Shown here piece after piece: positions 1-64,000 of a stretch of 64,000 nt of DNA. Position 1 is the first letter of the stretch; every line of letters begins with the position of its first letter. Both the position numbers and the translations under genes were made by a program. The notes below the pieces were generated by a model. The model saw nothing but the letters and a program-made list of their open reading frames with translations. It was not told the DNA's origin and made no database searches. The DNA is taken from NCBI GenBank assembly GCA_948146395.1, contig OX411557.1, positions 30,079,236-30,143,235 of the forward strand. Reading direction: 5' to 3'. This DNA is from Fragum whitleyi (lineage: Eukaryota; Mollusca; Bivalvia; Cardiida; Cardiidae).

Positions 1-483
1 GAAGTTTAACTGTATTATATTTTAATAACTTTCTAAGTGTAGGAAAACCTTTCCATTTATTCGTAAAGACCATTGTGAAACTATGAAAGAGAAACTATAA
101 GAAGACAAACTTTTTCAACATCCTATCGACGCTTCTTTACTTTAGCGAACCATTTCCCCTATCATTTGTCTGCTTGTCAAATCTAGCCCCAATACTATGT
201 ACTGCTATGTAGCATTGTCCCGCGATATTTTTTAGACCTTTTGTCTTATTGGGTCTTCTAAACGTAAAATGAACATTGCGTAATAACACTATTAAAGGAA
301 TATTAGTCATAAATTTAACCAGGTAGTAAATAAACAAATATGATTTAGGTCAGCTCTTTAACAATCGTATTGTTCATTTGCTGGCAGCAATACCCAAAGA
401 TATCTATCGATTAATTAGGTTAATAATTTCACATTTCCTGTCTTCCTTGATCTTAACTTGGAAGCCGTCGTGATTTGTTTGAG

Positions 484-748
484 AGGGGTTACGCCGCTTT
501 CAACATGTTTTTAGTTATATAGCGGCGCCTGGAACACCTTACAATGGATGATTCCTGGTATTTCTAACACCAGTTCTACCATTACATCCTTTCCTGGCCT
601 CCAGCTGCTATCCCACATAGCTCTTCGATTATAGACCCATTGGTGGGAGAAAAATAGTCGGAAAGAATGAGTGCAGCCGTCGGGGATCAAACCCGGGACC
701 TCTAAATTGACAGTCCGGACGCTACTAACTTCGCTGTGACGACAGCTT
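484..748 (-). mobile_element. tRNA-derived SINE
   Basis: On the minus strand the head carries a B-box-like GGTTTGATCCC, followed by the shared body (GTGGGATAGCAGCTGGAGG type, ACCAGGAATC) and the tail GAAAGCGGCGTAACCCC. The family recurs at least nine times in the window. Confidence 0.75.
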
Positions 749-1480
749 GTAATCCGCATACAAAAACACACAAGAGTTTTATTCAGTTTGTAACATCGTG
801 AAATTGAAATTCATCGAAATCAAAACCAAACTAAATCACTCTCTCAACGCTCCATTTATTCATAACAGACACTCACTCAAACCATTAAAAAGCGCTCCAA
901 TATGACTAAAAAAGGATACAATCAACAGCTACATTCAAAATAAATATAAAAGAAAAGAAAAAAACGCGACTTTACTGACATAATAGAAATGACATTATAG
1001 ACATAATAGAATTTGTAAGCATCTGATTGATTCTTGAAGAAATGGGACGCTATTTTTAGAACTTGTATACATATTTAATTAAAGGGGGGTAATAAATACC
1101 GCGATATTCGATTACCTCCCTTTAATTTCACTAAAAACTCGCTCATCACACTCATTTAATTTCATTCAAAAATCATTCAAAAATGATTCAGTTTGTCAAT
1201 TTTACGATGCTGTTAGCTGAAAACAAGAGGGTCACCGATTCTTATCCTTAAATAGCTCATTTGAATTTCATTAGTCATGCACTATAGTGTCCAAACTTAA
1301 AGGAATATCAAACTTTCACCAGAAACTATTTGAAAATCCTAAAAATGAACATTTCTATCAAGTTTCGTTGAAGTTTTAATTGGAATAGAACCAAAAATAT
1401 CAAAGGATACAAATTTTACACCCTCCAACATTTGCATTCTCAGCCCAATAAAGAGTTAGTGAAATATTTTAGAACAGCGC

Positions 1481-1498
1481 GGGGGGGGGGGGGGGGGG
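1481..1498. repeat. poly-G tract
   Basis: Eighteen consecutive G after CGCGC. Length may be unreliable in an assembly. Confidence 0.9.
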
Positions 1499-1624
1499 TT
1501 AAAAAGTTTAATTGAAGGTTGGCGAGTTTTTAAGAAAATGCCCTATGAAGAACCAAGAAGTAAAGAAACTCCACACAAATATCTATGAAATTCTGACCTG
1601 AAAGAGCAGGACATCCTTTCGCAC

Positions 1625-1750
1625 AACGGGCACAATTTAAGGTAGTGGAACCGTACTTAAGAGTTCCGCAACTTTTCGGCACTCATTATCTTTCATAATG
1701 TTGACCGAGGCTTCCTTGTGATAATCATAAGAACCTTGTTTAACACTGTT
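1625..1750. mobile_element. worn TTAA-type MITE
   Basis: AAGGTAGTGGAACCGTAC, GAGTTCCGCAACTTTTCGG and GTTGACCGAGGCTTCCTTGT match the left half of the family seen at 57434. Confidence 0.5.
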
Positions 1751-2510
1751 TAAGTACGAGGGGATATCAAAATGTCTTGAGACTTTAATTATATTTTTTT
1801 ATCGTAGATATCCGAAAATTGCATGAGTTGAATTATATATCTTCTGACTACAAATTTACCAAATTTCAGTAGAATAGCATGAATACACCCAATTCAAGCA
1901 TGAATACACTCAATTCAATATCAAATTAAATTGAGATGGCTGCGGCGTCTCGGGGCAAAATAGCGATGTCATGAACGTAAGACCCCCTTGATTGCTTTTG
2001 TCAGCAATGTTTTTATAAGTTATAAACAGTGATCTTATATCAAATCCTACCAGCTAGGCCTAAATCTTCCCAAAAGGTCATTGCACGTCTTCACAAATAC
2101 ATACAACCCTTCCAAGTAAAAATCGTTAAAAAGATTGATGTTTGTGATTTGCGAAAACGTTTATAAGTAATAGTTATAGTTCATTTCTGACAATTTACGC
2201 GATATAACCTAAGCGGGGCGTTAGCGGAGTAGCCGACACAATGATGTCATTCGTTTTTTGTTGCGTCATACATTCTTCAATCAAATCGAGGTAAACGAAA
2301 AGTGGGGGGAGCGAATTTAATCATCATCGGGTTTTTGTAAATATTTTGTTATTTGGCGAGTCAAAATCAACTAGAACGTTTGGTTAACAAATCCTCGTGG
2401 TTGCAATTAATGGATTTTGTATTCTATTTAGTAAGCTTTTTTCGGACATCATGCCTCTTTTAAAGGGATTTTGTATTTGTAGAAAAAGTTATCTATCTCT
2501 GCATATTCAG

Positions 2511-2735
2511 CCACGCAGCTGATAATGCGGCAGACTTTCATTCAAAAGGTCCTAGATTCGATTCCCCGACGGGGGCACTCTGCCTGTGCGACTTTTTTTC
2601 TTGCAACGATGGGTCGATACTCGTTGATGTGAGATAGCAGCTGGTGGCTAGGAAATACCAGGAAACAATTGAAAGGTGCCACAGCCTCTGCGATTTAACT
2701 GAAAGATAGTTGAAAGCGGCGTCGAACCCGGTACA
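2511..2735 (+). mobile_element. tRNA-derived SINE, plus orientation
   Basis: The head CCACGCAGCTGATAATGCGG carries a B box GATTCGATTCCCC. The body includes GAGATAGCAGCTGGTGGCTA and GAAACAATTGAAAGGTG, and the tail TTGAAAGCGGCGTCG. The head differs from the minus-strand copies while the body is shared. Confidence 0.65.
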
Positions 2736-3356
2736 AACAAACAAAACCACTGCATATTCATGGTTAATAATATAATGTTTGCAACAAGCAACATAAATAA
2801 CGGATTGAAAAACTGTAGTTACAAAAATCTTGTTCCCCCGCCGATACTACGTCAACATAAAACAGATCAGACGAGCTTTCGATATTAGTCAGCTGCAAAG
2901 GTCTAACATACTTTGAATCACTTTTCTTTTGCAAATATCTGTTTCCCTAAAATCATATTAGTAGGCCTATTGTAAGTTGTTGTACAATATTTTGCCTACA
3001 TGTACTTTTCCAAGTGCTTACATTTAATATAGATGTCTAAAGTCGTTTCATTTTTCTTAAATCTATTCTGTTTCCCCTTCTATGTCAACCTTTCACGTGA
3101 CTCGTCGTGAATGGACCATAAGTCTTGATCCTTTTTTGAACATTTTTCTTAAAAACGGGAACTTTGCGGAATTAATAAATTAAAATGTTAAAAAGATCCA
3201 AAGTATTTGTCGTTTTAAAGATCCAAAGTATTCATTTTAAAGAGGAATTGCGAATTTAGATGTTTAAACACTATCGTCTTTCTTTTCTTTTTTTTTTTAT
3301 CTCAATTTAAAAATGTGTTAGGAGTTACAGAAAGGCTTGGTTCAAGCAAATAAAGT

Positions 3357-3380
3357 TATTATTATTATTATTATTGTTAT
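3357..3380. repeat. ATT microsatellite
   Basis: Tandem TTA/ATT triplets with one G interruption. Confidence 0.85.
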
Positions 3381-4267
3381 TATCTCATTCATTCTTACTA
3401 TTGTATACATGTAGATTGATATTTTATAATCATAATCCGAGTTATATATCAGAATCAGTTATATATCAGCCTAATTCTATTGATTAACATGCAGACAAAT
3501 TATTCAAGAAATTGTTCTCCTGAACAAAGTTGTATAAGCATTACTTCAAAAGAACATTAAAACAAAAAAAAATTATATAAAATTCTCGATTCAAGTTAAG
3601 GGTTTTTCGAGATAATATTATGACGCCACTGTCTAGTTTTGAAAGTAGGCCCCGCCTATAATGACCTTAAGTCACGCAGCTCGCTTATTTGAGCAGATCG
3701 TTATGGGATATATTTTTTGAATTTCAAACGAAAAAATAGGGCGATCGCTAAGAAACTAAATAGTCTATGGATTTACACTCTAAACGCATTAAAGATTTCA
3801 AACAGGAGGAAGAACAGTTTTCATTCTTCGATAATATTTAGATACAATAACCCCAGAATTTGGTTGAGCAATTTAATTCTAATCTTTATTGTTCAACTTG
3901 AGACGCAATGTGAGTGCAATTAACCGCGTTTTAAAACAATAACTCATATTGGTTGTTATTACCATATCAAGTTCCCTGACGTCACGTTCTTTCCGAAAAA
4001 TTGACGTCGTTTTGGTTGAATAGGCCTCTTCTAGCGTCGAGCCCTTTCAAGTTAACCTCAAGGTGGCAAGTACACTTGTTAAGCATTCAATGCTTATTTC
4101 AACACAACTTGATTTTTATTTTTATCTTATAACTATACAAACATCTGCGTGATAACATCCTGTATGATATTTTTTATGATATCACATAGTTATTTTTAGA
4201 ACAATAATATCATGCAGTTATTTTTAGAAACTTGCATTTCAGTTAGAAACATTCACGAAAACAAGAC

Positions 4268-4440
4268 AAAAAGAGGTTATAAGATAAATATAATACATAC
4301 CAAGTGTATTGTATGAAAAAATATCTAACTCGGTTGTGAGAATTGATAATTGTCTCGGCAGAGCCTCGACAATGATCAATTCTCCCAACCTCTTTAGATA
4401 TTTTTTCTCATACAAAACACTAAGTATGTATTATATATAA
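4268..4440. mobile_element. hairpin MITE
   Basis: Long inverted repeat: AATACATACCAAGTGTATTG ... AGGTTGGGAGAATTG-type arms around GCCTCGACAATGATC. A relative lies at 12885-13050. Confidence 0.65.
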
Positions 4441-5095
4441 ATCGCTTGAGTATTGCGCATTTTGGAGGGATTTCTTTCTCAACAGTGAGTTTAAAACTTA
4501 AAATGCCCCGAAAGCGCATCATTCGGTTTCCATAACGACGGTTCCTTAACAGACGCATATACATGTATAGTCATATTTGGTTGCATGTTTGTATAATTAG
4601 CACTCACATCCATAAGAATAATTACCGACAGTTTTATCAAAATCTGTTAATTGATAAAAAAGCTATTGCAATTGTCTAAGAACTTTTTGATACCCCCTTG
4701 TACATTACTTTTGAAACGTTGCGGATTTGTTACGGGCCAATAATCACACATGCTAAAAGTGTAGCTTGGCTGACCTTTTTTCAAAATTTGTTATGAGTTT
4801 TTCTATGCTAGATAAAATACAGGCGGTGCAGTTAGAGGCTTATAGGAACTAGAGAAAATATAGAAATAATAATTGAAAATCATCCTCTATTTAATCGATG
4901 ACTCATCTTAAAAAAAATCATTTTCGCAAAAAAGAATATTTGTCCATAAATAGAGTAGTGGCAAGTTAAGACTAATTTCCCATTTGGAAGCCTTATTGTT
5001 GCAAATATCTTCTCAGTCGAGTAGAGCGCTCCATGCGAGACCCTTTTTAAAAAATATCCATGGAATTCAGCTGGTTTGGGAAAAATAAACAGTTT

Positions 5096-6222
5096 TTAGC
5101 TCACCTTAACACATCGTGCTCAAGGTGAGCTTTTGTGATCATTGAATGTCCGTCGTCTGTCGTGTGTCGTGCGTCGTGTGTCGTTCGTCGTAAACAATTT
5201 AAGTGTTTACACTCTAGAGGCCACACATATGATCCAATCTTCATGAAACTTGGTCAGAATGTTGGTAAGGACACAAGGATGAACCCTATTGAAAATGGGA
5301 AGGATCAATGCCATATCACGGGAAAGGGGCCTTATTGACAAATTTCTTGTTTACACTCTAGAGGCCACAAATATGGTCCAATCTTAGTGAAACTTGGTCA
5401 GAATGTAGGCCAGGTCACAAGGATGAACCCTATGGAAAATGGGAAGCATCCATGCCATATCACAGGAAAATGGGCCTTATTGACAATTTTCTTGTTTACA
5501 CTCTAGAGGCCACAAATATGGTCCAATCATCATAAAACTTGGTTAGAATGTAGGCCAGGTCACAAGGATGAACCCTTTTTAAAATTGGGAGGATCCATGC
5601 AAAATCAAGGAAAAGGGGCCTTATTGAAAAAAATCTTGTTTACACTCTGGAGGCCACAAATATGGCCGAATCTTCATTAAACTTTGTCAGAATGTTGGCC
5701 CGGTCACAGGGATGAACCCTATCAAAAATGGGAAGGATCCATGCCATATCAAGGGAAAAGGGGCCTTAATGATTTTATCATGTTTAAGCCTTAGAGGCCA
5801 CAAATATGGCCTAATCTTTATGAAACTGGGTCAGAATGTTGGTCATGTCAAAAGGATGAACCCTATTGCAAATGGGAAGGATCCATGCCATATCACAGGA
5901 AAAGGGGCCTTAATGACAATTTTCTTGTTTACCCTCTAGTGGCCACAAATATGGTCCAATCTTAATGAAACTTGGTCAATATGTTGGCCAGGCCACAAGG
6001 ATTAACCCCATTATACATGGGATGGATCCATCACTGGAAAAGGGGTCTTAATGATTATTGTCATGTTACGCCCTAGAGGCCAGTCATTGTTTTGGATCAA
6101 ACTTCATGAAACTTGGTTTTATATTATCTTCTTTATGTCATCTGCCTATTTAATTGATATGACTTCCCAGGAGTCAAAAAGGCTCAGGTGAGCGATCTAG
6201 GACCATCATGGTCCTCTTGTTT
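5096..6222 (-). mobile_element. pearl-like/HINE non-autonomous element
   Basis: In minus orientation: 5' head at right (hairpin GGACCATCATGGTCC and GCTCACCTGAG), tandem ~145-bp core units (gaggccacaaatatgg...), a degenerate GTCGT tract, and the 3' hairpin GAGCACGATGTGTT with TTAGCTCACC at the left end. Small open frames inside are core-repeat translations. Confidence 0.75.
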
Positions 6223-6289
6223 TTAAAGGGTCGTCAGGAACATTCTGGTAAAGTTTCGTTGAAATTAGTATTCGATGAGAAGAAGATGT

Positions 6290-6660
6290 TTAGAGAAAGT
6301 TCTCACGACACATGGAGGGCGACAGACGTTTAACGACCGAGTGCGAAGCACGAGGGCGTTAAAGCATTTTGAGGGTCTCTGCAATTGTAAACGCCCGAGA
6401 AAACCTGAATTGACGCTATTATCGCATAAACAGAAAGGCTATAGTATGCACTCAAACGGAGATTGCAACATGTTTAATCGGACCGCTCTAAAACTAGCCC
6501 CAAACACTCGAATGTGTAGAAAAATTGCGTTATGCATTTCACAGTGTATAGGCCCAGGCCCAGGTTGTTTTAGTAAAAAAGCCAGGCGTTAACGGCGCGT
6601 GAATTTACTTATTAATCCACGTTTTCTCTCGTTAACGCCCGCGATTTGTCCGTAAACGTA
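6290..6660. repeat. dispersed repeat shared with 14640-14757
   Basis: GAGTGCGAAGCACGAGGGCG and GAGGGTCTCTGCAATTG recur in reverse orientation at 14640-14757 (CGCCCTCGTGCTTTGCACTC). The 105-codon frame at 6275 overlaps it and is not credible as a gene. Confidence 0.55.
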
Positions 6661-7107
6661 TGCCCATAACGACCTGAAATTGCACATATTATGCAATAAT
6701 GTCAATTAAATACTGTAAATGATATTGATTGTGTATGGGTAACACAAATACTTTCGATTTGGTTATGGCAAACAAAAGCTACTGTCTACATTTATTCGAG
6801 CTCTTGATACGACAATTTGGTAGCCAAATACGAGTATAAAGAAGATGTGTGATAAACAATCGGGAATCCTCGGAGATTTTACGGAATTGACCTCGGGAAT
6901 AATAATGGCGCAGTCATTATTTTGAAACGCGTCATTTTGTACGTGGCTTTACATGACGTCACATTTATTAACAAAATCGGAACGACACTCGGCTATTTTC
7001 GTAATCTGCAACAGACGAATATTGCCCGAGAGATGTTCCTATTGTACTAAACCATCACGCTAAGATTGGCGTTGCATAAAACAAAATCAACGAAAGAATA
7101 AAAGTTG

Positions 7108-7170
7108 GAATATTATAATTTGATTGCAAAACGCAGTGTTCTACTGCGTTTTGTTATCATATTATAATAT
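7108..7170. repeat. inverted repeat
   Basis: CAAAACGCAGT and ACTGCGTTTTG with a 5-base loop, extended by AATATTATAAT / ATTATAATAT. It lies ~140 bases downstream of the receptor stop codon, possibly in the 3' UTR. Confidence 0.7.
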
Positions 7171-7308
7171 GCCCGAAACATCACCACAGGCAACCGAAAA
7201 TTATAAACGAAGTGTGTTTGTCCTCAAGAGTATAAAATAATCGAAGTACCGCAAGATTGCGGAATTGGTTTACGGAAAAGCCCGAGCGTTGTTCCGAATG
7301 AAGATAAA

Positions 7309-7499
7309 TTAGATCCATTCTTCATCGATTTCGTCCATGTTCATATAAAGATCTTTAGTGTCATCCTCGAACGCTGGTTCCCGTTTTAGACTATCTTTTT
7401 TCTTTCTCATTACAACTGGCGAATAATGCAGATTATCATCACCAATTGGGTAAGCTTGGTGTCTGGTTTTTGATCCACTCGGTTGATAATTTGCATTCT
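7309..7499 (-). CDS. receptor terminal exon with YMNM
   Basis: It encodes ENANYQPSGSKTRHQAYPIG ... KDLYMNMDEIDEEWI and stop TAA. The acceptor is TTTTTTTACAG and the phase matches the CATG| donor of the previous exon. YMNM is the same four-residue PI3K/Grb2 motif as in CD28. A large palindrome begins 16 bases upstream of the acceptor. Confidence 0.8.
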
Positions 7500-10400
7500 C
7501 TGTAAAAAAAACAAGAGGCAGTTTCTCCTTGTTGCGGCTTATGTTTGTTTGATAAGAATTTGATCTCTATGAAATGAAAAAAAAAAAAAAAAAAAAAAAA
7601 AAAAGAAATACTTAATAATCTGCATTTTTCATCAATTCACAAAGGAATTGATAAAAAATGCAGATTATTAAGTATTTCTTTTTTATTTCATAGAGGTCAA
7701 ATTCTTATCAAACAAAAATAAGCCGTAACAAGGAGAAAAAAATTACAATGAATTTGTCGAATGTGACTACGAAGAACAATCGAAAAAGGCAATATCACAA
7801 AATTATTCCTCTTGGAACAATTTAAACACAATATAAAACACTCTAAAATGCATATATCCATATGAATTTTAGAGTGTTTTATATTGAATCTAAAATGTTT
7901 TGTCTGATGTTATGGCTTCTTCTTATTAGTAAAATGTGTTCTGATAATATACATAGAGAGTATTAAATAAGTATTCATGAAATATCAAATTTATCAATCG
8001 AGCCATCTAAACTTAAACAACTATTAATCAGTCACTCAAATAAAGTAAGTAAAGTAGGGACTATTGGGGGCAGATTGTAGTTTATGTCGAAATATTCGAA
8101 GTGGCCAGGGTCAAATTTACAAATATTAGGAAATGTTAAGTTTTGATTGATTATTTGAAAGTGAAAATGAAAAATGTTGCCTTAAATCATGGCAAATATC
8201 AATTTAGGAACTAGTTTTGAATGCGCAACTGCGCAACTGATAGAATAGTAACTTTTCTTGTTTTGCTGGTCAATTTTTTTATTTACTCAGTGCAAGTATG
8301 TAAATAATTATGATTTCTAGGCAGCTTTACAACCTATTCTTGCTAACAAAGAGTGTTTTTGATTTCAGGTTGGTGTCTGAGGAGTTATTCTATTTTCCAG
8401 TCTATTAGTGTGTTTCGGACAGTGAATCGGCCCTTGAAACTACAATCTGCTACCATTGCCTAATAATGTTGAAGATGAAAGAGTTTGTTGAATTCTGATA
8501 GACTGTTTACTTGGTAGATATCGAAACCAAAATTCATAGAAAAATCTCCGGTAAAAGCAACTAAACTTGCATGAGAACATCGGTACCAAAATTTCAAAAT
8601 AACATTGTTGGGTGGGGTAAATTTAACAATAACACCCCATTTTCGCAAATGGACGTCTTAAATAATGTTTTCTTTCCTTTTTTTCTAGTCAGTTACCCTA
8701 AAAGCACCGAAAGGATAGAGAATTTCCAACAACATAATGGAATTTCCTCGACTAAAATTTTGAAAATTCCCTTCATTTTGCGAGTTTTGTGACTTTTTCG
8801 AAGTGGGATTGGTGTTTTCTTTTGTCTGCCATAATCGTTCTATCGATCCCTTTTAAACATTCTTTTTATCACAATCCTGGAGATGGATATTTCTTTGCAT
8901 GAAAGAAATGTTCTGTTTAATTATTTTTTTGTAAATCTGTCGCAACACAAGATAGAGAAACAAGCAGTTAGAAATTCTTTTCATTTTATATACACAGAAG
9001 AAAAGGAGGCCTTTTTGATTTTAATCTGTTTGGGATGACGAAATAAGTAAATTCGGTATTTTATGAAGAACAATTTACATTAGTGCAATAACAGCCGTAT
9101 AATATATACTTAGTCAAAAAAGTTTGGCAACACTTGATATTTTTTGCTAAATATTTTTCTGTAGCAGGATTATTGTAGTCAAATAAAGCAAAACATTGAC
9201 TTCAATGTCTAAGCAATAGATTCGTGCTTTTCTTTTGTTCCAATGGTAACCATACTATCACAAAACATAGCCAAAACGGCGGGAGGGGCGGATATAAAAA
9301 GTCACAGACTGTCATTTTTTGTCCAGATTTCGGTTTTGCATTTCAATATCACGCAGTCCGGAGCGACAATTTTAGCCATTGTTATCTTTGGTCATTGGCT
9401 ATCTTTCATACCAAAAGGAATCTTCTGCGTGCAAACGTGTGGTTGACGTTACGTGATCAACGTCTCCCGAAATTCTGCAGCTATAGTTTACGTGGCATAT
9501 TTCAAATGATCAGGTCAAATTTAAGTGACCATGGGAAGGTTCATGAGCCAATTTTCTCGTCTTTTACGCCATTGACGTCATAGAAAATTGACAATATAGA
9601 ATTGCCGTTTTATGACCCGGTCAATGTTCTGTTCTATGATTTGAGCGGCTTTCTTTACTCATTCAAAAAGATGAAAAGCGGAAATTTCATACTGACTTTG
9701 GCTTGTAAATTTGAACTACCAACGTAGAACTCTTGAAATCTCACGGTGCGTCCTAGCTGGTGATCTGCAGAGTAAACATTCTTAATTCGGATAGCCAATC
9801 GATAATCTCATCGCTCAGGCACCGACTCACTAAATTCATATTTACTCAGACTATGTTACAATTCAACAAAAGTGTTGCAAAACTTTTTTGTCTATGTATA
9901 TATACTCACGAGCAATGAAAACGCACCACCTGAATTTTTTTCTCGTATAATTATTTGGTGTAGCAAAACATCATAAATATTAACAATCTAAATAGATTAG
10001 TAATGGACATTTTACTATACAATAATGTAAGAGTACGCTCAGAAACGGTCGAAGGTTTTTGAACCTATGACTCAAGGAACAAGAGCCATGTCGGACATGG
10101 CCATCCCCCACCGCGAAAGCTTGATAGTAAAACTGAAGTCTAATATATAAAGGATTCTTTAAGAGATTTACCCCCTATAAAATCAAGGTATCAAAAATAA
10201 CTAAGGGCAATAACTCCGCTATTATGCAAGCAAGAGTTGTAGCTATTATGCATTGTACTTCTCCTTCATGAGTTCTATTCACCCATAATTGTTCAAGTTG
10301 ATAGCTATTATACTTTAGGAGATTTGCTCCGGACAAAATCTAAGTATTAAAAATAACAAAGGGCAATAACTCTGCATTTCTTCTCCATGAGATCTATCCA

Positions 10401-13400
10401 CCCATAAAAAAGATCAAGTTGATAGCTATTATAATTTAGGAGATGTGCTCCGGACAAAATCTAAGTTTTAAAAATAACAAAGGGCAATAACTCCAACATT
10501 ATGCAAGCAAGAGTTGTAGTTCTCTTGTGCACTGCACTTCTCCTCCATGAGATCTATCCACACATGAAGTTTCAAGTAGATAGTTATTATACTTTAGGAG
10601 ATATGCTCCGGACAAGTTTAGTGACGGAACCTCGGAATGACGGAATGACAGAATGACGGAATGACGGAATGACAGACGGAGACCATTACTATATCCCCCT
10701 CGCCGAAAACTGCAAGGGTTAAAAAGTTAAAAATCGTTAATCTTTTATCTGCAAAGTAGGTTTGCAAACACTTTCTATTGTTTGACTTTTGGTAGCATAA
10801 CCTCTAGCTCAGTAGAAAATGCTGGCCACCACTTTGTGTAACGGTTGCTATAGTCTAGACAGTTTATTCATGCATAGGCTAAAGCTCACTAATTTCTATG
10901 GCTTTACCGTTACCTCGGCGTCGCTGATGGACTTAATCATGTCATTTGGAGCTCCAATCACTCGAAAACACGAGTAACAAAATGTTTTTTACGTGTCTTT
11001 GAATAAAATGAAAAATTACATTCTGTTCTAAGTTAATACCCTACCATACGTAAGTTGAGATCACTAAACTGCTTTTTTCTTAGAACAAATGTGAATTTTG
11101 ATACTGTATTTCCATTTTCTAAGAAAGAGTTCTTTTGATTATGTAATTTAAAACTTATTTCAAAAATTCAATTAAATGAGCAAGCCAAAAGGGCCTTTTT
11201 TAATGACCACCAAACAAACAGCGACGTCTTATGGTTGATGTTAAGACATGCAATGTCTATATGTTCCTTATAGGTTGAAAGGCGATAAAAAAGGAGTCGA
11301 ATGAAATTCTATTATTTAGCATAGATTAAGCAAATTTTTTTTGGCTGGTGCGTTTTCATTGCGCTTGAGTATATATAAAAATCAAATTTTTTATTTCACA
11401 CTCGCGCAGAAGGTCATATAATAGGAATATGAAGTTAGTGACTTACCATGATCAAAACTGTCGTTTAAGAATGTATGTGCATTTTCTACAGTGTGGTCAA
11501 TAAGCTCTGGATTATGCAGATCATTAGGAATTCGTTCAACGAGCATGTATGGATCTTCTTCATTCTTGTATATTTGATAATTGCTTTTGTTTGTTAAAAC
11601 GGGTTCGAATTTACTTGAACCGACCTTTCCTTGGTATTGATTTGGACTTGTTAATCTAACACTATTGTTGTGACTCATTTGTGACGAACTCGTCAGATTA
11701 GCTTGGACAGAATCCATGTCAAGATACGTATCTTCTTCGCTCTCTTCATCAGCGACTTGATAATTACCATCGTTACGTTTTACGTTAGCCTCTGTTGGAA
11801 CACCGGTAGTATTTACATTAGTGTATAAAACTGAGTTTCGTTCTTCCTGATTATTATCTGTAAGGCCCTGGTTTTCATAGCCACAAGGATGATTTGATTC
11901 GCCGTTAGTCTTAGCAATTACATTTTCGTTCGCAGGTTTAATGTCGTGTTCATTTGAATTCATACTAATTTCTCGAGTCCGTTTCTTTCTTAAATGTTGG
12001 TTCTGCATTCTGCGAGGCATTTTTCGACAAGCTGTAGCATCTTCACCTTCTTTCATAGCTAAATCTACACTTCTTTCGGCAATCTTCGAACAGACGCTTC
12101 TATCAAAGCTGTCCATGTCTAAGTAATCGCCAAAGTCTTCTTTCTGTCTGGGTTTATGTTGCTTCGGTTGAAATTTATCAAACCACATCTTATGCGTGGA
12201 TCTTTCTCCTCGTGGTTCGAAGGCGTATTCGGAATATGCTTTGTGTGGTTCATGTCCCCTACCCTCGTTAGGATAATGGTCAGGTCCAAGTTTTGTTTTT
12301 TTCTCTTGACTTCTGACAGGACCCTGCATATAATGAACTGTTTTCTTTACATGACAGTCGATAACTTCGGTGAGTTCTATGTAATCATGTTCGCTCGATA
12401 TCTTTCGTTCTGTGGACTCAAAACTGGAACTTCTTTCTGGAATTGTCGACATGGAATGAAAGTCGACTTCCTTCTCTAGGTCGTGTGGGATTTTATCATA
12501 GTGACTTTCGATAGAGATGCTTGTTCCCCTTCGTTCTGAGATGTCGATGCCATTTTTAACACGGTGCTCGGATATGCCAGGCAGCACGTGATATCTCTCA
12601 ATTAGTCTACCTCTTTCGACATTTTGAGTCTGTGGTTGTCTCGAATGCATTCGTCTCCTAGAATGTTTTGCAATAAGAAAGAATTATTTTTTTTAACGTG
12701 GTCTTGGATAATATCCAGAGATAAAGAGGAATGTTATGGACTTTTATCATACAATGAAGTCTGTATTGACCTGATATCACCTGTCTGAAAACATAACATG
12801 ATATCAGGCAGTCTATATTTAGAAAAAAATACGTACACTTTCATCTGAATTTCTTTTATTTTTAAGGGTTGATTATAATCAAGTGCGAAAAAAAGGTTGC
12901 ATGATAAATGCATGCATGACAAGTGTACTGAAATATCAATGTTATCTGGCCTCGGCTGTGAGAAATTATCATGACTCGGTAAAGCCTCGTCCTGTAAAAT
13001 CTTCCAACCTCGACCAGATATCATTTATCTTTTAAGGCACTAACATGTTATTCTCTAATCAGAACAAGACTTACACAAATCCCTTGTTGTGTGCACTCTT
13101 TGGAATTGTCTCATCGAGACGATTCAAATCAGTACTCACAATATATAGTGTCGTAGAGAAATAACCATTATGTTCGCCTTATGTTCTTCTATCTGGATCT
13201 CTTGTATACTATGTTGTTTGCTTGGGTGCAGTTAATAGACACTACTTTAGACATATCGAGGTGATTTGAACTTTACAGTGTAGGCCTACAAGCAATTGAG
13301 ACCATCTAGCGCAGGAAGTGTTTATTTTTGAAAAATGCATAAAAGAAACTAAAATCATAACATGATAAAGGGACTATAACCTTTAACGCAATACGCTTAC

Positions 13401-15152
13401 CTGAAGCAAAACGTAGCAATCGCAACAAACTGTCCAATGAAAAGGACCACTAATGCAAGAATCAGAGCTATGGTTGCTGTGTTCAATAACGACTTTTTGT
13501 TTGTGCTTTCTGCAATAATTGCTGAAAAAGTCACACAGAAAAGATTAGGTCTGAATATACCAATTAGATAAAATCAATTACTTCTTATTGTTTCATTGAT
13601 CAAACCATGTCTGTTTTTATAATTTTAAAATTTCCTACAAACTTTGGCGTTTTAATGGTTCTTTTTACATGTTTTTGCATTTGCAGCACGATAATTAACT
13701 CAAAAGAATTTTTATTCGTCGAAAAAGCTGAAAAATGCACTGGATATTTGCAAGCAATCCACCAAAAAAAGAAATTATAGTACATTTTTTAAAGTGACTC
13801 ATTAGCATATTTTAGTTTGAAAGATGGTTATTTTCTCTTTATGTTTTTTTAGTTGAATTGTCAATAATTCAATATGAAACTAACAAATTCTGAAACGAAC
13901 TAGTGAAAAATTGCTGTTTTGGTAACATCATCATTAAATCAGACGACATCAATGCGGCGACAAAGATAGTGGCGATGCAGTCAAGCTGTCGTGTATTGTA
14001 TATCTGGTAAAATTAGCCTCTAATACTTTTCGATCGTGTAGGTCATAGGTTTGTTATTCGGCGGCAACGCGTATCCTTTATGGAATTTGTCTCTAACAAT
14101 GGGTGGATAATCGTAAACCTAAGTGGGATAGCAGGTAGAGGCTAGAAAATGATGTCATTGTACTAATGGCCAAGAAAGACTATGAATCCAGTCGCCGCCG
14201 CGATTATAAAAAAGATGTTAAACCCCATAGTTGCATAAAATGTTCGTATTCGGGTTGTTAGAGGCATACGTAAACGAACAAAACCCAGGTGCTAACAGGA
14301 GAAAGCATTGATTAATAAGTACAATCACGTTCCGTTACGCCGGCTTTTTTTAAACTTAAATATCCTCGATCGGGGCCTATATACTTTATCATTTTTTATG
14401 TCTAACATTAATATAGAGCAAAAATAAAGACGTTCATCTTATTCCCGCGTTGAATTTCTTGACTTTACCAAGCAGCGTCAGTATAAACAAAAGAGACTGT
14501 GCAATGCATAACAACATTTTCCTGACACATTCGTGGGTTAAGAGCTAGTTTCAAAATGTTCCTATAAATTGTTTCGCAATATCTGTTTAAATGAATACTT
14601 TAGTCTTTTATTTAATGCAAAAATAGCGTCAATTCACCTTTTTTCTGGCGTTCACATTTGCAGAGACCCTCGAAATGCTTTAACGCCCTCGTGCTTTGCA
14701 CTCGGACGTTTAACCATTTCCGGGTCTCTGCATATGTTAACGCCCTCAAAAGCGTGCATTAACCCTATACTCTAATAAACATATGATTGGTTGATAGGGT
14801 TGACTTAAAATCTTACGTTCTGGTAACGGCAGTTCTACTTTGTCTGTCTGTCTATCTTTACCGTCAATTGAACATGAGATATGATATACGCCTGCATCCG
14901 TTTTGTTCATACCCCTTATGATCAAAGTGTTGTCTACCTCACGGAATCTAGTATCTGTAATTATCACCATTTTTTCATTGGAAATTTTGAAGAGGATGGG
15001 ATGAGTGTCGTTGTTTTTCCACCACGAATACGACACGTAATCCCCATTTTGACTCTGTAATGCGACTTGTAGATCACCACCCGGGATGAATATTATTTCG
15101 CCAACTGCCGTGTTTCCATCGTAGTAGGAATTCGCTTTTAATCTGCCACATC
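7309..15152 (-). CDS. Ig-like transmembrane receptor with YxxM tail (3' part of gene)
   Basis: Four minus-strand exons join in phase: an Ig-like domain (14817-~15152), a transmembrane helix (13401-13521), a large cytoplasmic exon (11447-12657) and a terminal exon (7309-7499). The tail is about 467 residues, hydrophilic, with many tyrosines in signalling contexts: DYLDMDS, TYLDMDS and LYMNMDE fit YxxM (PI3-kinase p85 SH2 type). VLYTNV fits the ITIM consensus. DYIEL and PYMLV are further YxxL/V sites, and YEN, YTN and YMN fit the Grb2 YxN rule. I recognise no named orthologue. The 5' exons and signal peptide were not found; they should lie between 15153 and the TRIP12 3' end. Coding is well supported by open frames and splice phases; the signalling role is inferred from motifs. 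Confidence 0.8.
7516..7735. mobile_element. 220-bp palindrome at the receptor's last acceptor
   Basis: The arms pair over ~100 bases each (TTCTCCTTGTTGCGGCTTAT with ATAAGCCGTAACAAGGAG; AATACTTAATAATCTGCAT with its inverse). The centre is near 7637, and the left arm includes a run of 28 A (7577-7604). The outer edge is 16 bases from exon 7309-7499. Confidence 0.88.
7826..7893. repeat. small hairpin
   Basis: AATATAAAACACTCTAAAAT pairs with its inverse ending at about 7888, around CATATATCCATATG. Confidence 0.8.
9105..9897. mobile_element. non-autonomous TIR element
   Basis: TIRs TAGTCAAAAAAGTTTGGCAA and (inverse) AAAACTTTTTTGTCTA, with CAACACTT inside both. Flanks are TATATA, in keeping with a TA target. 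No transposase seen; the 119-codon frame at 9224 is unsupported. Confidence 0.7.
9898..11376. mobile_element. non-autonomous TIR element with nested P2-type element
   Basis: Left TIR ATACTCACGAGCAATGAAAA then CGCACCACC; right TIR GGTGCGTTTTCATTGCGCTT then GAGTATAT. The P2-type element 10078-10720 sits inside. It abuts the previous TIR element through a shared TATATATA. Confidence 0.7.
10078..10720 (+). mobile_element. P2-type element, degraded end
   Basis: The head is AACAAGAGCCATGTCGGACA with ATCCCCCACCG. Core units carry GGGCAATAACTC and GAGATCTATCCACCCAT, and an ACGGAATG octamer tract runs at about 10628-10675. The 3' end is eroded (CCCCCTCGCCG). It is nested in the TIR element 9901-11376. 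Confidence 0.7.
11447..12657 (-). CDS. receptor exon: cytoplasmic tail with tyrosine motifs
   Basis: A single 1,211-bp exon with about 404 codons open throughout. The acceptor is CATTCTAG and the donor CATG|GTAAGT. It contains HDYIELTEV, DYLDMDSFD, GYENQGL, SVLYTNVN, DTYLDMDSV and DPYMLVERI among acidic and serine-rich sequence. Composition is that of a disordered scaffold tail. Reading past the donor adds 15 residues and a stop, which would give an isoform lacking the YMNM exon. Confidence 0.85.
12885..13050. mobile_element. hairpin MITE related to 4268-4440
   Basis: Arms GACAAGTGTACTGAAATAT and CTTTTAAGGCACTAAC flank GGCCTCGGCTGTGAG and CCAACCTCGACCAGATATC. It lies in the receptor intron between the tail and transmembrane exons. 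Confidence 0.55.
13401..13521 (-). CDS. receptor exon: transmembrane segment
   Basis: It encodes PIIAESTNKKS then a ~25-residue hydrophobic helix containing ATIALILALVVLFIGQF, ending TFCFR and joining to RRRMHSR, a basic stop-transfer sequence. The acceptor is TTTTTCAG and the donor AG|GTAAGC. Phases fit both neighbours. This sets the orientation: Ig outside, long tail inside. Confidence 0.85.
14088..14228 (+). mobile_element. degraded SINE
   Basis: The body fragment TTTGTCTCTAACAATGGGTG ... GTGGGATAGCAGGTAGAGGC matches the SINE body in plus orientation; the head is worn. Confidence 0.55.
14817..15152 (-). CDS. receptor exon: Ig-like domain
   Basis: The exon encodes an Ig-like fold: SYSWWKNN (C-strand tryptophan), NTLIIRGMNKTDAGVYHIS (E-F strands with DxGxY), and two N-glycosylation sites (NDT, NKT). 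The usual B-strand cysteine is absent (LQVALQ) and the F-strand Cys lies at Y+4 rather than Y+2. The donor is GAAC|GTAAGA. The acceptor is uncertain: CAAAG at 15153 or GGCAG ending at 15143, which would start the exon at 15142. Confidence 0.7.
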
Positions 15153-15904
15153 CTTTGAAAATAATTTTTATGTTCAAATTAACCTATATCTGATGAAAAA
15201 AAATGTTCGCTACAACGAAAGCTTTTTTTAAACTTCATTTCGTCGAACAAAAGTAGTCCTCTTAAAGTTATATGTGAATTAAATTAAAAGATTGTTTTAT
15301 TTATATTATCGCAAAAGACTAGTAAATGTAATTAAAAAATAATAATGAAAAGAAATATTCTTTATTATTGAATAAACATTTTTTTTTAAATATGCCATAT
15401 TTCTCTTACACGCATTTACAGAAATTGTTCGCCATTTCACGTGTACTGTAAGGCATCTAATTTGCACTCTTTATAGTACTGTGTTAACTACCTTGCAAAT
15501 AAAACATACTTGTGAGAACTTTAAAAATTCATCTACCATGTTGGGCAACACTCCTTTCAAAAAGAATAACGATTAACATCCACCGAAACGATTTATGGTC
15601 CATTGCTATCAAGTTTGTCGCTTTAATTAATGATCGAACATTAAACATTTATGTAAGAAAAGTCGAATTTTGATATTTTATTCGTCACAAAATAAGAAAC
15701 ATCAGAAAAACTCTTTAGATAAATTTGTGACCCCTTCTGCAAAAAGGGATCACCTGGGAAGTGCGGAAAGTACCGAGCTTGATCAGGCTGCGCGAATTGC
15801 GTCGACTAACCAGGGTCTTTCCTTTCCTTGGTTGGCGATTTTCTTGAATTTTTTAATCACGACTTATATCTGTAAATAAAGACATGCGAAAAAATGTTTA
15901 GAGC

Positions 15905-16010
15905 TATGTTTCACAGTCCTACGTGTGGACTTCAGGTTTCGGGTTCGAGCGCCGACGTTATCGTTGTGTGTTCATGGTCAAGGCGCTTTCACTAACAGCC
16001 AGTTTGTTAT
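15905..16010 (+). mobile_element. possible tRNA-type SINE of a second family
   Basis: GGTTTCGGGTTCGAGCGCCG resembles a tRNA B box, followed by TGTGTGTTCATGGTCAAGGC, like the conserved body of other animal SINEs. Boundaries unclear. Confidence 0.4.
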
Positions 16011-16344
16011 CTACCAACCTAACCTGAATGTTAAAAAGAGGTTTACTAGAATTACCAGTTACTACGTCGCGTAAAAGAAAATATGCGTAGCCCGTGTTTG
16101 AACGCATTTATTTCCTTTAAAAGTATGAGTGATTATCATAAACAGAATCACGCACTTCAAGGAAACACTGCATGCATTATCTCAATACCCAGTGCTTCCT
16201 TCGGATGTTGACCCAACCAATCTCTTATCCTGTTTCCTTTAACCCCGCCATGCTGAAACAAGGTTTCGTTTTCACCAAATTGCTTATTTTCAGGACAATT
16301 CCCACCGTTTGGCTTTACTTTTGGACCCAATAATTAAGTAGAAA

Positions 16345-16440
16345 GCAGGTAGTGTAGGCTAAGGTCAGACTGCACGTCTGTGCAGGCTGATCTTAATCTG
16401 CACTGTCTTCCATCGCTTTATGTAGAGTAATGATAAGTCT
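16345..16440. repeat. two-armed GATCAGACTGCACA hairpin repeat
   Basis: GCAGGTAGTGTAGGCTAAGG ... GTGCAGGCTGATCTTAATCT. The same palindromic unit recurs at about 22452-22510, 26240-26330, 29180-29260 and 39573-39650. Confidence 0.65.
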
Positions 16441-16629
16441 TGAATAGGATGAAAAGGACTGAAACATTTTTACAAGACAAAATATTATATTGATCAAATG
16501 AAACAATGTATATCAAACGATACTGTAATCCAAATGTTTCTTTTTATTTCCAAACAAGAGGTCAATAGGGGCCTAGGACGATCTTTTGGCTATCTTGAAA
16601 AGCCTTTGGTAGGATAGGCATGTATTGCT

Positions 16630-16759
16630 AACAAGAGGACCATGATGGTCCTATATCGCTCACCTGTGTATCTTTGTCTAAATTACCTAGTATAAAATTT
16701 TCCAGCAAAAGTCGTAATAGTACTTTTAACACTTTTGGTCTCTATAGAGTGTAACAAGA
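16630..16759 (+). mobile_element. truncated pearl-like element head
   Basis: It starts AACAAGAGGACCATGATGGT and CGCTCACCTG like a full element but ends after ~130 bp, where a second complete copy begins. Confidence 0.7.
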
Positions 16760-18402
16760 AAACAAGAGGACCATGATGGTCCTATATCGCTCACCTTCGT
16801 CTCTTTCGACTTCTCCCTTAGCAAAATTAAATACTTGAAAGATCATTAAATGATCATTAAATTTTTCAAAGAAAAACATAACTCTATTTCTATGATCGCT
16901 GCATAAATTTCTATCCTTTTCTCAACAAGTTTCACGTGACCTGGCCATCATTCTGACCAAGTTTCATAAAGATTGGGCAATATTTTTGACCTCTAAAAAG
17001 AAAAAAGTCATTAAGGCCCCTTTTCCCGTGATATGCCATGGATCTTTCCCATTCTAAATAGGGTTCATCCTTGTGACCTAGCCATTATTCTGGTCATGTT
17101 TCATGAAAATTGAATAGTATTTGTGGCTTCTAGAGCGTAAACAAGAAAATTGTCATTAAGGCCCCTTTCCCGTGATATGGCACAGATCTTTCCCATTTTC
17201 AATAGGGTTCATCTTTGTGACCTGGCCAACATTCTGAAGAAACTTCATAAAGATTGGGCCATATTTGTGGTCTCTAGAGTGTAAACAAAAAATTGTCATT
17301 ATGGCCCCTTTTCCCGTGATATGGCACAGATCCTTCCCATTTTCAATAGGGTTAATTCTTGTGGCTTGGCCAACCTTCTGACCAAATTTCATAAAGATTG
17401 GGCCATATTTGTGGCCTCTAGAGTGTAAACAAGAAGTTTGTCATTATGGCCCCTTTTCCCGTGATATGGCACGGATCCTTCCCATTTTCAATAGGGTTAA
17501 TCCTTGTGACCTTGCTAACATTCTGACCAAGTTTCATGAAGATTGGGCCATATTTGTGGCCTCTAGAGTGTAAACAAAAAAATTGTCATTAAGGCCCCTT
17601 TTCCCGTGATATGCCATGGATCTTTCCTATTTTCGATAGGGATCATCCTTGTGGCTTGGCCAACCTTCTGACCAAATTTCATAAAGATTGGGCCATATTT
17701 GTGGCCTCTAGAGTGTAAACAAGAAAATTGTCATTATAGCCCCTTTTCCCGTGATATGGCACAGATCCTTCCCATTTTCAATAGGGTTCATCCTTGTGAC
17801 CTGGCCAACCTTCTGACCAAATTTCATAAAGATTGGACCATATTTGTGGCCTCCAGAGTGTAAACAAGAAATTTGTCATTAAGGCCCCTTTTCCTGTGAT
17901 ATGGCATGGATCCTTCCCATTTTCGATATGGTTAATCCTTGTGACCTTGCTAACATTCTGACCAAGTTTCATGAAGATTGGGCCATATTTGTGGCCTCTA
18001 GAGTGTAAACAAAAAAATTGTTATTAAGGCCCCTTTTCCCGTGATATGGCACGGATCCTTCCTATTTTCGATAGGGATCATCCTTGTGGCTTGGCCAATC
18101 TTCTGACCAAATTTCATAAAGATTGGGCCATATTTGTGGCCTCTAGAGTGTAAACAAGAAAATTGTCATTATGGCCCCTTTTCCCGTGATATGGCACGGA
18201 TCCTTCCCATTTTCAATAGGGTTCATCCTTGTGACCTGGCCATCATTCTGACCAAGTTTCATGAAGATTGGTCCATATTTGTTGCCTCTAGAGTGTAAAC
18301 ACTAAGATTGTTGACGCCGGACGCCGGACGACAGATGACGCACGACGGACATTCAATGATCACAAAAGCTCACCTTGAGCACGATGTGCTCAGGTGAGCT
18401 AA
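16760..18402 (+). mobile_element. full-length pearl-like/HINE element
   Basis: The 5' head AACAAGAGGACCATGATGGT is followed by about eight to nine core units of ~145 bp (aagattgggccatatttgtg...), a GACGCCGGACGACAG microsatellite-like tract, then the 3' hairpin CTTGAGCACGATGTGCTCAG and terminal GTGAGCTAA. The layout is that of bivalve pearl elements; DINE-1/Helentron relatives share the 3' hairpin and lack target duplication. Confidence 0.8.
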
Positions 18403-19512
18403 TTATCATGAAAGCTCCTTTTTCCTGTGACATGACACAGATCCTTCCAATTTTCAAAGGATTATTCCTTGTGACTTGACAAACATTCAGACCAAGTTTC
18501 ATGAAGATTAGACCATATGTGTGGCCTCTTGAGCTTCAAGATGAAAAATGTCATTAAGGCCCCTTTTCCCGTGATATGATATGGATCCTTCCCATTTTTG
18601 ATAGGGTTCATCCTTGTGACCTTACAATCTTTCTGACCAAGTTTCATGAAGATTGGACCATATTTGTGGCCTCTAGAGCATAAACAAGAAATTTGTCATT
18701 AAGACCCCTTTTCCCTTGATATGACACAGATCCTTCCCATTTTCAATAGGGTTAATCCTTGTAAACTGACAGTCATTCTGGCCAAGTTTCATGATGATTT
18801 GTTCATATTTGTGGCCTCTAGAGCATAAACAAGAAAATTGTCATTAAGGCCCCTTTTCCTGTGATATGACACAGATCCTTCCCATTTTCAATAGGGTTCA
18901 TCCTTGCGACCTAACAATTACTCTGACCAAGTTTCATGAAGATTGGACCATATTTGTGGCTTCTAGAGTGTAAACAAGAAAATTGTCATTTAGGCCCCTT
19001 TTCCCTTGATATGGCACGGATCTTTCCCATTTTCGATAGGGTTAATCCTTAAGACCTGACAATCATTCTGGCCAAGTTTCATGATGATTGGTTCATATTT
19101 GTGGCCTCTAGAGCGTAAACAAGAAAATTGTCATTTAGGCCCCTTTTCCTGTGATATGAAACAGATCCTTCCCATTTTCAATAGGGTTCATCCTTGCGTC
19201 CTAACAATTACTCTGACCAAGTTTCATGAAGATTGGACCATATTTGTGGCTTCTAGAGTGTAAACAAGAAAATTGTCATTAAGGCCCCTTTTCCCTTGAT
19301 ATGGCATGGATCTTTCCCATTTTCAATAGGGTTCATCCTTGTGACCTGATGGTTAATCTGACCAAGTTTCATGATGATCGGTTCATATTTGTGGCCTCTA
19401 GAGTGTAAACACCTAAATTGTTGACGCCTGATGATGGACGACAGATGAGGCACGACACACATTCAATGATCACAAAAGCTCACCTTGAGCACGATGTGCT
19501 CAGGTGAGCTAA
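18403..19512 (+). mobile_element. pearl-like element lacking its 5' head
   Basis: It continues directly after the previous element with about seven more core units, a GACGATGGACGACAG-type tract and the same 3' hairpin and GCTAA end. It may be a tandem duplication of the core and 3' end rather than an independent insertion. Confidence 0.75.
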
Positions 19513-19821
19513 AAAACACTGTAAAATTGACAAGGTGAGTTACATTGAAATGGTTTAGGATTGAAATTCAATGAATTTTGGATAAATTGGGGGAGGGGTA
19601 TGAAATATAGCCAATTTTGTTCAAAGGAACGAAATTAGCAATATTCTATTACATTACTTTAATATCTATGTAGTTTTCTATGTGCGTATTTGCGGACTAG
19701 CCAGACATTTCAAAAATCCACACATCCTATTTAACCCATGGAATGAATCGAACTAATTGCATGATGTGTTTGGTCATTCTGAACAGTCTCCAAACTATTT
19801 TAGATCGATTTGGGCGTTTTG

Positions 19822-20015
19822 GAATACGCTGCTTTCAACAATCTTTCAGTTATATCGCGGCGACTGGAAAACCTAACAACAGATTCCTGGTATTTCTCAC
19901 ACAAGTACTTCTATCTCATCCTTTTCCTAGTCCCATACTGCTATCCCAAGTAGATCTACGATTATCGACCCATTGTTGTGAGACAAAAAGACGGAAAGAA
20001 TGAGTGCCACCGTCA
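19822..20015 (-). mobile_element. SINE copy
   Basis: Minus orientation: ACGCTGCTTTCAACAATC at the tail end, AGATCTACGATTATCGACCC in the body, GAAAGAATGAGTGCCACCGT near the head. Confidence 0.65.
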
Positions 20016-20099
20016 TATCGCGTTGGCTAAAGCGCATTACCATTGTTTTCTAGTATTTCTTTCATCAGCACTACCACATCATCAGGTGTCCAGACTTAA

Positions 20100-20190
20100 T
20101 TTTTATCTCCTAATAAAACCCTATGTTGTGGGAACTCATTCGAACCGTCTCATTGAGACGTTTCAAATGAGTACCAACAAGTAAGGAATA
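20100..20190. repeat. CCCTATGTTGT palindromic repeat
   Basis: AACCCTATGTTGTGGGAACT ... CGTCTCATTGAGACG ... ATGAGTACCAACAA forms a hairpin. Relatives lie at about 13085-13150, 25560-25735, 33095-33150 and 44130-44200. Confidence 0.6.
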
Positions 20191-20236
20191 ATGAAATATT
20201 TACATTTTAAAACCAAAATAACCTCTCTATCTACAG

Positions 20237-20408
20237 CTATACATCCTTTCCAAGCCTCAAGCTGCTTATCCCACATTGGTTTACGATTTTCGAGTCAATC
20301 GTTAGAGACAATTATCAGAAAGGATGTGTGCCATTGTTGTGGATATAATTTTTGCTTGAACGGGGATTTAACGCCGCTTTTAACAAACTATCAGTCATAT
20401 TGTGAAAA
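20237..20408 (-). mobile_element. two SINE fragments
   Basis: A body fragment (CATCCTTTCCAAGCCTCAAG to GTGCCATTGTTGTGG), then a tail fragment (AACGCCGCTTTTAACAAAC). Open frames here come from the SINE. Confidence 0.5.
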
Positions 20409-20565
20409 ATGTTCTATAACCTCTGACCCTGATGGAGAACAACTCTGCCAAATCAGTTTGAAATCTAAGCAGATCTAGGAAACTTTTCTAGACAAGTTCA
20501 AATGAAATCTTGACAGACAATCATCACAACGGTATTCCCCGCTTATTGCTTACCCGTACAATTTT

Positions 20566-20768
20566 AAGAACTTGTTGAATCTTCTTCTCTAATTTGATGT
20601 GAATTTTCTGTTTAAAGGAAATTTACCTCAAGTTAAAGGAAAAGAGGCCTAAAAGGCATAAGTTTCATTAAATTTCTTTAAAATCAGAAAATGCATACTA
20701 GATAAAAGCTCCCTGACCATGTTTTGTATAGCTCCCAGGCGCCTTTATTAGGAGAAATACGATAAACC
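20566..20768. mobile_element. MITE shared with 56548-56798
   Basis: AACTTGTTGAATCTTCTTCT, AAATGCATACTAGATAAAAG and CCCAGGCGCCTTTATTAGGA match the second copy in order. Confidence 0.6.
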
Positions 20769-23700
20769 AAAATATGACATGAATAATGCAAACGAGACAC
20801 GTATGTGGTCTTTTCATTTTACTTTCATAAGTTTACATTAGAAACAATGAAAAGAAAACCGTACATTGAAGACTTTATTTAACAATGCCAATCCGTACAT
20901 ACAGGCTTCCTGCCCTTTCTATCAAAATAGGAATCTAACAATTTCAAATACAATAACACATGGTAGTTTAATGTACATGGAAACTTACCGCACCTAGCAC
21001 ACTAGGCTTGTATTCAGGTTGACAAAACAGTGCAAACTGTTTGCCTATTTTATACCACTTTGCATGCAAGAGCACATGCAAAACGGGGTAAAATTGGGAA
21101 GCAGTTCACACCGTTATTTTTTCATCCGGAACACAATGCATAATATGGTGCAATGCTCGTGAAAGGGTAGACTGGTTACCTTAAACAAAGCTAATGTATA
21201 CATCAAAGTGATACCAGTCTAAAACCAAAGGTAGACTTGATTCATTTACTAGGAGTACTTGAAATACTTAATTTGGAGAATTTCATACTAAAAGATGCAA
21301 ATTGGCACAAAATTATTGCTTGAAAAAATTAGAAAAAAAACGGCTACATCAGCCACACGGTTTCATATATCATTTTGTGAGTCATTTTAAAAATGACCAA
21401 TTGCTAGACAACAAAAGAGACTCCATTGAAAACTTAACCCTTCCAATACCGCCAGAAATCATTTTTAGATTTAAACAATGATTTTTTTATTCATAGACCT
21501 TGCCCTTTAGATGATTAAATGACCAAACAATATGAAAATCTCATGATTGTTTAGAAAATAAATAAAGGTTTGCTATGATGGTCTCTTCGTGAAGTTTCAA
21601 ACTAATTATTGCAAACTGATCTCAGGTTTATAAACAGATTTGAAAATCGGCCAAAATCAAACAGACCCTTAGGTACTTCTTTTAGTGTTCAAATTTTCAA
21701 TCTTTTTTTAAAAGGCTCCATAAGATTATTGGGAGCATCCCAAGTGCGGAGTAAACCAAGTGCTCAAAGTTGGTAAATCAAGTCAATCCCAATGGCAAAA
21801 GAAGGGGAGATAATTTGACTCATACATGGGGTGTTGCCTACCCACAAACACATATCAGTTATCTCCCCTGAAAGAATTTTCTTTTTCATATTGGTAAAAA
21901 TATCTAATGGTGATATTACATGTATTTCATGGGAGACAATAACAGCTGCTGTAGTCACAACATTCTAGTCTCCCACCATAGAAATATGTGACCCATCATG
22001 TAAAAAGGGACCATCAGAGTACCCCAAATAGATTCACGTAAAAGGGGTTATTAGCTCCAGCATTCGTCACATTCAAAAATTCTTTCATATTACCGTAGAT
22101 CATTCTAGATACAGAAAATTGCCAAAGTGCGAAAAAGTGTCAACCCTATTCAGTTGTAACAGTCTGACTAGGATCAATACTTTACGCACCACCCAGGTTT
22201 TCCCTTTTTGCATGACAAGTCACAATTATATATAATGGTAAATGTATTTACAGACACGAATGATACCAAGGTTTAGGAAATCTCATTAAGATGACTTTAA
22301 GATAGCAGACCTTCAACCCTTTCAAAGTTAAATCTTTAGGAAGCAATTCAACTCTTATCCTGATAATTTTGATTTTGTCACAATTTGCAAATCTTTGGGA
22401 CAACTTGAACTTGAAGTTTGCTACAAGTTTTCTCAATAATTGTAAAGTAAAAGGCAGGATGTATAAGCCAAGATCAGGCTGCACATATGTGCAGTCTGAT
22501 CTTGTCCCATATTGTGTGCTAAATTTTGTTTACAAGTGTTTTCAAACTATCATTTTGCATTGATGCGGATAAAACTTTTACAACTTCGATTAATTCCTCT
22601 CTATTCTACTTCCTGGAGAATGAATGAACCACTACTTGAGCCAAATGTATGGGCAAAGGAAATTAACCATGACACATAACCACTTTCCGCAATCAAACTC
22701 TTAGAGCCTAAACTTAACCCCCCCACCCCCCCCACCCCACCAGAGACACCTCCCTTAATTATCAGCAAGACTATGTCATGAACAATACAAGAAGAGTTAA
22801 GATACCCAATCTACATAAATTCTTATCACTTTTACAAAGGACCATCAAAACAGATTATGAATGGTTTAACTGCATATTCTAATTTGAATCATTTTCTCTT
22901 GATTTAGCACATGCTTATCTTTGCACCTTTAATACTTTGCACTTAAGATTAAATAAATAAATTTAATTAACAACAAAATGAAGTTAACTGTTCTAAACTA
23001 AATATAAATTTCACTGATGTAATTTTCTTCCTATTTACACTATGTCCAACAGCAATCTTTTCTTATTTGGAAAAGACTTATTGAAAAGTTTGGATAATCA
23101 CTTTTTATCATTTGAGTGCTCACCATATACCCCCCTTAATTAAACTTTTTACATGACTTCCAAGTGGACCATATTTTGTTTATTAGCTATGGTTGCTTCA
23201 TCTTGTTGAGCCAAGGGTTACGAACGTTTTACTTATCTTACCCTTGGCTGATTGAATGGGTATTTTCTGTACGCGTGACGTCACAGAACGGAAAACGCGT
23301 CGGACCAATCAGTAACCTTCTTACAAAAAGGTACGAAAGCGGGAGGTATGTTAGGTCAATATGCCCCGCGGTTACATGCCAGATGTGAATTTGACCCTTA
23401 GAATTGCGCTTAACCCCTTCAGTTTAAAGTGACACTTAGTATGACTGAAATACACAATCAAAAAGGCTGTGCGAAATTCCTATATCTTGTCAAGTGTGAC
23501 AATTTACTTTATTAATAATTTGATGGTACATTGAAAGGTTCTCAAATTCAGCTTTTTTGCCTGCGATGTATTACGGTTTTTCAATGTTTATTTGAAATTT
23601 TAAGTTATTTAATCCATCAATACCGGTTTAAGTTTGCACTGTATTTAATCCTCATCGAAGGGAAACTCCAATAAAGCAGAATGTTTCTATATTGAAGTGC

Positions 23701-24256
23701 GCGAAATTTTGGAAATTGAAATGAATTCAATAAAGAAATAATTTATAGAAATGATATTTAAGTTGAACTCTCATATTAATTCTTTATTTCAGAAAATTCC
23801 CTCGTCTTTTCCATCAGGTTTTTCTTTAAGCACCTAAGAGAAATAAATAGAATTTATTATATATGTATTTATTTTGATTTGAAAGATACCTGTGTTGTAG
23901 GTAATCACAAGGTTTCGATAAATTTAAAATTCAAACTTGCTATGAAACAATTTATTCGCGACGTTTTAAACGAAGCAATACCGTGCAATGATCAATAAAA
24001 ATCGAATTACATTTTTTTCTTAAAAAAAAGGGATAATTTGATTTTCATTTCTTATATATTTGATACATTCAAGTATTGTGATTGCGCAGTCAAAAATTCT
24101 CGTGGCTACAGCTTATTCAAATTATGATTAAGTAGTTTTGGTCGCCCGTTGACTATATTCTATATATTATGGAAATTTATTTGCTTTCAATGTAAAACAA
24201 AAAAATACAAACTGGCCAATTTTTCCTCATATTTTTATGTTATTAAATTTTTCATA

Positions 24257-24270
24257 GGGGGGGGGGGGGG
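24257..24270. repeat. poly-G tract
   Basis: Fourteen consecutive G in an otherwise AT-rich region. A 172-codon open frame runs through it and is not considered coding. Confidence 0.9.
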
Positions 24271-25092
24271 CAAACTTTTCTTCTGTAGAACAATTTTAAG
24301 ATTTTTTATATTGCTGAAAATAGTTACTTGTTACTTATTCCAAATTACTTCTTCAAATGTCGTAATGATTTTTTTTGTTTTCTTACTCCCAAATGTATTA
24401 CGGAATTTTATTTACGACGCGACGGAGTATTGGTGTGTAGGGACCTATGTGGTGGTGTTGGTGGTGAAAATAGATAAACTCAAAACCATTTCATGTTATT
24501 TTAAAGTTGACAAAAATAGTAAAGGGATTAAAAACATCACCAAAAATTTCTTGTCTTCTTTTTTTGAAATTAGAGTGTGTTTAAAATTGAAACAGTCTAA
24601 GATTTTATCATCTAGTAGTGCCTTAACTAGACCGTTGGGAAGCGCACATACTTTATTTAAGTTTTGATAATAATGCACGACATTGAGGACAGGTTGTGAT
24701 TTAATAACAATACTTTCTTTTTTATATATTGCAAATAGAGTATTTTTAGTTACATAGAAATATTATAAAAATAAAGACAATGTTCAATAATAATGAAAAC
24801 AAAAGCTTAATATTCGAATAATTTATGATAAAAGGAATTGAATTATATTTTGATGATTTTATAAATCAACCAGTCACCAAATAAAAACATACACAAAAAG
24901 AGCGACGCATTTTCTTCAAACCAGGAATAAAGGGATTATCTACACAGTCGTCGGTATACAAAAGGTTGCCATAGGGATTAAACGGTACAGATGCTGTTTG
25001 TAAGAAGCTCTCTGATTGGCAGTTACAGAAATCGCGTTTGACCTTTTGATTGGCCGGCTAAAAATAAATCGTACAGAAAATACCTATTCATT

Positions 25093-25150
25093 CAGTCAAG
25101 GGGTATTCGAGAAGATCTTATTGATTCGATACCCCTTGACTCGTGAAGAT
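25093..25150. repeat. TCAAGGGGTAT hairpin
   Basis: CAGTCAAGGGGTATTCGAGA pairs with TTCGATACCCCTTGACTCG. Relatives lie at 23210-23260 (CCAAGGGTTACGAACG) and 52600-52672. Confidence 0.65.
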
Positions 25151-25270
25151 ATGGTTGCTTAAGAGGGATAGATAACTATCAAACTCTATCATTTCTCTTC
25201 CAAACCCAAAATGTTGGATATCAATTGGATTTGTTTGTATGTGCTTTAAAACCACTTTAAACATTTTTGC

Positions 25271-25500
25271 AGGTATATTGTGGCGGCTGGTGCTCCTATG
25301 CATGGTTTCCTAATGTTTCTCACACCAGTACAACCACAAAATTTATTCTGAGCCACCGGCTGCTCATCCCACTTAAGTGTAGTACTTATCATTTGCCCAT
25401 TGGTGGGAGACAATTGACTCTTGTCAAATGACTGATAATAGTTAACCCAGTTAGAGTTCAAACCCATGAACCTATGATTGATAGCCCAATGTTTACCTCT
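25271..25500 (-). mobile_element. SINE copy, diverged
   Basis: Minus orientation with CTCACACCAGTACAACCAC, CCCATTGGTGGGAGACAA and a B-box remnant GTTCAAACCC. Confidence 0.6.
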
Positions 25501-26239
25501 GAGGTAATAGGGCTAAGAGGGTATCAATTTAAATAACATTATGAAAAGATTCCAGTGAGTACCCACAACATACAGGTTTTATGGGTGCTTCTTTTTATGA
25601 GTCAGCAATAAAATGTCATAAGTATAAGATAGAGAAATGCCTGTTTAAAATCTTTTTTCTCATTGAAACCCTATATTGTGTGTACTCATTTGAATCATCT
25701 CAACAAGAAGATTCAAAAGTGTGTCCACAATATTGAATTTGGGCAAGAATTGTTGGAATTATCTAATTTGAAATATACCAAATTACCACATCTATCTGTC
25801 TTCTCTGTACTTTAAACAATTTGGAATATCATACAAAGGCTGATTAAGAAGTTTAGGAATTTCCTAACAAAGAATCTGAGTGGACAACATTTTCAATATT
25901 CAAAAAGAATTGATTGAGGCCACTTAGCTTTTTGATTCTTTTAATTGGGTTAACACCCCTTTTTAAGAAAATTTCAGTCATAATGCAGCAACTTGGCAAT
26001 ATCCATTACTTAACAATCCTATTAAGTATTTTCTTACAGATACCAATTGTGGCATGTGATAACATAATTGGCATGTAATATCAACGTCCAACGCAATCAC
26101 CAACAATATCTTAAAAGGGTCTACTTCTTAATCAGAGCAACAGACCCAATAATTTTAATCCTGCTGAATTTATATTATCGTTAAACATTTTATGTGTTTT
26201 ATGGATTTTTCAACCAGTCCTGCTCAAAATCTTTAGACA

Positions 26240-26330
26240 ATGGTTACGAAGAAAACAGGCAGTGTAGGCTACGATCAGACTGCTCATCTGTGCAGGCTGA
26301 TCCTAGGTTAGACTGTCTGCCAAAGGTTTG
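26240..26330. repeat. two-armed GATCAGACTGCACA hairpin repeat
   Basis: GGCAGTGTAGGCTACGATCA ... GGCTGATCCTAGGTTAGAC, then TGTCTGCC. It lies just past the candidate TRIP12 poly(A) signal. Confidence 0.65.
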
Positions 26331-26420
26331 GATACAGCGGGAAAAAGCTGTACAAAGAAGGCTTAGTTCAAGGTTGCTTTGACCAATTATATAGAGATGA
26401 AAATTTTCACAAGTATGCCT

Positions 26421-26426
26421 TTATTC
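26421..26426 (-). promoter_or_regulatory. candidate TRIP12 polyadenylation signal
   Basis: AATAAA on the minus strand about 305 bases past the stop codon. It is the first good hexamer after the stop. Another AATAAA at 20874-20879 would allow a ~6 kb 3' UTR. Only transcript data can decide. Confidence 0.3.
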
Positions 26427-26730
26427 TTCTTGTTGTTACCCATTTGGTTAACAAAAATGAGGAAATTATAATGTGTTCCTAGAAAATACAGAGATAACAA
26501 AAAATAATGAACTTTTTGCCATGTAACGTGTAAATTCGAGTTATTAATGAATCTTTCCCAAAAGAAATATTCACTACGTCTTAAACATGTCATCTTCTAT
26601 CTTAAGCTCTTTGACTTGAAATCGATCTGGGAAAAGGATTAATTCAGCACAACACAGGTGAAGAGTTATCTCCAAACCCCAGGTAAAAGAGAGCTCTGCT
26701 CAAAGAGAAGTAAATGATAATTTCACGTAA

Positions 26731-26927
26731 TCATGATAAATGGAATGAAAGCTGCCCCTCCTTAGCAGCAATGGCTAGTTTTTCACGCATCACTTCCACA
26801 CTCGAGTAATCGGGTAATTTGAGATAGTTCACGCACGTCATCACAGACGGGAGGTATGAGTCGGGATTTTCCGTTGGTTCAAATGTCTTTCGAACAATTG
26901 TTAAAGGTGGATTGAGACTTCTAAATC
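26731..26927 (-). CDS. TRIP12: TRIP12 terminal exon with catalytic cysteine
   Basis: It encodes [20 protein letters not shown] ... [20 protein letters not shown] ... QLSFHLS and then TGA. The Cys in MTCVNYL is the expected HECT catalytic residue, and the protein ends in SFHLS as in vertebrates. The acceptor is TTTCTTTCAG. Confidence 0.97.
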
Positions 26928-29900
26928 CTGAAAGAAATAAAACATCACCATTACAAGAGGTATAGATAAGAGAGGGTAAAGTAAGTCTTAAAATCTTTAT
27001 TCTATAATTTGGATCTAGGATTACTCATTAAAGATAATTATTTGTAAAACATTAATGCACTCTGAACAAGTCCCCCTTGACAAGTTAGGTTGCTCTTTTA
27101 ACTTAGAGATTAAGAGAGTAATTGTTGATTTCATTGAGGTATGAAACTAAAAATCGAATCACTGTATGAATATGTGAAGTGGATTCATACATTAGTGTGA
27201 TTAGGTTTTTAGTTTCATACCTCCATGAAATCAACAAATACTCTCTTCATATCTTATAATTTATATCATGAAGCAATAATGGAAGAATTTCTCCAAAATA
27301 AGACATATTTCTTTGGGGACTACTTTGCGTGCTAGCATAGAAAATAACTGTTTACTCAAAATTGTTTACATTGAGAAATAAAACCAACTTTTCAGCCAAT
27401 CAGAAAACTCAATTATTGATGGACACATTAAAATCAAATAATTCGCAAATATTCATTCAAAGAAATTTTCAAGAATATGCCTTCAGCATTTCAAAGTTTT
27501 AGGCAAATGTTTTCTTTACTACATTTACCAGAATTATTCGATTATATATGCCTAAGTCCATAAAAGGTCGAGGTCAAAACATCAAAGCAATTGCCTTCTT
27601 TTATGCACTTAAGTTGTTTTATATGAACTTGGAGCTTTTTCCTGGTTAAAGGTAAAGAAAGTATTAGATATATATTAACAATTTATGGCTCAACTTCAGG
27701 AAAAAATTAAAGACTGTTCTAAACAGTCTTCAATTCTTTTCTGAAGCTGATCCCCATAGGGCCTTAAGGACTCACATCAGATGGTTTTGAGGGTTCTGGC
27801 TACTCTCATATGATGGTCGCAAAACCTGCATCCCTTAAAACCCTATATTTGGAAAGGAATCTCACCTCCAACTGGCAGTTTTGGAGATCCAGTCACAAAC
27901 TGCAAGAACTCTCTCTGTTCATCAGGCGTGTAGGAGGACAAAACCTCGTAGAGAAACTTGATTGCACGACTATCATGGTTATACCCATGGTCAGGACGAC
28001 AACACTCCATCAATGTCTTAGTGTCCCAGATCTCCTCATTGTGGCCACAAAATAACTGCTCTAGCTGCACACATAAAAAAATCAAGGGGATAATTATTTG
28101 TTTCAGTCCTAGATCAATTTAATCTTTCATCTAGTAAAAAACAAAAGCTATATTTTCACAAGTGGCAAAGCCAGAAGTGAAAATATAGCTATTGTTTGTT
28201 CACCAAAATAAAGATTTACCTCATTTACGGTATTCTATTATAAAATGAGATAAAATGTGAAGATTTTTGGACAAATTTTCTGAAAGCAGGTCATTTTGCA
28301 TGTGTTTACTCTGTTCATCAGGACGACAATACTTTATCAATGTCTTAGTGTCCCAGATCTTCAAATTATTTCTACAAAATAAATGCTCGAGCTGCACATG
28401 GAAAATTAAAATTTTATAATTATGGAAAGTTTAGCTGGCCCCTACCCCTGACCTCTGTCAAGACACACCCCTCAAACATATAAAAGTGATCTATATGTAA
28501 AATATATGGAAATAGACATGTAACAAAGAGCAAATCAGTCAAGGGTAACCTTAACATTCAAGCTGTAGCAAATGGCAGTTTAAACAGTCATTCCTTATAA
28601 ATAAATGTTTGTATCGATCAATCATTTTTTCGATTGACAGCAGATATCTGATAATGGTCATAACATTGATCTCTTCTGAAAACTATAAAACTGCCATTGT
28701 CCCCCTAAAATACCATCCTGCTTTACCCAGAGAAACCTATCTGGTGTGTTCTTCAAACTTTGGGCCCTCCCTTGTGCTTCATTCTCCTGATTGCAGGGCT
28801 GCTCTCAAAGAATTAAGAAAAGCATCATTTATCAATCAGTAAATTATTTTTTATATAAACAGCAGTCATAAAAATGTATTCCATTTGTTTTTTTTTTTTT
28901 CTTACCTTAAAATAACTTTTAAAAGATCAATTTGAAATGCATGTAAATGATATCCTATTTCAGCTACGATGAGATACAAAAATTTATGCAAAATAATTTT
29001 CTGGGATAAGTTTGCGCACAAATTAACTGACAAACAAGGGTTAAGAAATACTTGTATCCAATACATTTTGTACTTGTTTAAAGATTGACCATTATCCTGA
29101 TAAATCTAAAATTTGTTTCAAACAAATTCCCTTTTTTTTTTTAAATTAATAAGAGTCTGGTTCAAGATTTCCCCACAGTAACTAAGCAGAAAGTGTAGGT
29201 TAAGATCAGACTGCACATTTGTACAGGCTGGTTTTAGACTATGCAGTCATCCAAAGCTTTGAGTACAACAGAAATATGTTGACAACAGTATTAAAATTGT
29301 TAAGTAACAAGCGATGTTTGTAAAATATTTATCCCCCCCATAAAAGCAGGTCAATAGCATATTCTTTGTCAATCAACAAAGGGGCAATAACTCACAAAAT
29401 ATGATGAGTAGAGTTATGGTTCTTGTGCACTGCACTTCTCCTCAATGAGATCTATCCACCTGTGAAGTTTTGTGATTCTAGCTTGCATACTTTAGAGATA
29501 TGCTCCCGAAAAAAGGTCTACAGTCGGACCAACCGACAAGTCCAGAGCAATATACCCCCTCTTCTTCAAAGGGGGGCATAATAATAGACAAGTACTCCAT
29601 TAACACAAATATTACCTCCTCCGGATAGAAACTCTGTAGGGACGTTAACGGAAACACAGCCTCAAATCCTTCTCTGAATGAATCAAACTGTCTGGATACA
29701 CCTTCTACCAAACTCCAGTGGGTCACCAACTGATGAAGATTATTGTAAGTTTAAAGATTTGAATGTTTATAAACAAACTGTAGTCATTGTGTGTCTGTAC
29801 AAAAAGTACTTGTTGCCATCTGATTTTTTATAACTAATTATTATATGCTGAATTTCTCACTATCAATTACTTTTTTATAAATTTTGATACATTGGATTGT

Positions 29901-32900
29901 ATGTTTATTGTACTATCACAGCATACAAACATAACAACGTAAAATCATCATTCATAGAGCCTAACCATTTCTAGATAAATATTTTCTAATGTCAGTTGAT
30001 ATGAAAATTTCATCTATATTCTTAACTATATTTATACGGATTTCAGTAGACATTTTCCTGATGAAAATTTGTGTGATTCTAATCAAGAGGACCACGATGG
30101 TCCTACATTGCTCATCTTAGTCTCTTTGATCCCTGGAACATCACATCAATTTAGTATGCAGATGTCATATGGGACAAAATTTCCACACAAAACCATGTTT
30201 CATGAAGTTTGGGCCAAAATAATGGCCTCTAGAGTTATAACAAGAAAATTATCATTAATACCCCCTTTTCCTGTAATATGGCATGGACCTTTCCCATTTT
30301 CAATAGGGTGACCTGACCAACATTCTGACCAAGTTTCACTAGAACTGTCGCAGAGAGGACTAATACCCCCCACATGCACTTTGTCAGAATGCAAGTAATA
30401 TTAGTGCAGGATGTGTTTGTAACAAATATTGAGGTCAAATGCAGCATTTGCATGAAGTTTCATGATTCTAGGTCGCTTGGTTTTTGAGTTAGAGTCCAGA
30501 AACGAAAATTGAACAAAAATTGACTGTGACCTTGACCTTTGACCTATATGACCCAAAAACAATAGGGCACTTTCTTGGATCATAAGCAACATTAGCATAG
30601 AGTTTCATGCTTGTAGGTCACTTGGTTCTTAAGTTAGAGTCCGGAATCTAAAATTGAACAAAGGCTGACTGTGACCTTGACCTTTGACCTATGTGACCCA
30701 AAAACGAAAGGGCACTTCCTTGGGTCATAAGGAACATTTGTATAAATTTTCATGATTGTAGGTCATTTGGTTCTTGAGTACGAGTCCGGAAACGAAAAGG
30801 TCTACGGACAGATGTATGGACGGATGAACAGAGAGACAGACATGGTGAAACCAATAAACCGCCCTCTAGGTGGGGGGTATAATAAAGATTGGGCCATATA
30901 TGTGGCCTCTAGAGTGTAAACAAGACAATTGTCAATTAGGCTCCATTTCCTGTGATATGGCATGGATCCTACCCATTTTCAATAGGGTTCATCCTTGTGA
31001 CTTGGCCAACATTTTGGCCAAGTTCCATGAAGATTGGGCAATATTTGTGGCCTCTAGAGTGTTAACAAGAAAATTGTCTATAAGGCTCCTTTTCCCATGA
31101 TATGGCATGGATCCTTCGCAATTTCAATAGGGTTCATCCTTGTGACCTGGCCAACATTCTGACCAAGTTTCATGAAGGATGGGCCAGATTTGTGGCCTCT
31201 AGAGTGTAAACACTTAAATTGTTGACGCCCGACAACATACAAAGGACATTCAATGATCACAAAAAATCACCTTGAGCACCATGTGCTCAGGTGAGCTAAC
31301 AAAAGGCTTTTGATGAGAAACAACTTGTGCTTTTGGCTTACTTGTAAATATTCCTCTAGATTCATGAGTGTGACTTGTTTATCTTTTCCGCCTTTCTTCA
31401 GTTCAATGCTGGGATAGCCTGGCAGTGTAAAGTCTAGGTCCATGTCTTCTATACTACAACCGTCAATAGTTAGATTGTCTAAGGCTAGTTGTCTGCTCTC
31501 TTCCGTCTAAAATGAAAATCAGAAGTTATATAGAAACTGTCATGAGATTTTTTTATTCAGCATGACAAGGGTTAAACACGCTTCTTACTCCTACCACCCA
31601 TGTAATACATTGTAAACTTTCATTTAGATGAAGTTATAAGAATATCATTTAGAAATTGGCCTACTTACATGTGATTTATCAGCTAATATTCTCTGTTTTT
31701 GTCTTAACACATCTTTGACAGGCCTACTTACATGTGATTTATCAGCTAATATTCTCTGTTTTTGTCTCTGCACATCTTTGACAGGCCTACTTACATGTGA
31801 TTTATCAGCTAATATTCTCTGTTTTTGTCTTAACATATCTTTGACAGGCCTACTTACATGTGATTTATCAGCTAATATTCTCTGTTTTTGTCTTAACATA
31901 TCTTTGACAGGCCTACTTACATGTGATTTATCAGCTAATATTCTCTGTTTTTGTCTCTGCACATCTTTGACAGGCCTACTTACATGTGATTTATCAGCTA
32001 ATATTCTCTGATTTTGTCTTTACACATCTTTGACAGGCCTACTTACATGTGATTTATCAGCTAATATTCTCTGTTTTAGTCTCAACACATCTTTGACAGG
32101 CCTACTTACATATGATTTATTAGCTAAGATTCTCTGTTTAAGTCTCAACACATCTTTGATAGGCCTACTTACATGTGATTTATCAGCTAATATTCTCTGT
32201 TTTTGTCTCAGCACATCTTCTAATTGAGCTATAGAGTTAGACATGACTCTGTCTACATGTTGTAGGTCACTGGATGTTAAACTGTGCTCCTGGCCCAATA
32301 ACCACTTGAAAAATATCAGACTGAATGGAATGTCCAACTGTGGAAAAATAAACAAGATTTAAAACTGTGATTATGTGTATCATGAAACATGTATGTCTCA
32401 AAAATAGCAAAATGCACCCATATTTATATCTTTAATTTCTTACTGGCTCTTAAACCATGAAAGTATCAACAGTGCAAAAAATAAAAACAAATGTGCCAAA
32501 TAATTTCAAATTATGTGTATAAATAACATTTAATCACTTTGTTTACAAATAATTGATCTTAAGCAATTTCAATTTCACTTTAGATTGAATCTGCAAAACC
32601 AAGAATATCATAAAGTTTTATTAAAATAAAGTTACAAGCATGAAGAACAAATTATGATCTCACATTAAAATAATGAATAAGCCAATATGCATAAAAATAA
32701 ACCAACACAAAAATGACACATTCAGAGTTTTGGACCTAAAAACAAATAATCTTATTATGTTTAAATACATTTCTTAATGGGCTTATGTCCAATTACAAAG
32801 AAATGGTAGACAACAATTTTTTTTAATATATTGTTATACATACCATCCTAGAGTCCATAAGGGCCTTTGCCATAAACTTTCCTAAAAACTTTGTCTTTGT

Positions 32901-35900
32901 TTTCATCTTATTAACCACAGCTGCTTTAGAATTACGGCCAAGTGGAATGGGGAACAGTCCACTTGATGAAAATACAAATCTGTTACCAGTTTCATTCCCT
33001 GAAATACAGGTTAAAGGTCATTTAAACCCTTTCCTTTTTCTTGAATTTCAGACTGGTCCGAATTCAAAAGGTGATATCCTTTCAAACAACTGTTGTTACC
33101 AACAACATAGGGTTTAGGTAAGGTATAATGAAATATTCAAATTTTAAAACCTAATTACCCTCTCTATCTGTAGGTCTGATCAATTCAAACAGGAGCAAAC
33201 AAATTCTCATCTACCAACCTGAGAAATCTTTTTCCTCCACCAAATCTCCTCTCCAGAGTTCAAACTCTGACTTTTGTAGTTCCTTGGACACGAGGGCGTA
33301 AAACTCGAGGGTGGGTCCCAGCCCAGTCCCCACCTCATTGTCATACTGTATCTCCAGCAGGGCTCTAGAGTTTCCTAGGTCTTCCATCACCTTCTCTGCT
33401 TGTTTGAGCAAATCTGTTCTACTTATCATCCTCTGTGAAACAAAGAATAAGATGAATTACATATAACTTCCCAAAACAGCCATTTCCTTTCTTTTACTTT
33501 TTTTTAAATTTTGATAAAGATAAATGACCACCACCTTATGAAAAGCCTTGCTCTTTAAATTAGGAAGGGCATACTGAAAACATGTATCTTCTGCCAAAAT
33601 TTTGATTGTGCAACTTCGATGCTAAAGGAGATTAACATATGTTTTCAAGTACAGACATATGCAGACAGACTGATGGACATTCACCATTAAAATATTATTC
33701 CAAAATTCATTTTAAGGACTTTGAAATTTTTGAAAGTTTAAAGAAATGAAACCAGTCACAGTGGCCACCTGTAAGCAGATGTCACAGATATTCACAGAAT
33801 AATAGAGTTCTTATACAGCCCACTCCGGATATAACGAGATCATTGGGACACAGCGTATAACCTCATTATAACTGACCTTGACTTTGGTACCAGCGGATGC
33901 GGATCATTGAGATCTATCATCATGCCAAATATGAGCTTTGTATCTTGAATAGGCTTGAAGATATTGGCTAGGTTAAGTTTTTGGACAGACGGACGGACAG
34001 ACGGACTGACAGACAGACAGACGGACATGAGTAAAATATGCCCCCGATCTATTGATGCGGGGGCATAAAAAGCCTATAAATATCATATACAATATATTTT
34101 TATTTACTAGAAAAACTCTGTAGTTTTTGAGGGACTTTCCCTGTACCTTATTCATTTGTTTAATTATCGAGTCTGTATAAACTGTACATAGTACAGTGTC
34201 TGAGACAGAGTATTGATAGATCTAAGGGCAGTAACCTAGTCTTTGTACAAACTCTGTTCAAAAAAAAGAACAGAACAGAATATTAAAACACTTCTGCGTA
34301 ATGAATAATAGAAAATAAAGTGTTTTTATCAAAAAAATTTACAACTAGTCAGAATGTGTGGGGGATTTGTCACGTTTGCATCTTGGTGCACCGTATCAAA
34401 ATGACACCTTATACAAAACTTAAGTTTATCACAGCTTGTTAATCGGGAAGTCGATTGCTAATTGCCTCATCATTCCTGCACAGAAAACATACTTTATTAT
34501 TGGATCTCTTTATAAGGTGTGAACAAAATGTATTTTGTATGCTATATCTGATATCTCACTTAAACTTAACACATTTTATCCGATAATAAGCATAAGGAAA
34601 TTAAAGGAGAAAAGGAGGAAATTTGTAATGTACTTGTTATATGGTATCTCCTTCTTACCAATCTATTTCTTTGTGGAGTGCACTGTATCTTTAAGTTTAG
34701 GTAATACTAAAATATAACAAGAATACCTACCCTCCTCTTATCTAATCGTGGTGCCACACGTTCACTTGAGTCGTTGTTACTCGTATCTACAGAATTATCT
34801 TGTAATCTCATGAGCGCCCTGTCTCGATCAAATGTGGTAGCATAAAATAATAACTGTCGGGTGTCAAAGGGAAACAAAAAGGGTCTGAAATATAAGACGC
34901 AAACATAATTAAACATAATTTCACTTGCTTGATTGTGATAAATCAAAGAGAAGCTCAAAGTAAATCTAGCAAAGAATATGTGTAACAAGTCCCTTCATTA
35001 ATATATCTGCTATACCTTAATTTGGCCTTATTGTTTACACATTCCAACTTCAACATTATGAAGACAATGCATTTCAAAATGACTTCATTTATAAATTCCA
35101 AATGATGAAAAAAACAGGCATCTCAAGATAACTCAGTTATAATAAAAAAAATCTTTATTTATATCATGCTAATGAAGCCTGTGCATGACATGTCCAACAG
35201 ATTCAAATGAGCACCAAGCATAGTATTCGCACAGTCTGACCAGAGTCTTCATGATGCGCTCTACAGATAGATTTATTTTTCAAAGTATCTGTAGACAGCA
35301 AGACAATGTTTTGTTTAAAGCTTGTGTCTGCAAAGACTGCTCAATGTTTGTACCTCATGCACATTTCAAGTTGTTTGAATGTCATGCACAGGCTCAAATG
35401 AAAGGATTTCAAAGCTTCCCCAAAATGCTTTTCTGAGTAATTGTGTTTGAAAAGAGGACAAATCAAGAGATAACTCACGCAGCTGCAGCTATTTCAGCCA
35501 ACCATGCTGGTAGGTTTCCAGTCATTATAACCAGAGGATCTTGTAATTGTCTGTTAGCTTTGGCAGTTAGCTTTGTACTTATAAACTCTGACTTGGATAA
35601 CACTGGCTTTGCATAATTGGATGGCATCTGAAAAGAAAATGGCAAACACCTTGAAGTAAATGCATGGATGTTTATCTACATTATCCCTTCTTCAAACAAG
35701 GTGCCAAATTGTCACAAGATACGCCCGTCACACTGCTTAGTATTAACTGGGGGTTTGAATAGAACTGAGGTTATTTTGAATGAAAATTTTTTTGCACCCT
35801 TGAAGTTTCATGATCCTAGCTTTTATACTTTTAGAGATATACTCTGGACAAGATTCTAGTATGAAAAACAACAATGGGCAATAACTCAAAAAAAGAGGAC

Positions 35901-38900
35901 CAAGATGGTCCTAGATCGCTCACCTGAGTCTCTATGACCCCTGGGACATCACATAATTAGATAGGCAGATGTCAAAAAGAAGATAATTGCCGAAGATCAA
36001 TACCATGGAACATTTTCAGCGAAGAGCAAGACAGATATGCCTTTTTGCTCTTTGATTCTATGTAAAAACGGATGCACCCGGGTGGACCCCAAAAGTGACC
36101 CCAGGGTCTTGATATGAACAAACTTGGAAGAGGTCCATAAGATGATGCAACATTCTAAATATGAAAGCTGTCTGCCTTCTGGTTTCAGAGAAGAAGATTT
36201 TTGAAGGTAAATTTCCCATTTTCACCCATCGTGCTCATATGAGCTGAAAGGGATGCACCCGGGTGGAGCCCAAATATGACCCAAGGGTCTTGATATGAGC
36301 AAACTTGGTAGGGGCCCACTAGGTGATGCTACATACCAAAAATGAAAGCAGTGTGCCCTCTGGTTTCAATTAAAGAAGATTTTAAAAGATTTTCACTCTT
36401 TGATTCTATGTAAAAAGGGTTGCGCCTGGGTGGAGCCCAAATATGTCCCCAGGGTCTTGATATGAACAAACTTGGTAGAGGTCCACTAGATGATGCTACA
36501 TACCAAATTTGAAAGTTGTCTGCCTTCTGGTTTCATAGAAGAAGATTTTTCAAGATTTTCATTTTTTTACCCTTCATGCTCATAAGAGATAAAGGGATGC
36601 ACCTGTGCAAAGCCCAAATATGACCCAAAGGTCTTGATATGAACAAACTTGGTAGAGGCCCACTAGGTGATGCTACACACCAAATATTAAAGCTGTCTGC
36701 CATCTGGATACAGAGAAGAAGATTTTTAAAGATTTTCGTTCTTTGATTCTATGTAAAAAGGGTTGCGCCCGGGTGGAGCCCAAATATGACCCCAGGGTCT
36801 TGATATGAACAAACTTGGTAGAGGTCCACTAGATGATGCTACTTACCAAATTTGAAAGTTGTCTGCCTTCTGGTTTCGAAGAAGAAGATTTTTGAAGATT
36901 TTCATTTTTTTACCCTTCATGCTCATAAGAGATAAAGGGATGCACCTGTGAAAAGCCCAAATATGACCCAAGGGTCTTGTTATGAACAAACTTGGTAGGG
37001 GCCCACTAGGTGATGCTACACACCAAATATTTAAGCTGTCTGCCATCTGGTTACAGAGAAGAAGATTTTAAAAGATATTCGCTCTTTGATTCTATGTAAA
37101 AAGGGTTGGGCCCGGGCAAAGCCCAAATATGACCCCAGGGTCTTGATATGAACAAACTTGGTAGAGGTCCACTAGACGATGCTACATACCAAATATGAAA
37201 GCAGTCTGCCTTCTGGTTTCAGAGAAGAAGATTTTTAAAGATTTTCATATTTTCACCTTTTTTGTTAAGGGTAAAGGGAAAGTTAAGGGTGGATTTCATT
37301 TATTTGAACAACTTTGGTAGAGCTTGACCGAAGGAACATCCCTGCCAAGTTTCATCAAGATTGGCCCACTAGTTTAGGAGGGGAAGATGTTTAAAGAAAT
37401 TGTAAACGACGGACGACGCACGACGGACGATGCACGACTGACGACGGACATTCTACGATCCCAATAGCTCACCTTGAGCACTTTGTGCTCAGGTGAGCTA
37501 AAAAAGGCCAGGTAAAATCATGGTTCTTGTACACTGCACTCCCCCTTGATGACATCTATACACCCATGAAGTTTCATGATCCTAGCTATTATACTTTAAC
37601 AGATATACTCCGGACAAGATTCAAGTCTGAAAAACAACAAAGGGCATTAACTAAAAAAATAGGCCAGGTAGAGTTATGGTTCTTGTGCACTGCACTCCCC
37701 CTTGGTGAGATCTATACACCCATGAAGTTTCATGATCCTAGCTATTATACTTTTAGAGATATACTCCGGACAAGATTCAAGTCTGAAAAACAACAAAGGG
37801 CAATAACTTAAACAAGAGGACCCTGAGGGTCCTAAATCGCTCACCTGATATTTCAAGTAAATTATCATTAAGACTCAATTTCCTATGATATGGCATGAAC
37901 CTTCCCATTTTCAACAGAGTTCATTCTTGTGACCTGGCAAACATTTTAATCAAAGTTTCATGAAGATTGGACTATATTTGTGGCGTTTGGAGCTCTTACG
38001 AGAAAATTGTCAATAAGGCCCCTTTTCCCATGATATGGCACACATACTTCCCATTTTCAAATGAGTTCATCCTCATGACCAACAAACATTCTGACAAAGT
38101 TTCATGATGATTGGACCATATTTGTGGCTTCTAGAGAGTAAACAAAAAAATTGTCATTAAGACGCCTTTTCCTGTGATATGGCACGGATCCTTCCCATTT
38201 TCAATAGACTTCATCCTCATGACCTAACAAACATTCTGACCAAGTTTCATGAAGATTGGACCATATTTGTGGCTTCTAGAGTGAAAACAAGAAATTTGTC
38301 ATTTAGGCCCCTTTTCCCGTGATATGGCACAGATTCTTTCCAATTGAGCAATTTTCATAAGGGACCACCCAAGGAATATTTCTGCCAAGTTTGGTTGATT
38401 TTGACCCATAAGTTTAGGAGGAGATGTTGTTTAAAGATATTGGTGACAAAATTGTCATTAAGGCGCCTTTTTCTGTGGAATGGCATGGATCCTTTCCATT
38501 TTCAATAGACTTCATCCTCATGACCTAACAAACATTCTGACCAAGTTTCATGAAGATTGGACCATATTTGTGGCTTCTAGAGTGAAAACAAGAAATTTGT
38601 CATTAAGGCCCCTTTTCCCGTGATATGGCACAGATTCTTTCCATTTGAGCAATTTTCATAAGGGACCACCCAAGGAATATTTCTGCCAAGTTTGGTTGAT
38701 TTTGACCCATAAGTTTAGGAGGAGATGTTGTTTAAAGATATTGTTGACAAAATTGTCATTAAGGTGCCTTTTTCTGTGAAATGGCACGGATCCTTCCCAT
38801 TTTCAATAGACTTCATCCTCATGACCTAACAAACATTCTGACCAAGTTTCATGAAGATTGGACCATATTTGTGGCTTCTAGAGTGAAAACAAGAAATTTG

Positions 38901-41900
38901 TCATTAAGGCCCCTTTTCCCGTGATATGGCATGGATCCTTTCCATTTGAGCAATTTTCATAAGGGACCACCCAAGGAATATTTCTGCCAAGTTTGGTTGA
39001 TTTTGACCCAAAAGTTTAGGAGGAGAAATCGTTTAAAGAAAAAGTTGACGCCGTGACGGACAGCATGGAAGAGCATTGTTTATGATCAGACTTGATAACA
39101 GAAACGATGATTTTTTTCAAACTTTGACCTTGACAGATGTCTTTGACCTTGTGACACCTGATCTTCAACTTGGTATCTGTAGATGCGCATCATTGAGATC
39201 TATCATCATACCTAATATGAGCCATTGAGTCTTGAATAGCCTAAAAGTAATTGGCAATGTTAAGTTTTCTGGTTAAGTTTTACAGACAGACAGACAGATG
39301 GCCAACAGACAGAGACAGACGGACAATTGTAAAACTATATGTACAAGATCTTTCCATGCGGGGGAATAAAAAGTTAGACAGTTAATACAGAATCACAGAT
39401 GAACTTCAAGAATCAAACATAGACTGGCCAGGCAAAGTGTTTACAATTTTAACAAATAATTGTGCAATGTGACAGCTAAGGGACTATCATTGAGTGCTGA
39501 TTTACATAACAAAACTCAATTCAATTAACCCCTCCCATGCTGTATACAACGTTCTTTCCAAACAAAAAGCCTTGGCAGACAATATAGACTAAGATCTACC
39601 TGCACAGACTTGCAGTGTGATCTTAGCCTACACTGCTTGCCTTCTAATTAATCATTGAAGAGAAAATACAAACCAAGATTTTAGAAATATCAAGAAATAT
39701 GGCAACTTGTTTGAAACATTTAAATTCAGCAGGATAAGGGTGAAGTTTTTACCTCATATACAGTGTACCAGTATCTGTTAAATGCATGAAGGATTCTAAG
39801 CAGGGATACAACGTCTAGTGAGGGGTCCTGGACAGATACAAATGCAGGCAGTTTATCTGTTAAATAGGCATTTAAAGCTGGTACTATCACAGGACAGCTT
39901 CCATCTGAAATGGACCCTACAATAATTGATTCTAACATATCTAATTTTAATTATTGCAACTTCTTTAATGCTTTTTGGTAGAATATCAAGAAATAACAGT
40001 ATATTATCATTTGATAAACTCACCATCTAAACAATGAAATTATCACAAACTTATACCCTGCTTTCCTTCATTTCACCTTATCTGACGTTATCTTAGCAGA
40101 GCCAATTAAGTGATGTCATCATAAAAGTTGCATAACAATCACATGAAAAATAATGAGAGTTAAGAAAATTTTCACATTTTGTCTCATTTTTGTTATAAAG
40201 AAAAAGAATAATTGATTAATTTTCTAGTAAGATTGATTGATATTTCATTTTGTGAACAACAAATGCTATATTTTCTCAAGTGTGAAAAAATACACCTTTT
40301 GTTGTTCACTCAATCAAATGTAAATCAATCTTACACTGAAATAAGCGATTATCTCCTATTTCTTGTATACCTATATATACTGTTCACAAAAAGTAGAGGA
40401 TATTTTAAGTTTGATTTGTGGTATTCTGGTCAGCTTGGGCACCTATACATCTTCAGGGCCCCGTTTTTTAATCATCAACAAAGAAGCCAATTGTATGATA
40501 CCATGACAATATCTGACTGTGAGACACAGGGTTTGACAGCAGTCTGGACTCACGTTCTTCTGGTTTCCAGCGTACCATTGACTCACTCACGGTGAGCTTT
40601 CATTAGACCCCACTTTATTCCAACAAAATGTGATGCAAATACATGATAGAAATAAACACCAAATAATTTTTTCGGAGTTATGCTCAACTAAAGTAAGAAT
40701 CCCATTACAACAAACGCCATGTTAAAATAAGCGCTATACCCCTCTCTTCTTAGATGCTGAATTTTTAGGACATGTTTAGCAGAAAAGGGAATTCCATAAC
40801 TACCATATTATCATGAGACAACTGCTGGTCGACCAAGAATAAGTTAGATTGTCCTAAATTTTTTGTAACCACAATAAGCTTATGGATTAACAGATTATCC
40901 CCTACTTTTTGTGAACGGTATATTTTGTTAGTGTGCATATTTCATAGGCATTTACAGAAGTTTTACACTACCCCCTAACCAATTTCCCTCATTTTTTCAA
41001 GCAGTGGGAACACTGCCCATAATAGTTCTGCAACATTTCTGTAGTAATGAACTTGAACAGTGTTAACCGAGGTTTCCTAATGATCTTCATTAGGAAACCT
41101 CGGTCAACAATGTGAAAGTAAATGAGTTCCTAAATGTTGCGGCACTATTCGATTCCACCACCTTTATTCAGTAATTTTCAAGTAATCTGTAAATCTACAG
41201 TCTGGACATAGACCAACAGAGCATTACCTGTCCACAATTCATCTGTTTTCTTTCTGCTAGATTTGATTGGTTTCGCCTCGGGCTTTGTTTTCTTGGGACT
41301 TGTAGCTATCACTTCATCATTGTCTGAGGCTGGTCTGTACCTGAATTAAAGTAATAGCAACTATTAATAATCTAAATAAAAATTTCAACTCTCCCTCAAA
41401 ATTTAGACTGGTCCATATAATATAGTGTTGTTTTGAACTGGGCTTAACATCATTCTAATATAATTTTAAGCAAATCTCAGCCGCTGGAGTACCTAACAAG
41501 GTGGCATTCTGGTATTTATAATATGACCGACATCGTAGGAGTGAAATAAACCGGTTTAATAATTTGATATTACACAGGTGTTACTAAACTAGTGTAATAA
41601 CTATGAAAACAAGAGCCATGTTGGACATGGGCATAAGTCCCCTACCGGCTTTGTTTGTCTCAATGTTTTCCCACGCCAATTCTATCAGGGACGTCAAAAC
41701 CAGGTCTTGTTAAAGGGTTAAACAAGACTTACATGAGTTGTTGTCTCTGCTGTGCCCACTATACAATTCATGGAAGCAATAGACAGATGCAAGAAATAGT
41801 ATCAATAACAGTTACCTTGTCTGATCCAAGATGTTTTTCTTCAGTCTTGTTGGTAAGAAATGAGAACTTTCACTGGAGGTGATTAATACTGCTGCATCAC

Positions 41901-44900
41901 CACCCTGACTAACATGGCTTATAATTTTTTTTACATTTTAAAACAGGTTTCATCAAGTTAACTTGCTTAGTTATTAAGTTATTGCAGGATCCATTTTTTG
42001 CCATATTTTCACTATTTCCGTTACCATAGCAACCGCACTTTTTGTCAAAGAACAAAGATAAAATGATGTGCATAATCTACACATTGCCATCTAGTCATAT
42101 ACCAAGTCTCATCAAATAAGCTTGCTTACTTATTAACTTATTGCAGGATCCAATATTTTTTGCCATATTTTCACTATTTCCGTAACCATAGCAACAACAA
42201 TTTTAGTCTAAAAACAAAAATAAAATGATGTGCATAATCTACACATTGCCATATAGTCATATACCAAGTCTCATCAAACTAGCTTGCTTAGTTATTATCT
42301 TATCGCAGGATCCCATTTTTGGCCATATTTTCACTATTTCTGTAACCATAGCAACCTCAATTTAAGTCGAAAAACAAAAATAAAATGATGTGCATAATCT
42401 ACACATTGCCATCTAGTCATATACCAACTTTCATCAAAAACGCTTGCTTAGTTATTAAGTTATCGCGGGATCCAGATTTGAGCGGACAGACGGACGGATG
42501 GACGGACAGACGGACGGACAGATGGACAGACAGACGGACGGACGGACAGACGGAGGGCAAACCTATAGTCCCCTCCGGTGTGAACACCGGTAGGGGACTA
42601 ATGAGCTAGGGTGGATAGCAACGTTATATTTTTGTTATGAAAATGGATGGATATATTATAAAGACTTTTATGACAATTGTGTAAACCATCCAATTTGTTA
42701 TAATAGATAGCCGCTTTCCAGTTGATGAGCAACATTTTTGAAGAATACAAACTAACCATATTGTGTGTGTCTGTACCCAGATACTAGCATGTCCAACTGG
42801 GTTTTCAGAGTCTGTGTCTGTCTCACTGCCTTCCCTGTCTGTACAGTTACTGTATTGTTTTATTGCCTGGTATACTGTCATATTGTAGGGTAAAACACGG
42901 TCACCCACCAGAAACTCCAGTCTATGACGTGCTTGACCTTGACTGATGAAAACTGCAGCCTGTAATATAGCATATTGTGGATCATTATTAACTTAACAAG
43001 ATGTCTTTGTGAAACATGAAAGCCCCTGTAACAGCATTTTTTCCAAAATGTTTACCTTGACAGATGACCTTGTTCTTTTAACATGACCTTGACTTTGATA
43101 CCTACAGATGTACATCACTGAAGTCTTTCACCATGCCAGTTATGAGACAGAGTATCTATAATATGCTTGAATAAACTGAACAATGAAAGTTTTTTGGTTA
43201 TGTTTTTAAGAAGTTTGACCTTCACAGATGACCTTGACCTTGTCACATGACCTTGTATTTTGATACAGCAGATGCATATCATTGGGATCTATCATCATGC
43301 CAAATATTAGCCTTGTATCTTAAATAGGCTTGAAGATATTGGCAATGTTAAATTTTTTGGTTATGTTTTTAAGATATTTGATCTTGACAGATGACCTTGA
43401 CCTTGTCACATGACCTTGACTTTGGTATCAGCAGATGCAGATCATTGAGGTCTATCATCATGCCAAATGTGAGCCTTGTATCTTGAATAGATTTGAGATA
43501 TTTGCAATGTTAAGTTTTTTTGATAACTTTTGCAGACAGACAGACAAACAGACGGGTGGACAGATGGACAACGGTAAAACAATATCCCCCGGATCTTTCG
43601 ATATGGGGGCATAAAAAGGATTTATAAACCTACATTTTGTATGTCTTTCTGTACACAAATAATGTATTTGATAACAGGAAACATACATCAATGTTTTAAG
43701 ATAAATGTTAGTGTGACATTCCAAATCATTATTGGACAAGTAGAAAAAAGAGTTTTACTTGTCCATGGACAAGTGGAGAAAATTCCTATTTCCACACCCC
43801 TGATCTGGACCAGTCTTTACTTTCATTGTCAGGTAAGCGCTGAAACATCCATGGACAACAAAACCTTGAACGTTCGTTTTTTGTCATGCTGTATTAACAA
43901 AGTGTTTGTCACCCATAAATGATGTAACATTGAATCTTACCATGGTATCGTCGACTTCTTCATCTGAATTGTCATCATCGCTACCATCATCATCACCTTC
44001 CTAAAATCAGACATTTTATTCTTGTATATTTTTTCTAGTTTAAGAATGGTCCCATCTTCTCGAGTATAAAACAACGGGACAAAAATCAAGGGCCCAGATA
44101 AGAGGGGGTAAAGCCAGTTTAATTTTTTTTCTCAATGAAACGATTGAGACGTTTCAAATGAGTACCAACAACATAGGGTTAAAGTATGGACTAATGCAAT
44201 ATTTTGAAATTTAACACAAAATACTCTCTCCAGCAAAAGCAGAAAGGTTGCCAGTCAGGGAACTGATGGTAATGGGTCATCTTCTAGTATGACATTAATG
44301 TCAGATGCATTTTTTCTAGGAAATTTGAATATAACCCCCATTATCACGGTGGATCATATATATTTTTTTGTCCTTGACCAGCATGTTTATTATTAATTTT
44401 ACAATAAACAGAAATACCGAAATAATTGACATTGACCTTGTCAGATAACTTTGACCTTGGTACCAGCAAAATGTTTTCATCGAGACCTATCATCATGCCC
44501 AAATTGAGCTTAATATGGTGAATATGTTAAAGTAATTTTGCTACCCCCCCTCCCCTTTTTCTTTTTGTTAACAAGGGTCGGAGGAGGCATAAAAAGAGTA
44601 TTTAACTTGTTTCAATTCTGCCATATCCTCCCATAATGAGGTATCTCTCAGTCACCTGTACTAGGACTAATGGGTCTATCTTCACGGCAAAAATTTCAAT
44701 TTTTTTTTTTTACTCCTACCTCATGTTTGGGATTCTCTTGAAAATGTTCTTGACAAGATGATTCCAATTACAAATGGATGAGTGGTAAATAAATCTACTG
44801 ATAATTAAAATATTTACATGTTTCAATCTGCCATATCCTCTCATAATGAGGTATCTCTCTATAGCCTGTACCAGAGCTAATGGATCTATCTTCACTGGGC

Positions 44901-47900
44901 CTCCCTTCCACTGCTTTAAGTTATTACAGGATGGATGTTTTTGTAGCAAACACTGAAACAAATGATAATCATGTTTGATATTAAGGTAGTTGACCCGTAA
45001 TAGTTCCGCAACATTTGAGTTGATTGATTGATTGAATGGAGTTTTACGCCGCTTTCGACATTTTTTCAGTTATATCGCGACCGCTGGAGCACCTAACAAT
45101 GGTTTCTTGGTATTTCTCTCACCAGTACAATTACCACATCCTTTCCTAGCCTCCAGCTGCTATCTCACATAGGTTTACGATTATCAATCCATTGGTGAGA
45201 GACAAATTGTCTGCAATATTTCGGACCAAATATTCTTTCACAACGTTAATTGAGGTTTCCTGATGAAATTCATTAGGAAACCTTGGTTAAAGCTGTTAAA
45301 GTTCATTACTTCCGGAGGTTACAAAACTATTATGGGTCCACTACTTTAAATACAAATTTGTAACTTCAGTGTTATAATTAGAAATCAAAAACTTACTATA
45401 AAGGACATTTATTCAGCATCCAAGTTTATGTAAAAGTTTTGGAAACCTTAAAAGTTAGTTTTCCAATATCAAGGTAAAATTTACCTTTCTCATGTTGCAT
45501 GAAACCTTTGCAAAGATGCATTGAGATCAACATGCTAAAGCACTAAAGCACAAATTTTGAGTCAGTATTATTTTAAAATTGATTTTAAACTAATTAGGTT
45601 TAGATGAGAACATCAGGTGGTGTGGACAAAGACCAGACTGCACATATTGATGGCTTAGTGTGAAACAGTTGTAACTCCCTATATGTTCATAGGGAATTAC
45701 AACCATTTCTCGCTAAACGCAGGCTTATATTTGTCTTTTCCTCTTGCCAAAGAAAGAATAATTCTTGTTCAGCATGACACGGGTTAAACTTACTTTTAAT
45801 TGATGTGTGTTAAAGAATTTGAGGGCATTTGAGCCTCGCCCAGTTGATGACGTTCCCCCAGGGAGGTCATGAACTTTGACCTGGAACTGTTCTAGCTGAT
45901 GTAGACAAGCCATGAGTTTCTGTACGAGAGCCAACATGGATGGAGCCTGCTCTTCCTCATTAACAAGGGTGTCCTTTAGGTATACAATATCAGGAGACTG
46001 AAATAAATCATGTTCACTGAAACCATTAACATATACAGTGCATACTCATTTGAATAGTCTTGAAAAGACAATAAAATAAATTGTATTTATCAACAAAATT
46101 TGTTTATTTAACACCAATCTAATGCCACTACTGGTTTTCATAAACTGTAGCTTGATGCAGTATGAAAATCTGAAGTAAAACCAATAATTTGACCTGAAAA
46201 TGACCTTGACTAATGAATTTGAAGTTGGTAAAAACAGAAAGGTCTTTTTAATTTACCAAGCAAAATCATTTGAATTATGAAAGCTCCATCACTTACCATT
46301 CACAAATTATGGCTATTGATAATTTTTGCCTCACTAACAGAGTAACAGACAGAACTAGAAAGCCATGAATGGCTTGAGTCGCTCCACAGGCTTGAAATTC
46401 TTGAAATAGCAAATAAAAGTTTTGACTAGATTTTTAGATGTTTGGTGTTCTACTGATGTTGAAATGATTTTCAAAGTTTGAACTATATAACAGATAGAGA
46501 AATGACCTCCGCTATTAAAAGACCTATTTTTCATCAAATCAAAATAATTTTTGGCTGCATGATAATGGGTCACCCAAAGATCATACCAAAAATGTTTGAT
46601 TGATATCCATCAGTTACATTCTGAGAAAATGATTTTCATAGTTTCCACTATTTAACATATTGAGAAATGACCTCCACCCATAAAATGCATTTTTTTCATC
46701 CAATCAAAACATTTTTTGGTACACTGATAAAGGGTCACTCAAGGATCATTCAAGTGAAATCTGGTTGATATCCAAAAATTAGATTCTGAGAAAATGATTT
46801 TCAAATTTTCCACTTTATAACATATAGAGAAATGACCTCTGCTAATAAAATGCTTATTTTTCATTCAATCAAAATATTTTTTGGTACACTGATAAAGGGT
46901 CACTCAAGGATCATTCCAGTGAAATTTGGTTGATATCCAAACATTAGATTCTGAGAAAATGATTTTCAAAGTTTCCAGTATATAACATATAGAGAAATGA
47001 CCTCTGCCCATGAAATGCATATTTTTCATCCAATCACAATGAATTTTTTGTAGATTGATAAAAGTCACTCAAGGATCATTCCAGTGAAATTTGGTTGGTA
47101 TCCCTTAGTTTGATTCTGAGAAAATGATTTTCAAAGTTTCCACTATATAATATATAGAGATATTACCTCCGCCCATAAAATGCATATTTTCCATCCGATC
47201 ACAATGATTTTTTGTAGAATGATAAAGGGTCACCCAAGGATCATTCATGTAAAATTTCATTGGTATCCATAGATTAGAATCTGAGAAAACTCACTTTTTA
47301 CCATATTTGGAAATAAACCACGCCCATTAAATCCATGTTTTTCATTGGATCAAAATTTCTTGAACAACTTTGGAAGAGGGTCACCCAAGGATCATTCCTG
47401 TAAAGTTTGGTTGAAATCCATTCAGTAGTTTCTGAGGAGAAGATTTTTAAAGAAAAGTTTACGACCGACCGCACGCACGCACGCACGGACGGACGGACAC
47501 AACGCCATGACAATAGCCCCAGTGGCTTTCAGCCAGTGGAGCTAAAAAAAACAAAATGCCCTCAATCTATTGATGTAGCATGATTATACTAACTGGACAG
47601 TTGAGAAAGATGTGTAGAAATCTGCGTATTCTGACATCTCTGGGTACAGCCCCGTCCATAGCAGTGAGATATTGTATGAGTTTCTTCACAAGGCCACTGT
47701 GTATCACTTCAAACGGGGACACATCACTATCCTTCATTATCACAGATACTTCTTGTAACGCCTCCAAACCACAGTCATCCTGAATAGACAGGATAGTATA
47801 GAATTTATTAAGTCTCCGAGTGAACAACAAAATAGATTGAAAATATAGTGTTTGGTGTTCACCTCCAAACTAAAGTCATCCTTAATATATGCATTATATA

Positions 47901-50900
47901 AAGGATTGTTGTAGTGTAACATCGATTCATCTTTATAAATGAACAACAAAAGCTATATTTTCACAAGTGGCAAGCCACTCATGAAAATATAGCTTTAGTT
48001 GCTCAAGGCCACTGTGTATCACTTCAAACGGGGACACATCACTATCCTTCATTATCACAGATACTTCTTGTAACGCCTCCAAACCACAGTCATCCTGAAT
48101 AGACACAATATTGTGTTTGTTTTAGGATGGGATTGATCTTTGAGTGAACAACAAAAGTGATTGAAAAAATAGCATTTGTTGTTTGCCTCCAAACCAGTCA
48201 TCCTGAATATACAGGATATTGTGTTTGTTTTAGAATAGAATTGATTGGTCTTTGAGTGAACAACAAAAAAGATTGAAAATGTAGTGTTTGGTGTTCACCT
48301 CCAAACCAAAGTCATCCTGAATATACCCAATATAAAGAGGATTGTTGCAGTGCAAGATCGATTCATCTTTATAAATGAACAACAAAAGCTATATTTTCAC
48401 AAGTGACAAGGGACTCATGAAAATATAGCTTTCATTGTTCAAGAAATGAAAGATTTATCGATCTTGAAAGAAAACCAAACAAATATTCAATTACTTAAAT
48501 GCAAAAAGGGATGCAAAAAATTCACCTAGAAAATTTACCTAAAGCATGTCAGTTAGCAAGTGAATACTTTAAATGGGCTATGCTCAGATAATGTCAAATA
48601 GAGTGAACAAAAGCAGGTTACAATATCTTTGAAGGAGAGATTATCAAAGGATAGTCTGCTGTTATTTCTCGATAACACATCAAAGAGGATTGGTGTACCA
48701 TTGATAACTTCACCAACAAACTAGAGAAATATAATAATTGCTGACAGATTTAGCCAAGCTTTCTTTCACTGAGTGTCATAAAGCCAGGAAAAGGTTCTTG
48801 TAAAATCACCATGTTTGAAATAGTCTGAACTAAAGCATTTTTTTTCAGCGGAGGAAAACTTAGTGAAAATTCTTTGAATATGGCTAAATGCCATTTTTTT
48901 ATTACATCATTTCAATCATAGACTGGAGCATTTGACCATGAAATCTTTCTACTTCTCACACCAATTTCACCACTGCATCCCTCCAAACCTCCGTTGCTCT
49001 TCTCACTTGGGTTTATCATACAAACCATTAAGTGAGACAGACAAATGTCTGAGAGGAAATTTGTCAGAATCATGGAGCAAACCTGAGACCTCAAGATTCT
49101 GAGTCCCACATGATACCAACTGCCTTATAGCTCCAGCCTACTATGATAGAGTAACAAAAATGTCTTTATGGGTCTGGCATTAATCCCTAATCACATGCAA
49201 GTAATGACGCAGGGCTAGTACCTACCTCTAAAGTAAGATTGCCTATAGCATTACACAACCTGTTTAATGTGTTGAGAGCTGGATGGCTGTTAGACTGGCT
49301 CTCTGATGCAAAATATTGCTCTATAAATCTCGTAGCTGTGAAAGAAAACAAAGTCTGCATTCAGCAGCCAATCAAAATCAACCTTTTATGTCTTGAATTG
49401 ATAACAAAGTCTCTAATTGGGGTTAAGACTAATAATTTGCCAAATCAGAGACCTAGTTATAACATACTCAGAACAAGAAGTTAAGCGCCACCAGTTTTTA
49501 GACAGAAGATTTTTAAAAGCAGGGAGCCTGCATTAATTCAAAATTAATTCAAAATAACAGAGATGTAAATATTGAGTTCCAATGTTGAAAATGGTATGTT
49601 GACTTAACAATTTCACAACAATACATGGGTGGTAATTAATTTTATTGACTTTGTACCTTGAAATGTAAATGAAGTATTTTCACCTTTTTTAAAACATGAA
49701 ACACTATTGTCAAAGCCGACTAACGGTGTTGTCTATGACACGAAACTTGGTTTTAGAAGTCAGATAACACAAATGTGATTAATTCCGGTCACATCTTAGT
49801 CAGTAGCATCTTAGTCAGTAGCGTGTGTAAGATCTGTGAGCATTGATTACTGCGCGCACCCTCCTCGGCATGCCACGAATCAGCCTCTGGATGATGTGTT
49901 GAGGGAATTGCTGCCACTCCTGGTGCAGTGCTGCTTCTAACTCAACCACATTTTGTACAGGAGGCTCTCTCCGACGTATAAGGCGCCCTAAAATGTCCCA
50001 CAGGTGCTCGATGGGGTTAAGATCGGGACTACAAGCCAGCCATGGTGATGGCTTCACGTTGCATAACGTCTGCCACTCTTGCTCTGTGGGGTCTGGCGTT
50101 ATCATCCATGTACACTGGTCTTGTTCGAAGAGGGTGATTGTCAAAATGTGGAATTACCACAGAAAAAAGTATGTTATCGCAATATTTATCGCCAGTCAAT
50201 GTTCCTGGAACTGTAACTAGGTCCAGTTTACAGCCGTAGGAGACACAACCCCATATCATAACGGAGTCCACCGCCACCCTGATAGGTTGGTTGGACGTAC
50301 TTTGGTGCAAAACGGGTGTTAGGTTGTCTTCAAACACGAATTCGGCCATCGGTGACATGCAACAACATCCTACACTCATCTCACCAATGGATCCAACGCC
50401 ATGATGCCAAGTTCCAACGTGCTCTCGCTCTACACCATATAAGACGTTCATTGATGTGTCTCTGTTGTAACTTTGGACGTTTGAGGGGTCTTCGTGTATT
50501 ATACCCAGCCATCCGAAGTAGATTTCGCACTGTTGAAATAGAGACCCGTCTGTGTGTATTCCAGTTGTCCCTTAGTACAGGGGCACTGGTGAAGGGCAGA
50601 CGTCTGACGTGACGCAAAAGTGTTCTATCCTCTTGAATAGACGTTACTCTAGGGCGTCCAGATCTGACACAGTCCTTAACGTCATTTGTCTGTGCGTGTT
50701 TTTGTACCAAATGTGTTATGACACTGTGGTGATACCCCAGCTGCCTGGCAATGGCTCTACAAGACATTCCAGAATCTCGCATTCCAATTATGCGCCATCT
50801 TTCACTTGTAGACAATCTACGCCTTGCCATGACTGAGTTTCAAATCGAAATGTAAACAATTGCACGAGCTACATGACGTAAGTATCTCTGACAGAAAAGC

Positions 50901-53900
50901 TGATTTTCCACTTTGCACGAGCCCTGGCTTTACAGGCATTGCACAAGACTTGCTGAATATGCACGTGCATCCGAAACGTTTTTAATCAATAGCTACAAGG
51001 TTGTTCTAACCGTTTGACATCATAGATACGTTATTAAAGTTTTTGATATACATTTTATTAACTTAAAAACTTAGTGGCGCTTAACTTTATGTTCTGAGTA
51101 TATTTCTAATTAGATATAATATATTTTTTAATATTAGACTTGTAAATTAGGCTGGTGAGCTAAACGTGGGAAATAATCATTCCTAAAGTTTATTGGATTT
51201 TCTTAGAATAAACACAATCTCCAAATTCATGCTTTCGATATTTAGCAAAACTATCCCTAGCAAAATTATTATGAGAGAGAATTTAGCAAAACACTAGAAC
51301 CTTTTCTGTATATTTGAGCCTTCAGTTTTCCACTTTCTGCCTGTTACTTACAAATGTTTTAAGTATCAAGAAATATCTGTACATACCTTGTTCTTTAATC
51401 CATGTTTTGATTTTATCTTTGTTATTAGGTACAGGTGGATGAACAGGCTTTAGACTGGAGTCCTGTATGTGAAAGTTTGAAAAACATTATCACATTATAG
51501 GAAACTTCTTAAATGGGGTCCAATGCATTTTCTAACTGTTATAGTACACTGCAACTCCATTATAACGAAATCTATAAGAGCGCTAAATCCAATATAACGC
51601 GGGGTCCGCTTGGCTCCCGAAATTTTTTGGGGGGGGTCGACCATTTTGGGATGCTGTGGCGATGTTACCCGATCCGCCATTAACGCTGTTTTGATCGCGA
51701 TTTTAGATCGAAGGGTGAAAACACTGAGATAAAAATCAATACTGAGCAAGCCAGGTTAATCAATACAATTGTTTTTAACACCTCCCGCGGGGCAGTGGTG
51801 GCGATAAATGCCTCAGGTCAGAGAGAAATGGCTAGTTTGATGGCTGACAGATGTATAGTTATATCACTACCGCTGGAGTACCAAACTCACGAGTAGGCCT
51901 ACAACAATCTTTTCCTAACTCCAAACTGCTATCTCACTTAGGTCTACGATTATTAACCCATGGGTGAGTGACTTAGGCCTATAGTCAGAAAGAATGAGTG
52001 CCGCCGTCGGATACACGGAATCCCAATATTGACAGTCCGGCGCGCTACCAACTGCTCTTTGTCGACGGCAGGGACGCAATTGAACACCAAAAAGTCTAGC
52101 TCGCATGAGATTAAATCCAAGTTAATAAACTACAGAAGGAGCTGTGTTTAGCAAAATGAGCTAATCTCTTTTTATATTCTCAAATCTTGAACATTTACCC
52201 CTGTTGACAAACGATTCAAAAAGCGACTCGCCCCTTACCAAATTTGTTGGTTTATTACCTCCCTTTGCCAATCCTGTTGAATTTTCATATAAATATTACG
52301 TTTTTTGTAAATTTATGATAAAATTTAGTTTCTTTTTTAATTAAACTTATTCATATTATAGTCATGTTCAAAGCCTGATTGAATTATTATCGTTGATTCT
52401 TATCTATCACTAAATAGAAAACTACATTGAGTTTTAAACAGGCAGCTATACAAAAACCTACATTTCCCGTTTAGTTGTGACATACAAAGAAACTAAAAAT
52501 GGCTTGAAACTGATGGTGACCGTGTCGCTTTGCATTTGTCTATACTTTCTTTCCTGACGATCTACTATCTGATAATCAAAGTCGTGAAATAAGATCTTGT
52601 CAAACCAAGGGTTACGAACATTTTACTTATACGGTTTTCGAGAAGAAGCTTTCGATAACCCTTGACTGGTGAAGATGATCTTTGCAAATCGGCGATCCAA
52701 ATGTCGTAACTACAGATTCATTTAATTTAATTTACAGCATTTTTTTCTCCCTCATCGAAGAATGTGGTCCCGCACTCCGAGAGATTCGATTACTTTGGTA
52801 TATTTTCGATCGGACATAGGGTATTGTTTATATTGATTGCGTAGAGAATAATTTTCTCCTATTTTCGAGTAGACAACATTTAAAATATGAAATTCGTTGA
52901 TCTTATGAAACTTTATGGATTTTACTAACTTTACCCTTTTGAGATCGTCGTTATCGGTGTTTGTCAGCTGCCTTTTTTTTAGCTTGGGGACAACGAAACG
53001 ATCTTAAAATAAAAAATATCAAAGTAACAAGTGCTTGTCGTATTGCGATGCAATGCAGGAGTCCCCCACCGGATAACAAAAAATCTTCTCTTATAATATA
53101 TCTCCTACTTACTAGATCTATTACTGTAAAAGTTTAAAGTTGCTAGCACTTATAGTTTAGGAGATATGATCCTGACAAGAATGTTAGGGTAAAAACAACA
53201 AAGGGCAATAACTCAAAAAGTGGGTGTGGCAGAGTAACAGTTCTTGTACATGACACTTGTCCTCGATAAGATCTATCAGTGTACAAAGTTTGAAGTTGCT
53301 AGCACTTATGGTTTAGAGGATATGATCCGGACAAAAATGTAAGGGTAAAAACAACAAAGGACAATAACTCAAAAAGTGGGCGTGGCAGAGTTATGGATCT
53401 TGAACATGACACTTGCATGGGTGAAAGTATTAATTTTTGAAAATAAGGAACTTTATAGCTGGGGGCCTGGGGGCCGCAGGGCCCCCGGTGGGTCCAGGGC
53501 AACGCCCTGGCCAGGGGTCCAGGGGGCCGGAGGCCCCCGGGAGCTCCTTAGAAATAGCATTTACAAACCACTGAGAAAAGCTTTTACAATACTATACTAC
53601 CTTTTTTTGGTAGAGATTTTTCCGTTTGATTTTTCACTTCGGGCCGAGTTAAGAATAGGCCGAGTTGACCGGTCACCTTCCCTCCAATGAAATCGACCCA
53701 TTTCTCCCCAGAAGCATCTCTTTCGTTGAACCGTTCCCATCTCGATTATTTTTTACGCCATCCTCAAACACTTTCGTATAATCTCGGCGGTTTCCCTCGA
53801 TAGCGAAACAGGATTTTGTATTTCCATGCGATTTCATGAAGCGGAAATGTAAACAATTAACAGGTCGTATTATTTTATGTAATGCGACGTTAGATTGGAT

Positions 53901-56900
53901 AATGGAAGGAATCTAAACCAATCACAGCCGATCTTACAAATTACATTTCGTACACCGAACTTCGGGAAACGGAAATTTCTATATTTGGTAATCGTCGTAT
54001 AAGTTTCTTTTCGGGTGACCTCGTTTCTCTATCGAAACACCGCTCGGACTTTGTCGTCTATTCGCCGAATCCCCGAGGCCTTCCGATGCTCGGTTTCTTA
54101 ACTGTTACTATAATCGTAAGTCTTTTTCCCATCAAACCGCCGTTTATATTATTTCGTTATGTTCTTTCCGACATCTGATAATGAAAAACAGGAGAGATCT
54201 CCGATAATTTTTCGATCTGATCACAAAAATATAATGTTAACCCCCCCTCACCCCCTCCAAACTTTTCTCATCGGATTTACGCGATTTGGAAAAATGGTCC
54301 CGGCGGCCGACCAAAATACGGAATTCCGTAATAATACGGAAAACTTTCACCCATGCACTTGTCCTAAATAAGATCTCTAAGTGTACAAAGTTTGAAGTTG
54401 CTAGCACTTATAGTTTAGGAGATATGATCCTGACAAGAATGTAAGGGTAAAAACAACAAAGGGCAATAACTCAACAAGAGGGCCATAGTGGCCCTTAATC
54501 GCTCACCTGAATGAACTGTCTAATTTTTTTCAATATTTATGCCTCTGTACAACTTGATAATACCTTTTTTAAAATGATCAGGTTGACGTACAATTGACTT
54601 ACAAGGATTTTCTATTATTTGACCCCATGACCTAGTTTTTGACCCCAGTTGACCCAATTTCAAACTCGTCCGAGATTTTATCAAGACAATCATTCTGACC
54701 AAAATTCAGGTTGATTGAGCAAAAAATGTGGCCTCTAGAGTGCATACATGGTTTTTCTAAGATTTGACCCTGTAACCTAGTTTTTGACCCCAGTTGACCC
54801 AATTTCAAACTCCTCTGAGATTTCACCAAGACAATCATTCTGACCAAAATTCAGGTTGATTGGGCAAAAAATGTGGCCTCTAGAGTGCATACAAAGTTTT
54901 TTTTAGATTTGACCCTGTGACCTAGTTTTTGACCCCAGTTGACCCAATTTTGAAACTCGTCCGAAATTTTATCAAGACAATCATTCTGACCAAAATTCCT
55001 GTTGATTGGGCAAAAATGTGGCTTCTACCATGCATACAAGGTTTTACTATGATTTGACCCTGTGACCTAGTTTTTGACCCCAGTTGACCCAATTTCAAAC
55101 TCGTCCGAGATTCTATCAAGACAATCATTCTGACCAAAATTCAGGTTGTTTTGGCAAAAAATGTGGCCTCTAGAGTGCATACAAGGTTTTTCTAAGATTT
55201 GACCCTGTGACCTAGTTTTTGATTACAGTTGACCCAATTTCGAACTCGTCCGAGATTTCATCAAGACATTCATTCTGACCAAATTTCAGGTTGTTTGGGC
55301 AAAAAATGTGGCCTCTAGAGTGCATACAAGGTTTTACTAAGATTTGACCCTGTGACCTAGTTTTTGACCCCAGTTGACCCAATTTCGAACTTGTCCGAGA
55401 TTTGATCAAGACATTCTTTCTGACCAAATTTCAGGTTGATTGGGCAAAAAATGTGGCCTCTAGAGTGCATACAAGGCAAATGTTGACGACGGACGACTGA
55501 CGACGGACGACGGACATCCACCTAACCACAAAAGCTCACCTTGAGCACTTCGTGCTCAGGTGAGCTAAAAAGTGGGTGTGGCAGATATGGATCTTGAACA
55601 TGACACCTTGCCTCAATGAGATCTATAAGTGTACAAAGTTTGAAGTTGCTAGCACATATAGTTGAGGAGATATGTCCCGGACAAGAATGTAAGGGTAAAA
55701 ACAACAAAGGGCAATAACTCAAAACGTGGGCATGGCAGAGTAACAGTTCTTGAACATGACACTTCTCCTCAATGAGATCTATTAGTGTACAAAGTTTGAA
55801 GTTGCTAGCACATATAGTTTAGGAGATATGTTCCGGACAAGAATGTAAGGGTAAAAACAACAAAGGGCAATAACTCAAAAAGTGGGCGTGGCAGAGTAAC
55901 GGTTCTTTGAACATGACACTTCTCCTCAATGAGATCTATAAGTGTACCAAGTTTGAAGTTGCTAGCACATATGGTTTAGAAGATATAGCCCGGACAAAAG
56001 CATGACGGACAGACGGACGGACGGACAGACGGAATCGAGCAAACCTATAGTCCCCCAACCGGCAACCGGTGGGGGACTAATAAACCACATTTGTTCTCCA
56101 ATTCATTGCTGAGTTTTAAAAAAATAAAATGTTTTGGCCTAAATATGTACATGTATAGGCCTATTTAGATATCCGAAATCGTTATCAATATTGACCCCGT
56201 GTCTGTTACGTTTCCGCGGTACGTTATTGTTCACCACGGGAAGGGGGGAATCGGCGGCGGCAGGGGGGTACAGCGTTATAGCAGATACATCCACTTCTTC
56301 CGCTGTTTCATTTCTTGGACCCAGACCACAGCATTTTAATGGAGTTGCAGTGCATATTAGTAATTTCAGTCAGCGACTTTTTGTGACAAGTTATTTTCTG
56401 AAATTACCCTAAAACTTTTCATCTTCATAAAATTTTTAAATTTTCATCAACTAATAATTGCCATCTGCAGAATCTATGAAATTGAACCAGTCTAAAATTT
56501 TGAAATCTGGTAGTTGGTAGATTGGCATATTTCATCTGAAGGAATACAGTATTTCCCCTAATAATAGCACCCTCCCTTATAGTAGCATCCCTACATTTTT
56601 TTCTTAAGAAATACCCACCTCAAATGCCTAAGATTTAAGAACTTTTTGAGACTTCTTCTCTAATTTGATGTGATGTGAAATTAACCTCAAATTAAAGGGA
56701 AAAGGGCATAAAAAATGCATACTAAATAAAAGCTCCCCAATCATTTATGTATAGTTCCAGGGAGCGTTTATGAGAAGAAATATGGTACACGTATATCTAA
56801 ACCTTCGCAAAAACTTCTCTCAAAGCATCTATACTTATAGGCACTTTCAGCAAAATTTTGCACTACCCTTTCACAGAGATATTCCCAACTAACCAAATTG

Positions 56901-59900
56901 AACAAGGTCAGGGGTAGGTTATTGCAGATAAAGGACATTCTTGCCTTTGAAAGGAGAGGTCTGTCTGGTGATGAACTATTTCCAAGCTTTCCCCAGCTTC
57001 TGGGATTCAAACTTGGCAAGAAAGACATCTTGGATGAGGACCCGCTACTCGACTTCTCCTTGGATGAGATTTTGCTGCGACTTGAGCGCCCGATTCCTGA
57101 CCCAGTCTTGAGACCCACTTCCTGACATTCTTCGTTTTTGTTTCCCTTTCTGGCAGGTCTCTTTGGCGGTTTCTTTCGTTTCAACACATCACTAAGTCTC
57201 CTGCATGAAATGAAGAACGCTATTCAAATAACAATTTCTAAGAATTGCAGTCCTTGGCATTCAGGAAAAAAGATTTGTTTTGCTTTAGGTTACAACCACT
57301 TTCATCCTTTTTCAATCAGATCATGTCACTGCAGTTGCTTCTCCTAACCAGAGTTTCATGTTGTTTCTCATGCCATTTAATTCACAATATTTCATTTGAA
57401 CTATCAGCAATTCAATCTAATTGTCATAAAATTAAGGTATTGGAACCAAAATAGTTCCACAACATTTCGGAATTTGTAAACTTTCACAATGATGACCGAG
57501 GTTTCCTAATGAAAATCAATAGGAAACCTCGGTTAACACTGTTTCAGTTCATTACTTCAGAAATATTGCAGAACTGTTACGGGTCCACTACCTTAATCAT
57601 TTGCTCAATGGTTGGAGATGTTTTGAAACATGTAACAATGAATCTTTTCAAAAAAACAATGGAAGTTAACCAATACAGGGATTGAACTAAAACCTGCATG
57701 ATAAGTAGCCAATGACATTAAAGATCAAACTGGCCTTGTTAATTCTTTCTTTTTATGAAGTTAGGCAACCTTAATGGATGTTATGTGTATGGCAATCCTA
57801 GCTTTTAACTGAATTGAATATTCAGCCAAATATTCTCTACCTAAAAAATGACAAAGTTTCTTTAAAATTTCATCCACTTAAAAATACTGTCAGCAGTTTC
57901 CTTCAAGTCAAGGGCAGGAAACCTGTAATAATTCCACAAAATTGGAACTTGAATGGTGTATATCCTAATGATTCCATTAGGAAACCTTGGTTAACATTGT
58001 GAAAGATCATTTGTTCAGAAATATTGCATAACAATTATGGGCCTTTACCTTAAACCAGAATAGCAATTTTGCCTCAAGTAACAAAATTAACTTACATTTG
58101 AGCAGAGTTTGTTCCATGATCGTCTGTAGATGAAGTAGTAGACCCGCCCTCAGCCATACTTAACGTTGAGGAATCCGTCTCTTTTTTCTCGTTTTCCACC
58201 GATCTGGAGCTACAGCTGGTGCCACTACTACTGATGCTAGTTATGGAACCAGACTGCATGGCCGACGGTGAAGCCGGTTTTACTGGGGTGATAGCGTTTG
58301 GATCTATCTCACTTAATTTCTTCATTTGATGCATTACTCCTGCAAGTGTAATAGTGAAATTATTGTATCTTGATTAATACTATAAAAATTTAATACTGAG
58401 GTATGAAGTTTTGATTGTGGAATCAAAGAATTTAATGTATTAACCTCCTTTTCAAACTTTTCTTCAATACAATGTACTTTTGATGGATTATTGAGAAACA
58501 AGTGCATGTCGTATTGCGATGCAATACAGGAGTCCCCCACCGGATAAAAAAAAATCCTCTCTTATAATATATCTCCTACTTACTAGATCTATAACTGTAA
58601 AAGTTTAAAGTTGCTAGCACTTATAGTTTAGGAGATATGACCTGGACAAGAATGTAAGACAAAAACAACAAAGGGCAATAACTCAAAAAGTGGACATGGC
58701 AGAGTAACAGTTCTTGTACATGACACTTGTCCTCCATAAGATCTATCAGTGTACAAAGTTTGAAGTTGCTAGCACTTATGGTTTAGGAGATATGATCTGG
58801 ACAAAAATGTAAGGGTAAACACAACAAAGGGCAATAACTCAAAAAGTAGGAGTGGCAGAATAACAGTTCTAGAACATAACACTTCCCCTCAATGAGATCT
58901 ATAAGTGTACAAAGTTTGAAGTTGCTAGCACACATAGTTTAGGAGATATGTTCCAGACAAGAATGTAAGGGCAAAAACAACAAAGGGCAATAACTCAAAA
59001 AGTGGGTGTGGCAGAGTAACGGTTCTTGAACATGACACTTCTCCTCAATGAGATCTATAAGTGTACAAAGTTTGAAGTTGCTAGCACTTATGGTTTAGGA
59101 GATATGATCCGTACAAGAATGCAAGGGTAAAAACAACAAAGGGCAATAACTCAAAAAGTGGGTGTGGCAGAGTAATGGTTCTTAAACATGACACTTCTCC
59201 TCAATGAGATCTATAAGTGTACAAAGTTTGAAGTTGCTAGCACACATAGTTTAGGAGATATGTTCCGGACAAGAATGTAAGGTAAAAACAACAAAGGGCA
59301 ATAACTCAAAAAGTGGGCGTGGCAGAGTTACGGTTCTTGAACATGACACTTCTCCTAAATGAGATCTATAAGTGTACAAAGTTTGAAGTTGCTAGCACAC
59401 ATAGTTTAGGAGATATGTTCCGGACAAGAATGTAAGGGTGAAAACAACAAAGGGCAATAACTCAAAAAGTGGGCGTGGCAGAGTTACGGTTCTTGAACAT
59501 GACACTTCTTCTCAATGAGATCTATAAGTGTACCAAGTTTGAAGTTGCTAGCACATATGGTTTAGAAGATATAGCCCGGACAAAAGCGTGACGGACAGAC
59601 GGACAGACAGACGGACAGACGGACGGACGGACGGAATCGAGCAAACCTATAGTCCCCCAACCGGTAACCGGTGGGGGACTAATAACGGCAGAATATCATT
59701 TGATAAACCCACAATCAAACCAGTGATACCTCACTTTAATTTATTTCAACCTATCAATCATTGTCTAAGTGGAGCCCAATAAGTGGAGTCATCATGAATG
59801 TTGCATAGCAATCATGTGCAAATATGTCCTTAAATTTCACTTTAGTCTCATTTATGCATAAAAGAAATAGAATAATTGTTAGTTTTTCGAGGAAAATGGA

Positions 59901-60662
59901 TTGATATTTCATTTTGTGAATAACAGAAGCTTTATTTTCACTTGTGGCTCCACCGCTTGTGAAAATACAATTGTTGTTTACTCAATAATAAATTGATCCT
60001 TCACTGAAACAAAACCATTTTCAACAGTTCAACTGAGTCTATATATCAAGTCAGAGACAATTTTCTTTCAAAGGTAAGATATTGTATCCAAAATATAAAG
60101 ATTCTGACAAAGTTTCATCCAAATCCATGGATAAATGTAGGATATGTGTTAGAAAAATACAGATGGATGCACAGATAGACGACAGACTGACTGGGGTTTT
60201 ACCAAGATATGTCCACCCTCAGCCGCACTGAGCAGCAAAAGACCAGGGCCCAATATTATAAAACTTTTGTTTAATCATACTCAATACAAAATTTTCTCAA
60301 ATTTTAATTTGAGATTAATGCCATAATTCTGTTTTGATAGTCATTTTAATGTATTAACATAAAGGATAATATTAATAAGTTGTTATAAATAACAACTTAT
60401 AAATATTATCTTATTTTCATACATTTATTTGAATTAAAAATTTGAGAAAATTCTTAATTGAGCCCAAGAAAAGTTTTATAACCTCAGGCCCAGAACTTTG
60501 GAGCAATACAGGTATGTTTAATATTTAAGGATAAAGAGCCTACCTTCTCTTCTAAAATAGACACTAAATATATCTGGGAGTTTCTGCATCAATATTTCAG
60601 CCATCTGGATGCCCCCAACAACCACCTTCAAATCTTGCGAGGACATCATGGCTGCTATATGA
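26731..60662 (-). CDS. TRIP12: TRIP12, HECT-type E3 ubiquitin ligase (C-terminal part, 21 exons)
   Basis: Twenty-one exons on the minus strand join in phase into about 1,122 codons ending in TGA at 26731-26733. The order matches vertebrate TRIP12 as I know the family: the MSSQDLK / PDIFSVYF segment, the RLSDVLKRK basic region, the WIKEQ helix, [20 protein letters not shown], the acidic DDD/EE stretch, [10 protein letters not shown], then the HECT domain from about exon 34731-34884 to the end. The HECT part shows [37 protein letters not shown] and [14 protein letters not shown]. The catalytic cysteine is in VMTCVNYL in the last exon. The family transfers ubiquitin through this cysteine and acts in the nucleus in ubiquitin-fusion degradation and DNA-damage control. 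Armadillo and WWE regions must lie beyond 64000. Introns are loaded with mobile elements, and four exons have tandem or partial copies beside them. Identity is very secure; the exact splice sites are my reading. Confidence 0.96.
27108..27250. mobile_element. hairpin MITE
   Basis: Arms AAGAGAGTAATTGTTGATTT and AAATCAACAAATACTCTCTT, then GGTATGAAACTAAAAA and its inverse. It lies in the last TRIP12 intron. Confidence 0.8.
27866..28064 (-). CDS. TRIP12: TRIP12 exon, HECT domain (parent of the 28308-28405 copy)
   Basis: It encodes [20 protein letters not shown] ... [18 protein letters not shown] ... [13 protein letters not shown], a near match to the vertebrate exon. The acceptor is TGTGCAG and the donor G|GTGAGA. 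Confidence 0.96.
28134..28207. mobile_element. ACAAAAGCTATATTTTC hairpin element
   Basis: Arms ACAAAAGCTATATTTTCAC and GTGAAAATATAGCTATTGTT. It lies between TRIP12 exon 27866-28064 and its decayed copy at 28308. Confidence 0.8.
28308..28405 (-). pseudogene. partial decayed copy of the TRIP12 27866-28064 exon
   Basis: The segment aligns with the acceptor and first ~70 bases of the exon at 27866-28064 ([20 protein letters not shown] against [20 protein letters not shown]). It then jumps across 69 bases (23 codons) to a later part of the exon at a shared CCTGA. The acceptor TGTGCAG is intact, several conserved residues are changed, and no strong donor follows. Confidence 0.85.
29372..29583 (+). 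mobile_element. P2-type element fragment
   Basis: One core unit with GGGGCAATAACTC and GAGATCTATCCACC, ending in CCCCCTCTTCTTCAAAGGGG, a hairpin 3' end. It lies just downstream of TRIP12 exon 29616-29729. Confidence 0.6.
29616..29729 (-). CDS. TRIP12: TRIP12 exon, HECT domain
   Basis: It encodes [20 protein letters not shown] ... [14 protein letters not shown], matching [20 protein letters not shown]. The acceptor is TTCATCAG and the donor GAG|GTAATA. Confidence 0.95.
30082..31299 (+). mobile_element. pearl-like element interrupted by another element
   Basis: The head (AAGAGGACCACGATGGTCC) and a first core unit lie at 30082-30338. Core units, a GACGCCCGACAAC tract and 3' hairpin GAGCACCATGTGCTC with GCTAA lie at 30885-31299. 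Between them is a different repeat (30339-30884) with TGACCTTGACCTTTGACC motifs, a GGACAGATG tract and a GGGGGGTATAAT end. Confidence 0.7.
31342..31506 (-). CDS. TRIP12: TRIP12 exon, HECT domain
   Basis: It encodes [20 protein letters not shown] ... [20 protein letters not shown] ... NLEEYLQ in 55 codons, matching NGCSVEDLGLDFTLPG / IELKKGGKD. The acceptor is CATTTTAG and the donor CAA|GTAAGC. Confidence 0.95.
31658..32224 (-). repeat. 63-bp minisatellite made from a TRIP12 exon end plus splice donor
   Basis: Nine head-to-tail 63-bp units start at 31658 and every 63 bases to 32162. The 32162 unit is the true exon end. Each unit holds the coding end ([14 protein letters not shown] on the minus strand) followed by GTAAGTAGGCC, so all nine keep a strong donor. 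The period is 21 codons, so the frame is kept. Units near 32099 and 32036 differ from the rest at several bases. The distal units are nearly identical, with a taac/ctgc alternation that suggests recent homogenisation. The unit at 31973 has an in-frame TAA. Confidence 0.97.
32173..32337 (-). CDS. TRIP12: TRIP12 exon, HECT N-lobe, with amplified 3' end
   Basis: The exon encodes [20 protein letters not shown] ... [19 protein letters not shown] (55 codons), matching the vertebrate LPFYKWMLRQE / HLEDIVRQKKRLEQDKSQ segment. The acceptor is TTCCACAG. The first donor, CAT|GTAAGT, gives the length expected from the vertebrate protein and joins to TEESRQLAL. The frame does not stop there: the exon end and donor are repeated downstream nine times. 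Use of the second or third donor would add 21 or 42 residues without a stop; the fourth and later ones include an in-frame TAA. Confidence 0.94.
32844..32998 (-). CDS. TRIP12: TRIP12 exon, HECT N-lobe
   Basis: It encodes [20 protein letters not shown] ... [17 protein letters not shown], matching GLFPLPFGR / FRFLGKLMAKAIMDFR. The acceptor is TATTTCAG and the donor ATG|GTATGT. Confidence 0.95.
33219..33432 (-). CDS. TRIP12: TRIP12 exon, HECT N-lobe
   Basis: It encodes [20 protein letters not shown] ... [20 protein letters not shown] ... [26 protein letters not shown] is a hallmark of HECT domains of this subfamily. The acceptor is TTTCACAG and the donor CAG|GTTGGT. Confidence 0.96.
33830..34070 (+). 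mobile_element. P3-type repeat end
   Basis: GATCATTGAGATCTATCATC and CTTGAATAGGCTTGAAGATA are followed by a GGACAGACGGACGGACAGAC tract and a GCCCCCGATC...GCGGGGGCATAAAAAG hairpin. The same end occurs at 39115-39372 and 43000-43618. Confidence 0.65.
34731..34884 (-). CDS. TRIP12: TRIP12 exon, start of HECT region
   Basis: It encodes [20 protein letters not shown] ... [10 protein letters not shown]. The vertebrate FFPFDTRQ / FDRDRA / RVAPRLDRKK segment is clearly recognisable. The acceptor is ATTTCAG and the donor AGG|GTAGGT. Confidence 0.95.
35479..35627 (-). CDS. TRIP12: TRIP12 exon
   Basis: It encodes [20 protein letters not shown] ... [20 protein letters not shown], matching the vertebrate [17 protein letters not shown] segment. 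The acceptor is TTTTCAG and the donor GC|GTGAGT. Confidence 0.95.
35690..37812 (+). mobile_element. P2-type tandem element split by a nested pearl-like element
   Basis: Core units with TGCACTGCACTCCCCCTTG, GATATACTCCGGACAAGATT and GGGCAATAACT lie at 35690-35887 and resume at 37503-37812. The gap is filled by the element 35888-37502. A third element (37811 onward) begins inside the next GGGCAATAACT motif. Confidence 0.7.
35888..37502 (+). mobile_element. nested pearl-like element (175-bp core subfamily)
   Basis: The head is AAGAGGACCAAGATGGTCC then CGCTCACCTGAG. The ~175-bp core units carry CCCAGGGTCTTGATATGAAC and GATGATGCTACATACC. A GACGACGCACGACGGACG tract follows, with 3' hairpin TTGAGCACTTTGTGCTCAGG and GTGAGCTAA. 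The core is unrelated to the 145-bp core although head and tail match. The 62815 element has the same core. Confidence 0.78.
37811..39068 (+). mobile_element. pearl-like element, 3' end eroded
   Basis: The head is AACAAGAGGACCCTGAGGGT followed by CGCTCACCTG. Core units resemble the 145-bp type mixed with a longer ~300-bp unit (GGGACCACCCAAGGAATA). It ends in GACGCCGTGACGGACAGC without a clear 3' hairpin. Confidence 0.7.
39115..39372 (+). mobile_element. P3-type repeat end
   Basis: It contains TGACCTTGACAGATG, ATTGAGATCTATCATCAT, a CAGACAGACAGATGG tract and an end GCGGGGGAATAAAAAG. It directly follows the eroded end of the 37811 element. Confidence 0.6.
39573..39650. repeat. two-armed GATCAGACTGCACA hairpin repeat
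   Basis: GGCAGACAATATAGACTAAG ... GTGATCTTAGCCTACACTGC. Confidence 0.65.
39753..39904 (-). CDS. TRIP12: TRIP12 exon
   Basis: It encodes [15 protein letters not shown] ... [20 protein letters not shown] ... YE, equivalent to vertebrate EDPSLDV / LRVLHAISRYWYYLYD. The acceptor is ATTTCAG and the donor GAG|GTAAAA. Confidence 0.93.
40243..40316. mobile_element. ACAAAAGCTATATTTTC hairpin element, diverged
   Basis: GTGAACAACAAATGCTATAT and the inverse CACCTTTTGTTGTTCAC. Confidence 0.7.
40371..40922. mobile_element. mariner-like MITE
   Basis: Left TIR TATACTGTTCACAAAAAGTA then GAGGATA; right TIR ATCCCCTACTTTTTGTGAAC then GGTATA. About 550 bp, TA-flanked, no open transposase. It lies in the TRIP12 intron between exons 39753-39904 and 41228-41340. 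Confidence 0.75.
41010..41165. mobile_element. TTAA-type hairpin MITE
   Basis: Centre ACCGAGGTTTCCTAATGA ... TCATTAGGAAACCTCGGT, with outer GTTCTGCAACATTTC / AAATGTTGCGGCAC arms. Confidence 0.7.
41228..41340 (-). CDS. TRIP12: TRIP12 exon
   Basis: It encodes [19 protein letters not shown] ... [10 protein letters not shown], a variable lysine-rich linker ending in the conserved DELW. The acceptor is AATTCAG and the donor CAG|GTAATG. Confidence 0.9.
41609..42601 (+). mobile_element. P2-type element with CCTACCGG ends
   Basis: The head is AACAAGAGCCATGTTGGACA with GTCCCCTACCGG. Three to four ~150-bp core units (GATGTGCATAATCTACACAT) follow, then a GACGGACGGACAGACGG tract (42483-42556) and the end CCGGTAGGGGACTAAT. 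The two ends are exact inverse matches. Confidence 0.75.
42757..42959 (-). CDS. TRIP12: TRIP12 exon
   Basis: It encodes [20 protein letters not shown] ... [15 protein letters not shown] ... WVQTHTIW. I chose the acceptor ATTACAG at 42960-42962 over a second AG 7 bp into the exon because only the former keeps the frame. The donor TG|GTTAGT joins as W-YRP. Confidence 0.92.
43000..43618 (+). mobile_element. P3-type repeat with tandem TGACCTTGA units
   Basis: About three ~190-bp units with CAGATGACCTTGACCTTGTC and TCATCATGCCAAAT, then a CAGACAGACAAACAGACGGG tract and the hairpin end CCCCCGGATC...GGGGGCATAAAAAG. Confidence 0.7.
43941..44000 (-). CDS. TRIP12: TRIP12 acidic micro-exon
   Basis: A 60-bp exon encoding [20 protein letters not shown], equivalent to the acidic DDEDSDDDGSDEE stretch of the vertebrate protein. 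The acceptor is GATTTTAG and the donor ATG|GTAAGA. Phase 0 on both sides. Confidence 0.9.
44385..44600 (+). mobile_element. P3-type repeat fragment
   Basis: TTGACATTGACCTTGTCAG, GAGACCTATCATCATGCC and a CCCCCCCTCCCC...GGAGGAGGCATAAAAAG end. The decayed TRIP12 exon copy at 44600-44687 starts exactly where this repeat ends. Confidence 0.55.
44600..44687 (-). pseudogene. partial decayed copy of the TRIP12 44818-44952 exon
   Basis: It matches the last ~75 bases of the exon plus the first bases of its intron. Translation reads [20 protein letters not shown], diverged from [20 protein letters not shown]. The donor position has changed from GTAAAT to a non-GT sequence, and the 5' half of the exon is missing. 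Confidence 0.85.
44818..44952 (-). CDS. TRIP12: TRIP12 exon (parent of the 44600-44687 copy)
   Basis: It encodes [20 protein letters not shown] then [20 protein letters not shown], almost unchanged from vertebrate TRIP12. The acceptor is GTTTCAG. The donor CAT|GTAAAT is weak by consensus. A decayed copy of its 3' end lies downstream in the next intron. Confidence 0.93.
44981..45355. mobile_element. TTAA-type MITE split by a SINE
   Basis: The left end TTAAGGTAGTTGACCCGTAA and the right end ATTATGGGTCCACTACTTTAA flank the SINE 45017-45213. The central GAGGTTTCCTGATGAAATTC hairpin lies to the right of the SINE. Confidence 0.75.
45017..45213 (-). mobile_element. SINE nested in a TTAA MITE
   Basis: Minus orientation, with the tail TTGATTGATTGATTGAATGG at left and the body ending GGTGAGAGACAAATTGTC. 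The tRNA head is missing. It splits the MITE 44981-45355. Confidence 0.7.
45794..45997 (-). CDS. TRIP12: TRIP12 exon
   Basis: It encodes [11 protein letters not shown] ... [18 protein letters not shown] ... KVHDLPGG ... [11 protein letters not shown] in 68 codons. The acceptor is TTTCAG and the donor AAA|GTAAGT. It matches the vertebrate ALVHKMNNCL / VKVHDFP / [10 protein letters not shown] segment. Confidence 0.94.
46353..47545 (+). mobile_element. pearl-like element, CCAGTGGAGC subfamily
   Basis: The 5' head hairpin is AAAGCCATGAATGGCTT followed by CGCTCCACAGG. About five ~165-bp core units (AGAGAAATGACCTC, ATTTTTCATCCAATCA) follow, then a CGCACGCACGCACGGACG tract and the 3' end GCCAGTGGAGCTAA. 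It lies in a TRIP12 intron. Confidence 0.72.
47594..47779 (-). CDS. TRIP12: TRIP12 exon (parent of the 48004-48105 copy)
   Basis: It encodes [11 protein letters not shown] ... [20 protein letters not shown] ... [10 protein letters not shown] in 62 codons. The acceptor is CTATTCAG and the donor CCA|GTTAGT. The first 91 bp of the exon with its acceptor are repeated exactly at 48004-48105, on the upstream side in gene order. Confidence 0.93.
47937..48003. mobile_element. ACAAAAGCTATATTTTC hairpin element
   Basis: GAACAACAAAAGCTATATTT ... ATGAAAATATAGCTTTAGTT. It ends exactly where the exact TRIP12 exon copy begins (48004). Confidence 0.85.
48004..48105 (-). pseudogene. exact copy of the TRIP12 47594-47779 exon start with acceptor
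   Basis: A 102-base stretch is identical to 47689-47790: the polypyrimidine end, CAG acceptor and first 30 codons ([11 protein letters not shown] ... HSGL). It is cut off at its downstream side by a hairpin element (47937-48003), so it has no donor. The identity points to a recent event or gene conversion. Confidence 0.93.
48373..48442. mobile_element. ACAAAAGCTATATTTTC hairpin element
   Basis: GAACAACAAAAGCTATATTT ... ATGAAAATATAGCTTTCATT. It is the ~437-bp repeat of the 47937 copy. Confidence 0.85.
48906..49135 (-). mobile_element. old SINE copy
   Basis: Weak match across the body (CTCACACCAATTTCACCACT; CATTAAGTGAGACAGACAAA) and head (CAAACCTGAGACCTCAAG). Confidence 0.45.
49226..49335 (-). 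CDS. TRIP12: TRIP12 exon
   Basis: It encodes [12 protein letters not shown] ... [20 protein letters not shown], homologous to the vertebrate RFVERYF / PALNVLQRLC segment. The acceptor is TTTCACAG and the donor GAG|GTAGGT. The intron on its 5' side carries the Tc1/mariner copy. Confidence 0.92.
49467..51098 (-). mobile_element. Tc1/mariner element with frameshifted transposase
   Basis: A 1,632-bp element flanked by TA on each side, with ~28-bp terminal inverted repeats (CTCAGAACAAGAAGTTAAGC at left; inverse at right ending TGTTCTGAG). It sits in the TRIP12 intron between exons 49226-49335 and 51387-51462. The transposase runs on the minus strand across three frames: 50830-50381 (HTH part), 50451-50029 ([10 protein letters not shown]) and 50144-49815 ([12 protein letters not shown]). 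The motif set fits a D,D34E-type Tc1/mariner enzyme. Confidence 0.93.
49815..50830 (-). pseudogene. broken Tc1/mariner transposase
   Basis: The start ATG is at 50830 ([20 protein letters not shown], an HTH domain), and the C-terminus ends RSYTRY near 49815. At least two frameshifts separate the segments: one between the N-terminal part and the first catalytic Asp (DECR lies in the third frame), and one between the second Asp (DDNARPH) and the Glu (PDLNPIEH). Not functional as read. Confidence 0.92.
51387..51462 (-). CDS. TRIP12: TRIP12 exon
   Basis: A short 76-bp exon encoding [10 protein letters not shown] ... IKTWIKEQ. The acceptor is ACATACAG and the donor G|GTATGT. It joins to the next exon as [10 protein letters not shown], matching the vertebrate IKEQA/RF segment. 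Confidence 0.88.
51843..52070 (-). mobile_element. SINE copy
   Basis: Minus orientation: AGTTATATCACTACCGCTGG, GGTCTACGATTATTAACCCA, GAAAGAATGAGTGCCGCCGT and TGACAGTCCGGCGCGCTACC. It lies in the TRIP12 intron upstream of the 51387-51462 exon. Confidence 0.7.
52071..53026. other. TRIP12 intron, mostly unique sequence
   Basis: AT-rich with one ACCAAGGGTTACGAAC hairpin near 52600-52672. No exon was found between 51462 and 56945. Confidence 0.5.
53416..54355. mobile_element. unclassified TIR element with 6-bp target duplication
   Basis: The 940-bp insert begins CATGGGTGAAAGT and ends ACTTTCACCCATG, flanked by CACTTG on both sides (53410-53415 and 54356-54361). The uninterrupted host sequence (ACACTTGTCC) is visible in neighbouring core units, so the boundaries are firm. 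Inside are a very GC-rich hairpin cluster (53461-53548) and ~600 bp richer in CG than the surroundings. No transposase frame was recognised. Confidence 0.75.
53461..53548. repeat. GC-rich triple hairpin
   Basis: Three successive stems lie within ~90 bp of almost pure G/C: GGGGCC..GGCCCC, CCAGGGC-AAC-GCCCTGG and GGGGGCC-GGA-GGCCCCC, with GGGTCCAGGG occurring twice. Strikingly unlike the AT-rich surroundings. Confidence 0.85.
54473..55568 (+). mobile_element. nested pearl-like element
   Basis: The head is AACAAGAGGGCCATAGTGGC then CGCTCACCTGAA. Six ~145-bp core units (TTTTTGACCCCAGTTGACCC; GGCCTCTAGAGTGCATAC) follow, then a GACGACGGACGAC tract, hairpin TTGAGCACTTCGTGCTCAGG and GTGAGCTAA. It is inserted in the AACTCAAAAAGTGGG motif of the host element. 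Confidence 0.8.
56548..56798. mobile_element. MITE with inverted ends
   Basis: Left CAGTATTTCCCCTAATAATA and right GCGTTTATGAGAAGAAATAT are approximately inverse. It lies beside TRIP12 exon 56945-57200, within ~150 bases of its unusual donor. Confidence 0.6.
56945..57200 (-). CDS. TRIP12: TRIP12 exon with probable GC donor
   Basis: It encodes [18 protein letters not shown], then a Ser/Lys-rich linker and [14 protein letters not shown], matching the basic region of TRIP12. The acceptor is CATGCAG. No GT donor fits; TCAAAG|GCAAGA is a good GC-type donor that joins in frame to the next exon (SK|DSSLKPV). The reading frame stays open beyond the donor, so a longer read-through form cannot be excluded. 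Confidence 0.85.
57434..57598. mobile_element. TTAA-type MITE, complete
   Basis: TTAAGGTATTGGAACC at left and GGGTCCACTACCTTAA at right. The central hairpin ACCGAGGTTTCCTAATGAAA pairs with AATAGGAAACCTCGGT. TTAA ends suggest a piggyBac- or Kolobok-type helper. Confidence 0.8.
57915..58053. mobile_element. TTAA-type MITE, worn
   Basis: AACCTGTAATAATTCCACA, CCTAATGATTCCATTAGGAA and GGGCCTTTACCTTAA match the family. It lies just downstream of TRIP12 exon 58096-58339. Confidence 0.65.
58096..58339 (-). CDS. TRIP12: TRIP12 exon
   Basis: It encodes [20 protein letters not shown] followed by a Ser/Thr-rich low-complexity stretch ending NSAQM. The acceptor is CTTGCAG and the donor AT|GTAAGT. The VMHQMK start directly follows RREG of the previous exon, as in the vertebrate protein. 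The serine-rich part is expected to be disordered. Confidence 0.9.
58498..59682 (+). mobile_element. P2-type element, complete
   Basis: The head contains TCGTATTGCGATGCAATACA and GTCCCCCACCGG. About six ~155-bp core units follow, then a GACGGACAGACGG tract and the end CCGGTAACCGGTGGGGGACT followed by AATA. It is an uninterrupted sister of the 53027 element and lies in the TRIP12 intron between exons 58096-58339 and 60544-60662. Confidence 0.8.
59917..59992. mobile_element. ACAAAAGCTATATTTTC hairpin element, diverged
   Basis: GTGAATAACAGAAGCTTTAT ... GTGAAAATACAATTGTTGTT. It lies ~550 bases from TRIP12 exon 60544-60662. Confidence 0.65.
60246..60492. mobile_element. 250-bp inverted-repeat MITE
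   Basis: Arms GGGCCCAATATTATAAAACT and AAGTTTTATAACCTCAGGCC, with inner AATTTTCTCAAATTTTAATT and TAAGTTGTTATAAATAACAA at the centre. Confidence 0.75.
60544..60662 (-). CDS. TRIP12: TRIP12 exon (first in window)
   Basis: The exon encodes [15 protein letters not shown] ... [16 protein letters not shown], very close to vertebrate TRIP12. The acceptor is TTTCAG before T-CAT and the donor is G|GTAGGC. Phase is 1 in and 1 out, and joins to the next exon as G|GA GTA ATG. Earlier exons are outside the window. Confidence 0.93.
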
Positions 60663-60894
60663 CTGAAATATACATAGAATTGGTACACTAAGCAAACAAT
60701 TATCATTCTAAATGTTACCCGATTAAAGTATTCATAAGTTAGTCATCCTGTCCTGCCAAAAGGAAAAGCTATTTTGCACTTATCACCATACAAAATTAAA
60801 GAATTACTTTTGCATATAACTCAGTAAAATAAATATATTCTTCTACACATACATGACCCTGTGCAAAACGTTTCAAACAATTTTACATGTGTAG

Positions 60895-61166
60895 ATTGAT
60901 TGATTGATTGATTGAATGGAGTATTACGCTGCTTTCAACATTTTTTCAGTTACATCGCGGCAGCTAGAGCACCTGAAAATGGTTTCCTGGAATTTCTCAA
61001 CCACCGCATCCTTTCCTAGCTTCCAGCTGCTATTTCACATAGGTCTACGATTATCAACCCATTGGTGAGCAACAAATAGTCGGAAAGAATGAGTACCACC
61101 GTCTGGGATCAAACCCAGACCTTTAGACTGACAGTCCAAAGTGCTTCCAACTGCGCTATGACGACG
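60895..61166 (-). mobile_element. tRNA-derived SINE, best full-length copy
   Basis: On the minus strand the head starts GCCGTCGTCATAGCGCAG (A box TAGCGCAGTTGG) and has a B box GGTTTGATCCC, followed by the body and a tail of TCAA repeats (CAATCAATCAATCAATC). Use it as the family reference. Confidence 0.82.
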
Positions 61167-61502
61167 GCTTTACATGTGTAGAAGGAAAAGAATCCAATCA
61201 CCCTGCGCATCTGCAGTCTGATAATTCTTAACTTTGCTCTATGACGATATTTATTAGCTTAAAGCATGCCCTGCTAGGCAATCCAGGCTACTCATAATCT
61301 GTATTTAATAGAGCAGGGCTTGTGCTTGACTTTTTAAACCAGGGTTTTGCCTCACATTTCTGAAAATATTCAAAATAATATACTTTGACCCCTAAAATTG
61401 ACTAACTCATGGGTCCCTTTGATCCCTTCAATTGTCAAAATTGTATCATTATACTGCTGCAAAACATAAATGTATTGGAATAAATTCTCTCCTTTATACC
61501 TT

Positions 61503-61713
61503 AACAAGAGGCCCAAGAGGGCCTGTATCGCTCCACTGGATTAAAAATCTCAAGATTTGAAAGAGAGATATTGAAAATAGAAGGTAATGAAAGTGAACAG
61601 CATTCAAAAGGAATTCTGACTTTTTCTAAGTTGAAACTAACTTATGAAGAAATGAACTTACTTAACTAATATGTAGAATTACAAGGAAGCAAACTATATA
61701 GATATCACTTTGA
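61503..61713 (+). mobile_element. truncated pearl-like head
   Basis: It starts AACAAGAGGCCCAAGAGGGC, then CGCTCCACTGG, and lacks core units and a 3' end. A complete element of the same subfamily follows. Confidence 0.6.
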
Positions 61714-62747
61714 AACAAGAGGACCAGAATGGCCATAAACCGCTGACCTGAATTTTATTGATCCAGTGGATCTCATCCAATCCAAATTTCTTGAACAACT
61801 TTAGAAGAGGGTCATGCAAGGAACATTCTGGTAAAGTTTCATTAAAATTGGCCTAATGGTTCAGGAAGATATGTCGTTCAAAGATTTCGGGGTCAAAATA
61901 AGCCCCGCCCTGCCAGCCCATATTTGGGGGTCAATCCAAATTTCTTGAACAACTTTAGAAGAGGGTCACCAAAGGAACATTCTTGTAAAGTTTCATTGAA
62001 ATCATCTCAATGGTTCAGGAGGAGATGTCGTTCAAAGATTTTGGGGTCAAAATATGCCCCGCCCTGCCATGCCCATATTTGGGGATCAATCCAACTTTCT
62101 TGAACAACTTTAGAAAAGGGTCACACAAGGAACATTCTGGTAAAGTTTCATTGAGATCGGCCCAATGGTTCAGGAGGAGATGAGGTTCAAAGATTTCAGG
62201 GTCAAATAAGCCCCGCCCTGCCACGTCCATATTTGGGGGACAATCCAAGTTTCTTGAACAACTTTAGAAGAGGGACACGCAAGGAACATTCTGGTAAAGT
62301 TTCATTAAAATTGGCCTACAGGTTCAGGAGGAGATGTCGTTCAAAGATTTCGGGATCAAAATAAGCTCCGCCCTGCCACACCCATATTTGGGGGTCAATC
62401 CAAATTTCTTGAACAACTTCAGAAGAGGGTCACCCAGGGAAGATTTTGGTAAAGTTTTATTGAAATCGGCTCAATGGTTCAGGAGGAGATGTCGTTCAAA
62501 GATTTTGGGGTCAAAATATGCCCCGCCCTGCCACGCCCATATTTGGTGGTCAATCCAACTTTCATGAACAACTTTAGAAGAGGGTCACCCAAGGAACATT
62601 CTGGCCAAGTTTCATCAAAATCCACCCATTGGTTCAGGAGGAGAAGATGTTAAAGAAAAGTTTACGCACGCACGGACGCACACACGGACGCACAACGGAC
62701 ACCTCGCCATGACAATAGCTCGCTGGCCTTCGGCCAGTGGAGCTAAT
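61714..62747 (+). mobile_element. pearl-like element, CCAGTGGAGC subfamily
   Basis: The head is AAACAAGAGGACCAGAATGG. Six ~155-bp units carry TTCTTGAACAACTTTAGAAG and GCCCCGCCCTGCCA. A CGCACGCACGGACGCACAC tract follows, with 3' hairpin CTGGCCTTCGGCCAG and TGGAGCTAA. Small open frames here come from the repeats. Confidence 0.75.
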
Positions 62748-62814
62748 AAGAGATTCGTATGTGACCTGTCAGGCCAAAAGGGATCATCTGGGAACTCTGT
62801 AAAATGAATATTTG

Positions 62815-64000
62815 AACAAGAGGACCAAGATGGTCCTAGATCGCTCACCTGAGTCTCTATGACCCCTGGGACATCACATTAATTAGATAGGTAGATGTCA
62901 AAAAGAAGATAATTGCCTTAGATCAATACCATGGAACGTTTTCAGCCAAGAGCCGGACAGATATGCCTTTTTGCTCTTTGATTCTATGTAAAAAGGGATG
63001 TACCCGGCTGGACCCAAATGTGACCCCAGGGTCTTGATATGAACAAACTTGGTAGGGGCCCACAAGATGATACTACATACCAAAAATGCAAGCAGTGTGC
63101 CCTCTGGTATCAATTAAAGAAGATTTTAAAAGATTTTCGCTCTTTCATTCTATGTAAAAAGGGTTGCGCCCAAGTGGAGCCCTAATATCATCCTAGGGTC
63201 TTGATATGAACAAACTTGGTAGAGGTCCACTAGATGATACTACATACCAAATATGAAAGCTGTCTGCCTTCTGGTTTCATAGAAGAAGATTTTTAAAATT
63301 TCATTTTTTTACCCTTCGTGCTCATAAGAGCTAAAGGGATGCACCCATGCAGAGCCCGAATATGACCCAAGGATCTTGATATGAACAAACTTGGTAGAGG
63401 CCCACAAGGTGATGCTACACACCAAAAATTAAAGCTGTCTTTCATCTGGTTACAGAGAAGAAGATTTTTAAAGATTTTCGTACTTTGATTCTATGTAAAA
63501 AGGGTTGGGCCTGGGCAAAGTCCAAATATGACCCCAGGGCCTTGATATGAACAAACTTGGTAGAGGTCCACTAGATGATACTACATACCAAATATTAAAG
63601 CTGTCTGCCTTTTGGTTTCAGAGAAGAAGATTTTTGAAGATTTTCATTTTTTACCCTTCATGCTCATAAGAGATAAAGGGATGCACCCACGAAAAAGCCC
63701 AAATATAACCCAAGGGTCTTGTTATGAACAAACTTGGTAGAGGCCCACTAGGTAATGCTACACACCAAATATTTAAGCTTTCTGCCATCTGGTTACAGAA
63801 AAGAAGATTTTTAAAGATTTTCGCTCTTTGACTCTATGTAAAAAGGGTTGGGCCCGGGCAAAGCCCAAATATGACCCCAGGGTCTTGATATGAACAAACT
63901 TGGTAGAGGTCTACTAGATGATGCTACATACCAAATATGAAAGCTGTCTGCCTTCTGGTTTCAGAGAAGAAGATTTTTGAAAATATTCATATTTTCACCC
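62815..64000 (+). mobile_element. pearl-like element (175-bp core), runs off the window
   Basis: The head AACAAGAGGACCAAGATGGT with CGCTCACCTGAGTCTCTATG is almost the same as that of the 35888 element, followed by the same ~175-bp core units. The 3' end is beyond 64000. Confidence 0.78.

Follow-up and report, generated by a model that had tools for sequence, protein, structure and literature searches.

The 3' edge of a HECT-domain exon of TRIP12 is present, together with its splice donor, in nine tandem, in-frame copies in the bivalve Fragum whitleyi. The first copy is the end of the exon itself and the remaining eight lie in the following intron. The array is found on the minus strand of the window, by which we mean the whole 64,000-nucleotide stretch of contig OX411557.1 that was analysed (positions 30,079,236 to 30,143,235). 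The structure is real, unusual and of a known kind, and it may have consequences for the choice of the donor. We hold with moderate confidence that it is a minisatellite derived from the exon edge and its donor, in which the first donor is ancestral and dominant and a minority of the splicing leaks to the later donors.

TRF places the array at 31658-32219 of the minus strand (period 63, 8.9 copies, 94% matches, 0 indels, score 984), and a repeat search of the window returns nine copies with an exact 63-bp spacing, an arrangement far beyond chance. Each unit is made up of the last ~47 bases of the TRIP12 HECT exon at 32173-32337, a GTAAGT donor and a short linker. A tandem array that crosses an exon-intron boundary and carries a consensus donor in every unit is characteristic of minisatellites of the IFI6 type. 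The sequence-only reading had spoken of a TRIP12 unit repeated nine times; the nine 63-bp copies stand, but only eight of them are intronic, the other being the exon itself. A 26-base pattern of the repeat had 0 matches to viral contigs, a set that may lack entries from the genome to which the window belongs. The main features are the following.

32173..32337, minus strand: TRIP12 HECT exon (LDIPFS...ILADKSH) with a phase-0 3' end; gapless junction to the PDB TRIP12 chains and Mercenaria P0122; acceptor ...TTTTTCCACAG/TTG
32173..32219, minus strand: unit 1, the exonic repeat copy, 15 residues (TRF and unit alignment)
32167..32172, minus strand: donor 1 (CAT/GTAAGT, site 32172), presumably ancestral; its product matches relatives at the junction, and the frames of six relatives have DKSH-VS or DKSH-VG
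32110..32172, minus strand: unit 2, 21 residues; donor 2 at 32109; +21 residues if used
32047..32109, minus strand: unit 3, 21 residues; donor 3 at 32046; +42 residues if used
31984..32046, minus strand: unit 4, 20 residues; donor 4 at 31983
32020..32022, minus strand: in-frame TAA of unit 4
31669..31983, minus strand: units 5-9; donors 5-9 at 31920, 31857, 31794, 31731 and 31668
31507..31668, minus strand: intron as spliced from donor 9 (162 nt; 666 nt if spliced from donor 1), from the coordinates
31342..31506, minus strand: next TRIP12 HECT exon (TEESRQ...EEYLQ), acceptor TTTTAG/ACG (homology and acceptor)
26734..26931, minus strand: final HECT exon, carrying the C-terminal Cys motif, which would be missing from all donor 4-9 products (PDB and Mercenaria alignments)

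All nine donors read GTAAGTAGGCC; they are preceded by AAATCACAT in eight cases and by AAATCATAT at donor 2. The distal units had been described as almost identical, and indeed unit 5 equals unit 8, unit 6 equals unit 7 and unit 9 differs from units 6 and 7 by one base. The most divergent intronic unit is unit 2, which adjoins the exon. The presence of an unchanged GTAAGTAGGCC in 9/9 units was not counted as evidence of selection on the donors, since there are few differences among the units, most of them confined to a small number of positions.

The host gene was characterized by homology. Joining the frames from 33435 to 26734 yields a HECT product of 390 aa. Along its entire length it matches the TRIP12 chains 9gkm and 9ken (PDB), with 605 bits against 237 for the next protein, Ufd4, and it also matches the Pfam HECT family (PF00632) at 2.6e-83. 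The full HECT domain can be aligned to TRIP12, including the C-terminal Cys motif. We take the cysteine of this motif, encoded by the last HECT exon (26734..26931), to be the catalytic one. Along the window, the matches to the Mercenaria protein P0122 extend from ~60.7 kb down to 26.7 kb. The two exons that adjoin the array are 86% identical to Mercenaria and 75-86% identical over 12 relatives, seven named bivalves among them, and they align to all 12 with no gaps. No protein resembling the animal's own is present among the matches listed in three protein searches, in which the top identities are 70%, 63% (insert counted) and, for one third of the query, 82%. Judging from these homologies, the host is a bivalve-like TRIP12, and its designation as a TRIP12 HECT gene, which had been made from the letters alone, is borne out by the PDB chains, the Pfam domain and the Mercenaria alignment.

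Splicing from any of the donors preserves the reading frame, since the 63-bp period is divisible by three and the exon has a phase-0 end. The period amounts to 21 codons and, as expected of IFI6-type minisatellites, unit 1 lies within the coding exon while the further units follow in frame. Donors 1, 2 and 3 leave the frame open and lengthen it by 0, 63 and 126 nt, or 0, 21 and 42 residues; the earlier claim that donors 2 and 3 add exactly 21 and 42 residues agrees with units 2 and 3 being open and in frame. Donors 4-9, on the other hand, all take in the TAA at 32020-32022 of unit 4, which lies 36 to 351 nt upstream of the exon junction depending on the donor. Since several exons follow, NMD would be expected for these products. 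Their proteins would be devoid of the remaining HECT domain and of the Cys motif, in line with the truncated ligase that the sequence-only reading had anticipated from the later donors, the C-terminal part of HECT being lost. The 124-aa frame of the array has Pfam matches (GP70, Pico_P1A and L_PA-C-like) that are read as products of repetition: the whole-protein score of GP70 is 29.5 for a cut-off of 27, Pico_P1A and L_PA-C-like are below the cut-off, and no stretch passes alone.

The ancestral state can be approached through the relatives. Splicing from donor 1 rebuilds the junction found in Pinctada and others and leaves no gap with respect to the PDB TRIP12 chains. Among the 236 rows that span the junction (77 of the 313 aligned rows were left out for not spanning it), 234 have 0 residues at the exact junction and two (P0063 and P0079) have three unrelated ones; eight Eleutherodactylus coqui entries with nine extra residues and P0257 with eleven, located one to five positions earlier, are counted as having none at the exact junction, and an insert-bearing isoform could hide inside a row because the rows are 90%-identity clusters. 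The peptides SRPVKD, SRPIKD, DKSHVSR, NKSYVSR, VSRPV and VSRPI occur in 0 of the 309 different proteins fetched among the matches listed (the best 120 of 2076, the best 120 of 259 and 81 of 81), and VSRP is found once in this set, in P0010, far from the junction. Six short proteins (P0234, P0235, P0237, P0238, P0240 and P0241) have DKSH-VS or DKSH-VG at the exon end and then 13-28 residues in all, unlike the repeat. They are taken as genomic frames running into the intron of the relatives, and they represent at most five independent read-through cases, since P0238 and P0240 are near-duplicates. The sequence-only reading had proposed looking for the array in related species; none is present in these six reading frames running past the exon end. 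As the relatives share the junction, the 309 proteins lack the repeat peptide and the six relatives' frames lack the array, donor 1 is probably ancestral and the array probably young. The simplest reading of these comparisons is that the array is limited to this lineage and young.

With regard to its origin, a tandem duplication of the exon 3' edge and its donor could have started the minisatellite, and slippage or unequal exchange could then have brought it to nine copies. The identities between units 5 and 8 and between units 6 and 7, together with the divergent unit 2, fit repeated local expansion. The origin of the array looks ordinary because three other exon edges of TRIP12 are locally duplicated, one on the donor side and two on the acceptor side, which brings the exons with a duplicated edge to four of the 21 examined. 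On the donor side, 44895-44811 is copied at 44685-44599 (86% identical, with two one-base insertions near the end of the copy). On the acceptor side, 28071-27991 is copied at 28398-28318 (85% identical), and an acceptor with the first part of its exon (47870-47689) is copied upstream at 48194-48004, shorter further copies also being present. The last ~100 aligned bases of this last pair, mostly exon, are identical and the intron parts differ, a pattern that suggests a recent duplication or gene conversion. Exon-edge duplication seems ordinary in this gene, the 63-bp array being the one that still grew afterwards. A single allele is seen, and the identical pairs 5/8 and 6/7 do no more than hint that the copy number, which had been proposed to be polymorphic, may vary among individuals.

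The computed figures for U1 pairing, exposure and folding single out no donor. Twenty donor-bearing exons were examined and 17 donors were scored for U1, among which the boundary of e44.9 is uncertain; the exposure comparison relies on 15 donors besides the array, with e44.9 left out, and e57.2, e49.3 and e47.8 belong to neither set because their boundary is unsettled. Donor 1 agrees with eight of nine donor-consensus positions, the highest value of the 17 gene donors scored, and 11 of the 16 others have a stronger U1 pairing than donor 1 (-5.0 kcal/mol). The local exposure (P unpaired) of the nine donors goes from 0.017 to 0.099 and rises toward donor 9 (0.018 for donor 1, 0.099 for donor 9). 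The 15 other gene donors have a median exposure of 0.011 (range 0.0001-0.197), and all nine array donors are above this median; in a modelled one-donor intron the exposure is 0.151. The array RNA folds better than its shuffles (z -4.0, 0/20, from 20 shuffles only). RNA structure was rejected as a donor selector, as the exposure of the array donors is inside the range of the 15 other gene donors.

Published systems provide further pointers. In a tandem-donor library, the first donor was reported to be predominantly used when both are at consensus (PMC6783452); the work dealt with donor pairs, 2-77 nt apart in their native contexts, in human K562 cells, whereas the TRIP12 array has nine donors and belongs to a bivalve. 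In intron 4 of DOK7, the intron-proximal donor is reportedly preferred with the aid of SRSF1 (PMC5585400). An 8-bp duplication of a donor in OCT1 is described as causing 38-52% alternative splicing in minigenes; in liver, the alternative transcript that could be detected amounted to 0.3-0.6%, and the duplication was accompanied by a lower expression, accounting for 9% of the expression variability (PMC8137991). Weighed together, these reports lead us to expect donor-1 dominance with some leakage, and the OCT1 minigene values imply that the leakage could be large. Donor 1 would then be the source of most functional mRNA, since the first-transcribed of equally strong donors tends to be favored. 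A minority leakage to donors 2 and 3 would produce HECT domains longer by 21 and 42 residues, with the extra segment in an inter-helix loop, and a minority leakage to donors 4-9 would lead to a stop after 105 residues of the exon's frame and probably to NMD. Nevertheless, donor 9 is the nearest to the acceptor and the most exposed, and the U1 pairing of donor 1 (-5.0) is weaker than that of most of the other donors scored, all of which argues against the dominance of donor 1.

Several other scenarios may be considered. One of them is that donors 1-3 are all appreciably used and that the array generates three HECT lengths (+0, +21 and +42) with a functional consequence, as in human IFI6, where two downstream repeat units are reported to serve as donors and to yield three mRNA species (PMC4526556). 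The open frame of units 2 and 3 speaks for such a generator, and the position of the junction is also favorable: in a model of the relative P0003 (22-row alignment, mean pLDDT 66, pTM 0.61, pLDDT ~87 in the two blocks around the site) it falls between residues 430 and 431, in a 5-residue loop flanked by the helices 405-426 and 432-440. Moreover, the TRIP12 of E. coqui varies at the same junction (32173/31506 in the window), where the nine residues VTISPGAIQ are present in eight and absent from ten of the 18 entries among the matches listed, entries (P0162-P0188) that come from two annotation sets. Given the loop position and the variation in E. coqui, the +21 and +42 products are plausibly workable. 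Yet protein selection on the repeat peptide is unsupported. Of the codon differences between units 2-9 and their own consensus, ten change the amino acid, four are silent and one creates a stop, to be compared with 138, 39 and 12 possible single changes of each kind and bearing in mind that the units are not independent. These changes are close to the unconstrained expectation and do not point to any maintenance of the added peptide. The preference for first donors in the reported library (PMC6783452) and the absence of the insert from the 309 homologues fetched among the matches listed also speak against three lengths in appreciable use, a scenario that we can entertain only tentatively.

It seems rather unlikely that both kinds of products make up a donor ladder of this essential E3 ligase, in which donors 1-3 would give graded HECT lengths and donors 4-9 a poison product, their ratio would be set by the number of copies or by where the stop lies, and alleles would differ heritably in both the dosage and the form of TRIP12. 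Also unlikely is a splicing brake in which the intron-proximal donors 4-9 would take a substantial share, their products would undergo NMD, and TRIP12 dosage would drop with copy number. Such a brake could draw on the TAA being taken in by six of the nine donors, on donor 9 being the most exposed of the nine and on the folding of the array relative to shuffles (z -4.0), and it would be congruent with the SRSF1-linked preference reported for an intron-proximal donor (PMC5585400) and with the lower liver expression associated with the OCT1 8-bp donor duplication (PMC8137991). Nevertheless, the first-donor rule reported for donors of equal strength (PMC6783452) speaks against it, and RNA structure leaves the array donors no less exposed than is usual in the gene (0.017-0.099, each exceeding the median of 0.011). 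In addition, Trip12 inactivation in mouse is reported to be embryonic lethal (PMC7697007), and a strong brake on such a gene should be selected against.

Finally, a silent intronic minisatellite with donor 1 alone in use, or an assembly artefact with a wrong copy number, is very improbable: tandem repeats are abundant in the window (50 TRF rows) and neutral expansion would suffice, but all nine donors keep GTAAGT, so that the complete silence of donors 2-9 needs an active reason, and the distinguishing differences in several units speak against a simple assembly duplication, an argument that does not extend to the identical pairs 5/8 and 6/7.

By analogy, the preferred reading, a minisatellite with a dominant ancestral donor, would have the array work like that of human IFI6 (6-16, G1P3), whose minisatellite was reportedly described by Turri, Cuin and Porter in 1995 (NAR 23:1854) as having multiple splice donors. 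The likeness lies in tandem units that supply splice donors in IFI6 and could supply them in TRIP12. A TRIP12 unit spans 63 bp, including 15 codons taken from a conserved exon of the catalytic domain, compared with 12 bp for a unit of IFI6. What is special here is the long unit taken from a catalytic-domain exon and the unit-4 stop, which separates productive from unproductive donors. The polyubiquitin gene UBC and VCX3A also have tandem repeats with a splice site per unit, and stochastic splicing of UBC is reported to result in variable unit numbers (PMC10809524). Their AGGT sites are described as acting both as donors and acceptors, hence introns that are multiples of the unit (PMC10809524), whereas the TRIP12 array has CAT/GTAAGT or TAT/GTAAGT and only its donors are multiplied. 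Dual-specific or recursive splicing of the UBC type was rejected on these grounds, as there is no AG/GT at the donors (8/9 CAT/GT and 1/9 TAT/GT). The exon 7 donor of OCT1 (SLC22A1, rs35854239) is likewise a coding-gene donor duplicated in tandem, with an alternative product described as truncated, but it has one extra 8-bp copy instead of eight extra in-frame 63-bp copies (PMC8137991). GYNGYN tandem donors resemble the array in that adjacent donors compete and give rise to subtle protein variants, but they are reported as a six-base motif with two donors and not as a 63-bp repeat (PMC1779574). Regional duplication is also the source of splice sites in the reported gain of introns by tandem duplication of coding sequence with proto-splice sites; there, however, a new intron position is created, whereas an existing TRIP12 intron gains donors (PMC2891723). 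No TRIP12 donor array was found in the literature searched.

Nine near-identical donors with a fixed 63-nt spacing and a single acceptor amount to a ready-made test of how the spliceosome chooses among equal donors, for which a first come-first served rule would favor one end of the ladder and an intron-proximal preference the other. The stop of unit 4 makes the choice of the donor a readout of TRIP12 dosage, and an animal whose alleles carried different copy numbers would be its own internal control. The array also illustrates how the duplication of an exon edge can present a conserved enzyme with in-frame variants of different length.

Other repeated and mobile sequences were observed in the window. 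Tandem arrays of ~145 bp, alike by eye, are present at 16936-18301, 18401-19411, 30885-31212 and 37854-39039, among others, and other repeat families of ~156 and ~343 bp are spread throughout. Inside a TRIP12 intron, the minus strand carries frames at 49818-50839 that resemble a Tc1/mariner-type transposase.
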